A stretch of DNA of 64,000 nt from Candidatus Cybelea sp. (GTDB taxonomy: Bacteria > Vulcanimicrobiota > Vulcanimicrobiia > Vulcanimicrobiales > Vulcanimicrobiaceae). Below the pieces are notes generated by a model, which had not been told where the DNA came from, did no database searches, and saw only the letters and a list, made by a program, of their open reading frames with translations. The translations under genes were made by a program, and so were the position numbers. The stretch covers positions 1 to 64,000 of the forward strand of contig DASXFZ010000057.1 in the NCBI GenBank assembly GCA_036489315.1, in the 5' to 3' direction. Positions within the stretch are counted from its first letter, which is position 1, and every line of letters begins with the position of its first letter. This document shows positions 1 through 64,000 of the stretch, one piece after another.

Positions 1-2
1 CC

Positions 3-599
3 GTGGTGATCTTTGACAAACTGTCAAGAACGGATGAAGCTCGCCTATTCATTGACATAAATACTAAGCAACGCCCGGTCCCCAATGAATTGCTGCTCGA
101 CATAAAAAAACTGGCTAGCTACGACACGGAACTGGAAGAGACTTTAGGCGAGCTTTTTAATAGGCTCGCGACGGATGAGAACAGCCCACTCCTGGGGCTC
201 ATGTCGCCATCCAAAAAGGCGACAGGTAAGCTGTCGCGAGTGACAGTGAATGGAGCCCTCAAGCCGGTGTTAGCTAAGCTAGACGATCCAGACATCGAGC
301 GAACGTATGACGTCATCAGCGAATACCTGCACGCCGTCACATCCATTCTTAAGTCAAAGAAACAGCTCAAGGCGATAACCTCTCCCACTGTGTTCCGAGC
401 GTTTCTAGCGTTGTTTCCCGAAGTGGCGACCCGAGTAAAGGATCGATATAACGGCGAATTCACAAAACGGAACTTTTCTCGTGAACTTCAGCCGTTATCC
501 GATAGACTTACTGCAGGCCAACTTTCCAAGCCCGGCGACAGCTATAGGGTCTTTTATTCAACGTTAAGCCGACACCTAGAGCGTAAGCTTTCGCTTTAG
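3..599 (+). CDS. DGQHR-domain (DndB-like) protein, 5'-truncated
   Basis: The reading frame is open from the left edge, so only the C-terminal 198 residues are visible and the true start lies outside. The first residues carry a block reading FIDINTKQRPVP, the phage/island-type DGQHR/DndB signature in which an Asn-Thr-Lys-Gln stretch follows the DGQHR core; the core itself would lie upstream. DGQHR proteins are found in DNA-modification and defence islands (DndB regulates phosphorothioation). The rest is helical and charged with no other domain I recognise. Base composition is clearly more AT-rich than the rest of the window (ATA, TTA and AAA codons are common), which fits horizontal acquisition. 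It ends 4 bp before the next gene, so the two are probably cotranscribed. Family call is fairly secure; the substrate is unknown. Confidence 0.68.
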   Translation: MVIFDKLSRTDEARLFIDINTKQRPVPNELLLDIKKLASYDTELEETLGELFNRLATDENSPLLGLMSPSKKATGKLSRVTVNGALKPVLAKLDDPDIERTYDVISEYLHAVTSILKSKKQLKAITSPTVFRAFLALFPEVATRVKDRYNGEFTKRNFSRELQPLSDRLTAGQLSKPGDSYRVFYSTLSRHLERKLSL

Positions 600-603
600 C
601 ACT

Positions 604-1547
604 ATGTCGACAGGATATTACGTTGCCGCAGTCTTGCCGGCCGCAATTATCCAAAAGCAGTCCTCGAGCGCAGACTCTTTGCGAAATTTTATCCTTAAAG
701 GAAACTATGCGATTTACGCTGATACTGACCCTTTGGAGTTGACGGCTTCCGCCCCTGATCAACTCTTGGACGCATGGTGTGGTGATATATCACGAATTGC
801 GAGCGCAGCATTCGAATCCGCGGCTAGCGATGTTTCCGTTAAAGACCTGCCGCGTTCACTAGGGTGGCTTTTGATCAAATCGTATTACGCAGCTTTTTTA
901 GCGCGCACGCCCTCCTAAGAATGAATGGTAGTTCCCTAGCTTACTTTGATAGCAGAGGCATCGCTGCTCTGGTCAGGGCGGCTCGAACCTATTCCGTGTC
1001 GATTTCGCCAACTTCTGGATTATCGCCAACAAGGATCGTCGGCTCCGGTAACACTCTTGAAATCACTTCAAGTAAGCTTTCCGGGCATGGACATGCGGCT
1101 GTTTGGGAGGCATTTGACGATTTTCTTGATGATGTTACTCGCAAGGTTGCAACGCTTCCCACGACAGCGGAGACGAAAGATGCACTCGACCAACTTTTAA
1201 AGTTAACATCGTACTTGCGTCGGTCCGGCGTTGCTTGGTTGTCCGCAACGAGAAATGAAATAAATTACAGGCAGTTGCTCGATGTATGGTTTCCATATGG
1301 AAGGTCAAGGCCGGACCACAGGAGGGTCTTGAGAATGGCAAGTCAATGGGCGAACGCTTTCAAGGTAGATAGACATCTCCCTAAAGCGGATCACGCAGGA
1401 CTCATTCTGCTTGATTTATCGATGTTAATCGTGCGTCTGTGCCGAGAAGTGGTGCTCGCGGCGGCGGAGCTTAATACAGCAGGGAGATCGTTTTTGAATA
1501 ACACAACGATAAAGATGTTGAGATTGGTTGGAGGTCATGGAGCGTAA
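604..1547 (+). CDS. HEPN-like helical protein, split by a -1 frameshift at 894-900
   Basis: Two overlapping frames make one protein: 604-897 ends in a tryptophan-rich helix followed by KSYYAAF, and the frame open from 864 continues as FSAHALLRMNG. Joined at 894-900 they give the continuous motif W-L-L-I-K-S-Y-Y-A-A-F-(F/L)-S-A-H-A-L-L, typical of HEPN-like helical proteins. The join falls on T TTT TTA, placed in the zero frame exactly as an X XXY YYZ slippery site, and slipping back one base enters the second frame at 900. The C-terminal half has RNEINY and an Arg-x4-His (RSRPDH), reminiscent of HEPN RNase motifs. The product would be about 314 residues. Without frameshifting, translation stops at 918 after 104 residues. 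Programmed frameshift, inactivating mutation or base-call error all remain possible. Composition matches the preceding DGQHR gene. Confidence 0.6.
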
Positions 1548-1719
1548 AGTGGTCGAGTCAAGGAATAAGGCTGAACCGGCCTGACAGCAACGCGCCCGGC
1601 GCTGGGGCGTTTTGAACGCCCATGGCTCCCATCCGCGCGTGATTGTCCCCTCGGACAGCGGATGACGCTGCGCCTCGCCGGCCCGCGTGTCCGGTTTTGG
1701 AGCCCCTCTTTATTAACCC
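1548..1719. other. Folded spacer at the island/core junction
   Basis: No gene is visible here. The spacer contains a perfect 7-bp hairpin, GGGCGTT at 1605-1611 with AACGCCC at 1615-1621. Next comes a nested fold: CATCCGC (1630-1636) pairs with GCGGATG (1658-1664), inside it TGTCC (1644-1648) pairs with GGACA (1653-1657), and an outer GGCTCC (1624-1629) pairs with GGAGCC (1699-1704). CTCTTTATT follows on the plus strand. Composition changes from AT-richer to GC-rich here, and the next gene lacks its 5' half. It could be a terminator, a small RNA or part of an integration junction. Confidence 0.35.
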
Positions 1720-2415
1720 ATGGGCTTCGCCGACGCGCTCTCCAGCGCGGGCGTAAAGTATCTCGCCGCGAGTCCCGAGACGATGCTCGCGCCCGGCGTG
1801 CCGAGCAACGTGGCGCACGCGATCGCCGCCCACGAGAACGACCCGAGCGCGATGGCCCACAGCGTCGTCGGCGACGTCATGCGCACGAAATACGACGCCG
1901 GCGATTTCGGCGGTTTCGGGCCGGCCGCCGCCTTCGACGTGCTGGACGTGAGCCCGGAGAAGATTCGCTCCGCGGAAGCGTCGATCAAACGCCTCAACGA
2001 CGACGTCGCCGCGCAAGCTCGTAACCGCGACGTTGGCGGCGCCGTGCGCGAAGACGCCCGCGCAATTCCCGGGATGGTGCGCTTCCCCGGCGGCTCTGCC
2101 ATGCCGTGGCACGCCGATCGTCCCGCGATCGCTTTCTACGACACGCTCGCCAGCGACGGCCGGCTGGATGCCGGGTTGCGCGGCGATGCAAAAGCCGCCG
2201 CTGATGCCGTGGGGAACCTGGTACTTGCCCACCGGGAGAGCGGCGAGTTCGGGCCGTTTGGCGGCGCGGACTACAGCGATGCCGCCGGCCCGACCGTGCA
2301 CTTACCCACGTCGGCTAAGCAGATCGATCCCTGGGCCTCGGCCGGCGTCACCGAGACGCACAACGCGTTCTATACGAAGGTCGACGAAGGCGCGATGACG
2401 CGGGTGCTCGCCTAG
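1720..2415 (+). CDS. Clostripain-like (C11) peptidase C-terminal remnant
   Basis: The 231-residue product opens with MGFADALSSAGVKYLAASPE, which resembles the segment just after the catalytic Cys of clostripain-family (C11) peptidases, where the chain reads A-C-L-M-x-x-x-x-A-x-x-L-x...L-x-x-S-x-E. The tail (LVLAHRESGEFG...GPTVHLPT) matches the family's usual end. The N-terminal half with the catalytic His and Cys is absent: an in-frame TAA lies at 1714-1716, one codon before the ATG, and no C11-like sequence is seen upstream. The remnant begins at the point where island composition ends, so the gene was probably cut by integration or deletion. GC-rich codon use matches the chromosome, not the island. 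It is unlikely to be an active protease. Confidence 0.5.
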   Translation: MGFADALSSAGVKYLAASPETMLAPGVPSNVAHAIAAHENDPSAMAHSVVGDVMRTKYDAGDFGGFGPAAAFDVLDVSPEKIRSAEASIKRLNDDVAAQARNRDVGGAVREDARAIPGMVRFPGGSAMPWHADRPAIAFYDTLASDGRLDAGLRGDAKAAADAVGNLVLAHRESGEFGPFGGADYSDAAGPTVHLPTSAKQIDPWASAGVTETHNAFYTKVDEGAMTRVLA

Positions 2416-2441
2416 CATCCGGAGGCCGCCATCCGTTGGGG

Positions 2442-3794
2442 CTACTCTGAATCAGGTGGTAGCCCTGAAGGCGGCCGCGATAGAAAGTATGCCGGCGGAT
2501 AAGGCGCGGGGATCGGCTGGAAGACGCGCGGTTTCTGCTTGAAGTCAAAGCTGTCCACAAGGCTGGTGGCGCGCGTATCGGTGTATCCTCTGGAAGCCGG
2601 TCCGAGCGAATCGAGCTGGAACGTTTCCTCGATGAGTTTGAGAACGCTGCCGAATTCGTACGGCGTATGCGAAACGTACTCGACCTTTGCGTAAGGCGAG
2701 ATGATGATACATGGAACTCGAATGCCGAGACCGACGAAATCGCGTTGTGGGGGCGACACGTTGTCGTACCATCCACCCCAGTCGTCCCAAAGCACGACGA
2801 TAGCAGTGGTGTTCCAGTATTGGCTCTCACCGATTGCATTCACCACACTCGCTACCCACGACGCTCCCTTGTCGCTCTGCGAGCCGGCGTGATCGGAGTC
2901 CATGCCATCTGGGATCACCCACGATACCTGCGGGAGCCTTCCATGTGCGATATCTCTGAGCACCGTCGTTTGAGGCGAGATGACGTTCCTCTCCCAGTCG
3001 GGCCCAAACCGCACTTTCCGCATGGCCGCAAACGGCGACCAGAGCCGCGCTAACGCATACCTGCCTTGCGGCGCGTAGTACCTCCAGCTTATGCGCGCGG
3101 CGTCGAGCGTCTCCGCCATCGTATTATATTGTGTAAAGCATGGAAACGGTCCGTTCCCGCTCCTCTCGCGTTGCGGGTTCAGCAGATACGTCCACGTGCC
3201 AGCCGGAGCATCGCAACCCCAAGGCTGCCCGGTCGGACCGTCGACCTCGGCTTCATCGGCGCTAATGTTGGTCGTGCTCGCGACCAAATCGAGGTGGGCC
3301 GTAAACGATGGCCCGAACATCGTCGGAAACATGTGGTCCGCCAGCACGTATTCGCGCGCCATCGTCCAATACGGAGTGACTTGCTTACGCTGGAGATACG
3401 CGTAGACATAGGTTCCGGCCGGCCTATTGTTCGTGTAGAGGCTTCTGTCGAATCCGTTCATGCGGCCGTGGTTCCAGTCGGCCATTGCATTGCCCCAGTT
3501 GTGGAGTACATCCGGCCCCTTGAAGGTGATCGCGCGAAGGCGAACTCTGGCTCCAGTGTGCGTGTAGCCGTAAAACGTCGTATCGGCACCCTTGAAGCCG
3601 GCAAAAATGTCGTTGAAGGTCCGATTCTCCTGCACGATGAGAACGACGTGCTTGATGTACTTGCCCTCGGGCCCCTTTTGTGGCGGTCCCTGCGTCGGCG
3701 GCGTAATCGGGACCGGCGAGCTGCTGCCGCCACTCGAGGAACAGCCCGCGAACGCTGCTGCAATGAGAAAGACGACGCCGAGGCAACGCGTCAT
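2442..3794 (-). CDS. Secreted phosphoesterase/phospholipase C-like lipoprotein
   Basis: 450 residues starting with a short hydrophobic leader ending in FAGC, a lipobox, then a Ser/Gly linker: a lipoprotein anchored outside the inner membrane. The body carries the marks of the phosphoesterase (PF04185, phospholipase C/acid phosphatase) family: VVLIVQENRTFNDIF near residues 49-63, and the metal-binding WDDWGGWYDNV around residue 340. These enzymes are alkaline-phosphatase-fold hydrolases of phospholipids or phosphate esters. A paralogue with the same layout lies at 52796-54145. It stands alone, with about 125 bp to the next gene and a GGAGAA-type ribosome site before the ATG at 3794. The substrate cannot be told from sequence. 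Confidence 0.82.
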   Translation of the reverse strand: MTRCLGVVFLIAAAFAGCSSSGGSSSPVPITPPTQGPPQKGPEGKYIKHVVLIVQENRTFNDIFAGFKGADTTFYGYTHTGARVRLRAITFKGPDVLHNWGNAMADWNHGRMNGFDRSLYTNNRPAGTYVYAYLQRKQVTPYWTMAREYVLADHMFPTMFGPSFTAHLDLVASTTNISADEAEVDGPTGQPWGCDAPAGTWTYLLNPQRERSGNGPFPCFTQYNTMAETLDAARISWRYYAPQGRYALARLWSPFAAMRKVRFGPDWERNVISPQTTVLRDIAHGRLPQVSWVIPDGMDSDHAGSQSDKGASWVASVVNAIGESQYWNTTAIVVLWDDWGGWYDNVSPPQRDFVGLGIRVPCIIISPYAKVEYVSHTPYEFGSVLKLIEETFQLDSLGPASRGYTDTRATSLVDSFDFKQKPRVFQPIPAPYPPAYFLSRPPSGLPPDSE

Positions 3795-3919
3795 ATCTGA
3801 CCCCGCATTCTCCAGATGGTGCGTTATGGTTCTCTTTTTCGAGCGAGCGCAGCCCGATTCCGGCCGGACGCCGGTTTCGGACGACCGCGCGGGCTAAGAG
3901 GCTGCCGCCGTTTTCGTGC

Positions 3920-6067
3920 CTAACGGCGGAGCTGCGCGCGCGAGGGATAGATTGGCCGGTTGATGATTCGCTCGAGCGTCGGCGCGGGAGCCTTCAGCGC
4001 CAACTCGCAGAAGCGGGCAAAAGCATCGCGTGTCGCTTCGCCCTCGGCGTACCGCTCGTTGCGCTCCATCTCGATTCGTCCGCTCACCGGGAGAAAGCGA
4101 ACGTAACGGCCCTCGTCGTCCTCGCCCAGTTCCACGAGCTGCGCGTCCGAAAAGATGCGCAGCGCGGCGCCGACGCTGCGATCGCGAACGCCATCGGAGT
4201 CCAAGGCCCCCGTAAGCGCGACGTTGTCGCCGTGCACGACGCCGTCGCGCGCGAGGCTGCGCAGGCCGCGATAGATCTCGCGCAGCCGCGCGAGCGGGGG
4301 CGCGTCGAGGTCGATCAGGAACTCGTTGAGGGTGCGGTCGTGCTGCCCGAAGAGCAGGTGAATGCGCGCCGGGCCGCCGTCGCGCCCCGCCCGCCCGGCC
4401 TGCTGATTGAACTCCCCCGAATCGAAGTTGAGATGGTAGAGCACGACGTGACGCACGTCGGGCAAGTCGATGCCCTCGCCAAACGCCGAGGTCGCGATGA
4501 TCACCCGCAGCCGGCCCTCGCGAAAGAGCCGCTCGATCTCCAATCGCTCGCCGTTGGGCATCTTACCGTGGTAGAACATCACTTCGTCGCCCAGCTCTTT
4601 GCGCAATCGCTTGGCGACTTTCGTGACCTCCGAACGTGAGTAGCAGTAGACGATTCCCTTCTCCCGCTGCTCGCCCCGCGCAGCGAAGAGCTCGGTGAGG
4701 TAGCCGATCTTGTCTTTGGTACCGCGCGCGTCGACGACGTCGAGATTCTCACGCACCGTGGGGTCGATCACCCACGATTCGATGCGCAGGTCGGCGACGA
4801 TCCGCGCGAATGCCTCGTCGGTCGCAGTGGCGGTCAGCGCGAGCACTTGGGGATTGCCGAGCGACCGGATCGTATCGGCGAGCCGAGCGTAGGCGGCCCG
4901 ATGCCGCGACTCGTGCAGATGGTGCGCCTCGTCGACGACCACGAACGACGGAGCGCTCTTGCCTCGCAGCGCGTCGCGGTGGAACTCGAGAAACTCCGGC
5001 GTCGCGAGCACGACGTCCCAGGCTCCCGCCTCAAGCGCCGCAAAGAGCGCCTCACGCTCGAGCGCGTCGATCGAGCCGTTGGCTCGAAAGAAGCGCAAGC
5101 CCATCGGCTCGAGCGTTCGCACGAGCGCCTCGTATTGATCGTTGGCCAGCGCCCGCAGGGGATAGACGACCAGCGTGCGGCCGCTGCCGCTAAAGGCGCG
5201 CATCGCCGCGGTGTACTGAAAGCAGAACGATTTACCGCGCCCGGTTCCCAGCACCGCCAGCGTATTCTTCCCGGCCTCGACGCGCTCGAGAACCGCCAGC
5301 TGCGCTTCGTGCGGCCGAGCGGTTCCGATCAGCGCCGCGCGTACCAGCTCGCTCGTCTGCGCTGCATCGGTCTCGCCTCCGGCACGCATGGTTTGCAGCG
5401 ACCGCTCGCGTGCACTGCGCAGCGGAGCGGCATCGCGCTCGATGAGAATGTTGACGCCGCGACTTCTACCGCTTACGGCCTGCGCTGAGCCCGTCGAGCC
5501 CCCGGTCAGCGAGGCGACCCGCGCGCGATACCGCGCACCCGCATCGATCAGCGGCGCGATATGGGCGGCTAACTTCTTGTTCAGAAAGCCCAGCTGCAGG
5601 TGGCCGTAGCACACGGCGACGGCGTTGGCGTCGTGCGGGTTCTCCGGCTGCCGCCGCAGTTCGAGCGGCGCCTCGGCGCGCATGCCGGCGATGACGTCCT
5701 GGCGCCCTTCGAAGGAGACGCCGGCGAGCTTAGTGTGAAAGCGGGTTGCGTCGTCGATCGTCGAGTAGGGATCGCGCAGATACTCATCGCCGGCCGCAAA
5801 GACGCGCTCGACGAATGCACTGGCCTCGTCGAAGGCGCTCCCTTCGGCGGCCGCATCGGTTTCGCCGGCCGCGCTCGCGGCCTCGAGCGATGTCGCTTGT
5901 GAAAAAGAACGAAGAACCGCCTCGAAGGCAGCCTCCGACGGTGTGGGCGGGGGGAGCGCGCTAGGGCGCGCCGCCTTCTTCGGGCCGCTCGGCGCCTGAG
6001 TGCTGGTGCTCGGTTGAATCTTCGAGGTTGAGCGAGATCTCTTCGTGGCCTTGTTCCAACGCTTCAT
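3920..6067 (-). CDS. HIRAN-domain RecQ-like ATP-dependent DNA helicase
   Basis: 715 residues from the ATG at 6067. Residues about 110-190 form a HIRAN domain (FHTKLAGVSFEGRQD ... NPHDANAVAV ... LGFLNKKLA), a module that recognises damaged DNA or 3' ends. A superfamily 2 RecQ-type motor follows: Walker A LGTGRGKS near 273-280, DEAH box near 379, ALTATATD, and QQAGRAGRDGG near 555. No RQC zinc site or HRDC domain is evident. The start is uncertain: the open frame runs back to 6142 over secF, and no ATG, GTG or TTG lies between the secF stop (5961) and the first conserved residues, so 6067 implies about 107 bp of overlap. It sits downstream of secD-secF, where many bacteria carry recJ. A repair or replication-restart role is inferred. 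Confidence 0.85.
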   Translation of the reverse strand: MKRWNKATKRSRSTSKIQPSTSTQAPSGPKKAARPSALPPPTPSEAAFEAVLRSFSQATSLEAASAAGETDAAAEGSAFDEASAFVERVFAAGDEYLRDPYSTIDDATRFHTKLAGVSFEGRQDVIAGMRAEAPLELRRQPENPHDANAVAVCYGHLQLGFLNKKLAAHIAPLIDAGARYRARVASLTGGSTGSAQAVSGRSRGVNILIERDAAPLRSARERSLQTMRAGGETDAAQTSELVRAALIGTARPHEAQLAVLERVEAGKNTLAVLGTGRGKSFCFQYTAAMRAFSGSGRTLVVYPLRALANDQYEALVRTLEPMGLRFFRANGSIDALEREALFAALEAGAWDVVLATPEFLEFHRDALRGKSAPSFVVVDEAHHLHESRHRAAYARLADTIRSLGNPQVLALTATATDEAFARIVADLRIESWVIDPTVRENLDVVDARGTKDKIGYLTELFAARGEQREKGIVYCYSRSEVTKVAKRLRKELGDEVMFYHGKMPNGERLEIERLFREGRLRVIIATSAFGEGIDLPDVRHVVLYHLNFDSGEFNQQAGRAGRDGGPARIHLLFGQHDRTLNEFLIDLDAPPLARLREIYRGLRSLARDGVVHGDNVALTGALDSDGVRDRSVGAALRIFSDAQLVELGEDDEGRYVRFLPVSGRIEMERNERYAEGEATRDAFARFCELALKAPAPTLERIINRPIYPSRAQLRR

Positions 6068-7280
6068 CGTGCAGGCCCGCCTTCTGTGCGTCGAGAGGAT
6101 CGATGCCCTCTTCTTGCGCCAGCAGCGGCTCCTCGACGGCAACCGCGCCGTTCTCCTCCGGCCGGCGCTTGCGATAGCGTTGCACGGGAGCCGGAGAGAC
6201 CGAACGCGCTGCCTTCGCCTTTTGCCGGCGTTCGCGCCGCGCCGCGACGATGTCCTCGCGCGGCGCCCCGCCGCGGCCTTGCGGCGACGTCGCGTCGCCG
6301 CGCGAGCGCGTGGTCACGCTGCGCTCCGCCCCGACGCCGAGCTTGCGGCGCTTTGCCGCTGCCTCGAGCTGGCGCTTACGAAAGCCGAGCACCAAGGGTG
6401 CGGAGTAGAAGATCGAGTGGTAGCCGCCCGAGCAGATGCCGACGAGCAGCGCAAATGCAAAGTTCTTGAGGCTCGCGCCGCCGAGGGCGAGCAGCGCCAC
6501 CAAGGTAATCACCACGGTCGCCAGCGTGTTGAAGGAGCGCGTCATCGTCTGCTTGATCGACTCGTTGACGATCTTCTCGTACGGCGCGCCGGCCATCAGC
6601 TTGGTGTTCTCGCGTATTCGGTCGAGAATGACGATCGTGTCCATGACCGAGTAGCCGATGACGGTCAGCACCGCGGCTAAGAACGCGTCGTCGGCCCGGC
6701 GGTCGGCGAGCGCGTAGATGCCGATCATCATCGCCGCGTCGCGCACCAGCGCGATGACGGTGACCAAACCGAAGATGTAGTTCCAGCCGAAGCGGAAGGC
6801 GATGTAGAGGAACTGGATGCCGAGCGCAATCACCAGCGCCCAGAGCGCGTTGGTGAGATACTCGCGGCCGAGCGACGGTCCGACGGCGGTGATCTGCGAC
6901 GCGGCGCGGTCGACCGGCGCGACCGTATTGAGCGCTTTCCACAGCGGCGCCGAATCGTTGGCGTACGCCGACTGCGTTTGAATGACGAAAGCCTTGCCGC
7001 CCGTTCCGGCGGTCGTCACCGACTCGTCGGTCAGGCCGAGGCCGGTCAGCGCCGACTTGACCTTATCGGCGGTGGTCGGCTGCGTGAACTGCACCGAGAT
7101 GTCGGTGCCGCCGGTAAACGAGAGGCCCAGGCGCAGCATGTGCGAGGGCTGGAAGCCTTTGCCGCCCTGGAAGCCGTGGTAGATCATCGCCCCGAAGCCG
7201 AGCGCAATGACGAGATACGAGATCGTTGAGACGATCCGGAACCAGCCGACGATATTCCAGTTTAGCCGACGAAACAGCAT
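5961..7280 (-). CDS. secF: Protein translocase subunit SecF with long C-terminal tail
   Basis: Inner-membrane partner of SecD that uses the proton gradient to pull exported proteins out of the SecYEG channel. Residues about 1-300 are canonical: TM1 near 17-36, the LGLSFTGGTDI periplasmic motif near 52-62, and the TM4 signature GYSVMDTIVILDRIRENTK near 207-225. Residues about 300-439 are an extra cytoplasmic tail, first basic (many Arg/Lys), then acidic (Glu-rich), which standard SecF proteins of about 300 residues lack. secD ends 3 bp before this start, so the two are translated together. The 3' end overlaps the likely start of the helicase gene downstream. Confidence 0.95.
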   Translation of the reverse strand: MLFRRLNWNIVGWFRIVSTISYLVIALGFGAMIYHGFQGGKGFQPSHMLRLGLSFTGGTDISVQFTQPTTADKVKSALTGLGLTDESVTTAGTGGKAFVIQTQSAYANDSAPLWKALNTVAPVDRAASQITAVGPSLGREYLTNALWALVIALGIQFLYIAFRFGWNYIFGLVTVIALVRDAAMMIGIYALADRRADDAFLAAVLTVIGYSVMDTIVILDRIRENTKLMAGAPYEKIVNESIKQTMTRSFNTLATVVITLVALLALGGASLKNFAFALLVGICSGGYHSIFYSAPLVLGFRKRQLEAAAKRRKLGVGAERSVTTRSRGDATSPQGRGGAPREDIVAARRERRQKAKAARSVSPAPVQRYRKRRPEENGAVAVEEPLLAQEEGIDPLDAQKAGLHDEALEQGHEEISLNLEDSTEHQHSGAERPEEGGAP

Positions 7281-7283
7281 GCG

Positions 7284-8654
7284 CTACGCCCCCGCTCCGG
7301 CCTTGGCGAAGATGCCGACGTCCGACGGTTTGACGCCGTAGAGCTGGGGCGACGTCAGCAGATCGTTGTCCACGAGAACGTCGACCAAGAAGCGCGTGAT
7401 GAAGACGGCGGTGACCAGCGAGACGACGGTTCCCCAGAAGAGCGTAAAGGCAAAACCTTTGACCGTTCCGGTACCGAGCATATAGAGCACGCCGGCGCCG
7501 ACGATCGTCGTGAAGTGGCTATCGAAGACGGCCGAGAACGCGCGCTGGAACCCGATCCGCACGGCCGCGCGCATCGTCTTGCCGTTCCAAAGCTCTTCCT
7601 TGATGCGTTCGAAGATCAGGACGTTGGCGTCGACCGCCATACCGATCGAAAGCACGAAGCCGGCGATGCCCGGCAGCGTCAGGGTTACGTGCGAGAGGGC
7701 GAGAATCGCCATCATCACGAGCACGTAGACCGCCAGCGCCAAGTCGGCCAGCAGGCCGGGCAGACGGTAGACGGCGATCATGAAAATCAGGACCAACCCC
7801 AGGCCGAGCGCCGCCGCGCGCATCGACTGCACCAAGTCGATCTTGCCGAGCGTCGGGCCAATCGACTCTTTCTCGATGATCTTCACGCTGACCGGCAGGG
7901 CGCCGGCGTTGAGTTCGTTGGCCAGCGTGATCGTATCTTCTTGGGTGAACGAGCCGGTGATCTGTCCGCTGTCGTAGATCGGGCTCTGGATGATCGGCGC
8001 CGAGAGATAACGGTGATCGAGAAAGATGCCCAGCGGCTTCTGCAGATTCGACGACGTCAGCTTGCCGAAGCGAGCCGGGTCTTTGGTCTGGAAGTTGATG
8101 TTCGGCCGGCCGGACTGATCGTAACTCGCCTGCGCACCCTTGAGGTCCTTGCCCGAGTAGACGACCGGGCCGCTGAGATCGTAGGCGGTCTTCGAGACGT
8201 ACGCTTCCGCTGCGGCCTTTTGCTTGGGCGTTGCGGTCACCAGGTTTTTGAGGACGTCGTTGGCGGCGTCGGCCTTCTGCATCACGTCGAACGGCACGAT
8301 CTTATACGCCAGAACGGCAACCTGCTTGAGCACCTGCTCCGCTTGATCGGGATCCTTGACGGCGGGAAGCTCGACGAGAATCCGGTTGACGCCGACGTTG
8401 CTGATCGACGGTTCGGCGACGCCGAGTCCGTTTATGCGTCTGTCGATGACCTCGCGAGTCTGCGCTTGGACCTGCGCCGTGATCGTCGGGACTTCTTCGG
8501 TGGGATAGAGCTGCAGCAACAGCCGCGCTCCGCCTTGCAGATCGAGGCCGAGACGGATCGTCTTTTGCACCGGCACGACCGACCAGATCGCAAAGACGCA
8601 GACCGCGACGATAACTAACGCCTTCAACGGCGTTTTAAGATTCTTCCAGTTCAT
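7284..8654 (-). CDS. secD: Protein translocase subunit SecD
   Basis: 456 residues. One N-terminal membrane helix is followed by the LDLQGGARLLLQL block near residue 38 (the D1 motif of SecD), the periplasmic P1 head, and five further helices with the SIGMAVDANVLIFERIKEE signature near 345. It works with SecF in the late steps of Sec export. The order secD-secF with a 3-bp gap is the usual one. A start at 8654 (ATG) puts the first helix at residues 11-29, as expected. No regulatory signal is visible; the upstream symporter gene ends 15 bp away and may share the transcript. Confidence 0.96.
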   Translation of the reverse strand: MNWKNLKTPLKALVIVAVCVFAIWSVVPVQKTIRLGLDLQGGARLLLQLYPTEEVPTITAQVQAQTREVIDRRINGLGVAEPSISNVGVNRILVELPAVKDPDQAEQVLKQVAVLAYKIVPFDVMQKADAANDVLKNLVTATPKQKAAAEAYVSKTAYDLSGPVVYSGKDLKGAQASYDQSGRPNINFQTKDPARFGKLTSSNLQKPLGIFLDHRYLSAPIIQSPIYDSGQITGSFTQEDTITLANELNAGALPVSVKIIEKESIGPTLGKIDLVQSMRAAALGLGLVLIFMIAVYRLPGLLADLALAVYVLVMMAILALSHVTLTLPGIAGFVLSIGMAVDANVLIFERIKEELWNGKTMRAAVRIGFQRAFSAVFDSHFTTIVGAGVLYMLGTGTVKGFAFTLFWGTVVSLVTAVFITRFLVDVLVDNDLLTSPQLYGVKPSDVGIFAKAGAGA

Positions 8655-8669
8655 TGAAGCCGGTGGGGT

Positions 8670-10466
8670 TTAGCTTTTCACCGGCGCCGGGCCTGCCGCC
8701 GGACGCCAGAGATGCCGTCCGGTGAAAAGCAGTCCGAGGGTGGCCAAGGCGGCTACGAGAGAGCAGAGCAAGCCCGCGCCTGGACGCCCGTAGATAAAGG
8801 CCCCGGTGGCAAAGAGCGCCCCATAGACGGCGCCCAGCCCAAGCACCCAGCCGAGCAGCGCCATCGGCAGCGAGTCCGGCGACGGCGGGAGCCCTCCGCG
8901 GCTGCGGATTCGGCTCCAGCCCGGCCCCGCCGGCCGCACCTTCTCGTAGAAAGCCGCCAGGGCCGCGTCACCGACCGGCGGTGTCAGGAAGGTAACCGCG
9001 ATCCAGACGAGCGTCGTAGCGCCGACCGTGATCAGCAGCGCTGTAGTCGCGTCGACGCCGTGCCCGTAGCGGTGCGCGATGAAGAACCCCAGCGACACGA
9101 CGAACGAGCAGAGCATCGCACTGACCTCGCTCCACGCGTTGATCCGCCACCAGAACCAGCGCAGCAGATAGATCAGGCCGGTGCCCGCGCCGATCGAGAG
9201 CAGCAGCGTGAACGCGTCCTTGGCGTTATCGAGAAAGAGCGTGAAGACCACGCCGAGCGCCATCAGCAGCGCGGTGACCAGCCGTCCGGCGAAGACCAGC
9301 TCTCGCTGGCTCGCGCCCGGTGCGATGAATCGCTGATAGAAGTCGTGGACGAGGTACGACGTGCCCCAGTTGAGGTGCGTCTCGATCGTCGACCGATACG
9401 CGGCGAAGATTCCGGCAACCATGAAACCCGCAAATCCCGCGGGCAGAAAGACGAGCATCGCCGGATAAGCTACGTCGTTGCCGATCAGATTCGGGCTGAG
9501 CATCGGAAAGCGCGCGTGAATATCGTGCAGGCTCGGGTAGACGATCGTCGACGCGAGCGCAACGACGATCCACGGCCAGGGCCGCAGCGCGTAGTGCATC
9601 GCCTGAAACATGAACGTGCCGAATAGGGCGTCGGACTCGGTGCGCGCCGCGAGCATCCGCTGGGCCACGTAGCTGCCGCCGCCGGGCTCGGCGCCCGGAT
9701 ACCAAACCGACCACCACAGCACGGTAACCGGGATGATGAAAACGGCGAGTGCGCTCTTGGGATCGCCGAAGTTCGGCAGAATCGATAGCGCGGCCGTGCG
9801 GCTTCCGCTAAAATGCGCGACGAGCCCGTGCAAGCCGCCGACGCCTGGGGCGTGGATCGCAAAGTACGCCGCCGCGAACGCCGAGCTCATCGTGATGCAG
9901 AACTGAATCATGTCGGTGACCATCACGCCCCAGAGGCCGGCCGTCGCCGCGAAGACGATCGGAATGACGACGCAGATCGCGAGCGTCTCCCAGCGCGGCC
10001 AGCCGAAGAGGACGCCGGCAATCTTCACCAGCGCCAAGTTGACCGTTGCAATGATCCAGCAGTTGAAGAACAGCCCGAGATAGATCGCGCGAAAGCCGCG
10101 CACGAACGAGGCCGCGCGCCCGGCGTAGCGCAGCTCATAGAACTCCAGATCGGTGAGCACGCCGGAGCGGCGCCAGAGCCGCGCATAAAAGAAGACGGTT
10201 GCCATACCGGTGAGCAGAAACGACCACCACAGCCAGTTTTCGGCGACCCCGCCGTCGCGTACGAGGTTGGTGACGAGATTCGGCGTGTCGGTCGAGAACG
10301 TCGTGGCGACCAGCGAGATCCCGATCAGCCACCACGGCGCCTGGCGTCCGGCCGCAAAGAACTCGGTGATATTCCGCCCGGCTCGGCGCGCGAGCACGAT
10401 GGCGGGCAGAAAGCTCACGCCCAAAGACGCGACGACGATGACCCAGTCCAGCGTCGTCAGGTGCAT
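8670..10466 (-). CDS. Sodium:solute symporter family (SSS) transporter
   Basis: 598 residues from the ATG at 10466, with about 13-15 hydrophobic helices, including DWVIVVASLGVSFLPAIVL at the N-terminus and the GRNITEFFAAGRQAPWW block typical of SSS carriers (sodium-coupled uptake of sugars, amino acids or similar). The length fits the sugar-type branch. The open frame runs about 440 bp further upstream, but that part is only the shadow of flhA. The start overlaps the flhA stop by 10 bp, so it is cotranscribed with the flagellar export genes, for no obvious functional reason. The substrate is not predictable here. Confidence 0.85.
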   Translation of the reverse strand: MHLTTLDWVIVVASLGVSFLPAIVLARRAGRNITEFFAAGRQAPWWLIGISLVATTFSTDTPNLVTNLVRDGGVAENWLWWSFLLTGMATVFFYARLWRRSGVLTDLEFYELRYAGRAASFVRGFRAIYLGLFFNCWIIATVNLALVKIAGVLFGWPRWETLAICVVIPIVFAATAGLWGVMVTDMIQFCITMSSAFAAAYFAIHAPGVGGLHGLVAHFSGSRTAALSILPNFGDPKSALAVFIIPVTVLWWSVWYPGAEPGGGSYVAQRMLAARTESDALFGTFMFQAMHYALRPWPWIVVALASTIVYPSLHDIHARFPMLSPNLIGNDVAYPAMLVFLPAGFAGFMVAGIFAAYRSTIETHLNWGTSYLVHDFYQRFIAPGASQRELVFAGRLVTALLMALGVVFTLFLDNAKDAFTLLLSIGAGTGLIYLLRWFWWRINAWSEVSAMLCSFVVSLGFFIAHRYGHGVDATTALLITVGATTLVWIAVTFLTPPVGDAALAAFYEKVRPAGPGWSRIRSRGGLPPSPDSLPMALLGWVLGLGAVYGALFATGAFIYGRPGAGLLCSLVAALATLGLLFTGRHLWRPAAGPAPVKS

Positions 10467-12511
10467 GAAGCGAGCGCGTTCGTCTCTTCTTGAGCGATGA
10501 CCTCGGCCGGTACGAGCGCCATCTCGTTGGGGAGCTCGCCGTAGGCGTAAACGGCGACGCGTATTCCGGAGCGCAGCAAGAAGTCGGCGAGCACCGGCCG
10601 CAGCGCCGAGGTGCAGACGACGGCGGCGCGCTCCCGCGGCGTGCGCATCGCGTACCGTTCGATCCGCGCGCGCACCGCAAGCGCGGTCGCCGGCTCCGCC
10701 CCTTCCGCGCCGTAGCGGCACCACGCCGCAATCAGCCGTTGCTCGAACTCCGGCTCGAAGATCGCCGGCTCGAGCGCCGTGACGCCCCGGCGGCGCAAGA
10801 GATCCGGAACGATGGCTCGCCGAGCGCACTCCGCCAGCTCGCGCGGATCGCGCGTTGCGGCTTCGAGCATCGCTTCGAAGACGGCGATCGGATCGCGCGG
10901 CCACGCGCCCTCGCGCAGCAGAAGCCCAAAGGTCCGGTGCACGGCGCCGAACGGCAGCGCTTCTCCGCCGATCTCCTTCACCACCGCCGGCACCGTCGAG
11001 CGGAGATGTTCGAGCAGCGTATGCAGCTCTTGACGCCCGACGAGCTCGGCGGCGTGGGTCCGGGCGATCTCTGCCAGATGGGAGCCGAGCACGGAGATCG
11101 GATCGAAAACCAGCGCGCCCGCATTGAGCGCGCTCTCCCGCACGTCGGGCGGAATCCAGGCGGCGGGCAGTGAGTAGACGGGTTCGCGTTCGATCTGCAC
11201 CGAGAAGCGCGTCAAGACCGCTTCGTCGGCGACCGCGAGCAGCCGCTCGAGTTCGAGGCGCCCGCTCCCCGCCAAGCGATCGCGAACCCGAATTCCGTAA
11301 GTGCGCGGATCGCGCCCAAGATCGTCGCGCAAACGTACGCCGGGAAGAACGACGCCGATGTCGGCTGCCAGCGCTCGGCGAACCTCGCCGATCCGGTCGA
11401 GCAGCGCGTCAGCTAGCGGCGGCGCCAAGAGTTGTGCGAGATCGGCGCCGATTTCGAGTGCGACGGCGTCGACGCCCACCAGGCCGAGCGCTAGCTCCGG
11501 GCGCCGCATCGCGTTACGCTTGAGGCGCTCGCGCGCCTCGACGGCCTCGCTCTCGCCGCGCCGGCGATTTCGCTGCGCGGCCGCCAGCATAAACGCCGTC
11601 GCACCCAAGAAGATAAAAAGTGGTCGCGGCAATGCCGGCACCAGCGCAAGCGCCAGCAGCAGGCCGCCGGCGCTGCGCAAGACGTCGGGCCGCGCAAAGA
11701 GCTGCGTCGCGAGATCGGCGCCGAGCGCACCCTCCGATGCGACGCGGGTGACCATCAGGCCCATCGCCGTCGAGATCAGAAAGGCCGGCAGCGTCGTCAC
11801 CAGCGCGTTTCCGATCGAGAGGAGGGCGAAGGTCGAGATCGAGTCGACGGGCGACAGCCCATGGTAGAGCACGCCGACGAGCACGCCGCCCGCCAAGTTG
11901 AGCGCGACGATCACGAGCGCCGCGATCGCGTCGCCCTTGACGAACTTTCCCGCACCGTCCATCGCGCCGTAGAAATCGGCCTCGCGTTGAACCGTTTCGC
12001 GTTTGCGCCGCGCGCCTTCGGCATCGAGGGAGCCGGCGTGAACGTCGGCGTCGATTGCCATCTGTTTGCCGGGCATCGCGTCGAGCGTGAAGCGGGCCGC
12101 GACTTCGGCAACCCGCTGCGAGCCGCTGGCGATGACGACGAACTGAATGGTCACGAGGATCGCAAAGACGATGATGCCGACGACGAGATTTCCGCGCACG
12201 ACGAACTCTCCGAACGCGGGAATGATCGCCCCGACCGCACCCGGCGTCGCCCCCGACGTCAAGATCAGCCGCGTCGCCGAAACGTCGAGCGAGAGCCGAA
12301 AGAGCGTGGCGATCAAGAGTGCCGGCGCGAACGCCGAGAACTCTAGCGGGTCGTCGACGGTCACCGAGAGCAAGAGCACGAGCGCAGAACCGAAGATGTT
12401 GATTCCCAGCAGCAGATCGAGCAGCCACGGCGGCAGCGGCACGATCAGGATCGCGACGATCGCCAATAGTAAAGCGGCGAACGCGTAGACCGCGCGCCGC
12501 GAAGAGCTCAT
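10457..12511 (-). CDS. flhA: Flagellar export gate protein FlhA
   Basis: 684 residues, full length for FlhA. The first 300 or so residues hold eight membrane helices and the FHIPEP-family block around ARFTLDAMPGKQMAIDAD (residues about 140-157). The rest is the cytoplasmic nonamer-ring domain that docks substrate-chaperone complexes. It is the energy-converting gate of the flagellar type III apparatus. ATG at 12511 overlaps the flhB stop by 4 bp (ATGA). Reading frame intact, unlike flhB. The cytoplasmic domain could equally serve a flagellum-derived secretion system; nothing in the gene itself separates the two. Confidence 0.95.
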   Translation of the reverse strand: MSSSRRAVYAFAALLLAIVAILIVPLPPWLLDLLLGINIFGSALVLLLSVTVDDPLEFSAFAPALLIATLFRLSLDVSATRLILTSGATPGAVGAIIPAFGEFVVRGNLVVGIIVFAILVTIQFVVIASGSQRVAEVAARFTLDAMPGKQMAIDADVHAGSLDAEGARRKRETVQREADFYGAMDGAGKFVKGDAIAALVIVALNLAGGVLVGVLYHGLSPVDSISTFALLSIGNALVTTLPAFLISTAMGLMVTRVASEGALGADLATQLFARPDVLRSAGGLLLALALVPALPRPLFIFLGATAFMLAAAQRNRRRGESEAVEARERLKRNAMRRPELALGLVGVDAVALEIGADLAQLLAPPLADALLDRIGEVRRALAADIGVVLPGVRLRDDLGRDPRTYGIRVRDRLAGSGRLELERLLAVADEAVLTRFSVQIEREPVYSLPAAWIPPDVRESALNAGALVFDPISVLGSHLAEIARTHAAELVGRQELHTLLEHLRSTVPAVVKEIGGEALPFGAVHRTFGLLLREGAWPRDPIAVFEAMLEAATRDPRELAECARRAIVPDLLRRRGVTALEPAIFEPEFEQRLIAAWCRYGAEGAEPATALAVRARIERYAMRTPRERAAVVCTSALRPVLADFLLRSGIRVAVYAYGELPNEMALVPAEVIAQEETNALASCT

Positions 12512-13522
12512 ACGGCCGGCTCGCTCGCGCGCGCGAGCGCAATGACGACTTCGGCGACCGCGAGATAGTGCTCGCGCGGAATCGGCTCGACCGAGCGCAC
12601 GTCGCGATAGAGGGCTCGCGCCAGCAGCGGATTGTCGACGACCGGGATGCTGTGCCGGACGGCAAGCGCGCGAACCTGCAGTGCGAGGTCGTCGATCGCG
12701 CGGACGAGCACCTTCGGCACCGTGACGAGCGGCGGTGCGTATGCGAGCGCTACGGCGACGTGGGTTGGATTGACGACGACGAACGCCGCCTCTTTTACCT
12801 TTGCGAGGCCGCCGCGCAAAAACGCGCGATGGAGCGAACGCCGCCGGCCGCGGGCGGTGGCGTCACCCTCTTCTTCCTTCTGTTCGCGTCTACGCTCTTC
12901 GAGGCTCATCCGCAGCCGGCGCAGCCACGCGTTGCGCGCGGCTGCGAACTCGACCAGCGAGAAGAGCAGGCCGATCCCCGCCGCAACGGCGACGACCTCG
13001 ATCGCGCAAGACCATGCCGCAGTCGCGAAACGGTCGAGCGAGGTTGAGGCGAGCAGCGCCGGTGCGCTCGCTGCAAACGCCGGGAACATCGCGCCCGCAG
13101 CACATGAAAACGCGAGGATCGCGCGCAGCGAATGCCCGAAGCGTCTCGCGGGAAAAGACGCGGCGTATTCCTTGAACTGGATTGAGGCGCTCGACTTTCA
13201 TCCCGACCGGCACGAACGCCAGGCCCCCGTTTTGCAGCAGCGTCGCGAACGTACCGGCGAGCGAAGCGCAGAGAATCGGCACGAGCGCAACGGCGGCGAC
13301 CGCCCCGGCGCTCGGGGGAGCCGGGCGCAGCGACGCGGCCTGGGCGAGCGCATCCGCCCCGAGGCTCGCGATGCTCGCCGCGATGCCGGCGACGCCGCAG
13401 GCCGCCGCCGCGAACGAGCAGTTCACCGCGAGTTCACTCGAACGTGCGACGTCACCCTCGCGCCGCGCCTTGGCGATTCGCCGCGGCGTCGCTTCGAACG
13501 GCTTCTCTTCGCTATCGCTCAT
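12508..13522 (-). CDS. flhB: Flagellar export switch protein FlhB (frameshifted near 13121-13128)
   Basis: The start MSDSEEKPFEATPRRIAKA at 13522 is the classic FlhB N-terminus, and that frame runs to RETLRAFA. The family sequence then continues in the next frame (RAILAFSCAAGAMFPAF...), which reaches the stop at 12508 and contains the self-cleavage motif NPTH in VVNPTHVAVAL. The jump lies in GCTGCGCGCGATC, where one extra base or a lost GC unit moves the frame. Read through, the product is about 337 residues with four membrane helices and the FlhB cytoplasmic switch domain that changes substrate specificity. The start overlaps the fliR stop (ATGA). Either a real lesion or a base-call error in the GC repeat. 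Confidence 0.85.
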
Positions 13523-14235
13523 CGTGCCGGCCCGGGAAACAAAACGATCGGGAGCGGAGCATGCTGCGCTTCGAGCGGCACGACGACGGTGCTTGCAAGG
13601 AGCGCGGCGGCGAAGGCGAGCGGAAACGCGAGCGTAAAGCTGCCGAAACGCGGAACGACGCGCGAAAGAGCGCCCAGCGCAATCTGCACGACGAATGCCG
13701 CAGCGACCGCCGGCGCGGCGACCTGCAGCGCGACGACGACGAACGTCTGTGCGAACCACGCGGTGAAGCTCGTCCACTGCGCGGCGTCGATCGCGCTTGC
13801 CGGCGGAATGCGGGTGAAGCTCTGCGCGAATGCGAGCAGCATCGGACGGTACGCGCCGGTCAGAAAGAAGGCGCCGGTAAACGCGAGCGACCAGACGCGC
13901 CCGTAGCCCGAGGGCGCCACCAGCGCGACGCTCGGAGCGATCGCCTTGACGCCGATATAATCGTCGACGACGCGCCCTCCCGCGTACGCGCCGTCGTAGA
14001 TCAGCGACGTGGTCATGCCGATCGCACTGCCCAGCAGAAACTCGACGAGCAGCGCGGCGACGAATCCGTAGATGTCCTCGCTGCGGGTACGCACCGCCAG
14101 CGGCCGTGCGACGAGCATTGCCAGCGAAAGCGCGAGCCCGCCCCGCAGCGCGACTGGGACGCTTGGATGCGAGAATCCCGGCGCGCGAAAGACGAAGCCC
14201 GCGCAGCGGGCTAATACGAGCAGGCCGCTTACCAT
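13519..14235 (-). CDS. fliR: Flagellar export gate protein FliR
   Basis: 238 residues with six hydrophobic stretches and FliR features: ARCAGFVFRAPGF near the N-terminus, LLGSAIGMTTSLIYDGAYAGGRVVD in the middle, and a C-terminal pair of helices. FliP, FliQ and FliR form the helical export gate within the basal body. ATG at 14235 overlaps the fliQ stop by 7 bp, and its own stop overlaps flhB by 4 bp, so translation is coupled. The length is slightly under the usual 250-260 residues. The frame is intact. Confidence 0.92.
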   Translation of the reverse strand: MVSGLLVLARCAGFVFRAPGFSHPSVPVALRGGLALSLAMLVARPLAVRTRSEDIYGFVAALLVEFLLGSAIGMTTSLIYDGAYAGGRVVDDYIGVKAIAPSVALVAPSGYGRVWSLAFTGAFFLTGAYRPMLLAFAQSFTRIPPASAIDAAQWTSFTAWFAQTFVVVALQVAAPAVAAAFVVQIALGALSRVVPRFGSFTLAFPLAFAAALLASTVVVPLEAQHAPLPIVLFPGPAR

Positions 14236-14498
14236 CCCGAGCCCAGCGCCGGTATCGCCGCGATCGCACGATCGAAGAGCGAGGCCAGTAAATGCATCGC
14301 GGTCGCTCCGAACGCGGCGACCAGGAGGCCGACGGTAACGATCTTCGGGAGAAGCGTCAGCGTCTGTTCCTGCACTTGCGTCGCGGCCTGGACGACCGCA
14401 ACCGCCGTCCCGACGAGCGCGGCGCCGGCGAGCATCGGCAAAGCGATCAGCGCCGTCGTGACGAGCGCATCGTGCAAGAGTCCGTCGAGCGCCTCCAC
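14229..14498 (-). CDS. fliQ: Flagellar export gate protein FliQ
   Basis: 89 residues, the standard length, with two membrane helices joined by a short loop containing QAATQVQEQTLTLLPK, the conserved FliQ signature. Four copies assemble with FliP and FliR in the export gate. ATG at 14498 lies 34 bp downstream of metF, which separates it from fliP; in most genomes fliP and fliQ are adjacent. The intervening spacer holds a short direct repeat GGCGTTACG around 14519-14537, of unknown meaning. Confidence 0.93.
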   Translation of the reverse strand: MEALDGLLHDALVTTALIALPMLAGAALVGTAVAVVQAATQVQEQTLTLLPKIVTVGLLVAAFGATAMHLLASLFDRAIAAIPALGSGW

Positions 14499-14532
14499 GC
14501 CCTAACGGTAAGGGAACGGCGTTACGAGGGCG

Positions 14533-15444
14533 TTACGCGGTTGTTATAGCGGTCGCGTTGCGCGGGGCCGGCCGCCACGCACTCGCGGCAAGCAGTGCGG
14601 AGACGATCGCGCGCGTGGCGGGCGAACGATTGAGCGTGTAAAAGTGCAGGCCGGGCACTCCGGACTGCAGCAGCTCGGAGGCTTGCATCGATGCGTAGGC
14701 CACACCCAGATCCTCAACGGCCTTGACGTCGCCCTTGCGCATCTCCATCTCGACGCGCAGCTTCGGTGGAATGCTCGCGCCGCACATCGCGACGAAGCGC
14801 TCGATCTGGGCGAAGTTTGTGATCGGCATCAGGCCCGGCAGCATCGGCACCGAGATGCCGGCGTCGCGCGCCCGGCGCTCGAACGCGAAGAAGAGCGCGT
14901 TGTCGAAAAAGAGCTGCGACACGAGAAAGTCGGCACCGGCGTCCGCTTTGCGCTTGAGCGCTTCAAGGTCGGCGTCGACCGTCGGCGCCTCCGGGTGCTT
15001 CTCCGGGTAGCATGCCGCGCCGATGCAAAAGTCGTAATTACGCCGCAGCATCGCAATCAGCTCGTCGGCCTGGGTGAAGCCTCCGGCGGTTCCTTCAAAG
15101 GCGGTGCCTGCGGGCGCGTCACCGCGCAGCGCCAGCACGTTCTCGATGCGTGCGCGCGCTAAGTCGTCGAAGAGCGCACGCAGGTCGGCGCGCGAAGCGC
15201 CTACGCACGTAACGTGCGCGACGACCGTCATCCCGATCTCTTGCTGAATCTGCTTTGCCAGTGCGACGGTTCGTGCGCGCGTCGAGCCCCCCGCGCCATA
15301 GGTGATCGAGACGAAGGCCGGCCGTAAGGGCGCCAGCGCCTCGATCGTCGTGAAGAGCTGCTGCGAGCCGGCATCGTCTCGGGGCGGAAAGAACTCGAAG
15401 GAGAAAAACGGCCGCTGGGTCGCGAGCGCCTCGCTGATGCGCAT
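14533..15444 (-). CDS. metF: 5,10-methylenetetrahydrofolate reductase
   Basis: 303 residues from the ATG at 15444. RPFFSFEFFPPRDD near residues 11-24 carries the catalytic Glu of MetF, followed by the TIM-barrel strands SITYGAGGSTR and LALRGDAP and the FAD-contacting segments DFLVSQLFFD and PGLMPITN. It reduces methylene-THF to methyl-THF, supplying methyl groups for methionine synthesis. The gene sits in the middle of the flagellar operon between fliP (14 bp upstream) and fliQ (34 bp downstream), on the same strand. The open frame extends upstream over fliP, but homology begins only at this ATG. Function is secure; the location is odd. Confidence 0.95.
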   Translation of the reverse strand: MRISEALATQRPFFSFEFFPPRDDAGSQQLFTTIEALAPLRPAFVSITYGAGGSTRARTVALAKQIQQEIGMTVVAHVTCVGASRADLRALFDDLARARIENVLALRGDAPAGTAFEGTAGGFTQADELIAMLRRNYDFCIGAACYPEKHPEAPTVDADLEALKRKADAGADFLVSQLFFDNALFFAFERRARDAGISVPMLPGLMPITNFAQIERFVAMCGASIPPKLRVEMEMRKGDVKAVEDLGVAYASMQASELLQSGVPGLHFYTLNRSPATRAIVSALLAASAWRPAPRNATAITTA

Positions 15445-15458
15445 ATGCGGCTCGTCTC

Positions 15459-16118
15459 TTAACGAAAGCTGCCCGCGACGCCTCCGCAGAGCAGCGCCCA
15501 GCCGTCGACCATGACGAAGAGCAGGAGCTTCACCGGCAGCGAAACAACCGGTGGGCTCAACATCATCATGCCCAGGCCCATCAGCATCGCGGCGACCGCC
15601 AAGTCGATCGCAACAAAGGGCAGATAGAGGGCGAAACCGATGGCGAAGGCGCTGCGAAGCTCGCCGACGACGAAAGCCGGAATCAAGACGGTCATCGCGA
15701 CCGCGCGGCGGGGCGGCGGCGCCTCTCGCGCAATCCGTTCGAAGAGCGCGATATCGGCGGCGCGCGTCTGCCGCAGCATGAACGAACGCAGCGGTCCGGT
15801 CGCGCGCGCGAGCGCCTGCGACGGCGTCAAGCGCCCGTGCGTGTAGGGCTCGACGGCCTCGCGGCCGATCCGCTGTGCGGTCGGCGTCATCACGACCATC
15901 GTCAAGACCAGCGCAAGGCCCGTAAGCACCGCGTTGGGGGGCAGCGCGGACGCACCAATGGCGGAACGCACCAGCGAAAGGACGACGACGATCCGCACGA
16001 ACGACGTGCACATCACGAGCAGCAGCGGCACGAGCGAGAGGAGCGTCAGGCCTACCAGAAGGTCGAGGGGTTCGCTTCCGTGACGCCCCGCGGCCGCGAG
16101 CAGCGGATCGAGATTCAC
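15459..16118 (-). CDS. fliP: Flagellar export gate protein FliP
   Basis: 219 residues from a GTG at 16118 that overlaps the fliN stop as GTGA. FliP hallmarks: LLVGLTLLSLVPLLLVMCTS near the N-terminus, SFVRIVVVLSLVRSAIG, GRLTPSQAL, and the tail MLMGLGMMMLSPPVVSLPVKLLLFV. FliP forms the core of the export gate with FliQ and FliR. It lacks the cleavable signal peptide of many FliP proteins and is about 25 residues shorter than usual. Longer start options exist upstream but lie inside fliN and look unrelated. Confidence 0.93.
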   Translation of the reverse strand: MNLDPLLAAAGRHGSEPLDLLVGLTLLSLVPLLLVMCTSFVRIVVVLSLVRSAIGASALPPNAVLTGLALVLTMVVMTPTAQRIGREAVEPYTHGRLTPSQALARATGPLRSFMLRQTRAADIALFERIAREAPPPRRAVAMTVLIPAFVVGELRSAFAIGFALYLPFVAIDLAVAAMLMGLGMMMLSPPVVSLPVKLLLFVMVDGWALLCGGVAGSFR

Positions 16119-16393
16119 GGCGATCGCCCGTTGCGCAGCAGTTCGGTTATGCGCAACCCGAAACTCTCGTCGACGGCGACGATTTCGCCGCGGGCGATCG
16201 CGCGATCGTTGACGAGCAGCTCGACCGGCGCGTTGGCCGCGCGATCGAGCTCGACGATCGATCCGTTTCCAAGCTTGAGGATCTCTGCCACCGACATTTT
16301 GCATCCGCCCAGCTCGACGGTCAGCTGGAGCGGAACGTGCAGCAGCAGGCCGAGATCGTCGCCTTCGAGCGGACCATTACCATCGACGACCAT
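16115..16393 (-). CDS. fliN: Flagellar switch protein FliN (SpoA domain)
   Basis: 92 residues, essentially one SpoA domain: LLHVPLQLTVELGGCKMSVA, then LKLGNGSIVELDRAANAPVE and VNDRAIARGEIVAVDESFGLRIT, the diagnostic FliN/SctQ C-terminal block. FliN dimers with FliM build the lower C-ring, which docks the FliH-FliI export ATPase. The protein is short but complete for a single-domain FliN. ATG at 16393 lies 6 bp after the FliM-like stop and its stop overlaps fliP. The same domain occurs in non-flagellar type III systems. Confidence 0.9.
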   Translation of the reverse strand: MVVDGNGPLEGDDLGLLLHVPLQLTVELGGCKMSVAEILKLGNGSIVELDRAANAPVELLVNDRAIARGEIVAVDESFGLRITELLRNGRSP

Positions 16394-16399
16394 CGCTTC

Positions 16400-17150
16400 T
16401 TACGAGTCGCCGGCTGCGTCTATCCGCAGCGCGCGGCGGCCGCCGGCGAGCCCGCACGTTCCGCGCGCGAGCGCGCGCCCGAACGCTACGAGCGTGCAGC
16501 GGTGCAGTTCGTCGGGAGACCGGCAGCGTCGCGCCCGCTGCGAGCGCCGCTATCGCGCGGCTCGAAACCGGACCGAGAGCGAACCGCACGCGCGTCGCGA
16601 TCGGGATCTCTGCCAGATGCGCGGCTTCGATTCGCGTTTGCGGTTGCGAGGACGGATCTCGCGTCAGCGCGATTCCGATGCGAGCGACGACCGGTTCGAG
16701 CAGTGAGAGTTCGAAGTACGTCGCGAGCCGCTCGATCCGGTCGACGCGCTCGGCGCCGAGGCTCTCCCGCGTTCCGCAGACCGAGCCGAGGTGCGCCGCA
16801 AGCATTCCGATCGTGCGATCCAAAACGTCCCGCTCGAACGGTGAGAGACGGCGGTTCCCGCGCGACGGAGGCTCGCCGAAGAGCGCCGCCGCGAGCGTGG
16901 CCGCATCGTCGGGGCGAAGGACGACGATTGCCTCGGCGACGCTGCCGCGGATGCGATAGAGAAGCGCATCTCGCAGGAGGGTCGGCCACGCGCAGCGGCG
17001 CGGAATCGAAGGTTCGACGACGTGCAGTTCAACCGGCGCGGCAAAGAGCGCGGCCAGCGACTCGCGGACGCCGTTGGCGACGACGCAGGCTGCGCTCACC
17101 GGAAGCGAGGAGCGCCTCGTAACGACCCATTCGCGCACGCGCCGGTTCAT
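16400..17150 (-). CDS. FliM-like C-ring protein (frameshifted near 16513-16516)
   Basis: From the ATG at 17150 (overlapping the FlgG-like stop as ATGA), about 210 residues resemble a FliM/SctQ middle domain: LVRPDDAATLAAALFGEP-type sequence, LSPFERDVLDRT, and a first half of a SpoA domain ending GATLPVS. The SpoA domain continues in another frame as CTLVAFGRALARG and RRALRIDAAGDS, stopping at 16400. The shift falls in TCCCGAC (one base too many or two too few). Read through, it is about 250 residues, short for FliM (about 330), and it lacks the N-terminal CheY-binding EIDxLL motif. It would link the ring to FliN. The frame error may be genuine decay or a sequencing error in a C run. Confidence 0.7.
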
Positions 17151-17861
17151 TTCAACAGATCCATCGCCGTTTTGCCGAGGTGGCCTTTGGCGGTCTCCGC
17201 TGCTTGCAACGCGTCGAACGTAATGTACGCCTCTTTCAGCCGCGCGAGGCTCTCGTCCAAGTCGACCCGGCTGCGCATGCGATGGAGCGGTTCGAGCGCG
17301 GCAAAACCGTCGCGTCCCGCCACCGAGCTGCGCGTCGACGCCCGGCGGCGCAATATGCAGGCCGTCGCTTTCGGAAAGGCGCGTACCGGCCGGAAAACGC
17401 GCGAGCGCGAGGCGGCCGGCAACGATGCGCCGCGACTCCCGGATTCCGCTGCGCGGGTCGATGCTCGTTCGATCGTAGGCGAGGCTGCCGTCGGCCTCGA
17501 CCCGCGCGTTCGCGGCGCGCCCAAGCGCTTCATCGATCGGATCGACCCGCAGCTCCACGAGCCGGCTCGAGCCGTCGAGGCCGCAGATCGCGCGCCCGTC
17601 GCGATCTTCGAGCCGCCCGTTGTGAAGCGCGAACGATCCGTCGCTGGTGAAGCCGGTCTCGCCGCGCGCGTCGCGAGCAACGAAGTAGAGGCCGCCGGCG
17701 GCGCAGACCGAGAGGGGATCGAGCGTGAAATCGGAGATCGCCGCCGGCGTGGCGACGTCGTCGTGCTGCGGCACGCTGCCGGGAACAAAGGCGCGACGCA
17801 CGTCCGCGGCGCGTTCGGTGATTCGGTCGAGCGCCGCGCTCAACGCTGGGTTTAGGAACAT
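17147..17861 (-). CDS. FlgG/FlgF-like rod or hook-basal-body protein (frameshifted near 17328-17334)
   Basis: Starting at ATG 17861, the N-terminal part contains the rod-protein core AAGGLYFVARDARGETGFTS-DGSFALHNGRL, matching the F-F-V-V-x-D-x-x-G-x-x-x-Y-T-R-D-G-x-F block of FlgF/FlgG. The family's C-terminal helix (MRSRVDLDESLARLKEAY and on to the TGA at 17147) is in a different frame; the switch is within GACGCGCAGCTC, again at a GC repeat. Read through, about 238 residues. It is the only distal-rod-type gene in the operon and there is no separate FlgF, FlgE or FlgK. It overlaps the FliK-like gene by 10 bp and the FliM-like gene by 4 bp. Confidence 0.72.
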
Positions 17862-18415
17862 ATCGATCCTCCGTTGGTGAGGGGCGTGGTCTCGAATCCG
17901 CGTGCCGCCAAAGCCAGACGCGCCTGCGCGAGCGCCCGCGCGACGAGCTGGCGCATCTCGGGCCGGCAGAGCGCGACGAGGGTAACCGTGCCGGCGTTAC
18001 TTTGCAAAATCACATGGACGCGAGCGCCGCCGCGTCCGAGCGAGAAGGTCGCGCGCCGTACCGCTGCGTTCGGCCGGAAGAACGTGCGCTCGATGCGGCG
18101 GCTCAAAGGTAATATCGCCCGAAACGTCGCCGCTCGCGCGACGTTGGGGGCGAGCTGCGGCCGCGCGCGGCGAGCTGCGGAGCCGCTGGTTTGGCGATAC
18201 TCGGCGCAAGGTTCGAATAACCGGTGCTCGGCGGGCTGCTGCGGCCGGCAGGCGATCGTTGCAGCGGCCTGCGAGCGATGCGCGGTCTGCGCCGCCGGCC
18301 GCGTCTGCTTGCGATCGAGATGAAGCGCCGAATACCAGGCTTGCGAGAGCGCTCGCCGGTCGATCGCCGCGAGCGGTGCCGCAAGAATGCTGACCTCGAG
18401 CCGTTCTGTCGTCAT
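17852..18415 (-). CDS. FliK-like hook/rod-length control protein (tentative)
   Basis: 187 residues. The middle is Ala/Gln/Arg-rich with no recognisable fold. The last 60 residues (SLGRGGARVHVILQSNAG, then a helix around MRQLVARALAQARLALAARG) resemble the C-terminal substrate-switching domain of FliK, which ends with a beta-hairpin followed by a long helix. FliK measures hook length and triggers the FlhB switch. Support comes mainly from operon position: the start at 18415 overlaps the transglycosylase stop (ATGA), and a rod gene follows. No hook gene is visible, so it may control rod length or have another role. Confidence 0.45.
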   Translation of the reverse strand: MTTERLEVSILAAPLAAIDRRALSQAWYSALHLDRKQTRPAAQTAHRSQAAATIACRPQQPAEHRLFEPCAEYRQTSGSAARRARPQLAPNVARAATFRAILPLSRRIERTFFRPNAAVRRATFSLGRGGARVHVILQSNAGTVTLVALCRPEMRQLVARALAQARLALAARGFETTPLTNGGSICS

Positions 18416-19011
18416 GGCAACATGCTGTCAGGCGCAGGTGAACTTTCGGTCGTCGCCGGGTTGCCGAGTTGAGAACGCCGCTGGTACGACGAGAGAACAC
18501 GCTGCACGTACTCGCGCGTCTGCGCGTACGGCGGCACGCCGCCGAAACGCTCGACCGCATTGGGGCCGGCATTGTACGCCGCCAGCGCAAGGGTCACGCT
18601 GCCGAAACGATCGAGCAGGCTGCGCAGATATCGCGTCCCGCCGTCGACGTTCTGCCGCGCGTCGTACGGATTGCGTACGCCCAATGCCGCGGCCGTCCCG
18701 GGCATCAGCTGCATCAAACCCTGCGCGCCGGCGCTCGAGACGGCGCGCTCGTCGAACCCGGATTCGTTCTCGATGACGGCGTCGACCAGCGCCGGATCGA
18801 GGTTGCGGCGAGCCGCGGCGGCCGCGACGATCCCTGCGATCTCACCTCGCGGCGTCCGGGCCGCAGCGGGAACGTCTACCGGCACTTGCGCGCGCTGCGC
18901 GTCGTACACTCTTGCCGAAAGGATCTCGTCGAATTCGCAAGCGCCGGCCGGCGCGGTCGTTATCTCGGCGATGCGACGGCGGACCGCAGCGAGTTCGTCA
19001 GCGATCTGCAC
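18412..19011 (-). CDS. Lytic murein transglycosylase (SLT domain)
   Basis: 199 residues from a GTG at 19011, chosen because GGAGG lies 6 bp upstream. Residues about 60-185 form a Slt-type domain: DAVIENESGFD holds the catalytic Glu (about residue 83), followed by SSAGAQGLMQLMPGTA and ALAAYNAGPNAVERFGG. Such enzymes cut peptidoglycan so that a rod or secretion conduit can cross the wall, comparable to FlgJ or SltF. No Sec signal peptide is seen, so export through the type III apparatus is likely (inference). Overlaps fliI by 14 bp and the FliK-like gene by 4 bp. Confidence 0.88.
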   Translation of the reverse strand: MQIADELAAVRRRIAEITTAPAGACEFDEILSARVYDAQRAQVPVDVPAAARTPRGEIAGIVAAAAARRNLDPALVDAVIENESGFDERAVSSAGAQGLMQLMPGTAAALGVRNPYDARQNVDGGTRYLRSLLDRFGSVTLALAAYNAGPNAVERFGGVPPYAQTREYVQRVLSSYQRRSQLGNPATTESSPAPDSMLP

Positions 19012-20044
19012 GTTCGTCCTCCACAAGTTCGGCGAGCGCGGCCAGACGCGAGAGCGTCTCCGCCGGCTCGCAGCGCCGCGCGGCCTGGCGAAGGAAGTCT
19101 TCCAAGCGATCTTCGGCCGCAACCGCAGCGCGCACCGGCGGCTCCTGGGACTCAAGGCCCAAACTACGCGCGTCCGTGACGCGCTCGAGCGCGGCAATCG
19201 CGCGGCGCACGGCTCTTGCCGCACGAAGCTGCGCGCCGTCCGCGACCATCTCCATCGTGCGGCTGGTGCTGGCGAGCACGTCGACGGCGGGGAAACGTCC
19301 GGCTCGAGCGAACGCGGTCGAAAGCGCAATGTGGCCGTCGAGCAGCGAGCGGGCGGCTTCGCTGACCGGATCGCGATCGTCGCCGTCGTTGAGCACCGTT
19401 GCGATCAAAGTGACCGAACCTTCCGCGAGGACGCCGGCTACCTCGACGAGCCGCGCCAGCTCGGCGAACACGCTGGGCGGATAGCCGCCGCGTCTGGTGC
19501 TCTCTCCCTTTGCAATGGCAAGTTCGCGCAGCGCCGCGGCAACGCGAGCCAGACTATCGAGCACGAGCAAAACCGAGAGTCCGCGCTCGCGAAGTGCCCG
19601 CGCCTGCGCGACCGCAACGACTCCCGCGTCGAGACGCTCGAGCGCGGGACGATCGCTGGTCGCACAGACGACCGTCGTACGCTCGTTGAGGCGCGCGATC
19701 CACTGCTGCGCTTCGCGACCCCGCTCGCCGGCCAGTGCGACGACGACCGCGTCGGCGGCGCATCCGTCGACGAACGCCTCGAGCAGTGTCGTTTTTCCAG
19801 CGCCGGGCGCGCCGAATATCCCGATCCTCGCGCCGCGCCCGATCGTCAGCAGCCCGTCGACGACCCGTACGCCCGTCCACAGCGGCGTGACGACCGGCGC
19901 GCGCTGGGCGGGGCGCGGCGGCCGAAGCGCGATCGATATCGCGCGCCCGCACAACGGCGGACCATCGTCGAGCGGGTGGCCGGCGGCATCGATCGCGCGG
20001 CCGAGAGCACACGTCCCCAACTCCAGACGTCGCGGCGCCATCAT
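18998..20044 (-). CDS. fliI: Flagellar export ATPase FliI, lacking the N-terminal barrel domain
   Basis: 348 residues with the F1/FliI ATPase core: Walker A GAPGAGKTTL near 78-87, catalytic GERGRE near 106-111, Walker B VLLVLDSLAR near 158-166, and the export-ATPase SEAARSLLDGHIALS motif. FliI energises and unfolds export substrates at the base of the apparatus. Usual FliI proteins have about 440 residues; this one starts only about 60 residues before Walker A, and the ATG at 20044 overlaps the fliH stop as ATGA, so the N-terminal beta-barrel domain needed for hexamer contacts is truly missing. The frame is intact. The core is clearly of the type III ATPase family. Confidence 0.9.
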   Translation of the reverse strand: MMAPRRLELGTCALGRAIDAAGHPLDDGPPLCGRAISIALRPPRPAQRAPVVTPLWTGVRVVDGLLTIGRGARIGIFGAPGAGKTTLLEAFVDGCAADAVVVALAGERGREAQQWIARLNERTTVVCATSDRPALERLDAGVVAVAQARALRERGLSVLLVLDSLARVAAALRELAIAKGESTRRGGYPPSVFAELARLVEVAGVLAEGSVTLIATVLNDGDDRDPVSEAARSLLDGHIALSTAFARAGRFPAVDVLASTSRTMEMVADGAQLRAARAVRRAIAALERVTDARSLGLESQEPPVRAAVAAEDRLEDFLRQAARRCEPAETLSRLAALAELVEDERADR

Positions 20045-20532
20045 TCGTGCGCAGCCGCGATCGCCGCTTCGAGCCGCGCCGATAACCGTAAGTCAATCGT
20101 GCCGGATCGCAGCTCGACGACGATATCGCCGGGGTGCAGCGAGGTGTCGTTAATTTTTTCGACCTGCAGCTCCGCAAGCGCTTCGCGATCGCGCGGGTGG
20201 ACGCGCACCGCAACGATCCGTTCGTCGACGAGCCGTTCGCGCGTCTTCGCGACGATCGAGGCGACGTCCGCAGCTCGCAGCGCGAGTTCGCGCGCCAGCA
20301 CGTTCTCCGCAATCTCCTGCAGGAGGCGCGCCACGCCGGCATCGAGTGCATCGGCGAGCGCCGCACGAAAACGGCGAATCGCACCAAACGCCATGGCGTA
20401 CTCATCGGCCGCGTGCGTGCAGTGCACGGTTGCGCGATCGAGTTCGGGCCGGATCTCGACTTCCGGGAGCGCCGGCTCGTCAAGCGGTTGCAGCGGACGC
20501 AAGAGCGCCGTCAACGGAACGAACTCACGCAT
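20041..20532 (-). CDS. fliH: FliH-like export ATPase regulator
   Basis: 163 residues beginning MREFVPLTALLRPL. The C-terminal two thirds match the FliH/SctL pattern: a helical stretch LLQEIAENVLARELALRA, then VRVHPRDREALAEL and HPGDIVVELRSGTIDLRLSA, ending in a terminal helix. FliH ties FliI to the C-ring and holds ATP hydrolysis in check. The N-terminal coiled region is short. Its ATG at 20532 overlaps the stop of the upstream FliF/FliG frame (ATGCGTGA) and its stop overlaps fliI. Assignment rests on the C-terminal pattern and on position between fliF/G and fliI. Confidence 0.82.
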   Translation of the reverse strand: MREFVPLTALLRPLQPLDEPALPEVEIRPELDRATVHCTHAADEYAMAFGAIRRFRAALADALDAGVARLLQEIAENVLARELALRAADVASIVAKTRERLVDERIVAVRVHPRDREALAELQVEKINDTSLHPGDIVVELRSGTIDLRLSARLEAAIAAAHE

Positions 20533-21996
20533 GGCGGCGAAGGAGCTCATGCGCTTCGTCGAGCAGCGGCGCGTGGCTGCGCTGCATTCGCCGTACGATT
20601 GCCTCACGTTCGTGCGGCGGATAGAGCTCGAGTACGGCGGTAGCCGTCGCGGCCGGAAGGGCGCTGATGATCGCGGCCGCAGCGTGCGGCGGTTCTTGTT
20701 CGAGCAGCTGCGAACGCGTGCCGGCGCGAAGCCTGCGGCCGCTTTCGACGTGCGCTCGAGCGCCGCGCGCTCCAGCAGCGACCGTACGAGCTCACCGCAC
20801 GGTGGAATCGCGAACCGAACGCAGACGACCAGACCGATGGCAACGACGAGTGCCGGCGCGAGGGGAATGAGCGCGCCGTACAACAGCGCCCAAGCATCCC
20901 GGCGCATTTCGGGTGGCTGGTGGAAGCTGACGGCTTCGACCGCCAACAGGTCGCCGCGGCGCGCGTCGAAACCGACCGCCGCCTCGGCAAGCTCGCGAAT
21001 CTTCGCGAGGTCCGTCGATCGACCGCGGTCGACGAATACCGCGGTCGAAAGCCTCCGCAACCCTCCGGGCGCCGCCTGCGAGGTGATTTCCCGGGTGTCG
21101 CTTCCACGATCGGCACCCTCCTCGGCGCGCCGGTAGCGTTTACCGCCGCCGTCAAAGCTCTCGCTGCGCCTGGTACCGGCAATCGCTTGCAGTCCGACGG
21201 GCAGGCGGCGAACGTCGCGCTCCGAGACCTGCTCGTTCGCGTACTCCGCGCGCACGCGAACGATCGTCGTGCCGTCGCCGAATGCAGCGTCGAGCGCCGT
21301 CTGCAGCGACGCCTGAAGCTGGGCCGCGTCACCGTTGCGCTCGTTGCTCTCTCCGAGCGCGACGCCGCGATCGTCGAGGATCGTCACGCGCTTGGCCGAG
21401 AGCTCCGCAACGCTCGCGGCGACGAAGGAACGAATGCCGTCAATCGTCTCGTGCGAGAGCTGCGAGCCCGAACGCAGCCGCAGCCGGACGCTCGCGCTTG
21501 CGTCGTGCGCGGTTTCGTCGGCGAACTCCGCCGCCTTCGCCGGTGCGACGATCACCCGCGCGTCGTCGACGCCGTCGATGCCGCGCAATCCGGCTTCGAT
21601 ATCGCCCGCCAGGCCCGCACGAGTCTGCGCGTCGACGACCGCTTGCGGCGTCAGGACGCCGATCGCACCCAGCGCTTCGCCGGTGCTCGAGAGGTGCGGG
21701 TGCGGGACCCCGGCGAGCGAGAGACGCAGCAGCAGATCGTTACGCCTCCGGGCGTCGACGATGACGTTGTCGGCGGTCGCCGTGAACGCGACGCTCCAGG
21801 CGGCCAGCCGTTCTTCGACCTCACCGAGCTGTTCGGGATGTAGCGGCGCCGCAAAGAGCGCGACGCGCGGCGCGTGCGCCAGAATTGCGAGCGTGAGTGA
21901 AAGCGTTAAGAGTGCCAGCGCGCCGCCGCCGGCACAGGCACGCGTCACGCGAGAGAGGGCGTTCCAGCGCCTGCCCATCAGCGTCAGCGCGTGCAT
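20525..21996 (-). CDS. fliF: FliF MS-ring protein with FliG-like C-terminal domain (frameshifted near 20711)
   Basis: The first 430 residues are FliF: a membrane helix near 23-45, the YscJ/FliF ring-building domains (DIEAGLRGIDGVDDARVIVA, LSHETIDGIRSFVAASV), and a second helix (LIPLAPALVVAIGLVVCVRF) near 385-405. After GFAPARV the family-like sequence moves to another frame: QLLEQEPPHAAAAIISALPA and on to AVLELYPPHEREAIVRRM, ending at TGA 20525-20527. This tail resembles the FliG middle domain that usually follows FliF as a separate protein. The torque-generating FliG C-terminal domain is absent. The shift (one base missing) lies in CGTTCGCAG. Fusion into one polypeptide is my reading; an independent short gene is possible. 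Start ATG 21996 (GTG 21999 also possible). Confidence 0.75.
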
Positions 21997-22019
21997 CACC
22001 AGAGAACTCGCGTCAAGGC

Positions 22020-22286
22020 CTAGACTTGCATGTTGAGGACGGCCGAGAGCGACTGCGCGAGGCGCTGCGCCGCGGCCGTCGCCGCCGAGAGCGCCACGTC
22101 GGCGCGCGTACGCTCGTAGATCGCGTCCTGCAGCGAGCCGGAACCGTAGGCGAACGCATCCTCGGCGCTCTGCGCGCCGCCCAGCGTCTGTTCGAGCGCG
22201 TCGATCGTCGCCGCGAATCCGCCGCCGTCTGCCGGAGCTGCCGGCGCGAGCGGCGCTTCGTCGGCTATCAATGGCTCGACCCTCAT
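22020..22286 (-). CDS. fliE: Flagellar hook-basal body protein FliE
   Basis: 88 residues; the C-terminal half reads SLQDAIYERTRADVALSAAT...AAQRLAQSLSAVLNMQV, the helical FliE signature. FliE sits between the MS ring and the proximal rod and is the first exported component. ATG at 22286 overlaps the flgC stop as ATGA. The order flgB-flgC-fliE-fliF is the standard one, which strengthens the call. Confidence 0.9.
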   Translation of the reverse strand: MRVEPLIADEAPLAPAAPADGGGFAATIDALEQTLGGAQSAEDAFAYGSGSLQDAIYERTRADVALSAATAAAQRLAQSLSAVLNMQV

Positions 22287-22615
22287 AAGCGCCCCAGCTC
22301 GATCGTCTTTTCGGCGAGCGTCTTACCGACGTCGAAGATCGAGGCGTCCGATTCGTACGCGCGCGACGCGTTCATCACTGCGATCATCTCGGAGAGGATG
22401 TCGACGTTCGTCCCGCGCTCGAGCCTCGCTCCGGAGAACTCGACGAGCGGTTCGCCGGCGCCGGAGTCGGCAACATTGAATTCGGGGATCATCCGCGGGT
22501 AGGCCCCGTTCGGTCCGGCCGCCTCGGCGGCGGCAACATTACGAGCCGCAACGTCGAGCGCCGCCCGCTGCGCGTCCATCCCGCTGGCCGCCGCGTCGAG
22601 GAGATCGATCGTCAC
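22283..22615 (-). CDS. flgC: Proximal rod protein FlgC
   Basis: 110 residues. The N-terminal LLDAAASGMDAQRAALDVAARNVAAAEA is the rod-protein helix and the tail NVDILSEMIAVMNASRAYESDA is the conserved FlgC C-terminal helix. Standard FlgC is about 135-150 residues, so the central part is shortened. FlgC is a proximal rod subunit exported through the FlhA-FlhB gate. Overlaps flgB and fliE by 4 bp on either side. Confidence 0.9.
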   Translation of the reverse strand: MTIDLLDAAASGMDAQRAALDVAARNVAAAEAAGPNGAYPRMIPEFNVADSGAGEPLVEFSGARLERGTNVDILSEMIAVMNASRAYESDASIFDVGKTLAEKTIELGRL

Positions 22616-22830
22616 TTCGTCACCAACTTGATCTCTTCGAAGCGCGCGTGCGCGGCCGTCAGCAGCGCTTCGGAAAAGATCGCGGCCCGCGCGGTCTGCG
22701 CCATTGCCGCGTCGGCTCGGCGTCCTGGCACGAGCCCGGCGTTTGCTTGCCCGAGCGATCGCTGCGCGTCCAGCAGCTGACGGCGCCCCTGCGCCATCGC
22801 GTCTCGTAAGGAATCGGCGAGGTCGAACAT
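22612..22830 (-). CDS. flgB: FlgB-like proximal rod protein (short)
   Basis: 72 residues, about half the usual FlgB length. It has the MFDLADSLRDAMAQGRRQLLDAQRS start seen in rod proteins and a helical end (AAIFSEALLTAAHARFEEIKLV), but the long central loop is missing. The call rests on being first in an flgB-flgC-fliE-fliF-ordered operon and overlapping flgC by 4 bp. There is no ribosome-binding site upstream of the ATG at 22830; instead a TAAAAT box lies 6 bp before it, suggesting a leaderless message. Confidence 0.7.
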   Translation of the reverse strand: MFDLADSLRDAMAQGRRQLLDAQRSLGQANAGLVPGRRADAAMAQTARAAIFSEALLTAAHARFEEIKLVTK

Positions 22831-22836
22831 GGCCCG

Positions 22837-22842
22837 ATTTTA
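22837..22842 (-). promoter_or_regulatory. Candidate -10 box for a leaderless flagellar operon transcript
   Basis: TAAAAT on the minus strand lies 6 bp upstream of the flgB ATG (22830) and no Shine-Dalgarno sequence is present in between. In GC-rich bacteria with leaderless genes this spacing places the transcription start at the initiation codon. No convincing -35 box is visible. It would drive the whole 12-kb operon. Confidence 0.35.
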
Positions 22843-22999
22843 CGCGTCGCCCGTAGCCGCGAAGCGGACGCGGAATGGATGCGGTGTGACCTGAGAAACG
22901 GGTGAAGGCTAGGTTGGAACTCGCTCACGGTGGGGTAAGAATCGGGTGAAACCGCGCTAGCCGTGCGGGCGAGCCCGTCAGGGGAGGCCGTCGCTGGGC

Positions 23000-23005
23000 T
23001 ATAAT
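23000..23005 (+). promoter_or_regulatory. Candidate -10 box (TATAAT) upstream of the YXWGXW gene
   Basis: A perfect TATAAT stands 33 bp before the ATG at 23038, followed by a clear AAGGAGG ribosome site at 23027-23033. The -35 region around 22977-22982 is weak. Two similar stretches, GAAACGGGTGAA near 22893 and GAATCGGGTGAA near 22941, lie upstream and may be regulator sites. Confidence 0.5.
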
Positions 23006-23037
23006 TGCGTTTATTTAATAGCTTGCAAGGAGGACCA

Positions 23038-24243
23038 ATGCGAATCGCGAGATCGCTTCCCGCACTTATGGCGGCACTACTCATAGCCGCACTCCCGCTA
23101 CCCTCACCCGCGCAGTTCAGCGTCGGCGTCGGGTTCACGGTCGGCTCGGCCCCCCCGCCGCTTCCGTATTATCCGCAGCCCGCGGCACCGTATCCCAACT
23201 ATCAGTGGACGCCCGGCTACTGGGGCTACGGCTCGGCCGGATACTACTGGGTTCCCGGCGTCTGGGTCGCCCCGCCGACCGTCGGAGTTTACTGGACCCC
23301 CGGCTACTGGGGCTATAACGGCGGCGCCTACGGCTGGAACGGCGGCTACTGGGGAGGCAGCGTCGGCTTCTACGGCGGCGTGAACTATGGCGGCGGTTAC
23401 ATCGGAACCGGCTTCGTCGGCGGATCGTGGGCCGGCAACCAGTACCGCTATAACACCGCGTACACGAACGTCAACAAGACCAACATTCATAACACGTACG
23501 TCAATAAGACGGTCGTGAACGGCAACCAGTACAACCATTCCAACGTCAGCTACAACGGCGGCAAGGGCGGCACGACCGCCAAGCCGACCCAGGGTCAGCT
23601 GACGGCCCGAAAAAATGGCCGCGCGCCGACAACCGATCAGAAGAACCAGGCGCGCTTCGCGGGCGAAGACCGCAATCAATACGCCTCGGTCAACAAGGGC
23701 AAACCCTCGGTGACCGCGTCGGACAAACCCTTCAACGATTCGAATAAGCCAAAGAACTTTGCCCCGGTAACGACGGCCGATCGGCAAAACGCGCAGAAGA
23801 ACAACAAAGCCAACCAGAACGCCGGGGCCAACAAGGCGCCGACGAGCCAGAACAAGGGCGCGATGCAGAGCAAGCCGGCACAGAACAAGTCGATGCAAAG
23901 CAAACCCGCGTCGCAGAACAATATGCATACGCAGAGCAAGCCGCAGATGCAGAGCAAGCCGCAGATGCAGAGCAAACCTCAGCAGAACAAGGCGCCGGTG
24001 ACGCAGCATCACCAGACCCCGAGCCAGCCGCCGCACCGCTCCAACGCCACGATGCAGACACAGCATCACCCGCAAGGCAACACCATGCAGGGCCGGCCGC
24101 AGAGCATGCAGGCTCACCCCCAGGGCGGCAACCAAGGGCGCCCGCCCAACGGCGGCAACCAAGCGCGGCCGCCCAACGGCGGAAACAACAACAAGGGCAA
24201 CAACGGCAACGGCAACGGCAACAGCAAACCGCCCCGCAGCTAA
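23038..24243 (+). CDS. Secreted YXWGXW-repeat protein with Q/N/K-rich tail
   Basis: 401 residues. A signal peptide (residues 1-24 or so, ending LPSPAQ) is followed by W-T-P-G-Y-W-G-Y units repeated about five times between residues 55 and 125 (YXWGXW motif, PF12779-like). Then a Gly/Tyr/Trp region, and from about residue 160 a disordered tail rich in Asn, Gln, Lys and Pro, with tandem MQSKPQ-type units near residues 285-325. YXWGXW proteins are secreted or envelope proteins of unknown function. The start is fixed by AAGGAGG 5 bp upstream; longer frames upstream are spurious. It ends just before a strong terminator. The repeat-rich tail may be adhesive or nucleic-acid binding, which is speculation. 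Confidence 0.85.
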   Translation: MRIARSLPALMAALLIAALPLPSPAQFSVGVGFTVGSAPPPLPYYPQPAAPYPNYQWTPGYWGYGSAGYYWVPGVWVAPPTVGVYWTPGYWGYNGGAYGWNGGYWGGSVGFYGGVNYGGGYIGTGFVGGSWAGNQYRYNTAYTNVNKTNIHNTYVNKTVVNGNQYNHSNVSYNGGKGGTTAKPTQGQLTARKNGRAPTTDQKNQARFAGEDRNQYASVNKGKPSVTASDKPFNDSNKPKNFAPVTTADRQNAQKNNKANQNAGANKAPTSQNKGAMQSKPAQNKSMQSKPASQNNMHTQSKPQMQSKPQMQSKPQQNKAPVTQHHQTPSQPPHRSNATMQTQHHPQGNTMQGRPQSMQAHPQGGNQGRPPNGGNQARPPNGGNNNKGNNGNGNGNSKPPRS

Positions 24244-24257
24244 GCCCCGCTAAAAGC

Positions 24258-24290
24258 AAAAGGCCCCTCGAGATCGAGGGGCCTTTTTAT
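24258..24290. terminator. Strong bidirectional intrinsic terminator
   Basis: A 14-bp near-perfect stem (AAAAGGCCCCTCGA with TCGAGGGGCCTTTT, loop GA) is flanked by an A run on the left and TTTTTATTTTT on the right. It lies between the convergent YXWGXW and DUF3810 genes and should stop transcription from both sides. Confidence 0.9.
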
Positions 24291-24300
24291 TTTTCCCGGC

Positions 24301-25197
24301 TTATCTCGCCGCCGGCAAGCCGTCGGAATCCAGCGGAATGCCGAGCATTAAGCGCGTCACCTCGTCGTAGTTGGCGATGCCCGAAGCGATGCGATTCGTC
24401 TTCAAGTAGGCGTTATAGGTGCGCCACGTCCAGTGCGCGAGGATGACGTTGATATGGCGCGCGTCGCGCTTGCGCAGGGCGACGAAATCTTGCCAGACGA
24501 GCGGCACGAACTCGTCCTTCGCGTAGTGCCGCTTCTGCGGCAGATACAAGAAGAGCTCGAACCAGCCGGCGTACTGCACCGCCGGATCGTGCGACCGCAA
24601 GCAGGCGACGATCGCGAGATAATTTGCTTCGTCTTCGCGTGCGAAGGCCGCGTCGTGACTCCACTCGTGCGCGTAGTCGAAAGGGATCTCGAACCACAGC
24701 AGATCGGAGGCGACGGCGACGTTGAGCGTGAGCGGATTGATGAAGCCGCTCGTCCCGGTGGCAAGCATGAACGGATTGAAGATCGTCGGCTTCGCGGGGC
24801 CGACCTGCGGCGCCCACGTATCGCCCGAACGCTGCACGGCCGGAAGCCACGCGGCGCGCAGCGCCTCGCGGTCAAGCGGAAGTTTTGCGCGCGCGTGCGC
24901 GGCCGGCGCGAGCGCGTTCATCTCCGCCATCGCTCGTTGGCGCAGCAGAGTCGCAGCGGCGGGCGTGATCCGCGCCGCATCGAAGCGCACCCGCGTTTCG
25001 AGCGGAGCGCGCGCGTAGTTCCAACCCCAACTGAGTTCGAACCAGACGGCGTAAAGCCCGAGCACTGCCGCGCAGCCCAAAACGAGTCCGGCGGCATCGG
25101 CCCAGCGCTTGCGCCGCAAGCGCGCAAAGGCCACGATCTGCCAGACGATTGCCGCAATGCCCGCCAGCGCCGCCAAATCGCCGAGCGACCATGGCAA
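24301..25197 (-). CDS. DUF3810 zinc-metalloprotease-like membrane protein
   Basis: 298 residues from a TTG at 25197. Two membrane helices in the first 55 residues precede a domain with HEWSH (177-181) and a downstream Glu-Asp-Glu (187-190), a zincin-like HExxH-type site, as in the DUF3810 family. Homology-like sequence continues upstream of this start (AYSNGAYPVWERIAFAITHR, and before it [17 protein letters not shown] right after the rpsI stop), which is where DUF3810 proteins normally begin. No ATG, GTG or TTG exists in that stretch, so the true start is either non-canonical or lost. It follows rpsI with no gap and is probably cotranscribed. Substrate unknown. Confidence 0.72.
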   Translation of the reverse strand: MPWSLGDLAALAGIAAIVWQIVAFARLRRKRWADAAGLVLGCAAVLGLYAVWFELSWGWNYARAPLETRVRFDAARITPAAATLLRQRAMAEMNALAPAAHARAKLPLDREALRAAWLPAVQRSGDTWAPQVGPAKPTIFNPFMLATGTSGFINPLTLNVAVASDLLWFEIPFDYAHEWSHDAAFAREDEANYLAIVACLRSHDPAVQYAGWFELFLYLPQKRHYAKDEFVPLVWQDFVALRKRDARHINVILAHWTWRTYNAYLKTNRIASGIANYDEVTRLMLGIPLDSDGLPAAR

Positions 25198-25337
25198 TCG
25201 GTGAGTTATCGCAAAGGCGATTCGTTCCCAAACCGGATATGCGCCGTTTGAATAGGCGCTTTCGATCCAGGCTGCGGAGGGTTGAACGAGAAGCGCGATC
25301 GCGCCCAGCGCGATCGCGAGAACCTTAGAGCTGCTCT

Positions 25338-25736
25338 TTAGCGTTTGCTGTATTGGAAACGTTTGCGCGCGCGCTTGCGGCCGTACTTCTTCGATTCTTT
25401 TTCGCGCGGATCGCGCGTCAGGAAGCCGTTCTTGCGCAGCGTCTCCTTCAGCGACAAGTCCATCTCAACCAGCGCCCGCGCGATGCCGTGGCGTACGGCT
25501 CCCGCTTGACCGGTTACGCCGCCGCCTTCGGCCTTGACGCGCACGTCGAAGCGCGAGAGGCTCTGCGTGGCCTCGAGCGGCTGGCGGACGATTTGGAGAA
25601 GCTGCGGGCGTGGAAAGTAGTCGTCGACGGCCTTACCGTTCACGGTGATGATGCCCTGACCGAGCATCAGCTTTACGCGCGCGACGGCACGCTTGCGCCG
25701 CCCGGTCGATTGAATAACGTCGAGACTCTCGTCCAA
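25338..25736 (-). CDS. rpsI: 30S ribosomal protein uS9
   Basis: 132 residues. The opening [14 protein letters not shown], the middle [20 protein letters not shown] and the tail [14 protein letters not shown] are diagnostic of uS9; the C-terminal Arg contacts P-site tRNA. Starts at TTG 25736, 9 bp after rplM, as in most bacteria. The rplM-rpsI pair is a standard ribosomal operon. Confidence 0.98.
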
Positions 25737-25745
25737 GAAAAACTC

Positions 25746-26171
25746 CTACGGCAGCGGCTGCGGCTTTTGTGCGTCGTGGGGATGCTTGCCGGCGACGTAA
25801 ACGGTCAATCGGCGAAGCTGCACGTCGCGCATGCGATTGGTGGCGAGCATGCCGCGCACGGCCTTCTCGATCAAGCGCTCGGGGTGCTTGTCGTGCATCT
25901 CCTGCGCGCTCTGCACTTTGAGCCCGCCGGGATAGTTGCTGTGACGATAGTAGACCTTCTGCTTCCACTTGTCTCCGCCGAGCTCGATCTTCTCGGCGTT
26001 GAGGACGATCACGTGATCTCCGTCGTCGATGTGCGGCGTCCAGGTCGGCTTGTGCTTACCCGAGAGCGCGCGCGCAATCCGGACGGCAAGGACGCCGAGA
26101 CGCTGACCGGCAGCGTCGACGATGTACCAAGAATGCTCCGTATCGGCAGTTTTCTGCTGGTAGGTGCGCAC
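25746..26171 (-). CDS. rplM: 50S ribosomal protein uL13
   Basis: 141 residues from GTG 26171, giving the usual beginning RTYQQKTADTEHSWYIVDA. Conserved blocks HIDDGDHVIVLNAEKIELGG and YYRHSNYPGGLK identify uL13, an early-assembly protein of the large subunit. A TTG at 26177 would add two residues. truA upstream ends 47 bp away; gene order truA-rplM-rpsI is conserved widely. Confidence 0.98.
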   Translation of the reverse strand: MRTYQQKTADTEHSWYIVDAAGQRLGVLAVRIARALSGKHKPTWTPHIDDGDHVIVLNAEKIELGGDKWKQKVYYRHSNYPGGLKVQSAQEMHDKHPERLIEKAVRGMLATNRMRDVQLRRLTVYVAGKHPHDAQKPQPLP

Positions 26172-26218
26172 AACCAACGAATCTTACGGGAAAGCCGGGC
26201 CCCAGTCAAGGTCAAGGG

Positions 26219-27034
26219 TCAGGGCCACGGGTGCGCGGTAGGAAGCGCCAGCAGCGGCGGCTCGGCGAACGAGTTGTACCCGTCGGAGTAGCGCACGCCG
26301 GCGAGGTAGAGCCCGGCGGCCGGGGCGACGGGACCGGCGCCGGTGCGTTCCCCCCGCGCGAGAATTTCGGCGATTTCCCCCGGCCACCGCCGTTCGCGCC
26401 CGATCTCGATCAGCGTGCCGACGAGCGTCCGGACCATCCGGTGTAAGAAGCCGTCGGCAGCCAGCTCAAGACGTAGGAGCGATCCCCGCTGCTCGAGCTC
26501 GAAGCGCGAGAGCGTGCGAACCGTCGAGGCCGGCTCGCGGGCGGAGTTCACCGGCAGCGAACCGCAAAAAGCGCAGAAGTCGTGCTCTCCGAGAAGGTGC
26601 TCGGCCCCCGCGCGCACGGCGTCTAGATTGAGCCGCTGCGGCACGTGCCATGCATAGCGGCACAAAAGAGCGCTCGGCTGCGGTCGATTCAGAATCGCGT
26701 AGAGATAGGTTCGCGCTCGAGCTCCAAAGCGAGCCGAAAAGCCGGTGTCGACGATGCAAGACTCGCGAACGGAGCAGTCCTCGGGCAGGAGCGCATTGAG
26801 TGCGAGCGTCAAGCGTTCGAACGCAAACGACGCCGTGGTCGCCAGCGAGACGACCTGTCCGGTTGCGTGCACGCCGCTGTCGGTCCGGCCGGCGCCCGTT
26901 ACTTTGATCGGCTCGCCGAAGAGCCGCGAGAGCGCCTCCTCTAAGACTCCCGCTACGGTCCGCACCGACGGCTGCCACTGAAATCCGGCAAACGCGCTGC
27001 CGTCGTACTCGACCGTCAGGCGGAGGGTGGTCAG
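26219..27034 (-). CDS. truA: tRNA pseudouridine(38-40) synthase TruA, probable CTG start
   Basis: 271 residues if begun at CTG 27034. TruA enzymes start with L-R-L-T-V-E-Y-D-G-S-x-F-x-G-F-Q-W-Q, and that block is encoded here upstream of the first ordinary start codon (GTG 26965), which would remove it. The CTG overlaps the preceding stop as CTGA, the same 4-bp geometry seen across this genome as ATGA or GTGA. The catalytic Asp is in GAGRTDSGVHATG (residue about 52). The enzyme modifies the tRNA anticodon stem. Function is certain, the CTG start is inference from conservation. Confidence 0.93.
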   Translation of the reverse strand: MTTLRLTVEYDGSAFAGFQWQPSVRTVAGVLEEALSRLFGEPIKVTGAGRTDSGVHATGQVVSLATTASFAFERLTLALNALLPEDCSVRESCIVDTGFSARFGARARTYLYAILNRPQPSALLCRYAWHVPQRLNLDAVRAGAEHLLGEHDFCAFCGSLPVNSAREPASTVRTLSRFELEQRGSLLRLELAADGFLHRMVRTLVGTLIEIGRERRWPGEIAEILARGERTGAGPVAPAAGLYLAGVRYSDGYNSFAEPPLLALPTAHPWP

Positions 27035-27702
27035 GCCGGGCAGGCTCCGCGCAGCTCTGCCTTTGCGGCGTCAAGGTCGTGTTGGAACCGGCTGTCCTGC
27101 ATCATCGCGTAAGCGGCCAGGGTGCCGGAGGTCCAGCCCGCGACGATATCGCTTGGATAATGAAGGCCAAGAACGATCCGGTTCTGGCCGAAGGCGCGCG
27201 CCTGCTTGAAGATCTCCGCCCGCTTGCACGGTACGGCCTGCGACAAGACGACCGCCGCCGCCGCGGCGAAGGCCGCGTGGCCGCTGGGATACGACCCGTG
27301 CCGCTTGGCGGCGCCGGTGGGCCGCGGCCGTTCGTAATAGTCTTTCGCCTGGTCCACGAGTTTGTGGACGTCCGCGCCGATCCGAGCGAAGAAGGCATCG
27401 GTAACGGGATCGTGCGTCGCGTCGAAATTCGGGCCGATGGAGGGTGCGAAGAAAAAGACGTTGCGGACGGCTTCCTCCGCGCTGCGCACCTGCGAGTCGC
27501 TGCGCGAAGCGATCGTGGCCGCGACCTGCGCTTGATCGGTCCGTTCCTGCAACGAACCCGGATCGGGCGGAGGCGGGAGAAAGAGCACGAGATCGAGTTG
27601 TCCGGCGCGCAGATAATGATACTCGGCCTCAACCGCGAGGGCGCGCGCGCCGCAGAGCGCCGCAACGAGCAGCGCGGCGGCCGCCAGGCGGCGAGCAATC
27701 AT
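27031..27702 (-). CDS. Secreted PAP2/class A acid phosphatase-like protein
   Basis: 223 residues from the ATG at 27702 (ATGA overlap with the lysS stop). A signal peptide covers residues 1-25. All three PAP2 motifs are present: K-x6-R-P at 120-128 (KDYYERPRP), PSGH at 139-142, and R-x5-H-x3-D near 175-185 (RIVLGLHYPSD). Family members are periplasmic non-specific acid phosphatases or lipid phosphatases; the 223-residue soluble layout favours class A (PhoN-like). A long open frame upstream is the shadow of lysS. Confidence 0.9.
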   Translation of the reverse strand: MIARRLAAAALLVAALCGARALAVEAEYHYLRAGQLDLVLFLPPPPDPGSLQERTDQAQVAATIASRSDSQVRSAEEAVRNVFFFAPSIGPNFDATHDPVTDAFFARIGADVHKLVDQAKDYYERPRPTGAAKRHGSYPSGHAAFAAAAAVVLSQAVPCKRAEIFKQARAFGQNRIVLGLHYPSDIVAGWTSGTLAAYAMMQDSRFQHDLDAAKAELRGACPA

Positions 27703-29195
27703 CCGTGCTGGCGCTGGAGCGGAAACGGCAGCACGTCGCGGATCGAGCGTTGGTTCGTCAGCAGCATGATCAAACGGTCGACGCCGATGCCGATGCCGGC
27801 GGTCGGCGGCATACCGTATTCGAGCGCGCGGACGAAATCCCAATCGGGCTCGGGCACTTCTTCGTCGCCGGCCAGCCGCTCGGCAATTTGTGCCTCGAAG
27901 CGGGCCCGCTGATCGTCGGGATCGTTGAGCTCGGTGAATGCGTTCGAGATCTCCATGTGCGCGCAAAACAATTCATAGCGGTCGGTAATAGCTGAATCGC
28001 CGTGCCGCCGCTTGGCCAGCGGCGAGAGCGCCACCGGGTACCCGGTAACGAAGGTTGGTTCGGTTAGGTTCGGCTCGATGACCCGCTCGAAGATCTTGTC
28101 GAGCGCGTGCGCGTGCGTTGGCGAGCGCGGCAGGCCGAGTTCGTGGACGATTGTATGCGCGCCGCCGGCGTCGAGCAGGCGGTCGCGCAGGTACTCTCCC
28201 CGGCTATACTGCGCCATCGCATCCAGATACTCGATGCGGGCGAAGGGCCTCGCAAACGAGATCGCACCGTTCTCATGCGGCAGCGAGGTATCGCCGTCGG
28301 TGGCAATACCGACGAGATGCGCGATCAGCGCCTCGTTGAACTCCATCATGTCCCACACGTCCCAGTACGCGGCGTAAAGCTCGAGCATCGTAAACTCGGG
28401 ATTGTGGGTCGTATCGATCCCTTCGTTGCGAAAGATGCGGCCGATCTCGTAGACTCGCTCGAGCCCGCCGACAATCAAACGCTTGAGGTTCAGCTCGGTC
28501 GCGATACGCAGCTGCATGATCCGATCGAGCGCGTTGCAGTGCGTCACGAAGGGGCGCGCTGCGGCGCCGCCGGCGACGTGCAGCAGCGTGGGCGTCTCCA
28601 CCTCGTAAAAGCCGCGGTCGTCGATGAAACGGCGCATCTCGGCGATCAGACGGCTGCGCATCATCAGGGTGTCGCGAACCTCGGGATTGACGATCAGATC
28701 GACGTACCGCTGGCGATATCGCTTCTCGACGTCTACCAGGCCGTGCCATTTGTCGGGCAGCGGCATCAACGCCTTGGCAATCGTGGTGAAGTTCGTGACG
28801 TGCAGCGTCAGCTCGCCCATCTTCGAGCGAAACATGAAGCCGCGAACGGCGACCAGATCGCCGCGATCGAGGTCGGCGAGATCGGCAAAGGCATCGTCAC
28901 CGATCTCCTGTTTGCGGGCGTAGATCTGCAGCTTGCCGGTGCGGTCGGCCAGATCCGCAAAGACGGTCTTGCCCATCGTCCGCTTCGAGAGCAAACGGCC
29001 GGCCAAGCTCCAGGCCTCCGCGGATGCGTCTTGACCGGGGACGAGAAAATTATACCGCGCGAGCATCTCTTCTGCCGTCGCGTCGACCTCACAGCGCCGC
29101 TGCTCGAAGGGATCGCGCCCGCGGGAACGCAGAACGGCCAGATTTTCACGTCTGGCCGCTACGAGTGCCGCTTCGGTCTTCCCGAGGTCGTCCAA
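27699..29195 (-). CDS. lysS: Lysine-tRNA ligase, class II
   Basis: 498 residues. An OB-fold anticodon-binding domain (about 60-150: AGRLLSKRTMGKTVFADLAD) precedes the class II catalytic core with motif 1 (MRRFIDDRGFYEVETPTL), motif 2 region (YEIGRIFRNEGIDTTHNPEF) and motif 3 (GIGIGVDRLIMLLTNQRSIR). Charges tRNA-Lys. Follows greA directly with no gap, a widely conserved pair, and overlaps the PAP2 gene by 4 bp. Confidence 0.98.
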   Translation of the reverse strand: MDDLGKTEAALVAARRENLAVLRSRGRDPFEQRRCEVDATAEEMLARYNFLVPGQDASAEAWSLAGRLLSKRTMGKTVFADLADRTGKLQIYARKQEIGDDAFADLADLDRGDLVAVRGFMFRSKMGELTLHVTNFTTIAKALMPLPDKWHGLVDVEKRYRQRYVDLIVNPEVRDTLMMRSRLIAEMRRFIDDRGFYEVETPTLLHVAGGAAARPFVTHCNALDRIMQLRIATELNLKRLIVGGLERVYEIGRIFRNEGIDTTHNPEFTMLELYAAYWDVWDMMEFNEALIAHLVGIATDGDTSLPHENGAISFARPFARIEYLDAMAQYSRGEYLRDRLLDAGGAHTIVHELGLPRSPTHAHALDKIFERVIEPNLTEPTFVTGYPVALSPLAKRRHGDSAITDRYELFCAHMEISNAFTELNDPDDQRARFEAQIAERLAGDEEVPEPDWDFVRALEYGMPPTAGIGIGVDRLIMLLTNQRSIRDVLPFPLQRQHG

Positions 29196-29705
29196 CTACG
29201 ACGCTTTCTTTGCGGCCTTCTTGGGTGAGTTGCTCTTGATCGCCTCGATCTTGTACTTGACGACACCGCGGGGCGTTACGACGTCGACGACGGTGCCCTT
29301 CTTGTGTCCCATCAAGGCTCGCCCCAGCGGAGACTCGTTGGAGATGCGTTGGTTCGACGGGTCGGCCTCGGCCGAACCAACGATCGAAAACTCGTAGCCG
29401 TCGTTCTTCTTCATGTCGCGTACCTTGACGACCGCACCGAGATGGACTTCGTCGGCGGCATACTCCGATTCGTCGATGATGCGGGCGTTGCGGATCATCG
29501 CCTCGAGCTTGAGGATACGCCCCTCGATGAAGGCCTGCTCTTGCTTCGCGTCTTCATACTCGGCGTTTTCGCTCAGATCGCCGTACTCTTTGGCCTGGCG
29601 GATCCGGTCGTTGACCTCGCGGCGGTGGACGCTCTTGAGCTCGTCGAGCTCCTGTTCCAGCTTCGTCAGACCCTCCGCGGTCAGGACGATCTCTTTGTCG
29701 TTCAA
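29196..29705 (-). CDS. greA: Transcription elongation factor GreA
   Basis: 169 residues from a TTG at 29705. The coiled-coil N-terminus contains LTAEGLTKLEQELDELK and the tip segment GDLSENAEYEDAKQEQ, whose acidic residues enter the polymerase secondary channel to trigger transcript cleavage. The C-terminal domain ends SPLGRALMGHKKGTVVDV. A short Lys/Ala tail is extra. First gene of the greA-lysS-PAP2-truA-rplM-rpsI run. Confidence 0.97.
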   Translation of the reverse strand: MNDKEIVLTAEGLTKLEQELDELKSVHRREVNDRIRQAKEYGDLSENAEYEDAKQEQAFIEGRILKLEAMIRNARIIDESEYAADEVHLGAVVKVRDMKKNDGYEFSIVGSAEADPSNQRISNESPLGRALMGHKKGTVVDVVTPRGVVKYKIEAIKSNSPKKAAKKAS

Positions 29706-29826
29706 CTAATTCTCGACCTCACGTGGGCGTGGTCGGCGCCCAACAGCTAACGGTGCGCCTTGCGAACGCTGGCGCCGATTGTTCTCAACGCCCCGCGGGA
29801 ACGCCTTCTATACCCGGGCGCCGCCC

Positions 29827-30747
29827 CTATCTAACCCGCCGGGGCCCCAGTTCCACGACGCGGGGCCGCAGCGCAAGCTCGCGGAGCAGCCGCTCGTAGT
29901 CGGCCGGGACCACGTCGCTCCATTTCTTCCCCAGCAGCGCCAAGAGCGCGGCCTCGAGCACGTTGGTCCCAAAAGAGCGGCCGGCGAGCTCCGGGGTCGT
30001 GGTGATGAGGGTTTTGACGCCGCGCGCCGCCAGCTCGTCAACGTCGCGCTCGGTCACCGTATTGGTCAGGACGATCTTTCCGTCGAGCCGCTCGGGCATG
30101 AACTGGCGCATGAAATGGAAGTCGCCGGCGATGATCTCCGCCTCTTCGTAGTAACGCGGATATTTGGGCTCGGGCGGCTTCTCTTGCTTCTTGCCGGTCG
30201 GATAAAAGAACTGAAACGGCAGCTTGCACGCATCCGGCAGATACTTTTCGGCGAGCGCTTCGAACTCGTGCAGTCCGCGCACCGGCATGTCCTTGTCGAG
30301 TGCGAAGATGAAGTCGCCGAACAGCACGTCGGCCCCCGCGTCGACCAGCGCCTGCGCCATTCCGAAACGATCGAGCGCGCTGACCATCAGGACGTGCTTT
30401 CCGTGCAGATCCATCGAAAGGTCGTCCTGCATGAAGCGCACCGCTTCGCGCTCGAGCGTGTTCTTCAACCCGCTTCCGTCGACGATCGGGGTGATCTTCG
30501 CGGCCTCGAGCAGCCGCAGGCCGTCGCGCAGCGCGTAGCGGTGCCGCCCGGCATAAAGATAGACGTCGATGCCGCCCAAGCCGATGGCGTCGACCTTTCC
30601 GTCGAGCTCGTGGACCATCCCGATCGCGACGTCGAGTTTGCCGTCGGTGCCGACGCGCGAGATATCGAACCGCTCGCCGAGCAGCGTCGCCTCGGCGCGA
30701 TGATCGCGGCTGCTCGAACCCAGCGAAACGGAAACGACGCTCTTCAC
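29827..30747 (-). CDS. Quinate 5-dehydrogenase-like protein, partner of the AAR-like gene
   Basis: 306 residues beginning VVSVSLGSSSRDHRAEATLL, a sequence block I associate with proteins annotated as quinate 5-dehydrogenase in Firmicutes. It has no obvious N-terminal Rossmann Gly motif; the middle reads LRLLEAAKITPIVDGSGLKN and VLMVSALDRFGMAQALVDAG. The GTG start at 30747 overlaps the upstream AAR-like stop as GTGA, so the two are translated together and probably form one pathway or complex. The biochemical function is not established by the sequence. Confidence 0.6.
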   Translation of the reverse strand: MKSVVSVSLGSSSRDHRAEATLLGERFDISRVGTDGKLDVAIGMVHELDGKVDAIGLGGIDVYLYAGRHRYALRDGLRLLEAAKITPIVDGSGLKNTLEREAVRFMQDDLSMDLHGKHVLMVSALDRFGMAQALVDAGADVLFGDFIFALDKDMPVRGLHEFEALAEKYLPDACKLPFQFFYPTGKKQEKPPEPKYPRYYEEAEIIAGDFHFMRQFMPERLDGKIVLTNTVTERDVDELAARGVKTLITTTPELAGRSFGTNVLEAALLALLGKKWSDVVPADYERLLRELALRPRVVELGPRRVR

Positions 30748-31865
30748 TGGCTCGCCACCTTTCCTTCGGCTTCGCGCCGCGCCACGGCCTCACGGGTTGC
30801 GGCAATGCTCTCGGGTGTGATCGCGGCGTCGAACGCGCGCATGTCGGCGAGTTCAAATCCGCAGCGCTGCGCCATCTCTTGAACCTCGATGACCTTTTCC
30901 AGTTTGATGCCCCGGCCGATCGTGTAGGGTTCGAGACGGCCCTCCAGCGCAAGAATCATCGTTTCGCTCATGCATGCCAGCGCCGTGCGCGCCGGCAGGT
31001 TCAAATCGAAGTCGGTTCCCGGCTCGCGCACGCGCTCGAAGCGCGGCTGCCCCGGTACCCGCATGTTGCCGCCTTCCACGACGAGCACGTCGGGGCGCTC
31101 GCCGGCGACTCTCCGGCTCACGTCGTGCGGCAGCGAAAGCTCGCAGACGATCGCTCCGGTCTGCAGGTCCTCGGGCTCGATGACGTCCTGCGTCGAGCTC
31201 GTCGCCGTGAGCACGAGCTGCGAGCGCCGCACCGCACTTCCGACGTCGGTCGTGTATTCGCTCTCGCAAGGGAGCGCCGGAGCAACCTCCTCGTAGAATT
31301 TCCGCAGACGCGTCGCGTTGCGGGCGACCAGGATCATCCGCCGCACTCTCGGCGCGATCAAGCGCGCACAGGCGGCGCCGATCGACCCCGTCGCACCGAT
31401 GACCGCGACCGTGCATTGCGCGGTGTCGACGCCCATCTCGCGAGCGCCGCGGAAGAGGCTCTGCACCCCCGCGGCAATCGTCAACGAGTTGCCGGTCGTC
31501 ACCGGAATCGGCGAATGCTCGTTGATCGTGATTCCCGCGTCGCCGACGACGCCGGTAAAGGCGCCGAGCCCGGCGACCTGCGCGCCGAGGCCTGCGCCGA
31601 TCTCGATCGCACCGAGAACTTTCTTATACACCTCTTCGCGCGGCAGATCGACCACCTGCTGCGGCAGAAAAGTTGCCGCAACGAACCATCCTTCGGTCTC
31701 CCGTCCGTCGGGCGTGCGCACGCCGGTTACGTGCACCGCCGCGTACGGCGGCATCCACTCCATGATCTTGCGCAGGATCGGCTCGCCCTTGCCCTTCGCG
31801 CCGGGCTCGTATCGCTCGATGTCCTGCAGCGAAAGCGGATGAATAACGAAACAAAATTTATTCAC
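30744..31865 (-). CDS. Acyl-ACP reductase/shikimate-dehydrogenase-like NAD(P) enzyme (COG5322 type)
   Basis: 373 residues from GTG 31865. The start FCFVIHPLSLQDI resembles cyanobacterial long-chain acyl-ACP reductases, and a Rossmann fold follows near residues 165-200 (VAVIGATGSIGAACARLIAP). Later blocks LVLTATSSTQDVIEP and ARTALACMSETMILALEGR also agree with that family. True acyl-ACP reductases make fatty aldehydes and work with aldehyde decarbonylase, which is not in the window; other members are annotated as amino-acid or shikimate dehydrogenases. The coupled partner gene downstream suggests a two-gene module. Fold is secure, substrate is not. Confidence 0.65.
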   Translation of the reverse strand: MNKFCFVIHPLSLQDIERYEPGAKGKGEPILRKIMEWMPPYAAVHVTGVRTPDGRETEGWFVAATFLPQQVVDLPREEVYKKVLGAIEIGAGLGAQVAGLGAFTGVVGDAGITINEHSPIPVTTGNSLTIAAGVQSLFRGAREMGVDTAQCTVAVIGATGSIGAACARLIAPRVRRMILVARNATRLRKFYEEVAPALPCESEYTTDVGSAVRRSQLVLTATSSTQDVIEPEDLQTGAIVCELSLPHDVSRRVAGERPDVLVVEGGNMRVPGQPRFERVREPGTDFDLNLPARTALACMSETMILALEGRLEPYTIGRGIKLEKVIEVQEMAQRCGFELADMRAFDAAITPESIAATREAVARREAEGKVASQ

Positions 31866-31920
31866 GAATGCAACATCCTACCACGCCTGTCCAAGCCCGT
31901 CCGCGAAGCAGAATATAGGA

Positions 31921-32059
31921 GGCGGGCGGTACGTGATGCCGAGGAACGTCGAACCGACGAGCGGAGCCACGGATGGCGAGAGCGAGGAGGTCGACGAGCA
32001 GGAGCGGAGCCCGGATGGCGGAGCGACGAGCGGTTCCGAGGCATCACGTGCCGCTCGCC
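31921..32059. repeat. Inverted-repeat-bounded element, copy 1
   Basis: 139 bp bounded by 27-bp imperfect inverted repeats (31921-31947 and 32033-32059, about 23 of 27 matching, including a perfect 10-bp ACGTGATGCC/GGCATCACGT). Inside, a core GAGCGGAGCCACGGATGGCG appears at about 31969 and again, slightly altered, at about 32001. The same core occurs in the element at 51184-51339. The right end overlaps the last codons and stop of the SRPBCC gene. Could be a miniature mobile element or a REP-like fold. Confidence 0.6.
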
Positions 32060-32490
32060 TCCGCCTGACGCTTGAGCGCGGCGAGCATCATCTCGCTGTT
32101 CTCGCGGACCTTGCGTTCGAGCGTGGGGCCAATGAGCTCGGCGAGCGTCGGGACGCCGAAATCGAAGTCGACGCCGAGCACGACGTGCGTGCGGCCGTCC
32201 TGATGGTTCTCGAACGTCCACGCGCCCTCGAACTTATCGAGGTCGCCTTCGATCAGCTTGTAGTCGATGCGCAGCGTTGCGTCGTCGAAACGGTCATCCT
32301 CCGTCCACTCGATCGGCGCTTCTTCGACGAGGGTTTTCCAACGCGAGATCACTCCGTCGGGGCGGCGCTCGAGAATCGTCACCGTCTCGACGTCGGGCAT
32401 GAACTGCGGAAAATGCTCCTGATCCTTCGCCAGCTCGTAGACGCGCTGGGCGGGGGCATCAATCACGATCGTGCTTTCGACATACGGCAT
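32044..32490 (-). CDS. SRPBCC/START-like (polyketide cyclase family) protein
   Basis: 148 residues beginning MPYVESTIVIDAPAQRVYEL, the typical first strand and helix of the SRPBCC fold (also called coenzyme Q-binding COQ10/START). The family binds hydrophobic ligands in a deep cavity. The rest (FMPDVETVTILER ... ERKVRENSEMMLAALK) follows the fold to its long C-terminal helix. The gene's last codons lie in the terminal inverted repeat of the adjacent element. Ligand unknown. Confidence 0.8.
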   Translation of the reverse strand: MPYVESTIVIDAPAQRVYELAKDQEHFPQFMPDVETVTILERRPDGVISRWKTLVEEAPIEWTEDDRFDDATLRIDYKLIEGDLDKFEGAWTFENHQDGRTHVVLGVDFDFGVPTLAELIGPTLERKVRENSEMMLAALKRQAEASGT

Positions 32491-32500
32491 CTTCGCGCGG

Positions 32501-33784
32501 TTACAGTACGCCCAACTTCGCGTGGGCCGTTGCGACGCCCCCGCGCAACGCGTCGATCGCGCGGTCGATTTCGCTCTCGCTGACGATCAGCGGCGGTTCC
32601 AAGCGGATTACGCGCTGCTGGTTGAGCGTCCATGCCGCGGTCACGCCGGCTTTGAGCATCTCCGGAATGATCCAACCGCCATAGCCTTCGTGGCTCAGCT
32701 CGACGCCGACGAGCAAACCTAATCCCCGAGCTTCTCGCACGACCGCGGGATACTGCGCGGCAATTTCTCGCGCTCCCGCGAGCAGCCGTTCTCCGAGCGT
32801 CTGCGCGCGCTGCGCGAGCGCTTCTTCCTCAAGCACGTCCAGTGCCGCCAGCGCCGCGGCGCAGGCGAGCTCGCTGCCCCCGAAGGTAGAGGTGTGCAGC
32901 AGCGGCTCCTTACCGAACGCGCGGTTCCAAACGCCGGGACGCGCAATGAACGAACCAACCGGAACGATCCCGCCAGAAAGTCCCTTAGCCAGCGTCATCA
33001 CATCGGGAACGACGCCGTCGCGATCGCAGGCGAAGCGATACCCGCACCGCCCGAGTCCGGTCTGCACCTCATCGGCGATAAAGAGTGCTCCCGTTCGATC
33101 GCACGCCTCGCGAACGTCGCGCAAATATCCGGCCGGCGGTACGTTGACGCCTCCTTCTCCTTGGACCGGCTCGACGAGAAATGCCGCCGCGCCGCTCAGG
33201 GCGTCGTCGAGTCCGTCGGTGAGTCCATAGGGAATGCAGAGCGAATCGGCGAGCAGTGGACGGAACGGCCGCTGAAAGGCTTCGCGTCCGCTTACCGAGA
33301 GCGCGCCGAGCGTCTTTCCGTGGTAGGCATCGAGCGTACCGACGATCTTTGCGCGACCGGTCGCGGCGCGCGCGAGCTTGATCGCTCCTTCGATCGCCTC
33401 GGTTCCGCTGTTGCACCAAAACGAGATCTCGAGATCGCCGGGAGCCAGCTCCGCCAGGCGGCGCGACACCCTTCCCAGCATAACGTTGAACATCGTCTTG
33501 CCGGAGAGCGACATCAGCTCGAGCTGCGCGCGCACGGCGGCAAGCACGCGCGCGTGGCTGTGACCCAGTGTGAAGACGCCGTAGCCCCCGGCAAAATCGA
33601 GATAGGCTTTGCCGTTTTGATCCCAGATCGTCGCGCCTTGCGCGCGCACCTCGACCGGCGATCCCGAGATCTTCATGACGCGCGCCAGCGGCGGATTGAC
33701 GAAGCGCTTGTAGTTCTCGTAGGTCTCCGAGGCGAGCTCCTGCGGCGACGCGGCGCCGTAGAGGTCGTCGCGCGCTTCGATCAC
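32501..33784 (-). CDS. Class III PLP-dependent aminotransferase
   Basis: 427 residues. Class III landmarks: LDFAGGYGVFTLGHSH near 60-75, FWCNSGTEAIEGAIKLARAA near 122, GTLDAYHGKTLGALSVSG, the DE-V-Q-T block FIADEVQTGLGRCG, and the PLP-lysine in TLAKGLSGGIVPVG. Members act on putrescine, ornithine, acetylornithine or similar omega-amines; the overall pattern is closest to putrescine/ornithine types, but I would not name a substrate. ATG 33784 overlaps the dus stop (ATGA). Confidence 0.88.
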   Translation of the reverse strand: MIEARDDLYGAASPQELASETYENYKRFVNPPLARVMKISGSPVEVRAQGATIWDQNGKAYLDFAGGYGVFTLGHSHARVLAAVRAQLELMSLSGKTMFNVMLGRVSRRLAELAPGDLEISFWCNSGTEAIEGAIKLARAATGRAKIVGTLDAYHGKTLGALSVSGREAFQRPFRPLLADSLCIPYGLTDGLDDALSGAAAFLVEPVQGEGGVNVPPAGYLRDVREACDRTGALFIADEVQTGLGRCGYRFACDRDGVVPDVMTLAKGLSGGIVPVGSFIARPGVWNRAFGKEPLLHTSTFGGSELACAAALAALDVLEEEALAQRAQTLGERLLAGAREIAAQYPAVVREARGLGLLVGVELSHEGYGGWIIPEMLKAGVTAAWTLNQQRVIRLEPPLIVSESEIDRAIDALRGGVATAHAKLGVL

Positions 33785-34782
33785 GCGGCAGCCAACGTCG
33801 CCGACTCGAGGCGATCGATCGTCATCTCGATCGTTTCGATCGCCTCGGCCGCGTTTTCGATTCGCATGATGCGTTCGCGCAGCGATGCGGCCCCCGGAAT
33901 GCCTTTGAGATAGAGCGCGACGTGTTTGCGCATTTGCGGGACGGCGCGCGGCTCGCCGAGTTCCTCGACCATCGTGCGGTAGTGGACGATTGCAAAACGT
34001 AACCGTTCCGCGGGCGGCGGCAGCGGACGCGCGTCGCGCCCCTCCATCAGATCGGCGATCTGGGTGATGAGCCAGGGATTGCCCAGCGTCGCGCGCCCGA
34101 GCATGATCGCGTCCACTTTGCTTTCACGCATGCGCTGCATCGCGAGATCCGGATCGTCGAGATCGCCGTTTCCGATCACCGGAATTTCGACGCCCTCCTT
34201 GAGGCGCGCGATGTGCTCCCAGTCCGCTTCACCTTTGTAAAACTGCTTTGCGGTGCGCGCGTGCAGCGTCACCGCCGCGATGCCCGCATCCTGCGCGCGG
34301 CGAGCGACGTCCAGATAGACGAGCGCATCCTCGCTCCACCCCAGCCGCATCTTCATCGTTACCGGACAATCGACGGCGCCGACGACCGCCCGCATGATCG
34401 CTTCGCAGCGCTGCGGGTCGCGCAGGCAGGCCGAGCCGCCGTTGGTCTTGGTGACCTTCGGCGCCGGACAGCCGAAGTTGATATCGACGATATCGGCTCC
34501 GCACTCGCGCACGACCTTCGCCGCGAGCGCCATCGTAGCCGGGTCGTCGCCCCAGAGCTGGGTCGAGACCGGACGCTCGAGCCCGTGCTGATCGATCATC
34601 TCCATCGTCCGGCGGCTTCCGTACTTGAGCGCGTTCGACGAGACAAACTCGGTCACGGTCAGCCCCAGGCCGAAGGGCCGATAGAGCGCGCGCATCGTCC
34701 GGTTGGTCACGCCGGACATCGGCGCGAGGACGAGCGGCGGCCATATCTCGATCGGTCCGATGCGAAGCGGCGTTACCGGCAT
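33781..34782 (-). CDS. dusB: tRNA-dihydrouridine synthase (DusB type)
   Basis: 333 residues from the ATG at 34782. The FMN barrel starts PPLVLAPMSGVTNRTMRALY and contains DINFGCPAPKVTKTNGGSAC (catalytic Cys with NGGSAC), TLHARTAKQFYKG and AIMLGRATLGNPWL, all standard for DusB. It reduces uridines in the tRNA D-loop. Coupled to coaX upstream (4-bp gap) and overlapping the aminotransferase downstream. Dus subtype B is likely, by the NPW motif and overall similarity. Confidence 0.92.
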   Translation of the reverse strand: MPVTPLRIGPIEIWPPLVLAPMSGVTNRTMRALYRPFGLGLTVTEFVSSNALKYGSRRTMEMIDQHGLERPVSTQLWGDDPATMALAAKVVRECGADIVDINFGCPAPKVTKTNGGSACLRDPQRCEAIMRAVVGAVDCPVTMKMRLGWSEDALVYLDVARRAQDAGIAAVTLHARTAKQFYKGEADWEHIARLKEGVEIPVIGNGDLDDPDLAMQRMRESKVDAIMLGRATLGNPWLITQIADLMEGRDARPLPPPAERLRFAIVHYRTMVEELGEPRAVPQMRKHVALYLKGIPGAASLRERIMRIENAAEAIETIEMTIDRLESATLAAA

Positions 34783-34786
34783 GTTG

Positions 34787-35584
34787 CTATGGGTTAAACG
34801 GCTCGTCGCCGGGCGCCTCGCCCGCGGCTTGGCGCGCAAAGAGGCAGAGTCCGAGCAGGCTCAGGTGCGGATCGACGGCCTCAACGACGGGCGCGTGCTT
34901 GGCGACGACGTCGCCGAGACCGCCGGTGGCCACGACCATCGCGCGCACGCCCATCTCCGAGCGAATCCGCTCGACGATCGCCTCAACCTGCCCCGCGAAG
35001 CCGTAAACGATGCCGCTCTGCAGCGCTTCGACGGTATTGCGCCCAATTGCCCGGCCGGGCGCTTCGAGTCCGATCTGCGGAAGCTTGGCCGTCCGTCCGA
35101 TCAAGGCGTCGATCGAAACGTTGACGCCGGGCGCGATCGCGACGCCGAGATACTCGCGCGCGGCCGAGATCGCGATGAAGACCGTCGCGGTACCGAAGCT
35201 CACGACGATCAGCGGCGCGCCGAACCGCTCGAGGCCGCCGATCGCGGCGGCGACGAGGTCGGCACCCACTTCGGCCGGGTTCTCGGTGACGACCGGGATC
35301 AGCCGCTGCGTCTGCGGCTTGAGGAAGACGGGCGACGTGCCGAAGAAACGCGTGCAGACGCTTTCGAGGATCGGATCGAGCTTCGGCACGACGCTCGCGA
35401 TCGCGACCGCGCCGATCGCTGCGAGCTCGACGTTCCCGGTGGCAAAAAGCTGCGTGAAAAAGACGCCGTATTCGTCGGGCGTACGGCGCAGTTCGGTCGT
35501 CACCCGCCAGGTGTGCGTCAACGTATCCCCGGAAAAACACCCGAGCTTGGTTTCGGTGTTGCCGACGTCGATCGTCAAGAGCAT
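34787..35584 (-). CDS. coaX: Type III pantothenate kinase
   Basis: 265 residues from ATG 35584. The opening LLTIDVGNTETKLGCF is the ATP-binding ASKHA motif of CoaX, and VVSFGTATVFIAISA plus PGVNVSIDALIGRTAKLP give the second phosphate-binding and substrate loops. It phosphorylates pantothenate, the first step to CoA, without feedback by CoA. Overlaps coaBC by 10 bp, completing a panC-coaBC-coaX block. Confidence 0.95.
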   Translation of the reverse strand: MLLTIDVGNTETKLGCFSGDTLTHTWRVTTELRRTPDEYGVFFTQLFATGNVELAAIGAVAIASVVPKLDPILESVCTRFFGTSPVFLKPQTQRLIPVVTENPAEVGADLVAAAIGGLERFGAPLIVVSFGTATVFIAISAAREYLGVAIAPGVNVSIDALIGRTAKLPQIGLEAPGRAIGRNTVEALQSGIVYGFAGQVEAIVERIRSEMGVRAMVVATGGLGDVVAKHAPVVEAVDPHLSLLGLCLFARQAAGEAPGDEPFNP

Positions 35585-36783
35585 TGCATCAACTCCTCGA
35601 TCCCGTCGAGCAGCCGGGCTGCGAGCGTCGCTTTCGAAGCGCGCCCGAGCTCCTTGCGCCCCGCCGCACCCCACAGCAGCACGAGCTCGTTTGGGCCGAG
35701 ACCGAATCCGCGTTCGCCGCGCACGTCGTTCACAGCGATCGCGTCGAGGTGCTTCGCGCGCAGCTTCGCGCGCCCATTTGCTTCGTGGTCGTCGGTCTCG
35801 GCGGCAAAACCGACGAGAAAACTCCCGCCTTTTGCTTCGCCGAGCGCCGCTAAGACGTCGGGATTCGCCTCGAAGGCGACGACCAGCTCGGCGCTGCCTT
35901 TTTTGAGCTTCGAATCGCTCGACTCGGCCGGCCGCCAGTCGGCGACCGCGGCGCTGGCGATCACGAGGTCGGCGCCGGCTGCGTGCGCGAGCGCGGCGTC
36001 GTAGAGCTCACGCGCCGTCGTCACCCGCACGACCTCGACGCCCGCCGGCGCTTCGAGAAGCGTCGGGCCGAGCAGCAGCGTAACGCGCGCGCCGCGCAGC
36101 GCCGCCTCACGCGCGAGCTCGATGCCGGTCGAACCGGTCGAGGCGTTGCTGACGAAGCGCACGGGATCGAAGGCTTCGCGAGTCGGCCCTGCCGTAATCG
36201 CGACCCGCTTTCCTTGGAGCGATTGCCGCCGGCGCAGCGCGCGTTCGAGTGCCTCGAGCAGCTGCTCCTCGGAGGCGAGACGCCCCAGACCCTGCTCGCG
36301 CTCCGCGAGAAAACCACGCTCCGGATCGACGACTTCGTAGCCGCGTGCCCGCAGCGCGGAAAGATTGGCTTGCGTCGCGGCATCTTCGTACATCGCCTCG
36401 TTCATCGCCGGCGCAACAATGCGAGGAATGCGCGCCGCGAGCAGCGCCGCCGTCAGGACGTCGTCGGCGATTCCCGCGGCGAGCTTGGCAATCAGATTTG
36501 CCGTCGCCGGCGCGACGAGCGCGACCGCGGCCTCGCGGACCAAGCGAATGTGCGGTATGCGTTCGGGAAGATCCCAGAGCGAGGTGTACACCGGGCGCGC
36601 GGTCAGCGACGCGAACGTCAAGGGAGCCACGAAACGCTCCGCTTCGGCGGTCATCACGACGTCGACGCTGGCGCCGCGCTGAACGAGCGCGCTGGTTAGT
36701 GCAGCTGCCTTGTATGCGGCGATTCCGCCGGCGACGCCGAGAAAGATCCGCGCTTGATCGAACGGCTTCACCGGCCAACCCAC
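35575..36783 (-). CDS. coaBC: Bifunctional phosphopantothenoylcysteine decarboxylase/synthetase
   Basis: 402 residues. The CoaC half (1-190) shows GVAGGIAAYKAAALTSALV, the catalytic His in ERIPHIRL, and PAMNEAMY. The CoaB half (195-402) shows AITAGPTREAFDPVRFVSNAS, TGSTGIELAREA, and DLVIASAAVADWRP, followed by the C-terminal NDVRGERGFG. It makes 4'-phosphopantetheine from phosphopantothenate and cysteine using CTP. Overlaps panC by 16 bp and coaX by 10 bp. Confidence 0.96.
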   Translation of the reverse strand: MGWPVKPFDQARIFLGVAGGIAAYKAAALTSALVQRGASVDVVMTAEAERFVAPLTFASLTARPVYTSLWDLPERIPHIRLVREAAVALVAPATANLIAKLAAGIADDVLTAALLAARIPRIVAPAMNEAMYEDAATQANLSALRARGYEVVDPERGFLAEREQGLGRLASEEQLLEALERALRRRQSLQGKRVAITAGPTREAFDPVRFVSNASTGSTGIELAREAALRGARVTLLLGPTLLEAPAGVEVVRVTTARELYDAALAHAAGADLVIASAAVADWRPAESSDSKLKKGSAELVVAFEANPDVLAALGEAKGGSFLVGFAAETDDHEANGRAKLRAKHLDAIAVNDVRGERGFGLGPNELVLLWGAAGRKELGRASKATLAARLLDGIEELMQCS

Positions 36784-37616
36784 ACGTTGTCGATCAACCG
36801 CGTCGTGCCCAGGCGCGCCGCGCCGATGATGAAAGCCGGCGGACGCAGCGCCTCGATCGGCTCAAACGACGTACCGTCGACCACATCGAGGTAGTCGAGC
36901 TTTGCGAGCGGGCTGAGGGCCGTTCGTCCGGCCGCCAGCGCCTGAGATTTCGCCGCGCCGCTCTCGAGGGCAGCGCGCACCGCGCGCAGCGCGGCGTAAA
37001 GGGTCGGCGCCGCCGCGCGCTGCGCTTCGTCGAGATAGCGATTGCGGCTGGACATCGCTAAGCCGTCGGGCTCGCGAACGGTCGGGACGATTTCGAGCTC
37101 GACAGGGAAATTGAGATCGCCGAGCATTTTACGCGTCAGCACGGCTTGCTGCGCGTCCTTCTGCCCGAGAAAGAGCACGTCGGGCTGCACGATGTTGAGC
37201 AGCTTGGCGATCACCGTCAGCACCCCGCGAAAGTGTCCCGGTCGAATTGCACCTTCGAAAGAAGCGTCGGACGAATCGACGTCGACGCGGGTAGCGAATG
37301 AGTCGGGGTACATCGTCTTGGGCTCCGGCGAAAAGAGCGCGTCGACGCCGGCGGCGGCAAGCCGCTCGCGATCGCCGGGCAGATCGCGCGGATACCGTGC
37401 CAGGTCTTCGTTCGGTCCAAACTGCAGCGGGTTGACGAAGATCGAGGCGACGACGGCGCGGCAGCGTTCGCGCGCTCGCCGCACGAGTTCGAGATGTCCG
37501 TCGTGCAGCGCTCCCATCGTCGGAACGAAGCCGATCGGGCGCGGCAGCTCCGCCAGCTGCGCGCGTAAGCGCGCAACCGAATCGGCACTTTGCACGAGCT
37601 CTTTAGAACCTCGCAA
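36768..37616 (-). CDS. panC: Pantothenate synthetase
   Basis: 282 residues from TTG 37616; a GTG at 37595 gives a more typical N-terminus (VQSADSVARLRAQLAEL). Motifs: GFVPTMGALHDGH (adenylation HxGH-type), IFVNPLQFGPNED, LFLGQKDAQQAVL, and the KMSK-like MSSRN near residue 183. Condenses pantoate and beta-alanine. Upstream FHA gene ends in adjoining bases (TAG then TTG). Confidence 0.96.
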   Translation of the reverse strand: MRGSKELVQSADSVARLRAQLAELPRPIGFVPTMGALHDGHLELVRRARERCRAVVASIFVNPLQFGPNEDLARYPRDLPGDRERLAAAGVDALFSPEPKTMYPDSFATRVDVDSSDASFEGAIRPGHFRGVLTVIAKLLNIVQPDVLFLGQKDAQQAVLTRKMLGDLNFPVELEIVPTVREPDGLAMSSRNRYLDEAQRAAAPTLYAALRAVRAALESGAAKSQALAAGRTALSPLAKLDYLDVVDGTSFEPIEALRPPAFIIGAARLGTTRLIDNVWVGR

Positions 37617-37910
37617 CTAGGACCGGGTTACGCGCAGCATCGTCCGCCCGACGACGAACGGGACGCCGATCGGAAGCGGAACGTCGCCGATGACGGCCTC
37701 GCCGTTCAGGCGCGTCCCGTTGCGGCTTCGCAGGTCGGTGAGTCGAATGGAGCCGGAATCGATCTCCAGCCGTGCGTGTTGCCGAGATACGTAGCGGTCG
37801 AGTGCGAGGCAGGCCTCCGCCAAACCGTCATCACGCCCGATGACGATCTGGCGCTCGAACGGCCAGGTCTTGCCGTCGAGCGGGCCGCTGAGCACTTCGA
37901 GCACGTACAT
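37617..37910 (-). CDS. FHA-domain protein
   Basis: 97 residues forming one forkhead-associated domain: QIVIGRDDG (GR motif), RYVSRQHARLEI (S-x-x-H), and LTDLRSRNGTRLNGE (N-G). FHA domains bind phosphothreonine peptides. No kinase is encoded in the window, so the phospho-partner is unknown. It heads the panC-coaBC-coaX-dus-aminotransferase run, with a 10-bp stem in its leader. Confidence 0.9.
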   Translation of the reverse strand: MYVLEVLSGPLDGKTWPFERQIVIGRDDGLAEACLALDRYVSRQHARLEIDSGSIRLTDLRSRNGTRLNGEAVIGDVPLPIGVPFVVGRTMLRVTRS

Positions 37911-37937
37911 GGCCGCCAGCCCTTCTCTAGCGGAACC

Positions 37938-37962
37938 GGCCGCCTCCTGGCGGGAGGCGGCC
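37938..37962. other. Hairpin in the divergent FHA / small-ORF promoter region
   Basis: A perfect 10-bp stem, GGCCGCCTCC with GGAGGCGGCC, and a 5-base loop TGGCG. No U-tract follows on either strand, so it is a poor terminator. On the minus strand it lies 28 bp upstream of the FHA start; the stem contains GGAGG/CCTCC, able to mask or mimic a ribosome site. Confidence 0.4.
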
Positions 37963-38002
37963 TAAGAAATCCTCCAGAGGGCGACGATATAAGAGAGGTA
38001 CG

Positions 38003-38218
38003 ATGGACGACCGAATCGATCAGCTGCTCCACCTCATCGAAGCCGAGCCCGATGGTTTGCGGGCTGCCGAGTTTCTCCAAGCGCAAGAAATTCTCCAGAG
38101 CCTGGTCGGCAAAACGGTCACCGCGGCCTCGGTCGAGGATACGCGCATCATCCTGACGACATCGGACGGCTGCCGTTACCACTTTTACGGCTTCATGGGC
38201 AGCGTCGCAGCCGACTAG
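38003..38218 (+). CDS. Small protein of unknown function
   Basis: 71 residues, MDDRIDQLLHLIEAEPDGL at the start and DGCRYHFYGFMGSVAAD at the end. It begins with a helical segment rich in Leu, Glu and Gln, then a beta-like C-terminus with a single Cys. An AGAGAGG ribosome site precedes the ATG, and codon use matches neighbours. It is the only plus-strand gene between 24243 and 41431, divergent from FHA and convergent with the 38219 gene, whose stop lies in the next base. Not recognised. Confidence 0.6.
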   Translation: MDDRIDQLLHLIEAEPDGLRAAEFLQAQEILQSLVGKTVTAASVEDTRIILTTSDGCRYHFYGFMGSVAAD

Positions 38219-39466
38219 TCAGGCCTCCAGCGCGCGCGCTGCGAAGAGCGCACCGAGATACGCATGCGCGAGGCTCACGCCGCCCTGCACGTAGACTTCG
38301 TACGGCGCACGCAGGGGCGCGTCGCACGAGAGTTCGATCGTCGCGCCGCCGACGAACGCGCCCGACGACATCAGAACGGGGTCGGTATAACCGGGCACGG
38401 CTCCGGGTTCCGGCCGGAATCGCGCGTTGACGGGCAGTGCGTTCTGCAGCCCCGCCGCGAAGCGGCCTAAACGCTGCGCGTTCCCCAAACCGATCGCCTG
38501 CACGATATCGGTGCGCTTCGCGCCGCAGACCGGATCGACGCGATAACCGAGCGCCTCGAAGAGCGCAGCGAAAAAATCGAGGCCACGCAGCGAGGCTTCG
38601 ACGACCGACGGTGCGAGGAAGAGTCCTTGAAAAAAAGCGCGGCCGAGCCCGAGCGTCGGCCCGAGCGCGGCGCCCAGCCCGGGTGCGTACAACCGTGCGG
38701 CCACGCGCTCGACCAGCTCGCGCCGTCCCGCAACGTAAGCTCCGGCGGGTGCGATCGACCCGCCGAGATTTTTGATCAGCGAGCCCATGATCAGATCGGC
38801 GCCGGCCGGCAGCGGCTCGCGTTCTTCGACCAGCTCGCCGTAGCAGTTGTCGACCAGCACGACTGCCTCGGGCGCCTTCTCTTTGACCAGACGGTACGCG
38901 TGCTCGCACTCGGCGACGCTCAGCGCGCGCCGCGGCGCATAACCGCGGGAGCGTTGGATGAAGACGCCGGCAACCGTTGCGCTCTCGAGCGCGCGCGCGA
39001 CCGCATCGAGATCGATTCCCCCATCGGCCGCAAGCGGGAGCTCCGCGTACTCCACGCCTTGGGAGGCGAGCGAATAGGGCGCGGCGCAGATCGCGTTGCG
39101 CAGCGTGTCGTACGGAGCGCCGGAGATCGAGAGCAGCGTTCGCGACGGCGGCGTACAGGCCGCGAGCGCGGCTACGATCGCATGCGTGCCGCTGACAATC
39201 GAAAGCCGCGCGAGCGCGCGCTGCGCGCCGAGCACGCGCGCGAGCAGTGCTTCGTACCGCTCTCGGGCCGCGTCGTCGTAGCCATATCCGGTCGTCCCGG
39301 CGAGGTCACTCTCGGCGATCCCCTCTGCGAGAAAGGCCTCCAACACGCTGAGTTGGGTCGCGCGCTGCGCCGGATACTCGAGCGCCTCGCATCGCTCGTA
39401 TGCCGCAAGCGCGGCATCGCGCACGCGGCCGCCGATAGCGAAACGCTCGCACATTTGGGCGATCAT
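38219..39466 (-). CDS. Methionine gamma-lyase family PLP protein (aluminium-resistance type)
   Basis: 415 residues. The lysine segment LIMGSLIKNLGGSIAPAG holds the PLP-binding Lys, preceded by VLVDNCYGELVEE, and TTGYGYDDAARERYEALLAR near the N-terminus is characteristic of the family sometimes called aluminium-resistance protein or YnbB. These are cystathionine-gamma-synthase-like enzymes; the physiological substrate is not settled. ATG 39466 overlaps the EIIC stop (ATGA). Confidence 0.85.
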   Translation of the reverse strand: MIAQMCERFAIGGRVRDAALAAYERCEALEYPAQRATQLSVLEAFLAEGIAESDLAGTTGYGYDDAARERYEALLARVLGAQRALARLSIVSGTHAIVAALAACTPPSRTLLSISGAPYDTLRNAICAAPYSLASQGVEYAELPLAADGGIDLDAVARALESATVAGVFIQRSRGYAPRRALSVAECEHAYRLVKEKAPEAVVLVDNCYGELVEEREPLPAGADLIMGSLIKNLGGSIAPAGAYVAGRRELVERVAARLYAPGLGAALGPTLGLGRAFFQGLFLAPSVVEASLRGLDFFAALFEALGYRVDPVCGAKRTDIVQAIGLGNAQRLGRFAAGLQNALPVNARFRPEPGAVPGYTDPVLMSSGAFVGGATIELSCDAPLRAPYEVYVQGGVSLAHAYLGALFAARALEA

Positions 39467-40680
39467 TTTTCGCCCTCGACGTGCCGCTCGTAGGCTCGAA
39501 CGAACGGATAGTACATCGCGGTCGCAAGCGCAATGTTGAACGCGGCCAGCGCGATCGCGCGCAGATCCTGCGTCGCCAGGTACGTCGAGACGAACGTCGG
39601 TATCGATGAGGGAACGTAAAACGCCGCGCGCGAGACCAAGCCCGTGGCGACCGCAATATAGGTGACGGTCGCCAAGACGACCGGCGCACCGACGAACGGC
39701 AGCACCAAGTGCGGATTAAAGACTACGGGAGCGGCAAAGAGCAGCGGCTCGTTCAGATTGAAGAGCGCCGGCACGATCGTCGCGCGACCGACTCGGCGCA
39801 GCCGCGGCACTCGCGAGAAGGCGAAGAGTCCCGCCAGCGGCAGCGTCGCCCCCGCGCCGCCGGGAAAGACGAAGAGAAAGAGCGAGACGACGACCACGTA
39901 CGGCAGCGGCTGGTGCACCGTAAAGGCGTGCGTGTTCTGCATCTGCATCGTCAGATATACCGGCGTGACGATCGCCGCGAGCACGGCCGGCCCGTGAACG
40001 CCGGCCGTCCAGAGCAGCGTTTCGATCAGAACGATCGCGATAAGCGCGACGTACGTGTCGCCAAGGTGCGCGATCGGCTGCATCGCGCCGGCTATCTCCG
40101 CCGGCAGCGAAACGTGCAGAGCATACAGTCCGGCGAAGGTCGCCACGCCGAGCGCCGAACCGAGCCAGTCGGCGAGCGGCGGACGAACGCCCCGCCGCAG
40201 CAGCCAAATCCATGCGGCGCCGATTCCGCAGGCGAGCATGGCGATGAAGAGTCCGGCGGTGCCCGCCAGGCGCAGGTACTCGATCGCGCTCGGTCCGAAC
40301 GGCCGCGGCAGGGCGAGTGCAAACGCGGCAATGCTGCCGAGCAGCAGCGGCGTCATCGCATACCCGGTCGCGCGCGCCAAGCGGACCGGCAAAATCACGA
40401 CCAGTGCTGCCGCCATAACGCCGAACGCCGGAAGCAACGCGCCGGCGACGCGCAGACCGAGCGCTTCGTCGCGTCCGGTTCCGGAGGCGAGCTGCGCAGC
40501 AAGGATGCCGACGAACGCGAAGGCGAGGCCGATAAAGCTCCAGGGCAGCCCGTCGCGCAGCGCAACGACGAATGCCAGCTCTCCAAGCCGCCGCATAAGC
40601 GGGACGGCTCGCCGCTCGAAGGCGAGGAAGAGCTTAGAGGCGGCGGACCACGGCTTCGACGCGACCGACGATCTCGACAT
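39463..40680 (-). CDS. Orphan PTS EIIC (cellobiose/lactose type) permease
   Basis: 405 residues with about ten membrane helices. Blocks VVALRDGLPWSFIG near 39 and IVPALFNLNEPLLFAAPVVFNP near 290 match EIIC proteins of the lactose/cellobiose family, where the E-P-L-L-F stretch lines the sugar site. No EIIA, EIIB, HPr or EI gene is nearby, so it either depends on distant partners or works as a non-PTS carrier. The chosen ATG (40680) overlaps lexA by 47 bp; a later start near residue 29 is possible. Confidence 0.8.
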   Translation of the reverse strand: MSRSSVASKPWSAASKLFLAFERRAVPLMRRLGELAFVVALRDGLPWSFIGLAFAFVGILAAQLASGTGRDEALGLRVAGALLPAFGVMAAALVVILPVRLARATGYAMTPLLLGSIAAFALALPRPFGPSAIEYLRLAGTAGLFIAMLACGIGAAWIWLLRRGVRPPLADWLGSALGVATFAGLYALHVSLPAEIAGAMQPIAHLGDTYVALIAIVLIETLLWTAGVHGPAVLAAIVTPVYLTMQMQNTHAFTVHQPLPYVVVVSLFLFVFPGGAGATLPLAGLFAFSRVPRLRRVGRATIVPALFNLNEPLLFAAPVVFNPHLVLPFVGAPVVLATVTYIAVATGLVSRAAFYVPSSIPTFVSTYLATQDLRAIALAAFNIALATAMYYPFVRAYERHVEGEK

Positions 40681-41254
40681 CGCTCGCGTAGATTGGCGCC
40701 ATCGCGCGATTCTCCGGCTGTAGGCGAATCCGGCCCGATTCGCGGTAGAAGCGTTTTACGGTTGCCTCGCCGTCCAGCATTGCGACGACGATCTCGCCAT
40801 TTTCGGCCGAACGCTGCGGGCGCACGAGGATCAGATCGCCATCGAGAATCGCGGCCTCGACCATCGAGTCACCCTGAACCCGGAGCATGAAAGCGTCCGA
40901 GGAGCGGGGTACGAACGCGGCGGAGAGAGCGAACTCGCCCTCGACATCCTCTTGTGCGGTAATCGGCACGCCGGCTGCGACCCGGCCGAGAATCGGCATC
41001 ACGACGGTGTCGTGAGCGGGAGGCCCGCCGGCCGAGCGCATTGCGCGCGGCTTGGTCGGATCCCGCGAGATCATCCCGCGGCGCTCGAGGGCTTTTAAGT
41101 GGGCGTGAATGGTGGACGAGGACGAAAGCCCGACGCGTTCTCCGATCTCGCGAACCGAGGGCGGGTAGCCTCGCTCGGCGGTAAAAGCGCGAATTACGGC
41201 GAGAATGCTGCGCTGCCGTTCGGTCGCCGGCTTCTCGCTAGGGTCTTTCCGCAT
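40634..41254 (-). CDS. lexA: SOS response repressor LexA
   Basis: 206 residues. Winged-helix DNA-binding domain with the recognition region SVREIGERVGLSSSSTIH near 33-50, the self-cleavage Ala-Gly at residues 94-95 (RVAAGVP), the nucleophile Ser130 (QGDSMVE) and general base Lys167 (EATVKRF). On DNA damage RecA-ssDNA triggers cleavage and derepression. GGAGG lies before the ATG. Its promoter region carries two LexA boxes shared with the divergent LysM gene, so autoregulation is expected. Confidence 0.97.
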   Translation of the reverse strand: MRKDPSEKPATERQRSILAVIRAFTAERGYPPSVREIGERVGLSSSSTIHAHLKALERRGMISRDPTKPRAMRSAGGPPAHDTVVMPILGRVAAGVPITAQEDVEGEFALSAAFVPRSSDAFMLRVQGDSMVEAAILDGDLILVRPQRSAENGEIVVAMLDGEATVKRFYRESGRIRLQPENRAMAPIYASDVEIVGRVEAVVRRL

Positions 41255-41332
41255 CGATCCTCCGTCGGCTCATAATGCCATGCATATGGCACTTAGCACG
41301 GGTACAACCCTAACATAAAACCGCTTCGATGG

Positions 41333-41346
41333 CAAACATACGTTCG
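41333..41346 (-). promoter_or_regulatory. LexA (SOS) box A
   Basis: On the minus strand the 14-mer CGAACGTATGTTTG fits the Gram-positive consensus CGAACRNRYGTTYG at every position. It lies about 80 bp upstream of lexA and 8 bp upstream of the -35 of the divergent gene, so LexA bound here could control both. Confidence 0.8.
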
Positions 41347-41353
41347 TAATCTC

Positions 41354-41384
41354 TTGACAGCGCTTGGAGGCCCCATGGTAAAAT
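41354..41384 (+). promoter_or_regulatory. Promoter for the LysM gene
   Basis: TTGACA at 41354-41359 and TAAAAT at 41379-41384 are separated by 19 bp, slightly long. LexA box A ends 7 bp before the -35 and box B begins 8 bp after the -10, so LexA would sit on both sides of RNA polymerase. Confidence 0.6.
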
Positions 41385-41392
41385 GTAGTGGA

Positions 41393-41406
41393 CGAACAGG
41401 CGTTTG
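41393..41406 (+). promoter_or_regulatory. LexA (SOS) box B
   Basis: CGAACAGGCGTTTG fits CGAACRNRYGTTYG at every position. It covers the expected transcription start of the LysM gene (GTG at 41431), a classic repressor position. Confidence 0.8.
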
Positions 41407-41430
41407 GCACTAAATATAGGAGTAAAGACG

Positions 41431-41709
41431 GTGGGTAGGCGCAAACGATTCACACTTATGCCGGCGATCGCGGTGGCGGCGCTCGGCCTCATGGTCGCCC
41501 TTCCGACGCTCTCCAGCGTCCGCCTCTACGCGGCCAGTGCTCGGCACTACGCGACGGTGACGGTCCGGCCCGGCGACACCCTGTGGGGTATCGCGGCCGC
41601 CCATTCGGCGCCGAGCGCCGACCTCCAGGAGGTCGTCGATCGGATCAGCGACGTCAATCACTTGAGCGGGACGATCCAGCCCGGCCAGCACCTAAGGATC
41701 CCCGAGTAA
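41431..41709 (+). CDS. SOS-regulated LysM protein, YneA/ChiZ-like cell-division suppressor (candidate)
   Basis: 92 residues from GTG 41431, chosen because AGGAG lies 8 bp upstream (a TTG at 41404 would overlap LexA box B). Residues about 9-30 are a membrane anchor or uncleaved signal; 42-90 are one LysM domain (VRPGDTLWGIAAAH ... ISDVNHLSGTIQPGQHLRI) for peptidoglycan binding. Small size, N-terminal anchor, single LysM and divergence from lexA across two LexA boxes match yneA of Bacillus, chiZ of Mycobacterium and divS of Corynebacterium, which delay division after DNA damage. The function here is inferred from this arrangement; no catalytic domain is present. A terminator follows at 41752. 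Confidence 0.78.
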   Translation: MGRRKRFTLMPAIAVAALGLMVALPTLSSVRLYAASARHYATVTVRPGDTLWGIAAAHSAPSADLQEVVDRISDVNHLSGTIQPGQHLRIPE

Positions 41710-41751
41710 GCGTTCCTCGCTCACTCAGCCCTCCGGAGGTTCCCAGATTTA

Positions 41752-41790
41752 GCGAAAGCCGCGCCGCTGCGCGGCTTTCGCAATTTCTTC
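41752..41790 (+). terminator. Intrinsic terminator after the LysM gene
   Basis: A perfect 12-bp stem GCGAAAGCCGCG / CGCGGCTTTCGC with a short loop, then AATTTCTTC. The T-tract is weak but the stem is strong; it is 43 bp past the LysM stop. Confidence 0.7.
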
Positions 41791-41812
41791 CCCGCTCATC
41801 GAGGCGGCAATG

Positions 41813-42025
41813 TTACCGCCTGGACACGAGGACGACCGAATGGCCGGCATGTTCGTCGAGAAATGCGAGGCCTTCCATCATCCAGGAATCAAGCCCGTCG
41901 TTCGAGTGCTTCGCGACCTCGCGCGCGACGTGCGGGCGATCTTTGAGCCAACGCAACTCACTGCGCGTCGTCGTCGGAAAGACGGCAACCTCGCAGTCCT
42001 CACATTGGTAACCGTACTGCGCTAT
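41813..42025 (-). CDS. Possible small CxxC protein without a canonical start
   Basis: The minus strand carries an open frame of about 70 codons reading QYGYQCEDCEVAVF, then RWLKDRPHVAREVAKHSNDG and ending HAGHSVVLVSRR before TAA at 41813. It looks protein-like (CxxC pair, amphipathic helices, GC-biased third positions), but no ATG, GTG or TTG precedes the CxxC block. The only start-like triplet in place is ATA at 42025-42023, overlapping the upstream stop as ATAG. Either a rare ATA start, a degraded gene, or chance. The stretch 41710-42021 holds nothing else but the terminator. Confidence 0.35.
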   Translation of the reverse strand: MAQYGYQCEDCEVAVFPTTTRSELRWLKDRPHVAREVAKHSNDGLDSWMMEGLAFLDEHAGHSVVLVSRR

Positions 42026-42798
42026 GTTTTGGCCATCGTGTCGGAGACAAGCTGCAGCGTTGTCTGGTAGATCGTCGTCGAGGTTCCCTGAACACCGTTG
42101 TCGTGGCGCTGCGTGACGTACTCGTCTACGGAGGTCGGGACGGCCTTGCCCGTATCGTAGCTGATCTTCGATTGGACGTCGGTCGTCAAGCTGCCGCCGT
42201 GCGCCTGACGGAGCTTTTTCGTCTCCGAAATTTGCATGGCGCCGTTGTTGTTGCTAAGGATTGTATAATCCGCGGTCGCGCTGACCGGGCCGGCGTCTTG
42301 CGAGATCTGCCAGTGCTTATTCTTATCGAGTTGGTTGGGATCGATGAACTTCGAGCCTAGGAACCGGAGCAGCGTGTACTCTTCAGTATAGACCGTCTTA
42401 TTCGGGTCGCACATGACTTGCGTGTTGCCGTACACGATGCACGTGGCCGCCGGCGCTCGGCGAATCTGCTCCCCGGCCTCGCTAATCGTCACCACTTGGC
42501 CGCGGTCGGCCTGCGGTTTGCCGACGATCTGGACGGTCATCGTGCCTTTGTCGTTGAGCGAGCCGCCGTAGTGGCTGATGCCGTTTGATTGCGCAAGATC
42601 GTTTCCGTTTCCATTCGGCGCACCGTATGCTTCGGCCGGATTGGCGTCGTCGCGAGCATTGATGTTCTGATTCGCGCTATAGGTAAAATTATACACCAGG
42701 GTTGTCGGGCTATCGGCGTGAGCCGCAACGGCCAAAGACGCGAACATTACCGTAAAAGTAGCAGAAAGAATCGAGAAAAGACGCGTTGCTTTGAACAT
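42022..42798 (-). CDS. Secreted protein of unknown function
   Basis: 258 residues from ATG 42798 (AAGGAGG 6 bp upstream). A signal peptide ends near residue 30 (AVAAHA). The mature part is beta-rich: LVYNFTYSANQNINARDD, GQVVTISEAGEQI, two Cys (CIVYGNTQVMC) likely forming a disulphide, and many polar repeats. I do not recognise the fold. It lies 30 bp downstream of another secreted unknown and in line with the TonB receptor gene, suggesting an envelope role. Confidence 0.6.
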   Translation of the reverse strand: MFKATRLFSILSATFTVMFASLAVAAHADSPTTLVYNFTYSANQNINARDDANPAEAYGAPNGNGNDLAQSNGISHYGGSLNDKGTMTVQIVGKPQADRGQVVTISEAGEQIRRAPAATCIVYGNTQVMCDPNKTVYTEEYTLLRFLGSKFIDPNQLDKNKHWQISQDAGPVSATADYTILSNNNGAMQISETKKLRQAHGGSLTTDVQSKISYDTGKAVPTSVDEYVTQRHDNGVQGTSTTIYQTTLQLVSDTMAKT

Positions 42799-42827
42799 AG
42801 CAACCTCCTTACGTAGAGCTAGGGTCG

Positions 42828-43655
42828 TTACTTTGGGCACTGGCCGATCGCGGCTGTCAACGTGCTTCCGGCGTCGTCTTCCTTCTTCTGCGTCTCCGAA
42901 ATCACCCAGTGCAGCCCCGTCATGATGTTGTTGAGCGGATTGTAGCCCACGGCGAGCCCGGGGACCGTCGTTACGTCGAAGTTGTACGGATTCTGCGAAA
43001 GCCCGGGCGTGTTTGGATCTTGCCACGGGTTCGGCGTCGCCTGCACCATTTGGTACGACGTATTCGAACCTTGAATCGAGCTGAGGTACTCCTCGCCGGC
43101 GTGCTGTATCTCACCCATCTGCTGCGTCGCGACGAAGCCGTTGATGATGTCGAGCGAGGCGCTCTGATAGGCGATCGTGTCGAGTAGCTGATCCTTGATC
43201 TTCTTCAAGGTCGCGTCGTCGGCCGGATTGCCGGTCGGCTCGATCAGCTTTACGCTGTCGAGCAGCGTCTGGGCCGTGATCAAGTTTTTCGCGATTGGAA
43301 GCACCAGGTACGACATCTGCTGCAGCGCCATGCTCGTTTCGGGCGTCTGATTGTTCATCGAGTCGTTCATGGGGGGCGCGCCGTTTGAATATTGTTGAGC
43401 GGCGGTACCCCCAGTGAGCGTGCCGCGCTGGTAGCGTTTGAACAGCGGCGGGCTTTTGGCGATCTTCGCATCGTTCTGTAAAATCAAGGCGACCGCCGGC
43501 TGCACGCGCTCGTGCAGGCGTGCGCACAGCGCCGTCGTCACGATGTGATAGATCTCCGGCGGCGGGGTTGCCGCAGCGCCGTCGGAGCGCGCCGGCAACG
43601 GAAGGAAGCTGGCGCTCGTTAGAGCGCCGATCACAAGCAAAAGCCACCGTTTCAT
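42828..43655 (-). CDS. Secreted protein of unknown function
   Basis: 275 residues with a signal peptide (MKRWLLLVIGALTSASFLPL, cleaved near 24). The mature chain is largely helical (ALILQNDAKIAKSPPLFKRY, NLITAQTLLDSVKLIEP), with a Tyr/Asn-rich C-terminus and a terminal QCPK. No family recognised. A terminator separates it from the receptor gene, so partial readthrough or its own promoter must drive it. Confidence 0.6.
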   Translation of the reverse strand: MKRWLLLVIGALTSASFLPLPARSDGAAATPPPEIYHIVTTALCARLHERVQPAVALILQNDAKIAKSPPLFKRYQRGTLTGGTAAQQYSNGAPPMNDSMNNQTPETSMALQQMSYLVLPIAKNLITAQTLLDSVKLIEPTGNPADDATLKKIKDQLLDTIAYQSASLDIINGFVATQQMGEIQHAGEEYLSSIQGSNTSYQMVQATPNPWQDPNTPGLSQNPYNFDVTTVPGLAVGYNPLNNIMTGLHWVISETQKKEDDAGSTLTAAIGQCPK

Positions 43656-43701
43656 CTCTCAGTAATTTTTCGCATGTGCGGTCGCCGAGCCTGCTGCGGA
43701 G

Positions 43702-43734
43702 AAAAAGAGCGGGATCCGTTGCCGGATCCCGCTC
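43702..43734 (-). terminator. Intrinsic terminator after the TonB receptor gene
   Basis: On the minus strand a 12-bp perfect stem GAGCGGGATCCG / CGGATCCCGCTC with a 4-base loop is followed by TTTTTCTCC. It lies 32 bp past the receptor stop at 43766. Confidence 0.85.
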
Positions 43735-43765
43735 GGGGTTCGCTACGTGGGCGCCAAGTGAATCG

Positions 43766-46700
43766 TTAGATTCGCACCTGCGCGTTGACGTAGAGGTTGA
43801 TCGGCGGCGGACCGCCTCCGATCGCACCGTTACTGAGCCCACTCGGCGAGTAGCTCTGCGTGTACAACGGATGCACTTTGTTGTTCGCGGCAAAGTCGAA
43901 CATGCTCGTGCCGTTATAGAAGTTGCTCGGATAGATCGTGCTATTGAGCGGGCCGCCGGCTGCGGCATAACCGCACACCGCCGCGCCCGGCTGATAGTAC
44001 GACGTCCACGGCTCCGACGTTCCGCCGAAGCAGGTGTGGAACAGATCCGAGCCGAGCAGAGTCAGCTTGATCCGAGGGCTGATGTCGTAGGAGACCTGCA
44101 GGTTGCCGACGATCACCGACGGGTTCTGATACGAATCCATCGAGAAGATGCCGGACTGCGGGTTGGGGATGTAGAGGTAGCTGAACTGACCCGTGCCGGG
44201 CGAGGTAGACGTGAGGTAGTTGCACTGCAACGGGTTAGTTTTGGGGGAGAGCTTGGTGATCCCCGAACCGACCGAGTTCAGCTGGCAGGAGCGCGGGTCC
44301 TGACCGGCCACGTCGAGCGGACTGCCGTAGTAGCCGCCCGTCTGGAAGACGAAGCTTGGCGTGATCGCCAGCTTGTCGTGCCGCCAGTTCAAGATCAGCG
44401 ACGAGGTGATCGGCGAGATGTAGCTGGTATCTCCAGCAAACAGGTTCGGCGCGATCGCGGTCGTGAACGGGTTATACCAGCCGTTCGGATCGAGCAGTCC
44501 CTGCGCGGGCTTGTTGTAGTAGGGGTTGGCGATCACGTCGCAATACACCGGTCCGCCGCTTGTGCTGGTAGTTGCGCAAACGACCGGTTTCGCGTTGCAC
44601 GACACCGGAACGCCGCCACCGCCGAGCGTCTTGATCTGATAGCACTTCGCGCCGCCGCCGGATTTGGTCAGCTGGTTGTAGGCGGTGATCGCCTGATTGA
44701 GCGGACTGATTTCGTTGCCGATAACGCCGCCCGTCGAGAGCGACTCGTTCTGGAACTGCACCTTCGAGTTGGTGTACGTAAACGAGAAGACCCCCGAGAG
44801 CCCGTTGCGGCTGAAGTCACCCTTGTTGAACTGGAACTCCGCGCCGTAGTCGCGATTAACGCCGACCGGAACCTGCGTTACGAAGCCGGCTCCGATGAAC
44901 GTCTGCTGCTGCCACTGGTTGACCCACGTATAGAACGGCGTGATCTTGAAGCTCATGTCCGTTCCGCGGAGATGCTGTTCCAGCGAGAGGTCGTACTGCG
45001 CCGACGAGATGCCCGGAATCGGGTGGAACGGCGAGTAGAACCCGAGGTTCATCATGTTGTTCCAAAGCGACCGGCTGTCGCCCGAAGTGTTCGAGTACTG
45101 GACGGACGCGGTGATCGGGGGCTGCGTGTAGCGGCCGGCCGAGGCGCGCAGCACCGTGTCAGGCGACATCGTGTACGTCGCCGAGAAACGCGGCTGCCAG
45201 TAGTCGAGCGAGTACGAGCTCGGCGAGGTCGCCGAGAAGTTCGGCGCCTGGACGCCGTCCTGGACCTTGCCGTTGGGATGGACCCAGCCGGTGTGCGGGC
45301 CAGTGGGATTCAAGACTGTCGCCGCCTTATTGCAGTCGCCGTTGACGTACTCCGCGGCGGCGGGCGGGGGAACGCCCGGAGGAAGCGCCGCCGTCAGTAC
45401 CTGGTTCGTTGATGCTTGCACGCAGGTGTAGTTGGCTGTCTGTGCGGCAAAGAAGGAGTTGGCAGCGTTGTTTGTATCGCCCAGGTCGTACGTGAAGTTA
45501 TCGTACCGAACCGAGGCGTTGAGCAAGAACTTGTCGTTGGGGCGGAACTGATCGCCGAGCGAAAAGTTCGTGAACCGCGGGCTGACCGTGTTGTAAGTAG
45601 CGGTCTGGTTTCCGTTCCACAGCGTGTCCCAGCCGGCGCCCTTCGGGCCGCCGAATCCGGTCGGTCCGTTGATGGCGTTGCTGATCCAGGTTGGGTGAAC
45701 GGTGCCTCCGGCGCCGCTGTTGATATTGGTATCGTAGTAGGTGCTGACGATGCAAGGTACCGACTGGGGCTTGCCGCCGGTGGTCGGGACCGGATTATAG
45801 CATTTGTTGCCTTGCATGTAACCGATCGGCGAGCAGCCACTGCCGCTCAAGCAGTTCGCGAACGCCGAGCTGTTGTTGGTGCGAATGACCGAAGCGGTCG
45901 TATAGTTGCCGTCGGCCGTGAGCAGGTTTTCGGAATTGAGCTGGTCTTGGAAGTCCAGCGCGCCGCCGGCCGTATGCGTGAATAGCTGATATTCCGCGGT
46001 CGGAACAGAGGGAACTTCTTCTTCGGTCGCACCGAAGATCGGCGCCTCTTGCAGCCAGTCGGAGTAGAAGCTGTAGGCGTACGCCCGCAGATAGGCCGAT
46101 TGGCTGAGCGCGTAGGTGTATTGCAGCTTCACGATGCCCGAATCGTTCGAGACAACGTTGATGCTGTTATCGAACAGCGGGATCGGGCCTTGGAACGCGT
46201 GCGAAGGCGTGCCCGGCGCGAAATAAAGCCCCGGAGCCTTGAAGCTCGTAGCGCTGTTCGCGATCCGGGTGCCGAACGGCAAGTTGTACGCGACATTATC
46301 GCCGTACGGTTGGTAGTAATGGCCCGGCTGTTGCTGGCACGAATAGGCCGTAACGTTTGCCCACGGCACAACGACGTTGTTGCCGCAGACCGGCGCGCCG
46401 TAAGGTTCGGCGGCCAAAGCCCAAGAGTACTGTTGGTAACTGGTGCCGATGTCGTTTGGCGATTGGTAGAAGTAGTTGTTGAGCGCCGAGCCGCTCCACA
46501 GGAACTGCACGTCGTCGCGCAGCCCGTTGGCTTTCGGGATGCCCATGTGCAGGTTGATCACGTCCTCGCGATCGGTGATCTGCTGCGGGGAGGCCGAGAG
46601 GCCGCTATAGTACGACCAGCATCCGGCGCCGCCGACCTGGTTGCTAGGCGGGCCGCCGATCGGGCACGAGGGCTTGACGCCCTGCGCGTTTGGAGTCGTC

Positions 46701-47689
46701 GGCCAGTAACCGATGCCTGCGCCAAGCGTGGCGCCTGCAAACTCACCGCCCGGCGTCATGTAGCCGGCGCCGTTATTGTTGTCGAGGACGCGGTAGTCTT
46801 GATTGTAGCCGCTCAGGCCGACGTAGTAGCTGAAGGTCCGATCGGGCGTGGAGCCGCCGATCTCGACCTGGGCTTGGTGGTAGTATGTCGGCGTACCGAT
46901 GCCGAGGTTCGCGGTTGCGAAGCCCGGGAAGGTGCCGGTCTTGATGACTTGGTTGATGAACCCGGCGGTGCCGGCCGAAGCGACCGATGACGGGCCGCCG
47001 CCCGTATATACCTGCAGCTCCGAGAGGCCGAGTGAAGACTCGGTCGAGGAGTTGTAGTTGTCGAAGGCGCGGTTGACCGGAATACCGTCGTACTCGTAGG
47101 CGGTATAGTAGGAGTTCTGGCCGCGGACGTACGCGGCGTTGAAATCCCAACCCATACCGCCGGCCGAGACCTGGACGCCGGGGATCGAACCCATCGCCGA
47201 GTAGGCGTTGTTCAGGTTACCGCCGCCGCCAAGGGCGGCCGCGGCTGAGGCTTGGGCAGCGTTAACGCTGTACAAGTCGGAGCCGACGCCCGATTTCACG
47301 AGCGAGCTCCCCGATTGCGCGGTGACGCGACCGATGGTGATGAGCGCCTTGCTCAAAGTATATGAAACCTGCTGCGTCTGGTCCGCGAAGACCACGATGC
47401 CAGGTATTGAAGTGGGTTGATACGTTGCTTTGCTAAGGTTGATCGTATACGTATCGGGGGTCAGCGATAAAATCGTAAAGTGACCGCCCGAATCCGTCGT
47501 TGCGGCTCGAGTCTCAGAGGGAGCGACAGCTTGTACTCGCACACCGGCAAGTGGATTGCCGCTCGGATCCTTGACCACACCCGAGATGTTACCGGTAACG
47601 CCTGCCAGTGCCCATGTTCCCTGGCTGAGGAACGCTACGAGTAGTCCCACGGCTATGACCGCACGACGGAGGGTTGGTTGTGAACTCAT
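43766..47689 (-). CDS. TonB-dependent receptor with N-terminal carboxypeptidase-regulatory-like domain
   Basis: 1307 residues. Signal peptide 1-29, then a CarboxypepD_reg-like beta domain (ISGVVKDPSGNPLAGVRVQA ... FTILSLTPDTYTINL) near 33-105. A plug-like region follows (GSIPGVQVSAGGMGWDFNAA, YVRGQNSYYTAYEYDGIPVN), then a large beta-barrel of about 1000 residues ending in NLYVNAQVRI. These outer-membrane channels import large or scarce substrates with TonB energy. No TonB, ExbB or ExbD gene is in the window. GC is slightly lower than in neighbouring housekeeping genes. The ligand is not inferable. Confidence 0.88.
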   Translation of the reverse strand: MSSQPTLRRAVIAVGLLVAFLSQGTWALAGVTGNISGVVKDPSGNPLAGVRVQAVAPSETRAATTDSGGHFTILSLTPDTYTINLSKATYQPTSIPGIVVFADQTQQVSYTLSKALITIGRVTAQSGSSLVKSGVGSDLYSVNAAQASAAAALGGGGNLNNAYSAMGSIPGVQVSAGGMGWDFNAAYVRGQNSYYTAYEYDGIPVNRAFDNYNSSTESSLGLSELQVYTGGGPSSVASAGTAGFINQVIKTGTFPGFATANLGIGTPTYYHQAQVEIGGSTPDRTFSYYVGLSGYNQDYRVLDNNNGAGYMTPGGEFAGATLGAGIGYWPTTPNAQGVKPSCPIGGPPSNQVGGAGCWSYYSGLSASPQQITDREDVINLHMGIPKANGLRDDVQFLWSGSALNNYFYQSPNDIGTSYQQYSWALAAEPYGAPVCGNNVVVPWANVTAYSCQQQPGHYYQPYGDNVAYNLPFGTRIANSATSFKAPGLYFAPGTPSHAFQGPIPLFDNSINVVSNDSGIVKLQYTYALSQSAYLRAYAYSFYSDWLQEAPIFGATEEEVPSVPTAEYQLFTHTAGGALDFQDQLNSENLLTADGNYTTASVIRTNNSSAFANCLSGSGCSPIGYMQGNKCYNPVPTTGGKPQSVPCIVSTYYDTNINSGAGGTVHPTWISNAINGPTGFGGPKGAGWDTLWNGNQTATYNTVSPRFTNFSLGDQFRPNDKFLLNASVRYDNFTYDLGDTNNAANSFFAAQTANYTCVQASTNQVLTAALPPGVPPPAAAEYVNGDCNKAATVLNPTGPHTGWVHPNGKVQDGVQAPNFSATSPSSYSLDYWQPRFSATYTMSPDTVLRASAGRYTQPPITASVQYSNTSGDSRSLWNNMMNLGFYSPFHPIPGISSAQYDLSLEQHLRGTDMSFKITPFYTWVNQWQQQTFIGAGFVTQVPVGVNRDYGAEFQFNKGDFSRNGLSGVFSFTYTNSKVQFQNESLSTGGVIGNEISPLNQAITAYNQLTKSGGGAKCYQIKTLGGGGVPVSCNAKPVVCATTSTSGGPVYCDVIANPYYNKPAQGLLDPNGWYNPFTTAIAPNLFAGDTSYISPITSSLILNWRHDKLAITPSFVFQTGGYYGSPLDVAGQDPRSCQLNSVGSGITKLSPKTNPLQCNYLTSTSPGTGQFSYLYIPNPQSGIFSMDSYQNPSVIVGNLQVSYDISPRIKLTLLGSDLFHTCFGGTSEPWTSYYQPGAAVCGYAAAGGPLNSTIYPSNFYNGTSMFDFAANNKVHPLYTQSYSPSGLSNGAIGGGPPPINLYVNAQVRI

Positions 47690-47855
47690 TGTTCGTTAAA
47701 CCCTCTGTTTTGGTTGAGTGTCAAAACGCAGGTCGCCCTGCTTCCCATCGGCGCAATGCCTCAGGAACTTCACAGAGTGACCCACTGCGCCAAGGATTTC
47801 CTCAGGACCAGGTCGGTTCCTTTAGCCGCCCTTAAGGGAAGGGGGCCTCGGGAGG
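47690..47855 (-). other. Folded leader of the TonB receptor gene (possible cis-regulatory RNA)
   Basis: 166 bp between sucD and the receptor, read on the minus strand as the receptor leader. Self-complementary parts include GGCGCA (47786-47791) with TGCGCC (47750-47755) enclosing an AGTG/CACT hairpin, and GCAGG/CCTGC (47728-47741). I could not fit it to cobalamin, c-di-GMP, c-di-AMP or glutamine riboswitch consensus. Could be a new leader element or only ordinary secondary structure. Confidence 0.3.
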
Positions 47856-48734
47856 CTACGCGTTAACGGCGAGCCGCTCGGCCAGCAAGCCGGGTATATC
47901 GGAGGGGCGCTCGGCAACCGGGACGCCGGCGGCGAGGAAGGCGGCGATCTTGCTCTGGGGGGTGCCGAAGTTCCCCGAGATGATCGCGCCGGCGTGTCCG
48001 AGCGATTTTCCCGGCGGAGCGTTGCGGCCGCCGACGAAGGCGACGACCGGCATCTCGGGGAGGTGCTCGGCAATGAAGGCCGCGGCGTCTTCTTCGTCCG
48101 AGCCCCCGATCTCGCCGCAGAGCACCAGGGCTTGCGTCTGCGGATCGTTCTTGAACTCACGCAGGCACTCGACGAAGGTCGTGCCGATGATCGGATCGCC
48201 GCCGACTCCCACGCAGGTCGATTGCCCGAACCCGGCGCGCGTCAGCAGGTCGACCACTTCGTAGGTCAGAGTCCCCGAGCGGGACATGACGCCGACGCTG
48301 CCTTCCTTAAAGACGTGCCCCGGCATGATGCCGACCAGGGCTTTCCCGGGCGATACGAGGCCCGGGCAGTTCGGCCCGATGATCCGCATGCCCGCGGTCG
48401 CGCCGACGACCTTCAACGTATCGTGCACGGGCACGCCCTCGGTGATGCAGACGGCAAGTCTTATTCCGGCATCGTACGCCTCGTAGAGCGCGTCGCCCGC
48501 AAACGGCGGCGGAACGAAGATGCACGAGTGGGTCGCGCCGGTCGCGTCGACGGCCTCTTTTACGGTGTCGAAAACCGGCAGTCCGTGCGGCGTTCGGCGG
48601 CCGCCCTTCCCCGGCGTGACGCCGCCGACGAGGTTCGTTCCGTACTTCACCATGCGATCGGTGTGATACGAGCCTTCGGCGCCGGTAATGCCTTGTACGA
48701 TAACGCGGCTGTTCTTATCTAAAAAGATCGACAT
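47856..48734 (-). CDS. sucD: Succinate-CoA ligase alpha subunit
   Basis: 292 residues. N-terminal CoA-binding Rossmann fold ([40 protein letters not shown]) and the C-terminal flavodoxin-like domain with the phosphohistidine segment [13 protein letters not shown] near residue 248. It makes succinyl-CoA/succinate with ATP or GTP in the TCA cycle. The sucC-sucD order and 8-bp gap are standard. Confidence 0.97.
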
Positions 48735-48742
48735 CGTCTCTT

Positions 48743-49918
48743 TTAACCCTTCGCCTCGGCGGCGAGCCGCACGGCTTCGCGGGCACCTTCGTCCATCGTT
48801 TCGACGGGCGTCATCTTCGCCTCGGCCAGGATACGCCGCCCCTCTTCTTCGTTCGTGCCGGTCAAGCGAATCACCAGCGGTATCTTGCGCGAGGTCGTCT
48901 CACGCATCGCTTCGACGATCCCGCGCGCGACTTCGTCGCCGCGCGTGATCCCGCCGAAGATGTTGACGAAGAGGACCGTAGCGCCGGTATTATTGACGAC
49001 GAGTTCGTAGCAGTTGCGAACGCGCTGCGCGTTCGCCCCGCCGCCGACGTCGAGGAAGTTGGCAATCTTGCCGCCGGCGTTGCTCACGGCGTCCATTGTG
49101 GCCATCGCCAAGCCCGCGCCGTTGGCCATCGTGCCGACGTCGCCGGGAAACCTGCGAAAGTTGCGGATTCCGACGCCGGCACCCGAGGCGAACAGTTCAT
49201 CCTCTTCGAGCGGCAGCACCGAATGCCACTGGCCGAACTCCGGATTCCTGAACAACCCGTCGTCGTCAAGCTCGACTTTGGCGTCGGAGGCGACGACCCG
49301 CCCGTCGGCAGTCAGTGCCAGCGGATTGATCTCGACAAGTTTTGCGCCGTAGGCGAAAAATGCTTCGTAGAGCGCGCCCGCGATCGCCGGAAACTCTTTG
49401 CGATAGCCGGGATCGAGCTGCGCCGCGAAGGCGAGCTCGCGTCCGATGAACGGCGAATACCCGATCGTCGTATCGACGTAAAACTTGGCTATCGATTCAG
49501 GATGCTCCGAAGAGACTTCCTCGATCTCCATGCCGCCGTAACGGCTGACGATGAAGACCGGGCGCCGTGCGGCGCGATCGATCGCGATCGCGCAGTACGC
49601 CTCTTTAGCGATCTCGAGGCGCTCTTCGACGAGAAGCGATTTTATCGGCTCGCCGTTTGGGTTCTGCCGGTTCGGCGGCATCGGCGTCGCCATGATCTCC
49701 TGCGCGACGCTGCGGCCTTTCGCCGCGTCGCCGGCCATCTTGATTTTGCCGGCCTTACCCCGGCCGCCCATCAAAACTTGCGCTTTGACGACCCACTCGC
49801 CGGGCGTCCGTTCGATGAACTCGGCGACCTCCGCGGGTGTGTGCGCGTGCGCGCTGCGGGGCACGGCGATGCCGGCGCGCCGGAAGAGCTCCTTGCCTTG
49901 ATACTCCATCAGATTCAT
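48743..49918 (-). CDS. sucC: Succinate-CoA ligase beta subunit
   Basis: 391 residues. N-terminal ATP-grasp (NLMEYQGKELFRRAGIAVP, KAQVLMGGRGKAGKIK) and C-terminal domain with LDVGGGANAQRVRNCYELVV, VNIFGGITRGDEVARGIVEA and VIRLTGTNEEEGRRIL, as in SucC. Forms the heterodimer with SucD. Intact, usual length. Confidence 0.97.
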   Translation of the reverse strand: MNLMEYQGKELFRRAGIAVPRSAHAHTPAEVAEFIERTPGEWVVKAQVLMGGRGKAGKIKMAGDAAKGRSVAQEIMATPMPPNRQNPNGEPIKSLLVEERLEIAKEAYCAIAIDRAARRPVFIVSRYGGMEIEEVSSEHPESIAKFYVDTTIGYSPFIGRELAFAAQLDPGYRKEFPAIAGALYEAFFAYGAKLVEINPLALTADGRVVASDAKVELDDDGLFRNPEFGQWHSVLPLEEDELFASGAGVGIRNFRRFPGDVGTMANGAGLAMATMDAVSNAGGKIANFLDVGGGANAQRVRNCYELVVNNTGATVLFVNIFGGITRGDEVARGIVEAMRETTSRKIPLVIRLTGTNEEEGRRILAEAKMTPVETMDEGAREAVRLAAEAKG

Positions 49919-49975
49919 AGCGGGCCGAGAGGTTCGCGAACGCGCGCGTCCGGCCCCTTGCTATTTCTGTCGCAG

Positions 49976-51136
49976 TTAGTCGAGGCGGCCGAGCAGCGAG
50001 CGAGCGATGATGAGTTGCTGGATCTCCGAGGTTCCCTCGTAGATTTCGGTGATCTTCGCGTCGCGGTAGTGCCGTTCGACGGGGAACTCGGTCGTGTAGC
50101 CGTAGCCGCCGTGGATCTGCAGCGCTTCGGCCGCGTGTTTGCGGGCGGCGGTCGAGGCGAAAAGCTTTGCTTTGCTGGCGGCAATGGCAAACGGTTCGCC
50201 CGCATCGGCCAGCGAAGCGGCGCGGTAGGTAAGCATGCGCGCGGCATCGAGGTCCATCGCCATCTGCGCGATTTTGAACGAAATCCCCTCGAACGCACCG
50301 ATCGGCTTGCTGAACGCGACGCGCTCCTTCGCGAACTTCACCGATTCATCGAGGCACGCCGCGAGAATACCGATCGCTTGCGCCGCGATGCCGATGCGTC
50401 CGGCCGTCAACGCGGTCATCGCGTTGCCGAAGCCGGCGCCTTCGTCGCCGAGCAGAGCGTCTTGTGCGACGTGCACGTCGTCGAATGCGAGGTCGCAGGT
50501 ATTGCTGGTGTGGATTCCCAGCTTCTCGGTAACGCGCTCGACGCTGACGCCGGGCGACGAAGGCTCGACGAGAAACGCGCTGACCCCCTTCGCGCCCGGA
50601 CCGCCGGTGCGAAACATCCCCATGACGACGCCGGCGTAGCTGCCGCTCGTGCACCACTGCTTTCGGCCGTTCAGCACGTAGCCGCCCTCGCTGCGCTTGG
50701 CGGTCGCGCGCAACGCAGCCGCGTCCGAGCCCGCGTCGGATTCGGTAAGTGCGAAGCCGGCGATCACGTCGGCAGTCGCGAGCGCGGGCAGCCAACGCTC
50801 CCTCTGCTCGCGCATGCCCATCTTCAGAATCGCCGAACAGATCATCGAATGCACCGAGACGGTGACGGCGGTGCCGGCGTCGACGCGCGCCAGCTCTTCG
50901 ATCGCAAGCGCGTACGCGAGATACTCGGCCTCGACGCCGCCGTACTCTTCGGGGACGAGCATCCCCATGATTCCCGCTTGCGTCAGCTTGCCGTACAACT
51001 CGCGTGGAAAGACGTGCTCGCGATCCCATTGCTCGATGTGCGGCGCGATCTCGCGCTGCGCGATCTCGGCCGCCACCGCCCCGATCTGCCGCTGTTCGTC
51101 GCTGATTTCGAACTGCGCTCCCCTCGTCTCAATCAT
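49976..51136 (-). CDS. Acyl-CoA dehydrogenase
   Basis: 386 residues from ATG 51136 (TTG 51145 possible). Typical ACAD features: FALTESDAGSDAAALRATAK near 130, KQWCTSGSYAGVVMGM, the substrate-side LGIHTSNTCDLAFDDVHV, and the catalytic Glu in ITEIYEGTSEIQQLIIAR near 365. It introduces the 2,3-double bond in acyl-CoA using FAD. The thiolase beyond the adjacent repeat belongs to the same beta-oxidation or butanoate pathway. Confidence 0.95.
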   Translation of the reverse strand: MIETRGAQFEISDEQRQIGAVAAEIAQREIAPHIEQWDREHVFPRELYGKLTQAGIMGMLVPEEYGGVEAEYLAYALAIEELARVDAGTAVTVSVHSMICSAILKMGMREQRERWLPALATADVIAGFALTESDAGSDAAALRATAKRSEGGYVLNGRKQWCTSGSYAGVVMGMFRTGGPGAKGVSAFLVEPSSPGVSVERVTEKLGIHTSNTCDLAFDDVHVAQDALLGDEGAGFGNAMTALTAGRIGIAAQAIGILAACLDESVKFAKERVAFSKPIGAFEGISFKIAQMAMDLDAARMLTYRAASLADAGEPFAIAASKAKLFASTAARKHAAEALQIHGGYGYTTEFPVERHYRDAKITEIYEGTSEIQQLIIARSLLGRLD

Positions 51137-51183
51137 CGGCCGCAATTCGTATCTGCAAGCAGTTTGATTCCCGGTTCACCTCA

Positions 51184-51339
51184 GGATTTGAATCTCGGTG
51201 GATACTGCGGCTGAGGGGCCCGTGAAGGAGGAGCGGAGCCACAGATGGCGGGAGCGACGACGAACGGAGCAGCTTTTTTCGCCGGATGCGAAAAAAGCGA
51301 GCGTCCCAGCAGACGCGGTATGCACCGAGATTCAAATCC
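51184..51339. repeat. Inverted-repeat-bounded element, copy 2
   Basis: 156 bp bounded by 26-bp inverted repeats (51184-51209 and 51314-51339, about 24 of 26 matching, outer part GGATTTGAATCTCGGTG). The interior contains GGAGCGGAGCCACAGATGGCG near 51230, nearly the same core as in copy 1, and a TTTTTTCGC/GCGAAAAAA hairpin (about 51274-51297). It ends 6 bp from the thiolase stop. The outer repeats differ from copy 1; only the core is shared. Confidence 0.6.
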
Positions 51340-51345
51340 CTACAA

Positions 51346-52686
51346 TCACACTGCGACCAGAACTGCATCGCCCTGCCCGCCGCCCGAACAGATGGAGGCG
51401 ATGCCGTAGCCGCCGCCGCGCTTGCGTAATTGGTTGATGAGCGTGATGAGAATTCGCGCGCCTGAGGCGCCGATCGGATGGCCCATTGCGACGGCGCCCC
51501 CGTACTGATTGATGAGGCCGTCTTCGAGGCCGAGACGCCGGCCCGAGGTGATCGCGACCGTCGAAAAGGCTTCGTTGATCTCCCAAACGTGGATGTCGTT
51601 GCGCGTCAAGCCGACGCGATCGAGGAGTTTCTGCGCGGCCATCGCGGGCGTGAGGCTGATGTAGGGCGAGTCCCAGGCGATGGTCGCGTGCTCGACGATC
51701 GTCGCGAGCGGCTCGTAGCCGCGCTCTCGCGCGTAATCCGAATCAGAAAGGATCAGCGCGGCCCCACCGTCGTTGACCCCCGGTGCGTTGCCGGCGGTGA
51801 CGGTGCCGTTCTTTTCGAGCGGCTTCAGCTTCGCCATCGCTTCGATGCTCGCGTCGATGCGAACCGCTTCATCGCGGTCGACGCGCGCGTGTGGATGCTC
51901 GCCGGTGAGAAACGGCGCGTAGGATGCATAGTCAAGCGTAAACTCTGCCGACGGCTCGTGTTCCCAAACCGAGCTCGAGGCGCCGACGGCGGCCGGCACG
52001 CGCACTTTTCCTTGGCGCGGCAATTGCGCCACCACGACCTTATCCCTCGCTTTGCTCGCGACGTTGACCGCGACGATCTCCTCGTCGAAGTGACCGGCGT
52101 CGTGCGCTTGCGACGCGCGCCGATGGCTCTCGTAAGCAAAGCGATCCTGATCGTCACGGGACAGCTCCAGCTCGATCGCAACCTTGCTGCCCTGCGTCGC
52201 CATCGTCATCGGAAAATACTGATCCCAAAGACCGTCGTAGATCATCGCGTCGACGAGCTTACCGTCGCCGAAGCGGTAGCCCCAGCGAGCGTCGCGCAAA
52301 AGGTAGGGTGCGTTCGACATCGACTCCATGCCGCCGGCGGCGATCACCGAGTTGGCGCCCGCATTGATCGAGCGCATCGCATTGACGGCCGCCAGGAGTC
52401 CCGACGCGCAAACTTTGTTAACGGTGTCGGCAGTTACGGTCTTCGCGAGGCCTGACTTGAAGAGCACTTGCCGCGCCGGGTTCTGCCCGACGCCCGCTTG
52501 CAGAACCTCGCCGAAGATGACGTGCTCGACCTCCGTCGGGTCGATTTTGGCGCGCTCGACGGCAGCCGTCAAGGCGACGGCACCGAGGGTCGTGGCGGAG
52601 AGCGGAGCGAGCGCTCCCCCGAGCTTTCCGAATGGTGTGCGGGCCATTCCCAGTACGACGGCCTTGGATTCTATCTTCATAACCAT
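51346..52686 (-). CDS. Acetyl-CoA C-acetyltransferase (thiolase)
   Basis: 446 residues. Active-site Cys93 in [17 protein letters not shown], the His in [17 protein letters not shown] near 400, and the second Cys in [11 protein letters not shown] near the end, all thiolase hallmarks. About 50 residues longer than standard thiolases (about 393), with an insert around residues 195-250 ([20 protein letters not shown] onward). It condenses or cleaves acetoacetyl-CoA. Two alternative starts (M1, M3) are equally possible. Probably works with the neighbouring acyl-CoA dehydrogenase. Confidence 0.94.
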
Positions 52687-52795
52687 GCGTTCATTTTGCG
52701 GGCGCGCATGGGCGCCCTGCGGTCACTGGTCGTCGGGCGGCCAGGTTGCCCAAGGCAGGGATGACGCCCGGTCCCGGACGATACCTTTGAATACT

Positions 52796-54145
52796 ATGCA
52801 GGGTCTACGTCGCGTTTCGTGGCGTTTCGCATTCGCCGCTCTCGCATTCGCCGCAACGTTAGGGGCGCCACTGACGGCTTGCGGTGGTGGTAGTACCGGC
52901 GCCGCCGCCGCTTTGCCGCCTCTTCCCCCGCCCCCACCGGCGAAAAAGGGAAAGTACTTCAAGCACGTCGTCATCGTCGTTCAGGAGAACCGCAGCTTCG
53001 ATAATCTCTTCGCAACGTTTCCCGGCGCGGATGGAACGACCGTAGGTAAGACGCACGACGGCAAGCTCCCTCTGCGAGAGGCGGATCTCAATACATCACT
53101 GGGAACGAATCACAGCTACCTGCAGTGGATCAAAGAATACGATGGCGGAAAGATGGATGGCTTCGATCTTGTTCCACCCGGAACCGCGGTCTACGAGTAC
53201 GTGAATCCTGCGCAGATTGCGCCGTATTGGAAGCTCGCGCAAGAGTACGTCCTGTCTGACCATACGTTTCAGACTCAGGGCAGCGGCAGCTTTACCGCGC
53301 ATCAAGATCTCATACGCGGCGGCACAGAGATCGGCGACGAAAAGAGCCTCATCGACTTTCCGACCCTCCCTCCGTGGGGCTGCGACGCTCCCCCGGGCAC
53401 CGTCACCTCTTTGATCACCGCCGACAACCGGTACCTCAGCCAGCAGGGTCCGCGGCCCTGCCTCACCTATCGCACGCTACGGGACCTCCTCGATGCTAAG
53501 GATGTCTCCTGGCGGTACTATACGCCAAGCATCGCGACGCTGCCCGGCCAGCAGTGGAATGCATTTGAGGCAATCGCAGCGGTACGAAACGGTCCCCAGT
53601 GGACGGCGAACGACATTTCGCCGGAGAAGCGAGTCTTTACCGACATCAATCGCGACACGCTGCCGGCGGTCTCATGGATTATACCCGACGCTCACAACTC
53701 CGATCATCCGCGCGAGGGCTCCGATACCGGACCCTCCTGGGTATCGCAGATCGTCAACGCAATCGGTCAGAGCCCAGCCTGGGATACGACCGCGATTATC
53801 ATCGTCTGGGACGACTGGGGCGGCTGGTACGACCACGTTGCACCGCCGGGCCCACGCCATTACGGCGGCCTTGGTTTTCGCGTTCCAATGATCGTCGTCG
53901 CTCCCTATGCGAAAGCCGGCTACATCTCCCATCGGCAATACGAGTTTGGAAGCATCGTGCGTTTCGTGGAAGATAACTGGAGTTTAGGGCGCCTTGGGAC
54001 GACGGACGGTACCTCGGCCGATTTCGTCAACGATTTCTTCGATTTCAGCCAGAAGCCACGAAAGTTCGTCACGATCCAGGCGCGATATTCGCAGTCGTAC
54101 TTCCTGCATCAGCGGCCATCGGGTCAGCCGGTCGACGACGAGTAA
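52796..54145 (+). CDS. Secreted phosphoesterase/phospholipase C-like lipoprotein (paralogue)
   Basis: 449 residues from ATG 52796; a longer open frame upstream is only the shadow of thiolase. Leader ends in a lipobox LTAC near residue 26, followed by a Gly/Pro spacer. Catalytic blocks match the gene at 2442-3794: VVIVVQENRSFDNLFATFPG, IPDAHNSDHPREGSD, IVWDDWGGWYDHV and the end SYFLHQRPSGQP. The two are paralogues on opposite strands 50 kb apart. Monocistronic, divergent from thiolase. Confidence 0.84.
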   Translation: MQGLRRVSWRFAFAALAFAATLGAPLTACGGGSTGAAAALPPLPPPPPAKKGKYFKHVVIVVQENRSFDNLFATFPGADGTTVGKTHDGKLPLREADLNTSLGTNHSYLQWIKEYDGGKMDGFDLVPPGTAVYEYVNPAQIAPYWKLAQEYVLSDHTFQTQGSGSFTAHQDLIRGGTEIGDEKSLIDFPTLPPWGCDAPPGTVTSLITADNRYLSQQGPRPCLTYRTLRDLLDAKDVSWRYYTPSIATLPGQQWNAFEAIAAVRNGPQWTANDISPEKRVFTDINRDTLPAVSWIIPDAHNSDHPREGSDTGPSWVSQIVNAIGQSPAWDTTAIIIVWDDWGGWYDHVAPPGPRHYGGLGFRVPMIVVAPYAKAGYISHRQYEFGSIVRFVEDNWSLGRLGTTDGTSADFVNDFFDFSQKPRKFVTIQARYSQSYFLHQRPSGQPVDDE

Positions 54146-54186
54146 GGCTCAGACGAGCGCGAGCAGCAGCGCGCCTCGGACGCCTT

Positions 54187-55065
54187 TCAATGTCGCACGA
54201 CGATCGGGCAGCTCTCGCATTCGAATTGAATCGTGACGTGCTCGATCCCGAAGTCTTCTTTGGCGCAGTCGTCGATTCGCCTGAGCACGTTGGTCGCTTC
54301 GCTCAGCCGCCGATCGTCGATCGAGACGTGTGCGGAGAGCGCGTGCGAGCCGCTGCCGATCGACCACACGTGCAGGTCGTGAACGCCGGTGACCCCCGCG
54401 ATTGCTTTGAGATGCTTCACGAGGTCGGCGCTGTCGACGTCGCCCGGGACGCTTTCGAGCAGCACCTCGGTCGCGTCGCGCAAGAGACGGGCCACGCCGA
54501 CGACGATGATCGCTGCGACGAAAAGCGAGAGCAGCGGATCGATCCAGGCGACGTGCGTCAGCGCGATCGCGATTCCGCCGAAGATGACCGCAAATGCGCC
54601 GAGCGCGTCGCCCATCACGTGAAAGAGGACGGCTCGCACGTTGAGATCGCTCTTGCCCACAGAGCGCAGAGAGAGGCCGACGCCGGCATTGACCGCTAGC
54701 CCGACGGCGGCGACAGCGGTCATCAAGCCCGCTTGCGGCTCGACCGGCGCGGCGAAACGGCGAACGGCAAAGTAGACGATCGCGATCGTCGCAACGAGGA
54801 GGAGCGTTCCGTTGACGAGCGCGCCGAGCACCTCGATGCGGCCGTAACCGAACGTACGCCGGGTATCGGCCGGCCTCGCCGCTCCGACCGCGGCAATCAG
54901 CGCGAGCGCAAGCGCGACGACATCCATGCAGACGTGCACCGCATCTCCGGTCAACGCCAAGCTGCGTGAAGCCGCTCCACCCCAAAACTCGAGCAGCGCG
55001 ACCAGAACCGTCGCGACGAGCGCGACGCGTAGCCGCCGCGTCGCCGGCCCGGTCCCAGCGGTCAC
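54187..55065 (-). CDS. Cation diffusion facilitator (Zn/Cd-type) exporter
   Basis: 292 residues, six membrane helices and a cytoplasmic C-terminal domain (LLESVPGDVDSADLVKHLKA, VHDLHVWSIGSGSHALSAHV). The transport site has the H-D/H-D pattern: His44/Asp48 in DAVHVCMD and His149/Asp153 in HVMGDALG, as in zinc/cadmium CzcD-type exporters. Expels metal by proton antiport. Start GTG 55065 overlaps the upstream stop (GTGA). Confidence 0.93.
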   Translation of the reverse strand: MTAGTGPATRRLRVALVATVLVALLEFWGGAASRSLALTGDAVHVCMDVVALALALIAAVGAARPADTRRTFGYGRIEVLGALVNGTLLLVATIAIVYFAVRRFAAPVEPQAGLMTAVAAVGLAVNAGVGLSLRSVGKSDLNVRAVLFHVMGDALGAFAVIFGGIAIALTHVAWIDPLLSLFVAAIIVVGVARLLRDATEVLLESVPGDVDSADLVKHLKAIAGVTGVHDLHVWSIGSGSHALSAHVSIDDRRLSEATNVLRRIDDCAKEDFGIEHVTIQFECESCPIVVRH

Positions 55066-55640
55066 TCTTTGCGAGCCTTCATCAGCAATGCGGCCAGCAT
55101 TGCGGCAAACGTAACGAAGGTCTTGCTCTCGGCGGTGCGTACGGCCTCAGGCTTCCACACGCTCGTCCCGCCTTCAATCGGAATAAGCAGCGGCACGACC
55201 GGCGGCACACGATCGCAATAGTCGTCGAACGCCTCGCCGAACTGCGAACGCAGAAAGGCTTCCTCGTGCGGGACGATCGCGGCGTAAACCGCGGCCATCG
55301 CCGCGAGCGAACCTCCCGCGAGCAGCACGCGCACCATAAAGCGGTTCTTTCCCGTAAAGGCGATCGCGAAGCCGGCCGCCGTGATGAAGTTTCCGACATA
55401 GAGAGGATTGCGCACGTACGCGTACGGCCCAGCCGTTACGAGTTCGGGCGCTTCGACAACGTCGCCGCGGGTCGTTTCACCCGAATAGCCCACGGCCCAG
55501 CAACGCACCAACTCGCCGGCGATCGCGATCGGCAGCCCCAGCGCAATGCTCGCCGCACTGGGCCGGCCGCACTTGGCCAGCAGCGCGGCGGGTAAACTCA
55601 ATAAGAGTCCGCGGTTCTTGAAAACGAAGGCCCGCATCAT
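55062..55640 (-). CDS. Isoprenylcysteine-carboxylmethyltransferase/PEMT-like membrane methyltransferase
   Basis: 192 residues, about five membrane helices. TAGPYAYVRNPLYVGNFITA near 70-90 is the conserved R-N-P-x-Y-x-G motif of the ICMT/PEMT family, followed by EEAFLRSQFGEAFDDYCDRV, the family's terminal block. Such enzymes methylate lipids or small acceptors using SAM. Overlaps the neighbours on both sides by 4 bp. The acceptor is unknown; in bacteria most members are not prenylcysteine-specific. Confidence 0.8.
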   Translation of the reverse strand: MMRAFVFKNRGLLLSLPAALLAKCGRPSAASIALGLPIAIAGELVRCWAVGYSGETTRGDVVEAPELVTAGPYAYVRNPLYVGNFITAAGFAIAFTGKNRFMVRVLLAGGSLAAMAAVYAAIVPHEEAFLRSQFGEAFDDYCDRVPPVVPLLIPIEGGTSVWKPEAVRTAESKTFVTFAAMLAALLMKARKE

Positions 55641-56569
55641 GCTTCTTCCTTTTGGAGAGCGGATTGATAGATGTCCCTCAGCGTCGCAACGAGCGAAAAG
55701 CGAGGTTGCCAGCCGGTCGCCGCGTGCAAGCGTTCGGGGCTGCCGACCGTCAGCGGCACGTCGACCTTGCGCAAGCGCTGCGGGTCTTCACGAACCTCGA
55801 CCGGCACGCGCGCGATCGCGATCAGCTCGCGCAGTATATCGCGGATAGTCACGGCGCGCCCGCTGCAGACGTTGTAGATGTGCGCGCCTTCGCCGCGGCG
55901 CGCGAGCGCCAGATAGGCCTCGACAACGTCGCGAACATCCAAAAAGTCGCGACCGGACGCGAGGTTGCCCACGTACATCTGTGGCTGCGCGCCGCCGGCG
56001 ATGCGAGCGAGCTGTGCCGCCATCGAGGCGACGACGAACGGCTCGCTCTGGCCTGGGCCGATCTGATTGAACGCGCGCGCGATCACGACGTCCAGACCGT
56101 AGCTTTGCGCCTCTGCCAACAGGATCGCTTCAGCCGCGGCTTTGCTCGCCCCGTAGGGGTTGGCCGGGCGCGGGTCGAGCGACTCTCGCAGCGGATACTC
56201 GCCCGCCTCGCGCACGCCGTAAACCTCGGCCGAGCTCGTGAAGAGTATGCGCGGTGTCGGATCGGCGCCGTAAGCGCGCACCGCCTCGGCGAGACGCGCC
56301 GTGCCCAGCGCGTTGGTCTCGAACGTCGCCAGCGGCGAGCTTATCGATTCCGGCACGAAGGCTTGGGCGGCGAGATGAAAGACGACCTGCGGGCGCGCTG
56401 CCGCGAGCGCGGCACTCAGCGATGCGGCGTCGGCGAGATCGATGGGAAAGTACTCGGGCTCTCGATCGTGCGGGCCGCCGCAGGCCAATACCTCGGCGCC
56501 GTCCCGGCGCAGCGCCTCGACGAGCCGGCGTCCAACAAATCCACTCGCTCCCGTAACCATGGCCCGCAC
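55637..56569 (-). CDS. GDP-6-deoxy-mannose reductase-like NAD-dependent epimerase
   Basis: 310 residues, extended SDR fold: VTGASGFVGRRLVEALRRDG at the start, the catalytic YGASK near 148 (NPYGASKAAAEAI), and SSAEVYG. Immediately downstream of gmd, the position of rmd in D-rhamnose pathways, so it probably reduces GDP-4-keto-6-deoxy-mannose. GDP-fucose synthase is an alternative but has a different end. 12 bp separate it from gmd. Confidence 0.82.
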   Translation of the reverse strand: MRAMVTGASGFVGRRLVEALRRDGAEVLACGGPHDREPEYFPIDLADAASLSAALAAARPQVVFHLAAQAFVPESISSPLATFETNALGTARLAEAVRAYGADPTPRILFTSSAEVYGVREAGEYPLRESLDPRPANPYGASKAAAEAILLAEAQSYGLDVVIARAFNQIGPGQSEPFVVASMAAQLARIAGGAQPQMYVGNLASGRDFLDVRDVVEAYLALARRGEGAHIYNVCSGRAVTIRDILRELIAIARVPVEVREDPQRLRKVDVPLTVGSPERLHAATGWQPRFSLVATLRDIYQSALQKEEA

Positions 56570-56581
56570 GGCGCTGCGCTC

Positions 56582-58535
<1,954 letters not shown>

Positions 58536-58539
<4 letters not shown>

Positions 58540-59846
58540 ACCGTCGAGCGACGGCCGTTCGAGCGCCGCTGCAAAAGCAGTGCAACCGTAACGGCGAGCG
58601 CCGCTGCGAAGTTCCCCAGCACCATGATTTCGACGACGGCGCCGAGCGTCGGATGGATCGCGATGATAGCGGTTAGGGTGCCCAGCGTACAGACGAAGAG
58701 CGGTATCGTAAAGCCGAGACGGTGCGTCGCGATGCCGTAGTAGGTCAGTGAGTTCGTCAGTGCGAGCAGCACCATCGCGAGGCCGTACTTCACCAGCAAT
58801 GGCGCGGCGGCGTCGTAGGCGTGGCCGACGAGCGCGTGCAGTACGTCGAGTCCGAAGAAATAAAAGATGAAGATGCCGCAGAGCGCGACGGTCACGAGCA
58901 TCGTCAGGCTGCCGGCCAAGACTTCTCGCGTCCGTGCGCCGCGCGCGTGGCGATCGGCGGCTTGCGGCAGCAGAACGGTGGGGACAAACCCGACGAGGTA
59001 GAGCAGCATCTTGCCGCCGAGCGATGCGGCGGCATAGAGCCCGGCTTCGTGCGGCGCGAAATAGTGCTTCACCAGTACGACGTCGGCCGAACCCATCAGC
59101 GCGATCGCGATCGTCGCCGCCGCGGCACCGGCGCCGGCGTTGAGAATGCGCTGCCAGTCGTAGCGCACGGCGCGAGGCTCGGAAACGATATACCGCCGCT
59201 TCAGACGCATTCCGAGATAGATCAGCGCGCACGCCGGCCCGAGAATGAAGCCGGCGATGCCGCCGCCCAGCCGCAGCCCGAGCGCGATGAGCACCGATAT
59301 GCCGATGACCTTCGCGATACCCTCGGCAGCATTTGAAAAGCCGTAACCGACGAAGTCTTGCGTGCCCTGAGCGATGGCGCGCAGGGCGTTGACGAAGAGC
59401 GTCACGCCCGCGAGCAGGCCGACAAACGGCACGGACCAGACCGGCACGTGGAGAAAATGCGCAAACGGAAACGCGCCGATCGTCGCGACGATGAGATAGA
59501 GCGCTCCCAGTTTTGCAAAGCCGCCCGCAATGCTGTCGGTCAATCCGCGCAAGTGGCCGTCGTCGTGGAGGGCACGAAACTCGGCAGCGAGCTGCGCCAC
59601 GACCGGTGCGACAAAAGCGGCAGGCAGAGAGGCAATCAGCGCCGCGTTGATGAGGGCGTAGAGGCCACCGTATTCCGTAACGCCGAGCTGCCGGCTGGCG
59701 ATGGCGTGCGCGACGAAGCCGCAAACGTTGACGACCATGCCGGCAGTGAAGACGAGAAGGCTTTGCTTGACGATTGCGCTGGCGCGCAGACGCTCGAGTC
59801 CCCGGCGCAGCAAAAGAGTGCGCGGTGGACTCATGCTGCCGTTCAT
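58536..59846 (-). CDS. Polysaccharide flippase (Wzx-type, MOP superfamily)
   Basis: 436 residues with about 12-14 membrane helices: QSLLVFTAGMVVNVCGFVAH, SRQLGVTEYGGLYALINAAL (the V-x-E-Y-G block typical of Wzx) and a later GSADVVLVKHYFAPHEAGLY. It flips lipid-linked O-antigen or exopolysaccharide units. Adjacent deoxysugar genes support this. Not a lipid II flippase by overall pattern. Confidence 0.85.
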
Positions 59847-59861
59847 CGAATCGACGTTCTC

Positions 59862-60395
59862 ATGACGGTCGAGAATTTACCCCTTAGCGGCGCCTTGGTG
59901 CTGACACCGCGCGTCTTCACTGACGACCGAGGCTCATTTCGGGAGCTGTTCTCGCTCGATCGGTATCGCGAATGCGGCATCCGTGATTCGTTCGTTCAAG
60001 ATAACTCTTCGCTTTCGCGCCGGAACGTCTTGCGCGGACTCCACGGGGCGGTGCGGATGTCAAAGATCGTCTCCGTCCTGCACGGCAGTGCCTACGACGT
60101 CATCGTGGACGTGCGGCCGGAAAGCCCGACCTATCGCCGCTGGTACGGCACGACCCTCTCGGCCGGCGACGGGCGCCAGCTCTATATCCCCAGCGGCTTC
60201 CTCCACGGCTTTCTTGCCCTCGAAGACCGGACCATCTTCTGGTACAAGCAGAGCGCTGCGTACGACGCGGCAGCGGAGTTCGCGGTGGCTTGGGACGATG
60301 CGGAGCTGGGCATCGATTGGCCGTTGAACGGGACGGCGCCGGTCCTCTCCGCGCGAGATGCCGGCAACCCGTCCCTTGGATCGCTTCGTGCGTAA
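59862..60395 (+). CDS. rfbC: dTDP-4-dehydrorhamnose 3,5-epimerase
   Basis: 177 residues from ATG 59862. Cupin fold of RfbC: VFTDDRGSFRELFSLDRYRE, QDNSSLSRRNVLRGLHG with the catalytic His in GLHG, DVIVDVRPESPTYRRWYG, and LYIPSGFLHGFLALED. It converts the dTDP-4-keto sugar before RfbD reduces it. The divergent flippase gene starts 15 bp away, so both promoters overlap. The frame extends upstream to 59358 but that part is antisense to the flippase. Confidence 0.92.
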   Translation: MTVENLPLSGALVLTPRVFTDDRGSFRELFSLDRYRECGIRDSFVQDNSSLSRRNVLRGLHGAVRMSKIVSVLHGSAYDVIVDVRPESPTYRRWYGTTLSAGDGRQLYIPSGFLHGFLALEDRTIFWYKQSAAYDAAAEFAVAWDDAELGIDWPLNGTAPVLSARDAGNPSLGSLRA

Positions 60396-60448
60396 CAAAC
60401 GCGCGCGGCCTAGGTAGAAGCCGCCAAAGGAACCGAAACGAGGGGAGG

Positions 60449-61090
60449 ATGGCATTCCGTGATCAGAGCGACGAGGCTCTGGTGTATCGAGTGCGCTCCG
60501 GGGAAAGAGAGGTCTTCGGCGTGCTCGTCGATCGCTACAAGCGCGGCATAGCGAATTTCATCGGGGCGACGGTGCGCAATCCGTCGGAAACGGCCGATCT
60601 TTCGCAGGAGACTTTCCTGCGCGCCTACGCCCATCTGAACACGTTCAACCCGCAGCTTGGAAAGTTCTCGACGTGGGTCTACCAGATCGCGCGCAACGTG
60701 ATCCGCACCTACCTTGCCAAATCCCAGCGCGCGCCGCAGCTGCAGGAGCTGCCCCAGGAGCAAACGCTGGAAACGGTCTTTGCCGATTCGTCTCCGCAAG
60801 CCGATCCGGCGGGCGGCTTGTTGCGCAAAGAAGCCGAACGCGAACTGCGTGCGGCGCTCGCCGAACTGCCGGAACGGACGCGAAACGTGCTGGCGCTTCG
60901 TTATTTCGACAACATGGAGTATCAAACGATTGCGAGCACGCTGGGCCTGTCGCTGGGTAACGTGAAGACGTTGATTCATCGCGGCAAGATTGCTCTGACC
61001 AAGAAGATGCGCGAGCGCGAGGCGCTCGCCGTCGGATCATTGGAATCGGTCGGACAGAAGGGGGGCCCGAATGCGCTGCTCCTCGTTTGA
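60449..61090 (+). CDS. ECF-type RNA polymerase sigma factor
   Basis: 213 residues from ATG 60449, which is preceded directly by GAGGGGAGG. Region 2 (FGVLVDRYKRGIANFIGATV, ADLSQETFLRAYAHLNTFNP, FSTWVYQIARNVIRTY) and region 4 (LAELPERTRNVLALRYFDNM, IASTLGLSLGNVKTLIHRGK) are clear, with a short linker. Its anti-sigma factor overlaps by 20 bp, so the pair is co-translated, a standard envelope-stress module. Confidence 0.93.
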   Translation: MAFRDQSDEALVYRVRSGEREVFGVLVDRYKRGIANFIGATVRNPSETADLSQETFLRAYAHLNTFNPQLGKFSTWVYQIARNVIRTYLAKSQRAPQLQELPQEQTLETVFADSSPQADPAGGLLRKEAERELRAALAELPERTRNVLALRYFDNMEYQTIASTLGLSLGNVKTLIHRGKIALTKKMREREALAVGSLESVGQKGGPNALLLV

Positions 61091-61613
61091 GCCGCTGCTC
61101 GACGCGTATCTCGAGGGGATGCTGAGCATCCGCCGCACCCGCGCGGTCGCTCACCACCTCCGCCACTGCACCGCCTGCGAGTCGCTGCTGCACGAGCTGC
61201 GCGTCGTCGATGCGCTGCTCGCCACCGCAAGCACCCCGGGCAGCGTCGGGTCGGAGTTTACCAAGACGATCGTTTCGCAAGCCCGCCAAACCGCGCCGCA
61301 CACCGTGCAACGTTTCCCGCTCTGGGTGCCGCTGCTGGGTTACCTCGCCATCGCTTGGGCGTTGCTCGGCTTTGCAGCTTCGCGCGCTCACGATTTCAGC
61401 GGGTTCTTCGCAGCCCTGGCCGCAGAGACCGCACGCAGCCTCCTCGCCGTCGACGCCGCCGTGCGCGTCATCTCGCCGGCAACCTCGGTCCTCGCCGCGG
61501 CCGTGAGCGGCGTGCTGCTGCTCGACGTCGTCCTCTTTTGCGCAATCTTCTACGGCTATCGCCGGCTGCGGCCGATGCTGGCCGTCTACCTCGCCCGGAG
61601 CCCTCGTTTGTGA
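61071..61613 (+). CDS. Zinc-binding anti-sigma factor (ZAS type)
   Basis: 180 residues. The N-terminal 40 hold the H-x3-C-x2-C signature (His29, Cys33, Cys36 in HLRHCTAC) with a further Cys near residue 3, the zinc-anti-sigma fold that binds the ECF sigma. Two membrane helices follow (WVPLLGYLAIAWALLGFAA near 85-104; a second near 140-160). It sequesters the sigma factor encoded just upstream until a signal arrives. Confidence 0.85.
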   Translation: MRCSSFEPLLDAYLEGMLSIRRTRAVAHHLRHCTACESLLHELRVVDALLATASTPGSVGSEFTKTIVSQARQTAPHTVQRFPLWVPLLGYLAIAWALLGFAASRAHDFSGFFAALAAETARSLLAVDAAVRVISPATSVLAAAVSGVLLLDVVLFCAIFYGYRRLRPMLAVYLARSPRL

Positions 61614-62443
61614 TAAAGCGCTTATCCCTCATTGCGGTCGTCCTCATTGCGATCGTCGCCCTCGCCCGGCCGGCCCTTGCGCAGACGCAAGCGATTTACC
61701 ACGGCGGCACGTACTTCGGCTCGGTGGTCGTCGAGCCGGGACAGGTCGTCGACGGGGACCTGACCGTGATCTTCGGCGACGCCACGATCGAAGGGATCGT
61801 CGAGGGAGATCTCAACGTCGTCGGCGGCAGCTACGATCCGCGCCCCGGAGGCGTGGTGACGGGCCAGGTTCACGAGGTCGGCAGCGCCGTGGCGCAGGCC
61901 GTCGTTCCGTGGGCGCCCTCGGAAGGAGGCTATGGCTACAGCGCCTTCGTGCCGGATCACCGCCTGCTCTGGCGGCTCTCCTGGAACGTGCTCGCGCTGC
62001 TGGTTTTTCTGATCTTTCCGCTGCGCACCCGGATGGTCTTGGATCGCCTCGAGCGTCATCCCGGCCTCTCCGTTGCCGCGGGCCTGGTCGGCTGCATCGC
62101 GGTAATACCGCTGGCAATTCTCCTGGCAATCACGATCCTTTTGATACCGCTGATCCTGCTGGAGATGGTCTTTCTGCTGGCGAGCGCCTTCCTAGGGACC
62201 GCCGCGCTGGCGCTGCTGATCGGGCGCCGGCTATGCGAGCTCGTGAGCCCGACGACGACCCCTTCGCCGCTGGTGGCACTGCTCGCCGGCATCGCCTTGA
62301 TCACGGCGGCCGAGCTCGTGCCGGTGATCGGCACCCTGGTTTTGATCTTCGTTGGGCTGATCGGCCTGGGCGCGACGATCCTCTCCTTCACCTCGGACTC
62401 ATTAGGGTCTCCAATAAGCGGACCGCCGCTGACCTCCGGCTAA
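61610..62443 (+). CDS. Membrane protein with bactofilin-like polymer-forming domain
   Basis: 277 residues from GTG 61610 (GTGA overlap with the anti-sigma stop). Signal peptide or first helix 1-23 (ending RPALAQ). Residues about 30-80 contain GSVVVEPGQVVDGDLTVIFG and DATIEGIVEGDLNVVGGSYD, strand repeats as in polymer-forming bactofilin-like proteins. About five membrane helices follow. Cotranscribed with the sigma/anti-sigma pair, so probably a target or sensor of that envelope-stress circuit. Confidence 0.65.
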   Translation: MIKRLSLIAVVLIAIVALARPALAQTQAIYHGGTYFGSVVVEPGQVVDGDLTVIFGDATIEGIVEGDLNVVGGSYDPRPGGVVTGQVHEVGSAVAQAVVPWAPSEGGYGYSAFVPDHRLLWRLSWNVLALLVFLIFPLRTRMVLDRLERHPGLSVAAGLVGCIAVIPLAILLAITILLIPLILLEMVFLLASAFLGTAALALLIGRRLCELVSPTTTPSPLVALLAGIALITAAELVPVIGTLVLIFVGLIGLGATILSFTSDSLGSPISGPPLTSG

Positions 62444-62453
62444 ATTAGGGGGG

Positions 62454-63662
62454 ATGTCTACCATCTCGCGAGCCGCGAAGTTCGCGGAGCGGACGTCCCA
62501 TCTTCGCGCTTCGACGATCCGCGAGATGTTGAAGGTCACGCAGCAGCCGGACGTCATTTCGTTCGGCGGCGGACTTCCCGCGCCCGAACTTTTTCCGATC
62601 GAGGAAATTACCGAGGCGGTGCGCCTCGTGATGGAGCGCTACGGGCCTGCCGCGTTGCAGTATAGCGTCACGGAGGGCATTCCCGAGATGCGCTGCTGGG
62701 TCGCTGCACGATTGGCGCGGCGCATCGAGCGAGACGTCGACCCCGATTGCGTGACGATCGTCAACGGTTCGCAGCAGGGTCTCGATCTGATCGGCAAAGT
62801 CTTCCTCGATCCGGGCGATCACGTCGTGCTCGAGGATCCCACGTACCTCGGTGCAATTCAGGCCTTCGATGCCTATCAAGCGCGTTATCTCACCGTCGAC
62901 ACCGATGAAGACGGCCTGATCCCCGACGCGCTTGAGCGCGTGCTCGAACGCGCCGATCCGTTTCCGAAGCTGCTCTACCTCGTACCGAACTTTCAAAACC
63001 CGACCGGCCGGACGCTCGCGGCGCGCCGGCGCGAGATCGTCGTGCGCATCTGCGAACGCTACGACCTGCCAATCGTCGAAGACGATCCATACTGCGAGCT
63101 GCGCTTCGAGGGCACGGATCTCCCCTCGCTGATCTCCTACGAGACGACGGCTCCGATCATCTACTCCGGAACCGGTTCGAAGATCATGGCACCCGGCATG
63201 CGCATCGCCTGGCTCGTAACGCGCGACGAGGAAATTCGTGAGAAGGTCGTGCTCGCCAAACAAGGCGCCGACCTGCACAGCGGGACCTTCGCGCAGTACG
63301 TCTTCCATCAATACGTCAGCAGCGGCGACGCCTTCGAGTCGCACGTCCGGCGGATCGCGGAAACCTACGCGCGGCGCCGCGGCGTCATGGCTGAGGCCCT
63401 CGCCGAGTTTATGCCGGAGGGCGCCCGTTTCACGCGCCCGGCGGGGGGAATGTTCCTTTGGGTGACGGTCCCCGACGTCGATACGACGGCGCTTTTAAAG
63501 ATCTCCGCCGAGTCGAAAGTCGTCTTCGTTCCGGGCGTGAGTTTCTATCCCGGGCGCGACGTCCACGACGGAATGCGTTTGAACTTCTCAAATGCCTCCG
63601 AGAAGAATATCCGTATCGGCGTCGAACGGCTCGCCCACGCAATCACCGTCTACAAAAGCTAA
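62454..63662 (+). CDS. PLP-dependent class I/II aminotransferase (2-aminoadipate type)
   Basis: 402 residues. ISFGGGLPAPELFPIEEITE at residue 35, LQYSVTEGIPEMRCWVAARL, VNGSQQGLDLIGKVFLDPGD, NFQNPTGRTLAARRREI, and the PLP-lysine in YSGTGSKIMAPGMRIAWL near 240, matching the family annotated as 2-aminoadipate or MocR-like aminotransferases (without an HTH domain). It transfers amino groups between 2-oxoacids. The 2-aminoadipate specificity is a family guess. Starts 10 bp after the previous stop. Confidence 0.88.
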   Translation: MSTISRAAKFAERTSHLRASTIREMLKVTQQPDVISFGGGLPAPELFPIEEITEAVRLVMERYGPAALQYSVTEGIPEMRCWVAARLARRIERDVDPDCVTIVNGSQQGLDLIGKVFLDPGDHVVLEDPTYLGAIQAFDAYQARYLTVDTDEDGLIPDALERVLERADPFPKLLYLVPNFQNPTGRTLAARRREIVVRICERYDLPIVEDDPYCELRFEGTDLPSLISYETTAPIIYSGTGSKIMAPGMRIAWLVTRDEEIREKVVLAKQGADLHSGTFAQYVFHQYVSSGDAFESHVRRIAETYARRRGVMAEALAEFMPEGARFTRPAGGMFLWVTVPDVDTTALLKISAESKVVFVPGVSFYPGRDVHDGMRLNFSNASEKNIRIGVERLAHAITVYKS

Positions 63663-63678
63663 AGGAGTCACAGTCGCG

Positions 63679-64000
63679 TGGCAGCAGGTTTGGTCATCGG
63701 AATCTATCCCGGCACGGATGCCGCCGCGCTCGAAAGCGCGCTCACGGCCGCACAAGTCGACCCCACGCACGTGAAGGTCCTGGCAAGCGACGGAAGCTGC
63801 ACCGAGTCGTCCACGTTACTGCACTTCGTCAACGTCGTCACCGAAGTCGACTCGGACGCCTACGCCGACGAGATGACGCGCGGCACGGGGGTGCTTCCCG
63901 ATTCCGGAGGAACCTCGGTCCCGGGAATCGGCGGACCCGACCTCTGGTCGGATATTTTCGTCCACGGCGGCACGACCAAACACTACCTCAGCGCGTTTCC
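63679..64000 (+). CDS. Unknown protein, 3'-truncated by the window
   Basis: From GTG 63679, AAAGGAG sits 10 bp before the start. 107 residues are visible: AAGLVIGIYPGTDAAALESA, then VKVLASDGSCTESSTLLHFV and GVLPDSGGTSVPGIGGPDLW. The alternation of small residues suggests an alpha/beta fold with a flexible Gly/Pro segment, but I do not recognise it. It may share the transcript with the aminotransferase 16 bp upstream. Confidence 0.7.

Follow-up and report, generated by a model that had tools for sequence, protein, structure and literature searches.

A TTTTTTA heptamer at a broken frame in the HEPN-like partner gene of a DGQHR-domain protein: probable base loss in a T run

The window analysed here comprises bases 1–64,000 of a 65.5-kb contig from Candidatus Cybelea sp., base 1 being the contig end. 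Its first gene (3–599, forward strand) encodes the C-terminal part, approximately residues 147–345, of a DGQHR-domain (DndB/ParB-like) protein. Over this C-terminal part only, the product matches the NCBIfam model TIGR03187 (E 8.7e-13; 48.6 bits against a cut-off of 58.85), and it is 40% identical to residues 147–345 of a DGQHR protein from the window's own bacterial family. The contig starts downstream of the 5′ end of the gene and of its DGQHR motif, and no second DGQHR copy was found in the genome. Downstream on the same strand are two open reading frames, 604–918 (104 aa) and 864–1547 (227 aa, GTG start), representing the 5′ and 3′ parts of a frameshifted gene for a HEPN-like partner protein. 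The 3′ part, which extends over 843–1547 when the whole open stretch of the -1 frame is counted, carries the conserved motif WLSxxRNExNY.

According to the initial annotation, the frames 604–918 and 864–1547 are joined at a heptamer, TTTTTTA (894–900), arranged as X XXY YYZ. This is confirmed: the 604 frame reads GCT TTT TTA GCG CGC ACG CCC TCC TAA at the site, which places the heptamer, with its run of six T, in the phase T TTT TTA, and it ends at the TAA stop in positions 916–918. With the -1 frame open from 843, a shift could take place anywhere within 843–915, and TTTTTTA is the sole X XXY YYZ heptamer in 0-frame phase inside this zone. Across the 64-kb window the same heptamer occurs twice, against 1.17 occurrences expected from shuffled sequences, and is thus neither rarer nor commoner than by chance.

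A family profile was built from 16 homologues, leaving out the window sequence itself. It matches the 604–918 product at positions 17–104 of 322 (E 2.9e-21) and the -1-frame product at positions 101–319 of 322 (E 2.8e-44). Since one profile covers both, nearly end to end, the two frames encode the halves of a single protein, as had been proposed; the frame break falls at about profile positions 101–104. Beyond it the gene shows no further stop or break in its 944 bp, and most of the conserved residues are retained. The short 104-residue product lacks the invariant RNxxNY segment.

Homologues were collected with the read-through protein serving solely as a search probe. A first scan of genome contigs with the joined protein alone returned no confirmed relative; relatives then came from plasmids, from the window's own phylum and finally from a profile scan. 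The resulting 21 homologues comprise 19 loci from the profile scan of one-per-species genomes and two plasmids (Acinetobacter and Tritonibacter), and they range over Pseudomonadota, Verrucomicrobia, Acidobacteria, Bacteroidetes, Firmicutes and the window's own bacterial family. The latter is represented by another genome (G103; locus L014 is the same protein). Identity to the homologues found did not exceed about 30%, and there were no relatives in phage records or IMG/VR. When two other groups were sampled more widely, 1 of 385 and 3 of 396 genomes were positive, seed genomes included.

A single open frame of 282–350 codons spans the site in 20 of the 21 homologues. The remaining one, L024, was considered as a second break at the same place and set aside because it starts at its contig end and no family sequence is present, in any frame, in the bases upstream. 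The heptamer position corresponds in the family to a pair of aromatic residues (F or Y) whose codons vary (TTT TTT, TTC TTT, TTC TTC, TTT TAT, TAT TAT, TAC TAC and others); several homologues carry the aromatic pair without any T run, and the homologue from the window's bacterial family, 30% identical overall, has TAC TAC. TTT TTT accounts for six of the nine FF pairs, and TTT for 247 of the 353 Phe codons (70%) across the homologous genes, so that there is no clear sign of selection for the T run. A -1 slip in the intact homologues would in most cases lead to a stop within 3–39 codons; the overlap geometry is therefore not common to them.

Such a heptamer is what programmed -1 frameshifting at U UUU UUA would use, and the initial annotation had envisaged a short product of 104 aa and a long one of 314 aa arising from one gene. 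The correct phasing at the junction and the match of the -1 product to the whole family speak for this, and an X_XXZ_ZZN heptamer in phase at an overlap of reading frames is indeed shared with bacterial genes using this mechanism, for example insertion-sequence transposases (PMC4066793). Unlike these, the locus has neither a conserved heptamer or break in its homologues nor stimulators. No Shine-Dalgarno-like stimulators of the kind listed in PMC4066793 were found 6–17 nt upstream of the heptamer, folding of the downstream and surrounding RNA into pseudoknot-free structures gave no stability beyond that of shuffles (z +0.2 to +1.3), and there was no Rfam match. In E. coli the last base of the efficient U-run heptamers is U or C, and the motifs selected as shift-prone do not include U_UUU_UUA (PMC4066793). 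Together with the continuous homologues, in which no conserved slippery heptamer exists, and with the lack of the RNxxNY segment in the short product, these results render programmed frameshifting highly improbable.

Each half has its own start codon and is long enough for a protein, as two separate functional genes would be, the 5′ and 3′ parts each with its own product. No homologue is split at the site, and the break lies inside a long helix (residues 90–111) predicted by the family models, so that we consider this the least credible of all readings.

The frame was very probably broken by the loss of one base in the T run, most likely in a recently inactivated copy of the gene, a reading in which we include the case of an assembly error. 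This was the competing explanation offered in the initial annotation, and it proves the better one. One T would have been lost from a run encoding two adjacent aromatic residues, and TTTTTTA would be what this loss left behind rather than a signal. The broken gene could then yield just the 104-residue fragment, and as this fragment lacks the invariant RNxxNY segment, recent inactivation is the most likely outcome. Against this account, the remainder of the gene is undamaged, a state that a very recent mutation would explain, as would an assembly error or a means of restoring the frame.

Restriction and defence genes are often phase-variable, and a T run that gains or loses a base within the population might switch the gene on and off. 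In its favour, runs of seven T are found at the same place in three intact homologues (L017, L019 and L026), but a tract of six or seven T is short for switching and the family does not conserve it; phase variation is very unlikely. Only slightly less remote is the broader proposal of a T-run switch in a defence-type gene, with six T (off) in this assembly and seven T (on) in other cells, or of slippage by the ribosome or the RNA polymerase that would give a little full-length protein from a gene otherwise silent, which we likewise rate as very unlikely.

An error in sequencing or assembly, by which the contig would have dropped one T from a continuous gene, is compatible with the undamaged remainder of the gene and with the nature of the site, a homopolymer 0.9 kb from the contig end. 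Against it, the window contains 20 runs of at least six identical bases, the adjoining DGQHR gene contains a seven-A run without loss of frame, and some thirty conserved genes other than flagellar ones (SecD, SecF and LysS among them) are intact in a comparison with same-genus genomes. It follows that the assembly does not lose homopolymer bases in general, which favours a real mutation at 894–899. An assembly error is thus possible but unlikely; it ranks as the next most likely account after an inactivated copy.

Four further frameshifts had been reported from the flagellar locus, and they held up against same-genus genomes. The genes concerned, named by us from sequence and position rather than by family search, are presumably fliF (split between frames at about 20.70 kb), a basal-body rod-like gene (about 17.32 kb), fliM (about 16.4–16.5 kb) and flhB (about 13.1 kb). 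The first two are continuous in the same-genus genome G010, fliM in G003 and flhB in both. These frameshifts were called by frame-splitting of tblastn matches to same-genus proteins; a raw listing of nucleotide indels relative to the relatives was too noisy and was dropped. Their concentration in flagellar genes suggests a recent loss of motility in the lineage rather than random sequencing error, and four flagellar breaks beside some thirty intact genes point to gene decay more than to poor sequence. Elsewhere within 12500–21900, no damage is evident in flhA, fliP, the fliQ/fliR-like genes or the housekeeping genes around them.

In 18 of the 21 homologous loci the gene directly upstream of the HEPN-like gene, on the same strand, encodes a DGQHR protein, with the motif present. 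The exceptions are L003, L015 and L024, the last being cut off at its contig end; by our reading of the sequence, the genes upstream in L003 are presumably of transposition type. Full-length homologues of the DGQHR protein match DpdB (E down to 1.3e-13) and DndB, which relates them to the DGQHR/DndB/DpdB proteins of TIGR03187. In contrast to dnd and dpd systems, the constant neighbour of the DGQHR gene here is the protein of about 320 aa, and the part of the modules' neighbours that was searched contained no recognised dnd or dpd cluster. In three loci, those of Acinetobacter (L002), L018 and L027, the pair follows a DNA methylase and a restriction enzyme. The restriction enzyme is annotated as NotI-family in Acinetobacter and matches a type II enzyme in L018; in L027 we take the gene to be a restriction enzyme from its position and sequence. 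Preceding the pair in G103 are, as we read the sequences, a large gene that is presumably methylase-like and one that is presumably helicase-like. In many other loci methylase or restriction genes are not evident near the pair. The initial annotation had placed the gene in a defence-type island, and a setting of this type is supported. The three loci with methylase and restriction enzyme are four-gene clusters, found in Acinetobacter, a betaproteobacterium and Caulobacter. Psychrosphaera haliotis (L013) has a second, divergent DGQHR gene (10851–11936, reverse strand) a few kilobases from the pair, adjoining other large genes of unassigned role.

The label 'HEPN-like', used in the initial annotation, was examined by sequence and by structure. 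None of the Pfam, NCBIfam or PADLOC models describes the protein of about 320 aa. A match of one member to PADLOC HEC-06 (E 0.0027) was rejected, as it covers under a third of that protein. Pfam HEPN models gave no match at cut-off in 19 members, with one HepT-like match at 0.092, and hhalign comparison with three members of MAE_28990/RiboL-PSP was negative. A PDB sequence search returned chance-level matches only, and nothing significant was found in a viral structure library.

Two AlphaFold models of the family (mean pLDDT 86 and 91) were compared with structures in the PDB. Among the lower-ranked matches were Csm6 and RnlA, which are HEPN proteins. The best match of one model was the sacsin HEPN domain (Z 6.5; rmsd 4.0; 128 aligned residues), and that of the other the N-terminus of Roquin (Z 7.1; rmsd 3.9; 121 aligned residues), both below Z 8; the Roquin N-terminus includes an HEPN domain (PMC4614863). 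For a helical bundle such scores count as moderate, and by Foldseek alone the resemblance was not significant.

The motif WLSxxRNxxNY is kept across the family, with RN invariant. Most members have a His seven residues after the Arg (Rx6H), others having Q, L, S or F, and the window protein has Gln at this +7 position. HEPN families include ones with a six-residue spacer and ones that have lost the motif, and some are in operon with ParB-like genes (PMC3710099). HEPN-like is therefore a fair working label, moderately supported by the two structure models but not by any HEPN profile match, and membership in the superfamily is not established.

The nearest known parallel is provided by the HEPN families encoded beside ParB-like genes, MAE_28990 and RiboL-PSP-HEPN (PMC3710099), with which the present loci share the two-gene pairing of a HEPN-type with a ParB/DndB-superfamily protein and, in some cases, nearby restriction-modification genes. 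They differ in three respects. The family of about 320 aa matches neither their Pfam models by sequence nor, in hhalign, the three members compared; the partner is DGQHR instead of DGxQR; and the motif is RNxxNY, with the His at +7 in most members only. Genes of PF18737/PF18735 near DGxQR proteins (ParB/DUF262-like) do occur in other genomes of the window's phylum (L049, L050, L052 and L053). By analogy with HEPN ribonucleases that pair with ParB-like DNA-processing proteins, the intact protein probably acts with the DGQHR protein; an intact family member would then be a small defence-type protein.

This removes one suspected case of HIV-like programmed frameshifting from among the defence genes of bacteria, and the locus illustrates that a slippery-looking heptamer can arise from a single base loss in a pair of aromatic codons. 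The DGQHR and HEPN-like pair is more interesting than the heptamer: it constitutes a conserved, unnamed two-gene module present in several phyla, whose second protein, lying outside the Pfam, NCBIfam and PADLOC copies used, is a candidate for anti-phage activity.

In the window, the module occupies a segment (1–1717) that differs from its surroundings. The GC content is about 50% up to approximately position 1600 and 60–70% alongside, and comparison within the genus places a junction near 1,717, where the segment stands in place of the N-terminal 183 residues encoded by a chromosomal gene. From this contrast in GC and from the replaced residues we conclude that the module most likely reached the genome by horizontal transfer. 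The interrupted gene encodes 415–421 aa in same-genus genomes; its last 232 residues persist as a remnant (1720–2415, from about 1708, forward strand), and the lost N-terminal part was not found elsewhere in the assembly. Its relatives contain a YRDGDNNLD motif, and from the sequence we presume it to be peptidase-like. A little further downstream, a phosphoesterase-family gene (PF04185; 2442–3794) sits between genes that are adjacent in G003 and G010, and looks like a lineage-specific insertion.
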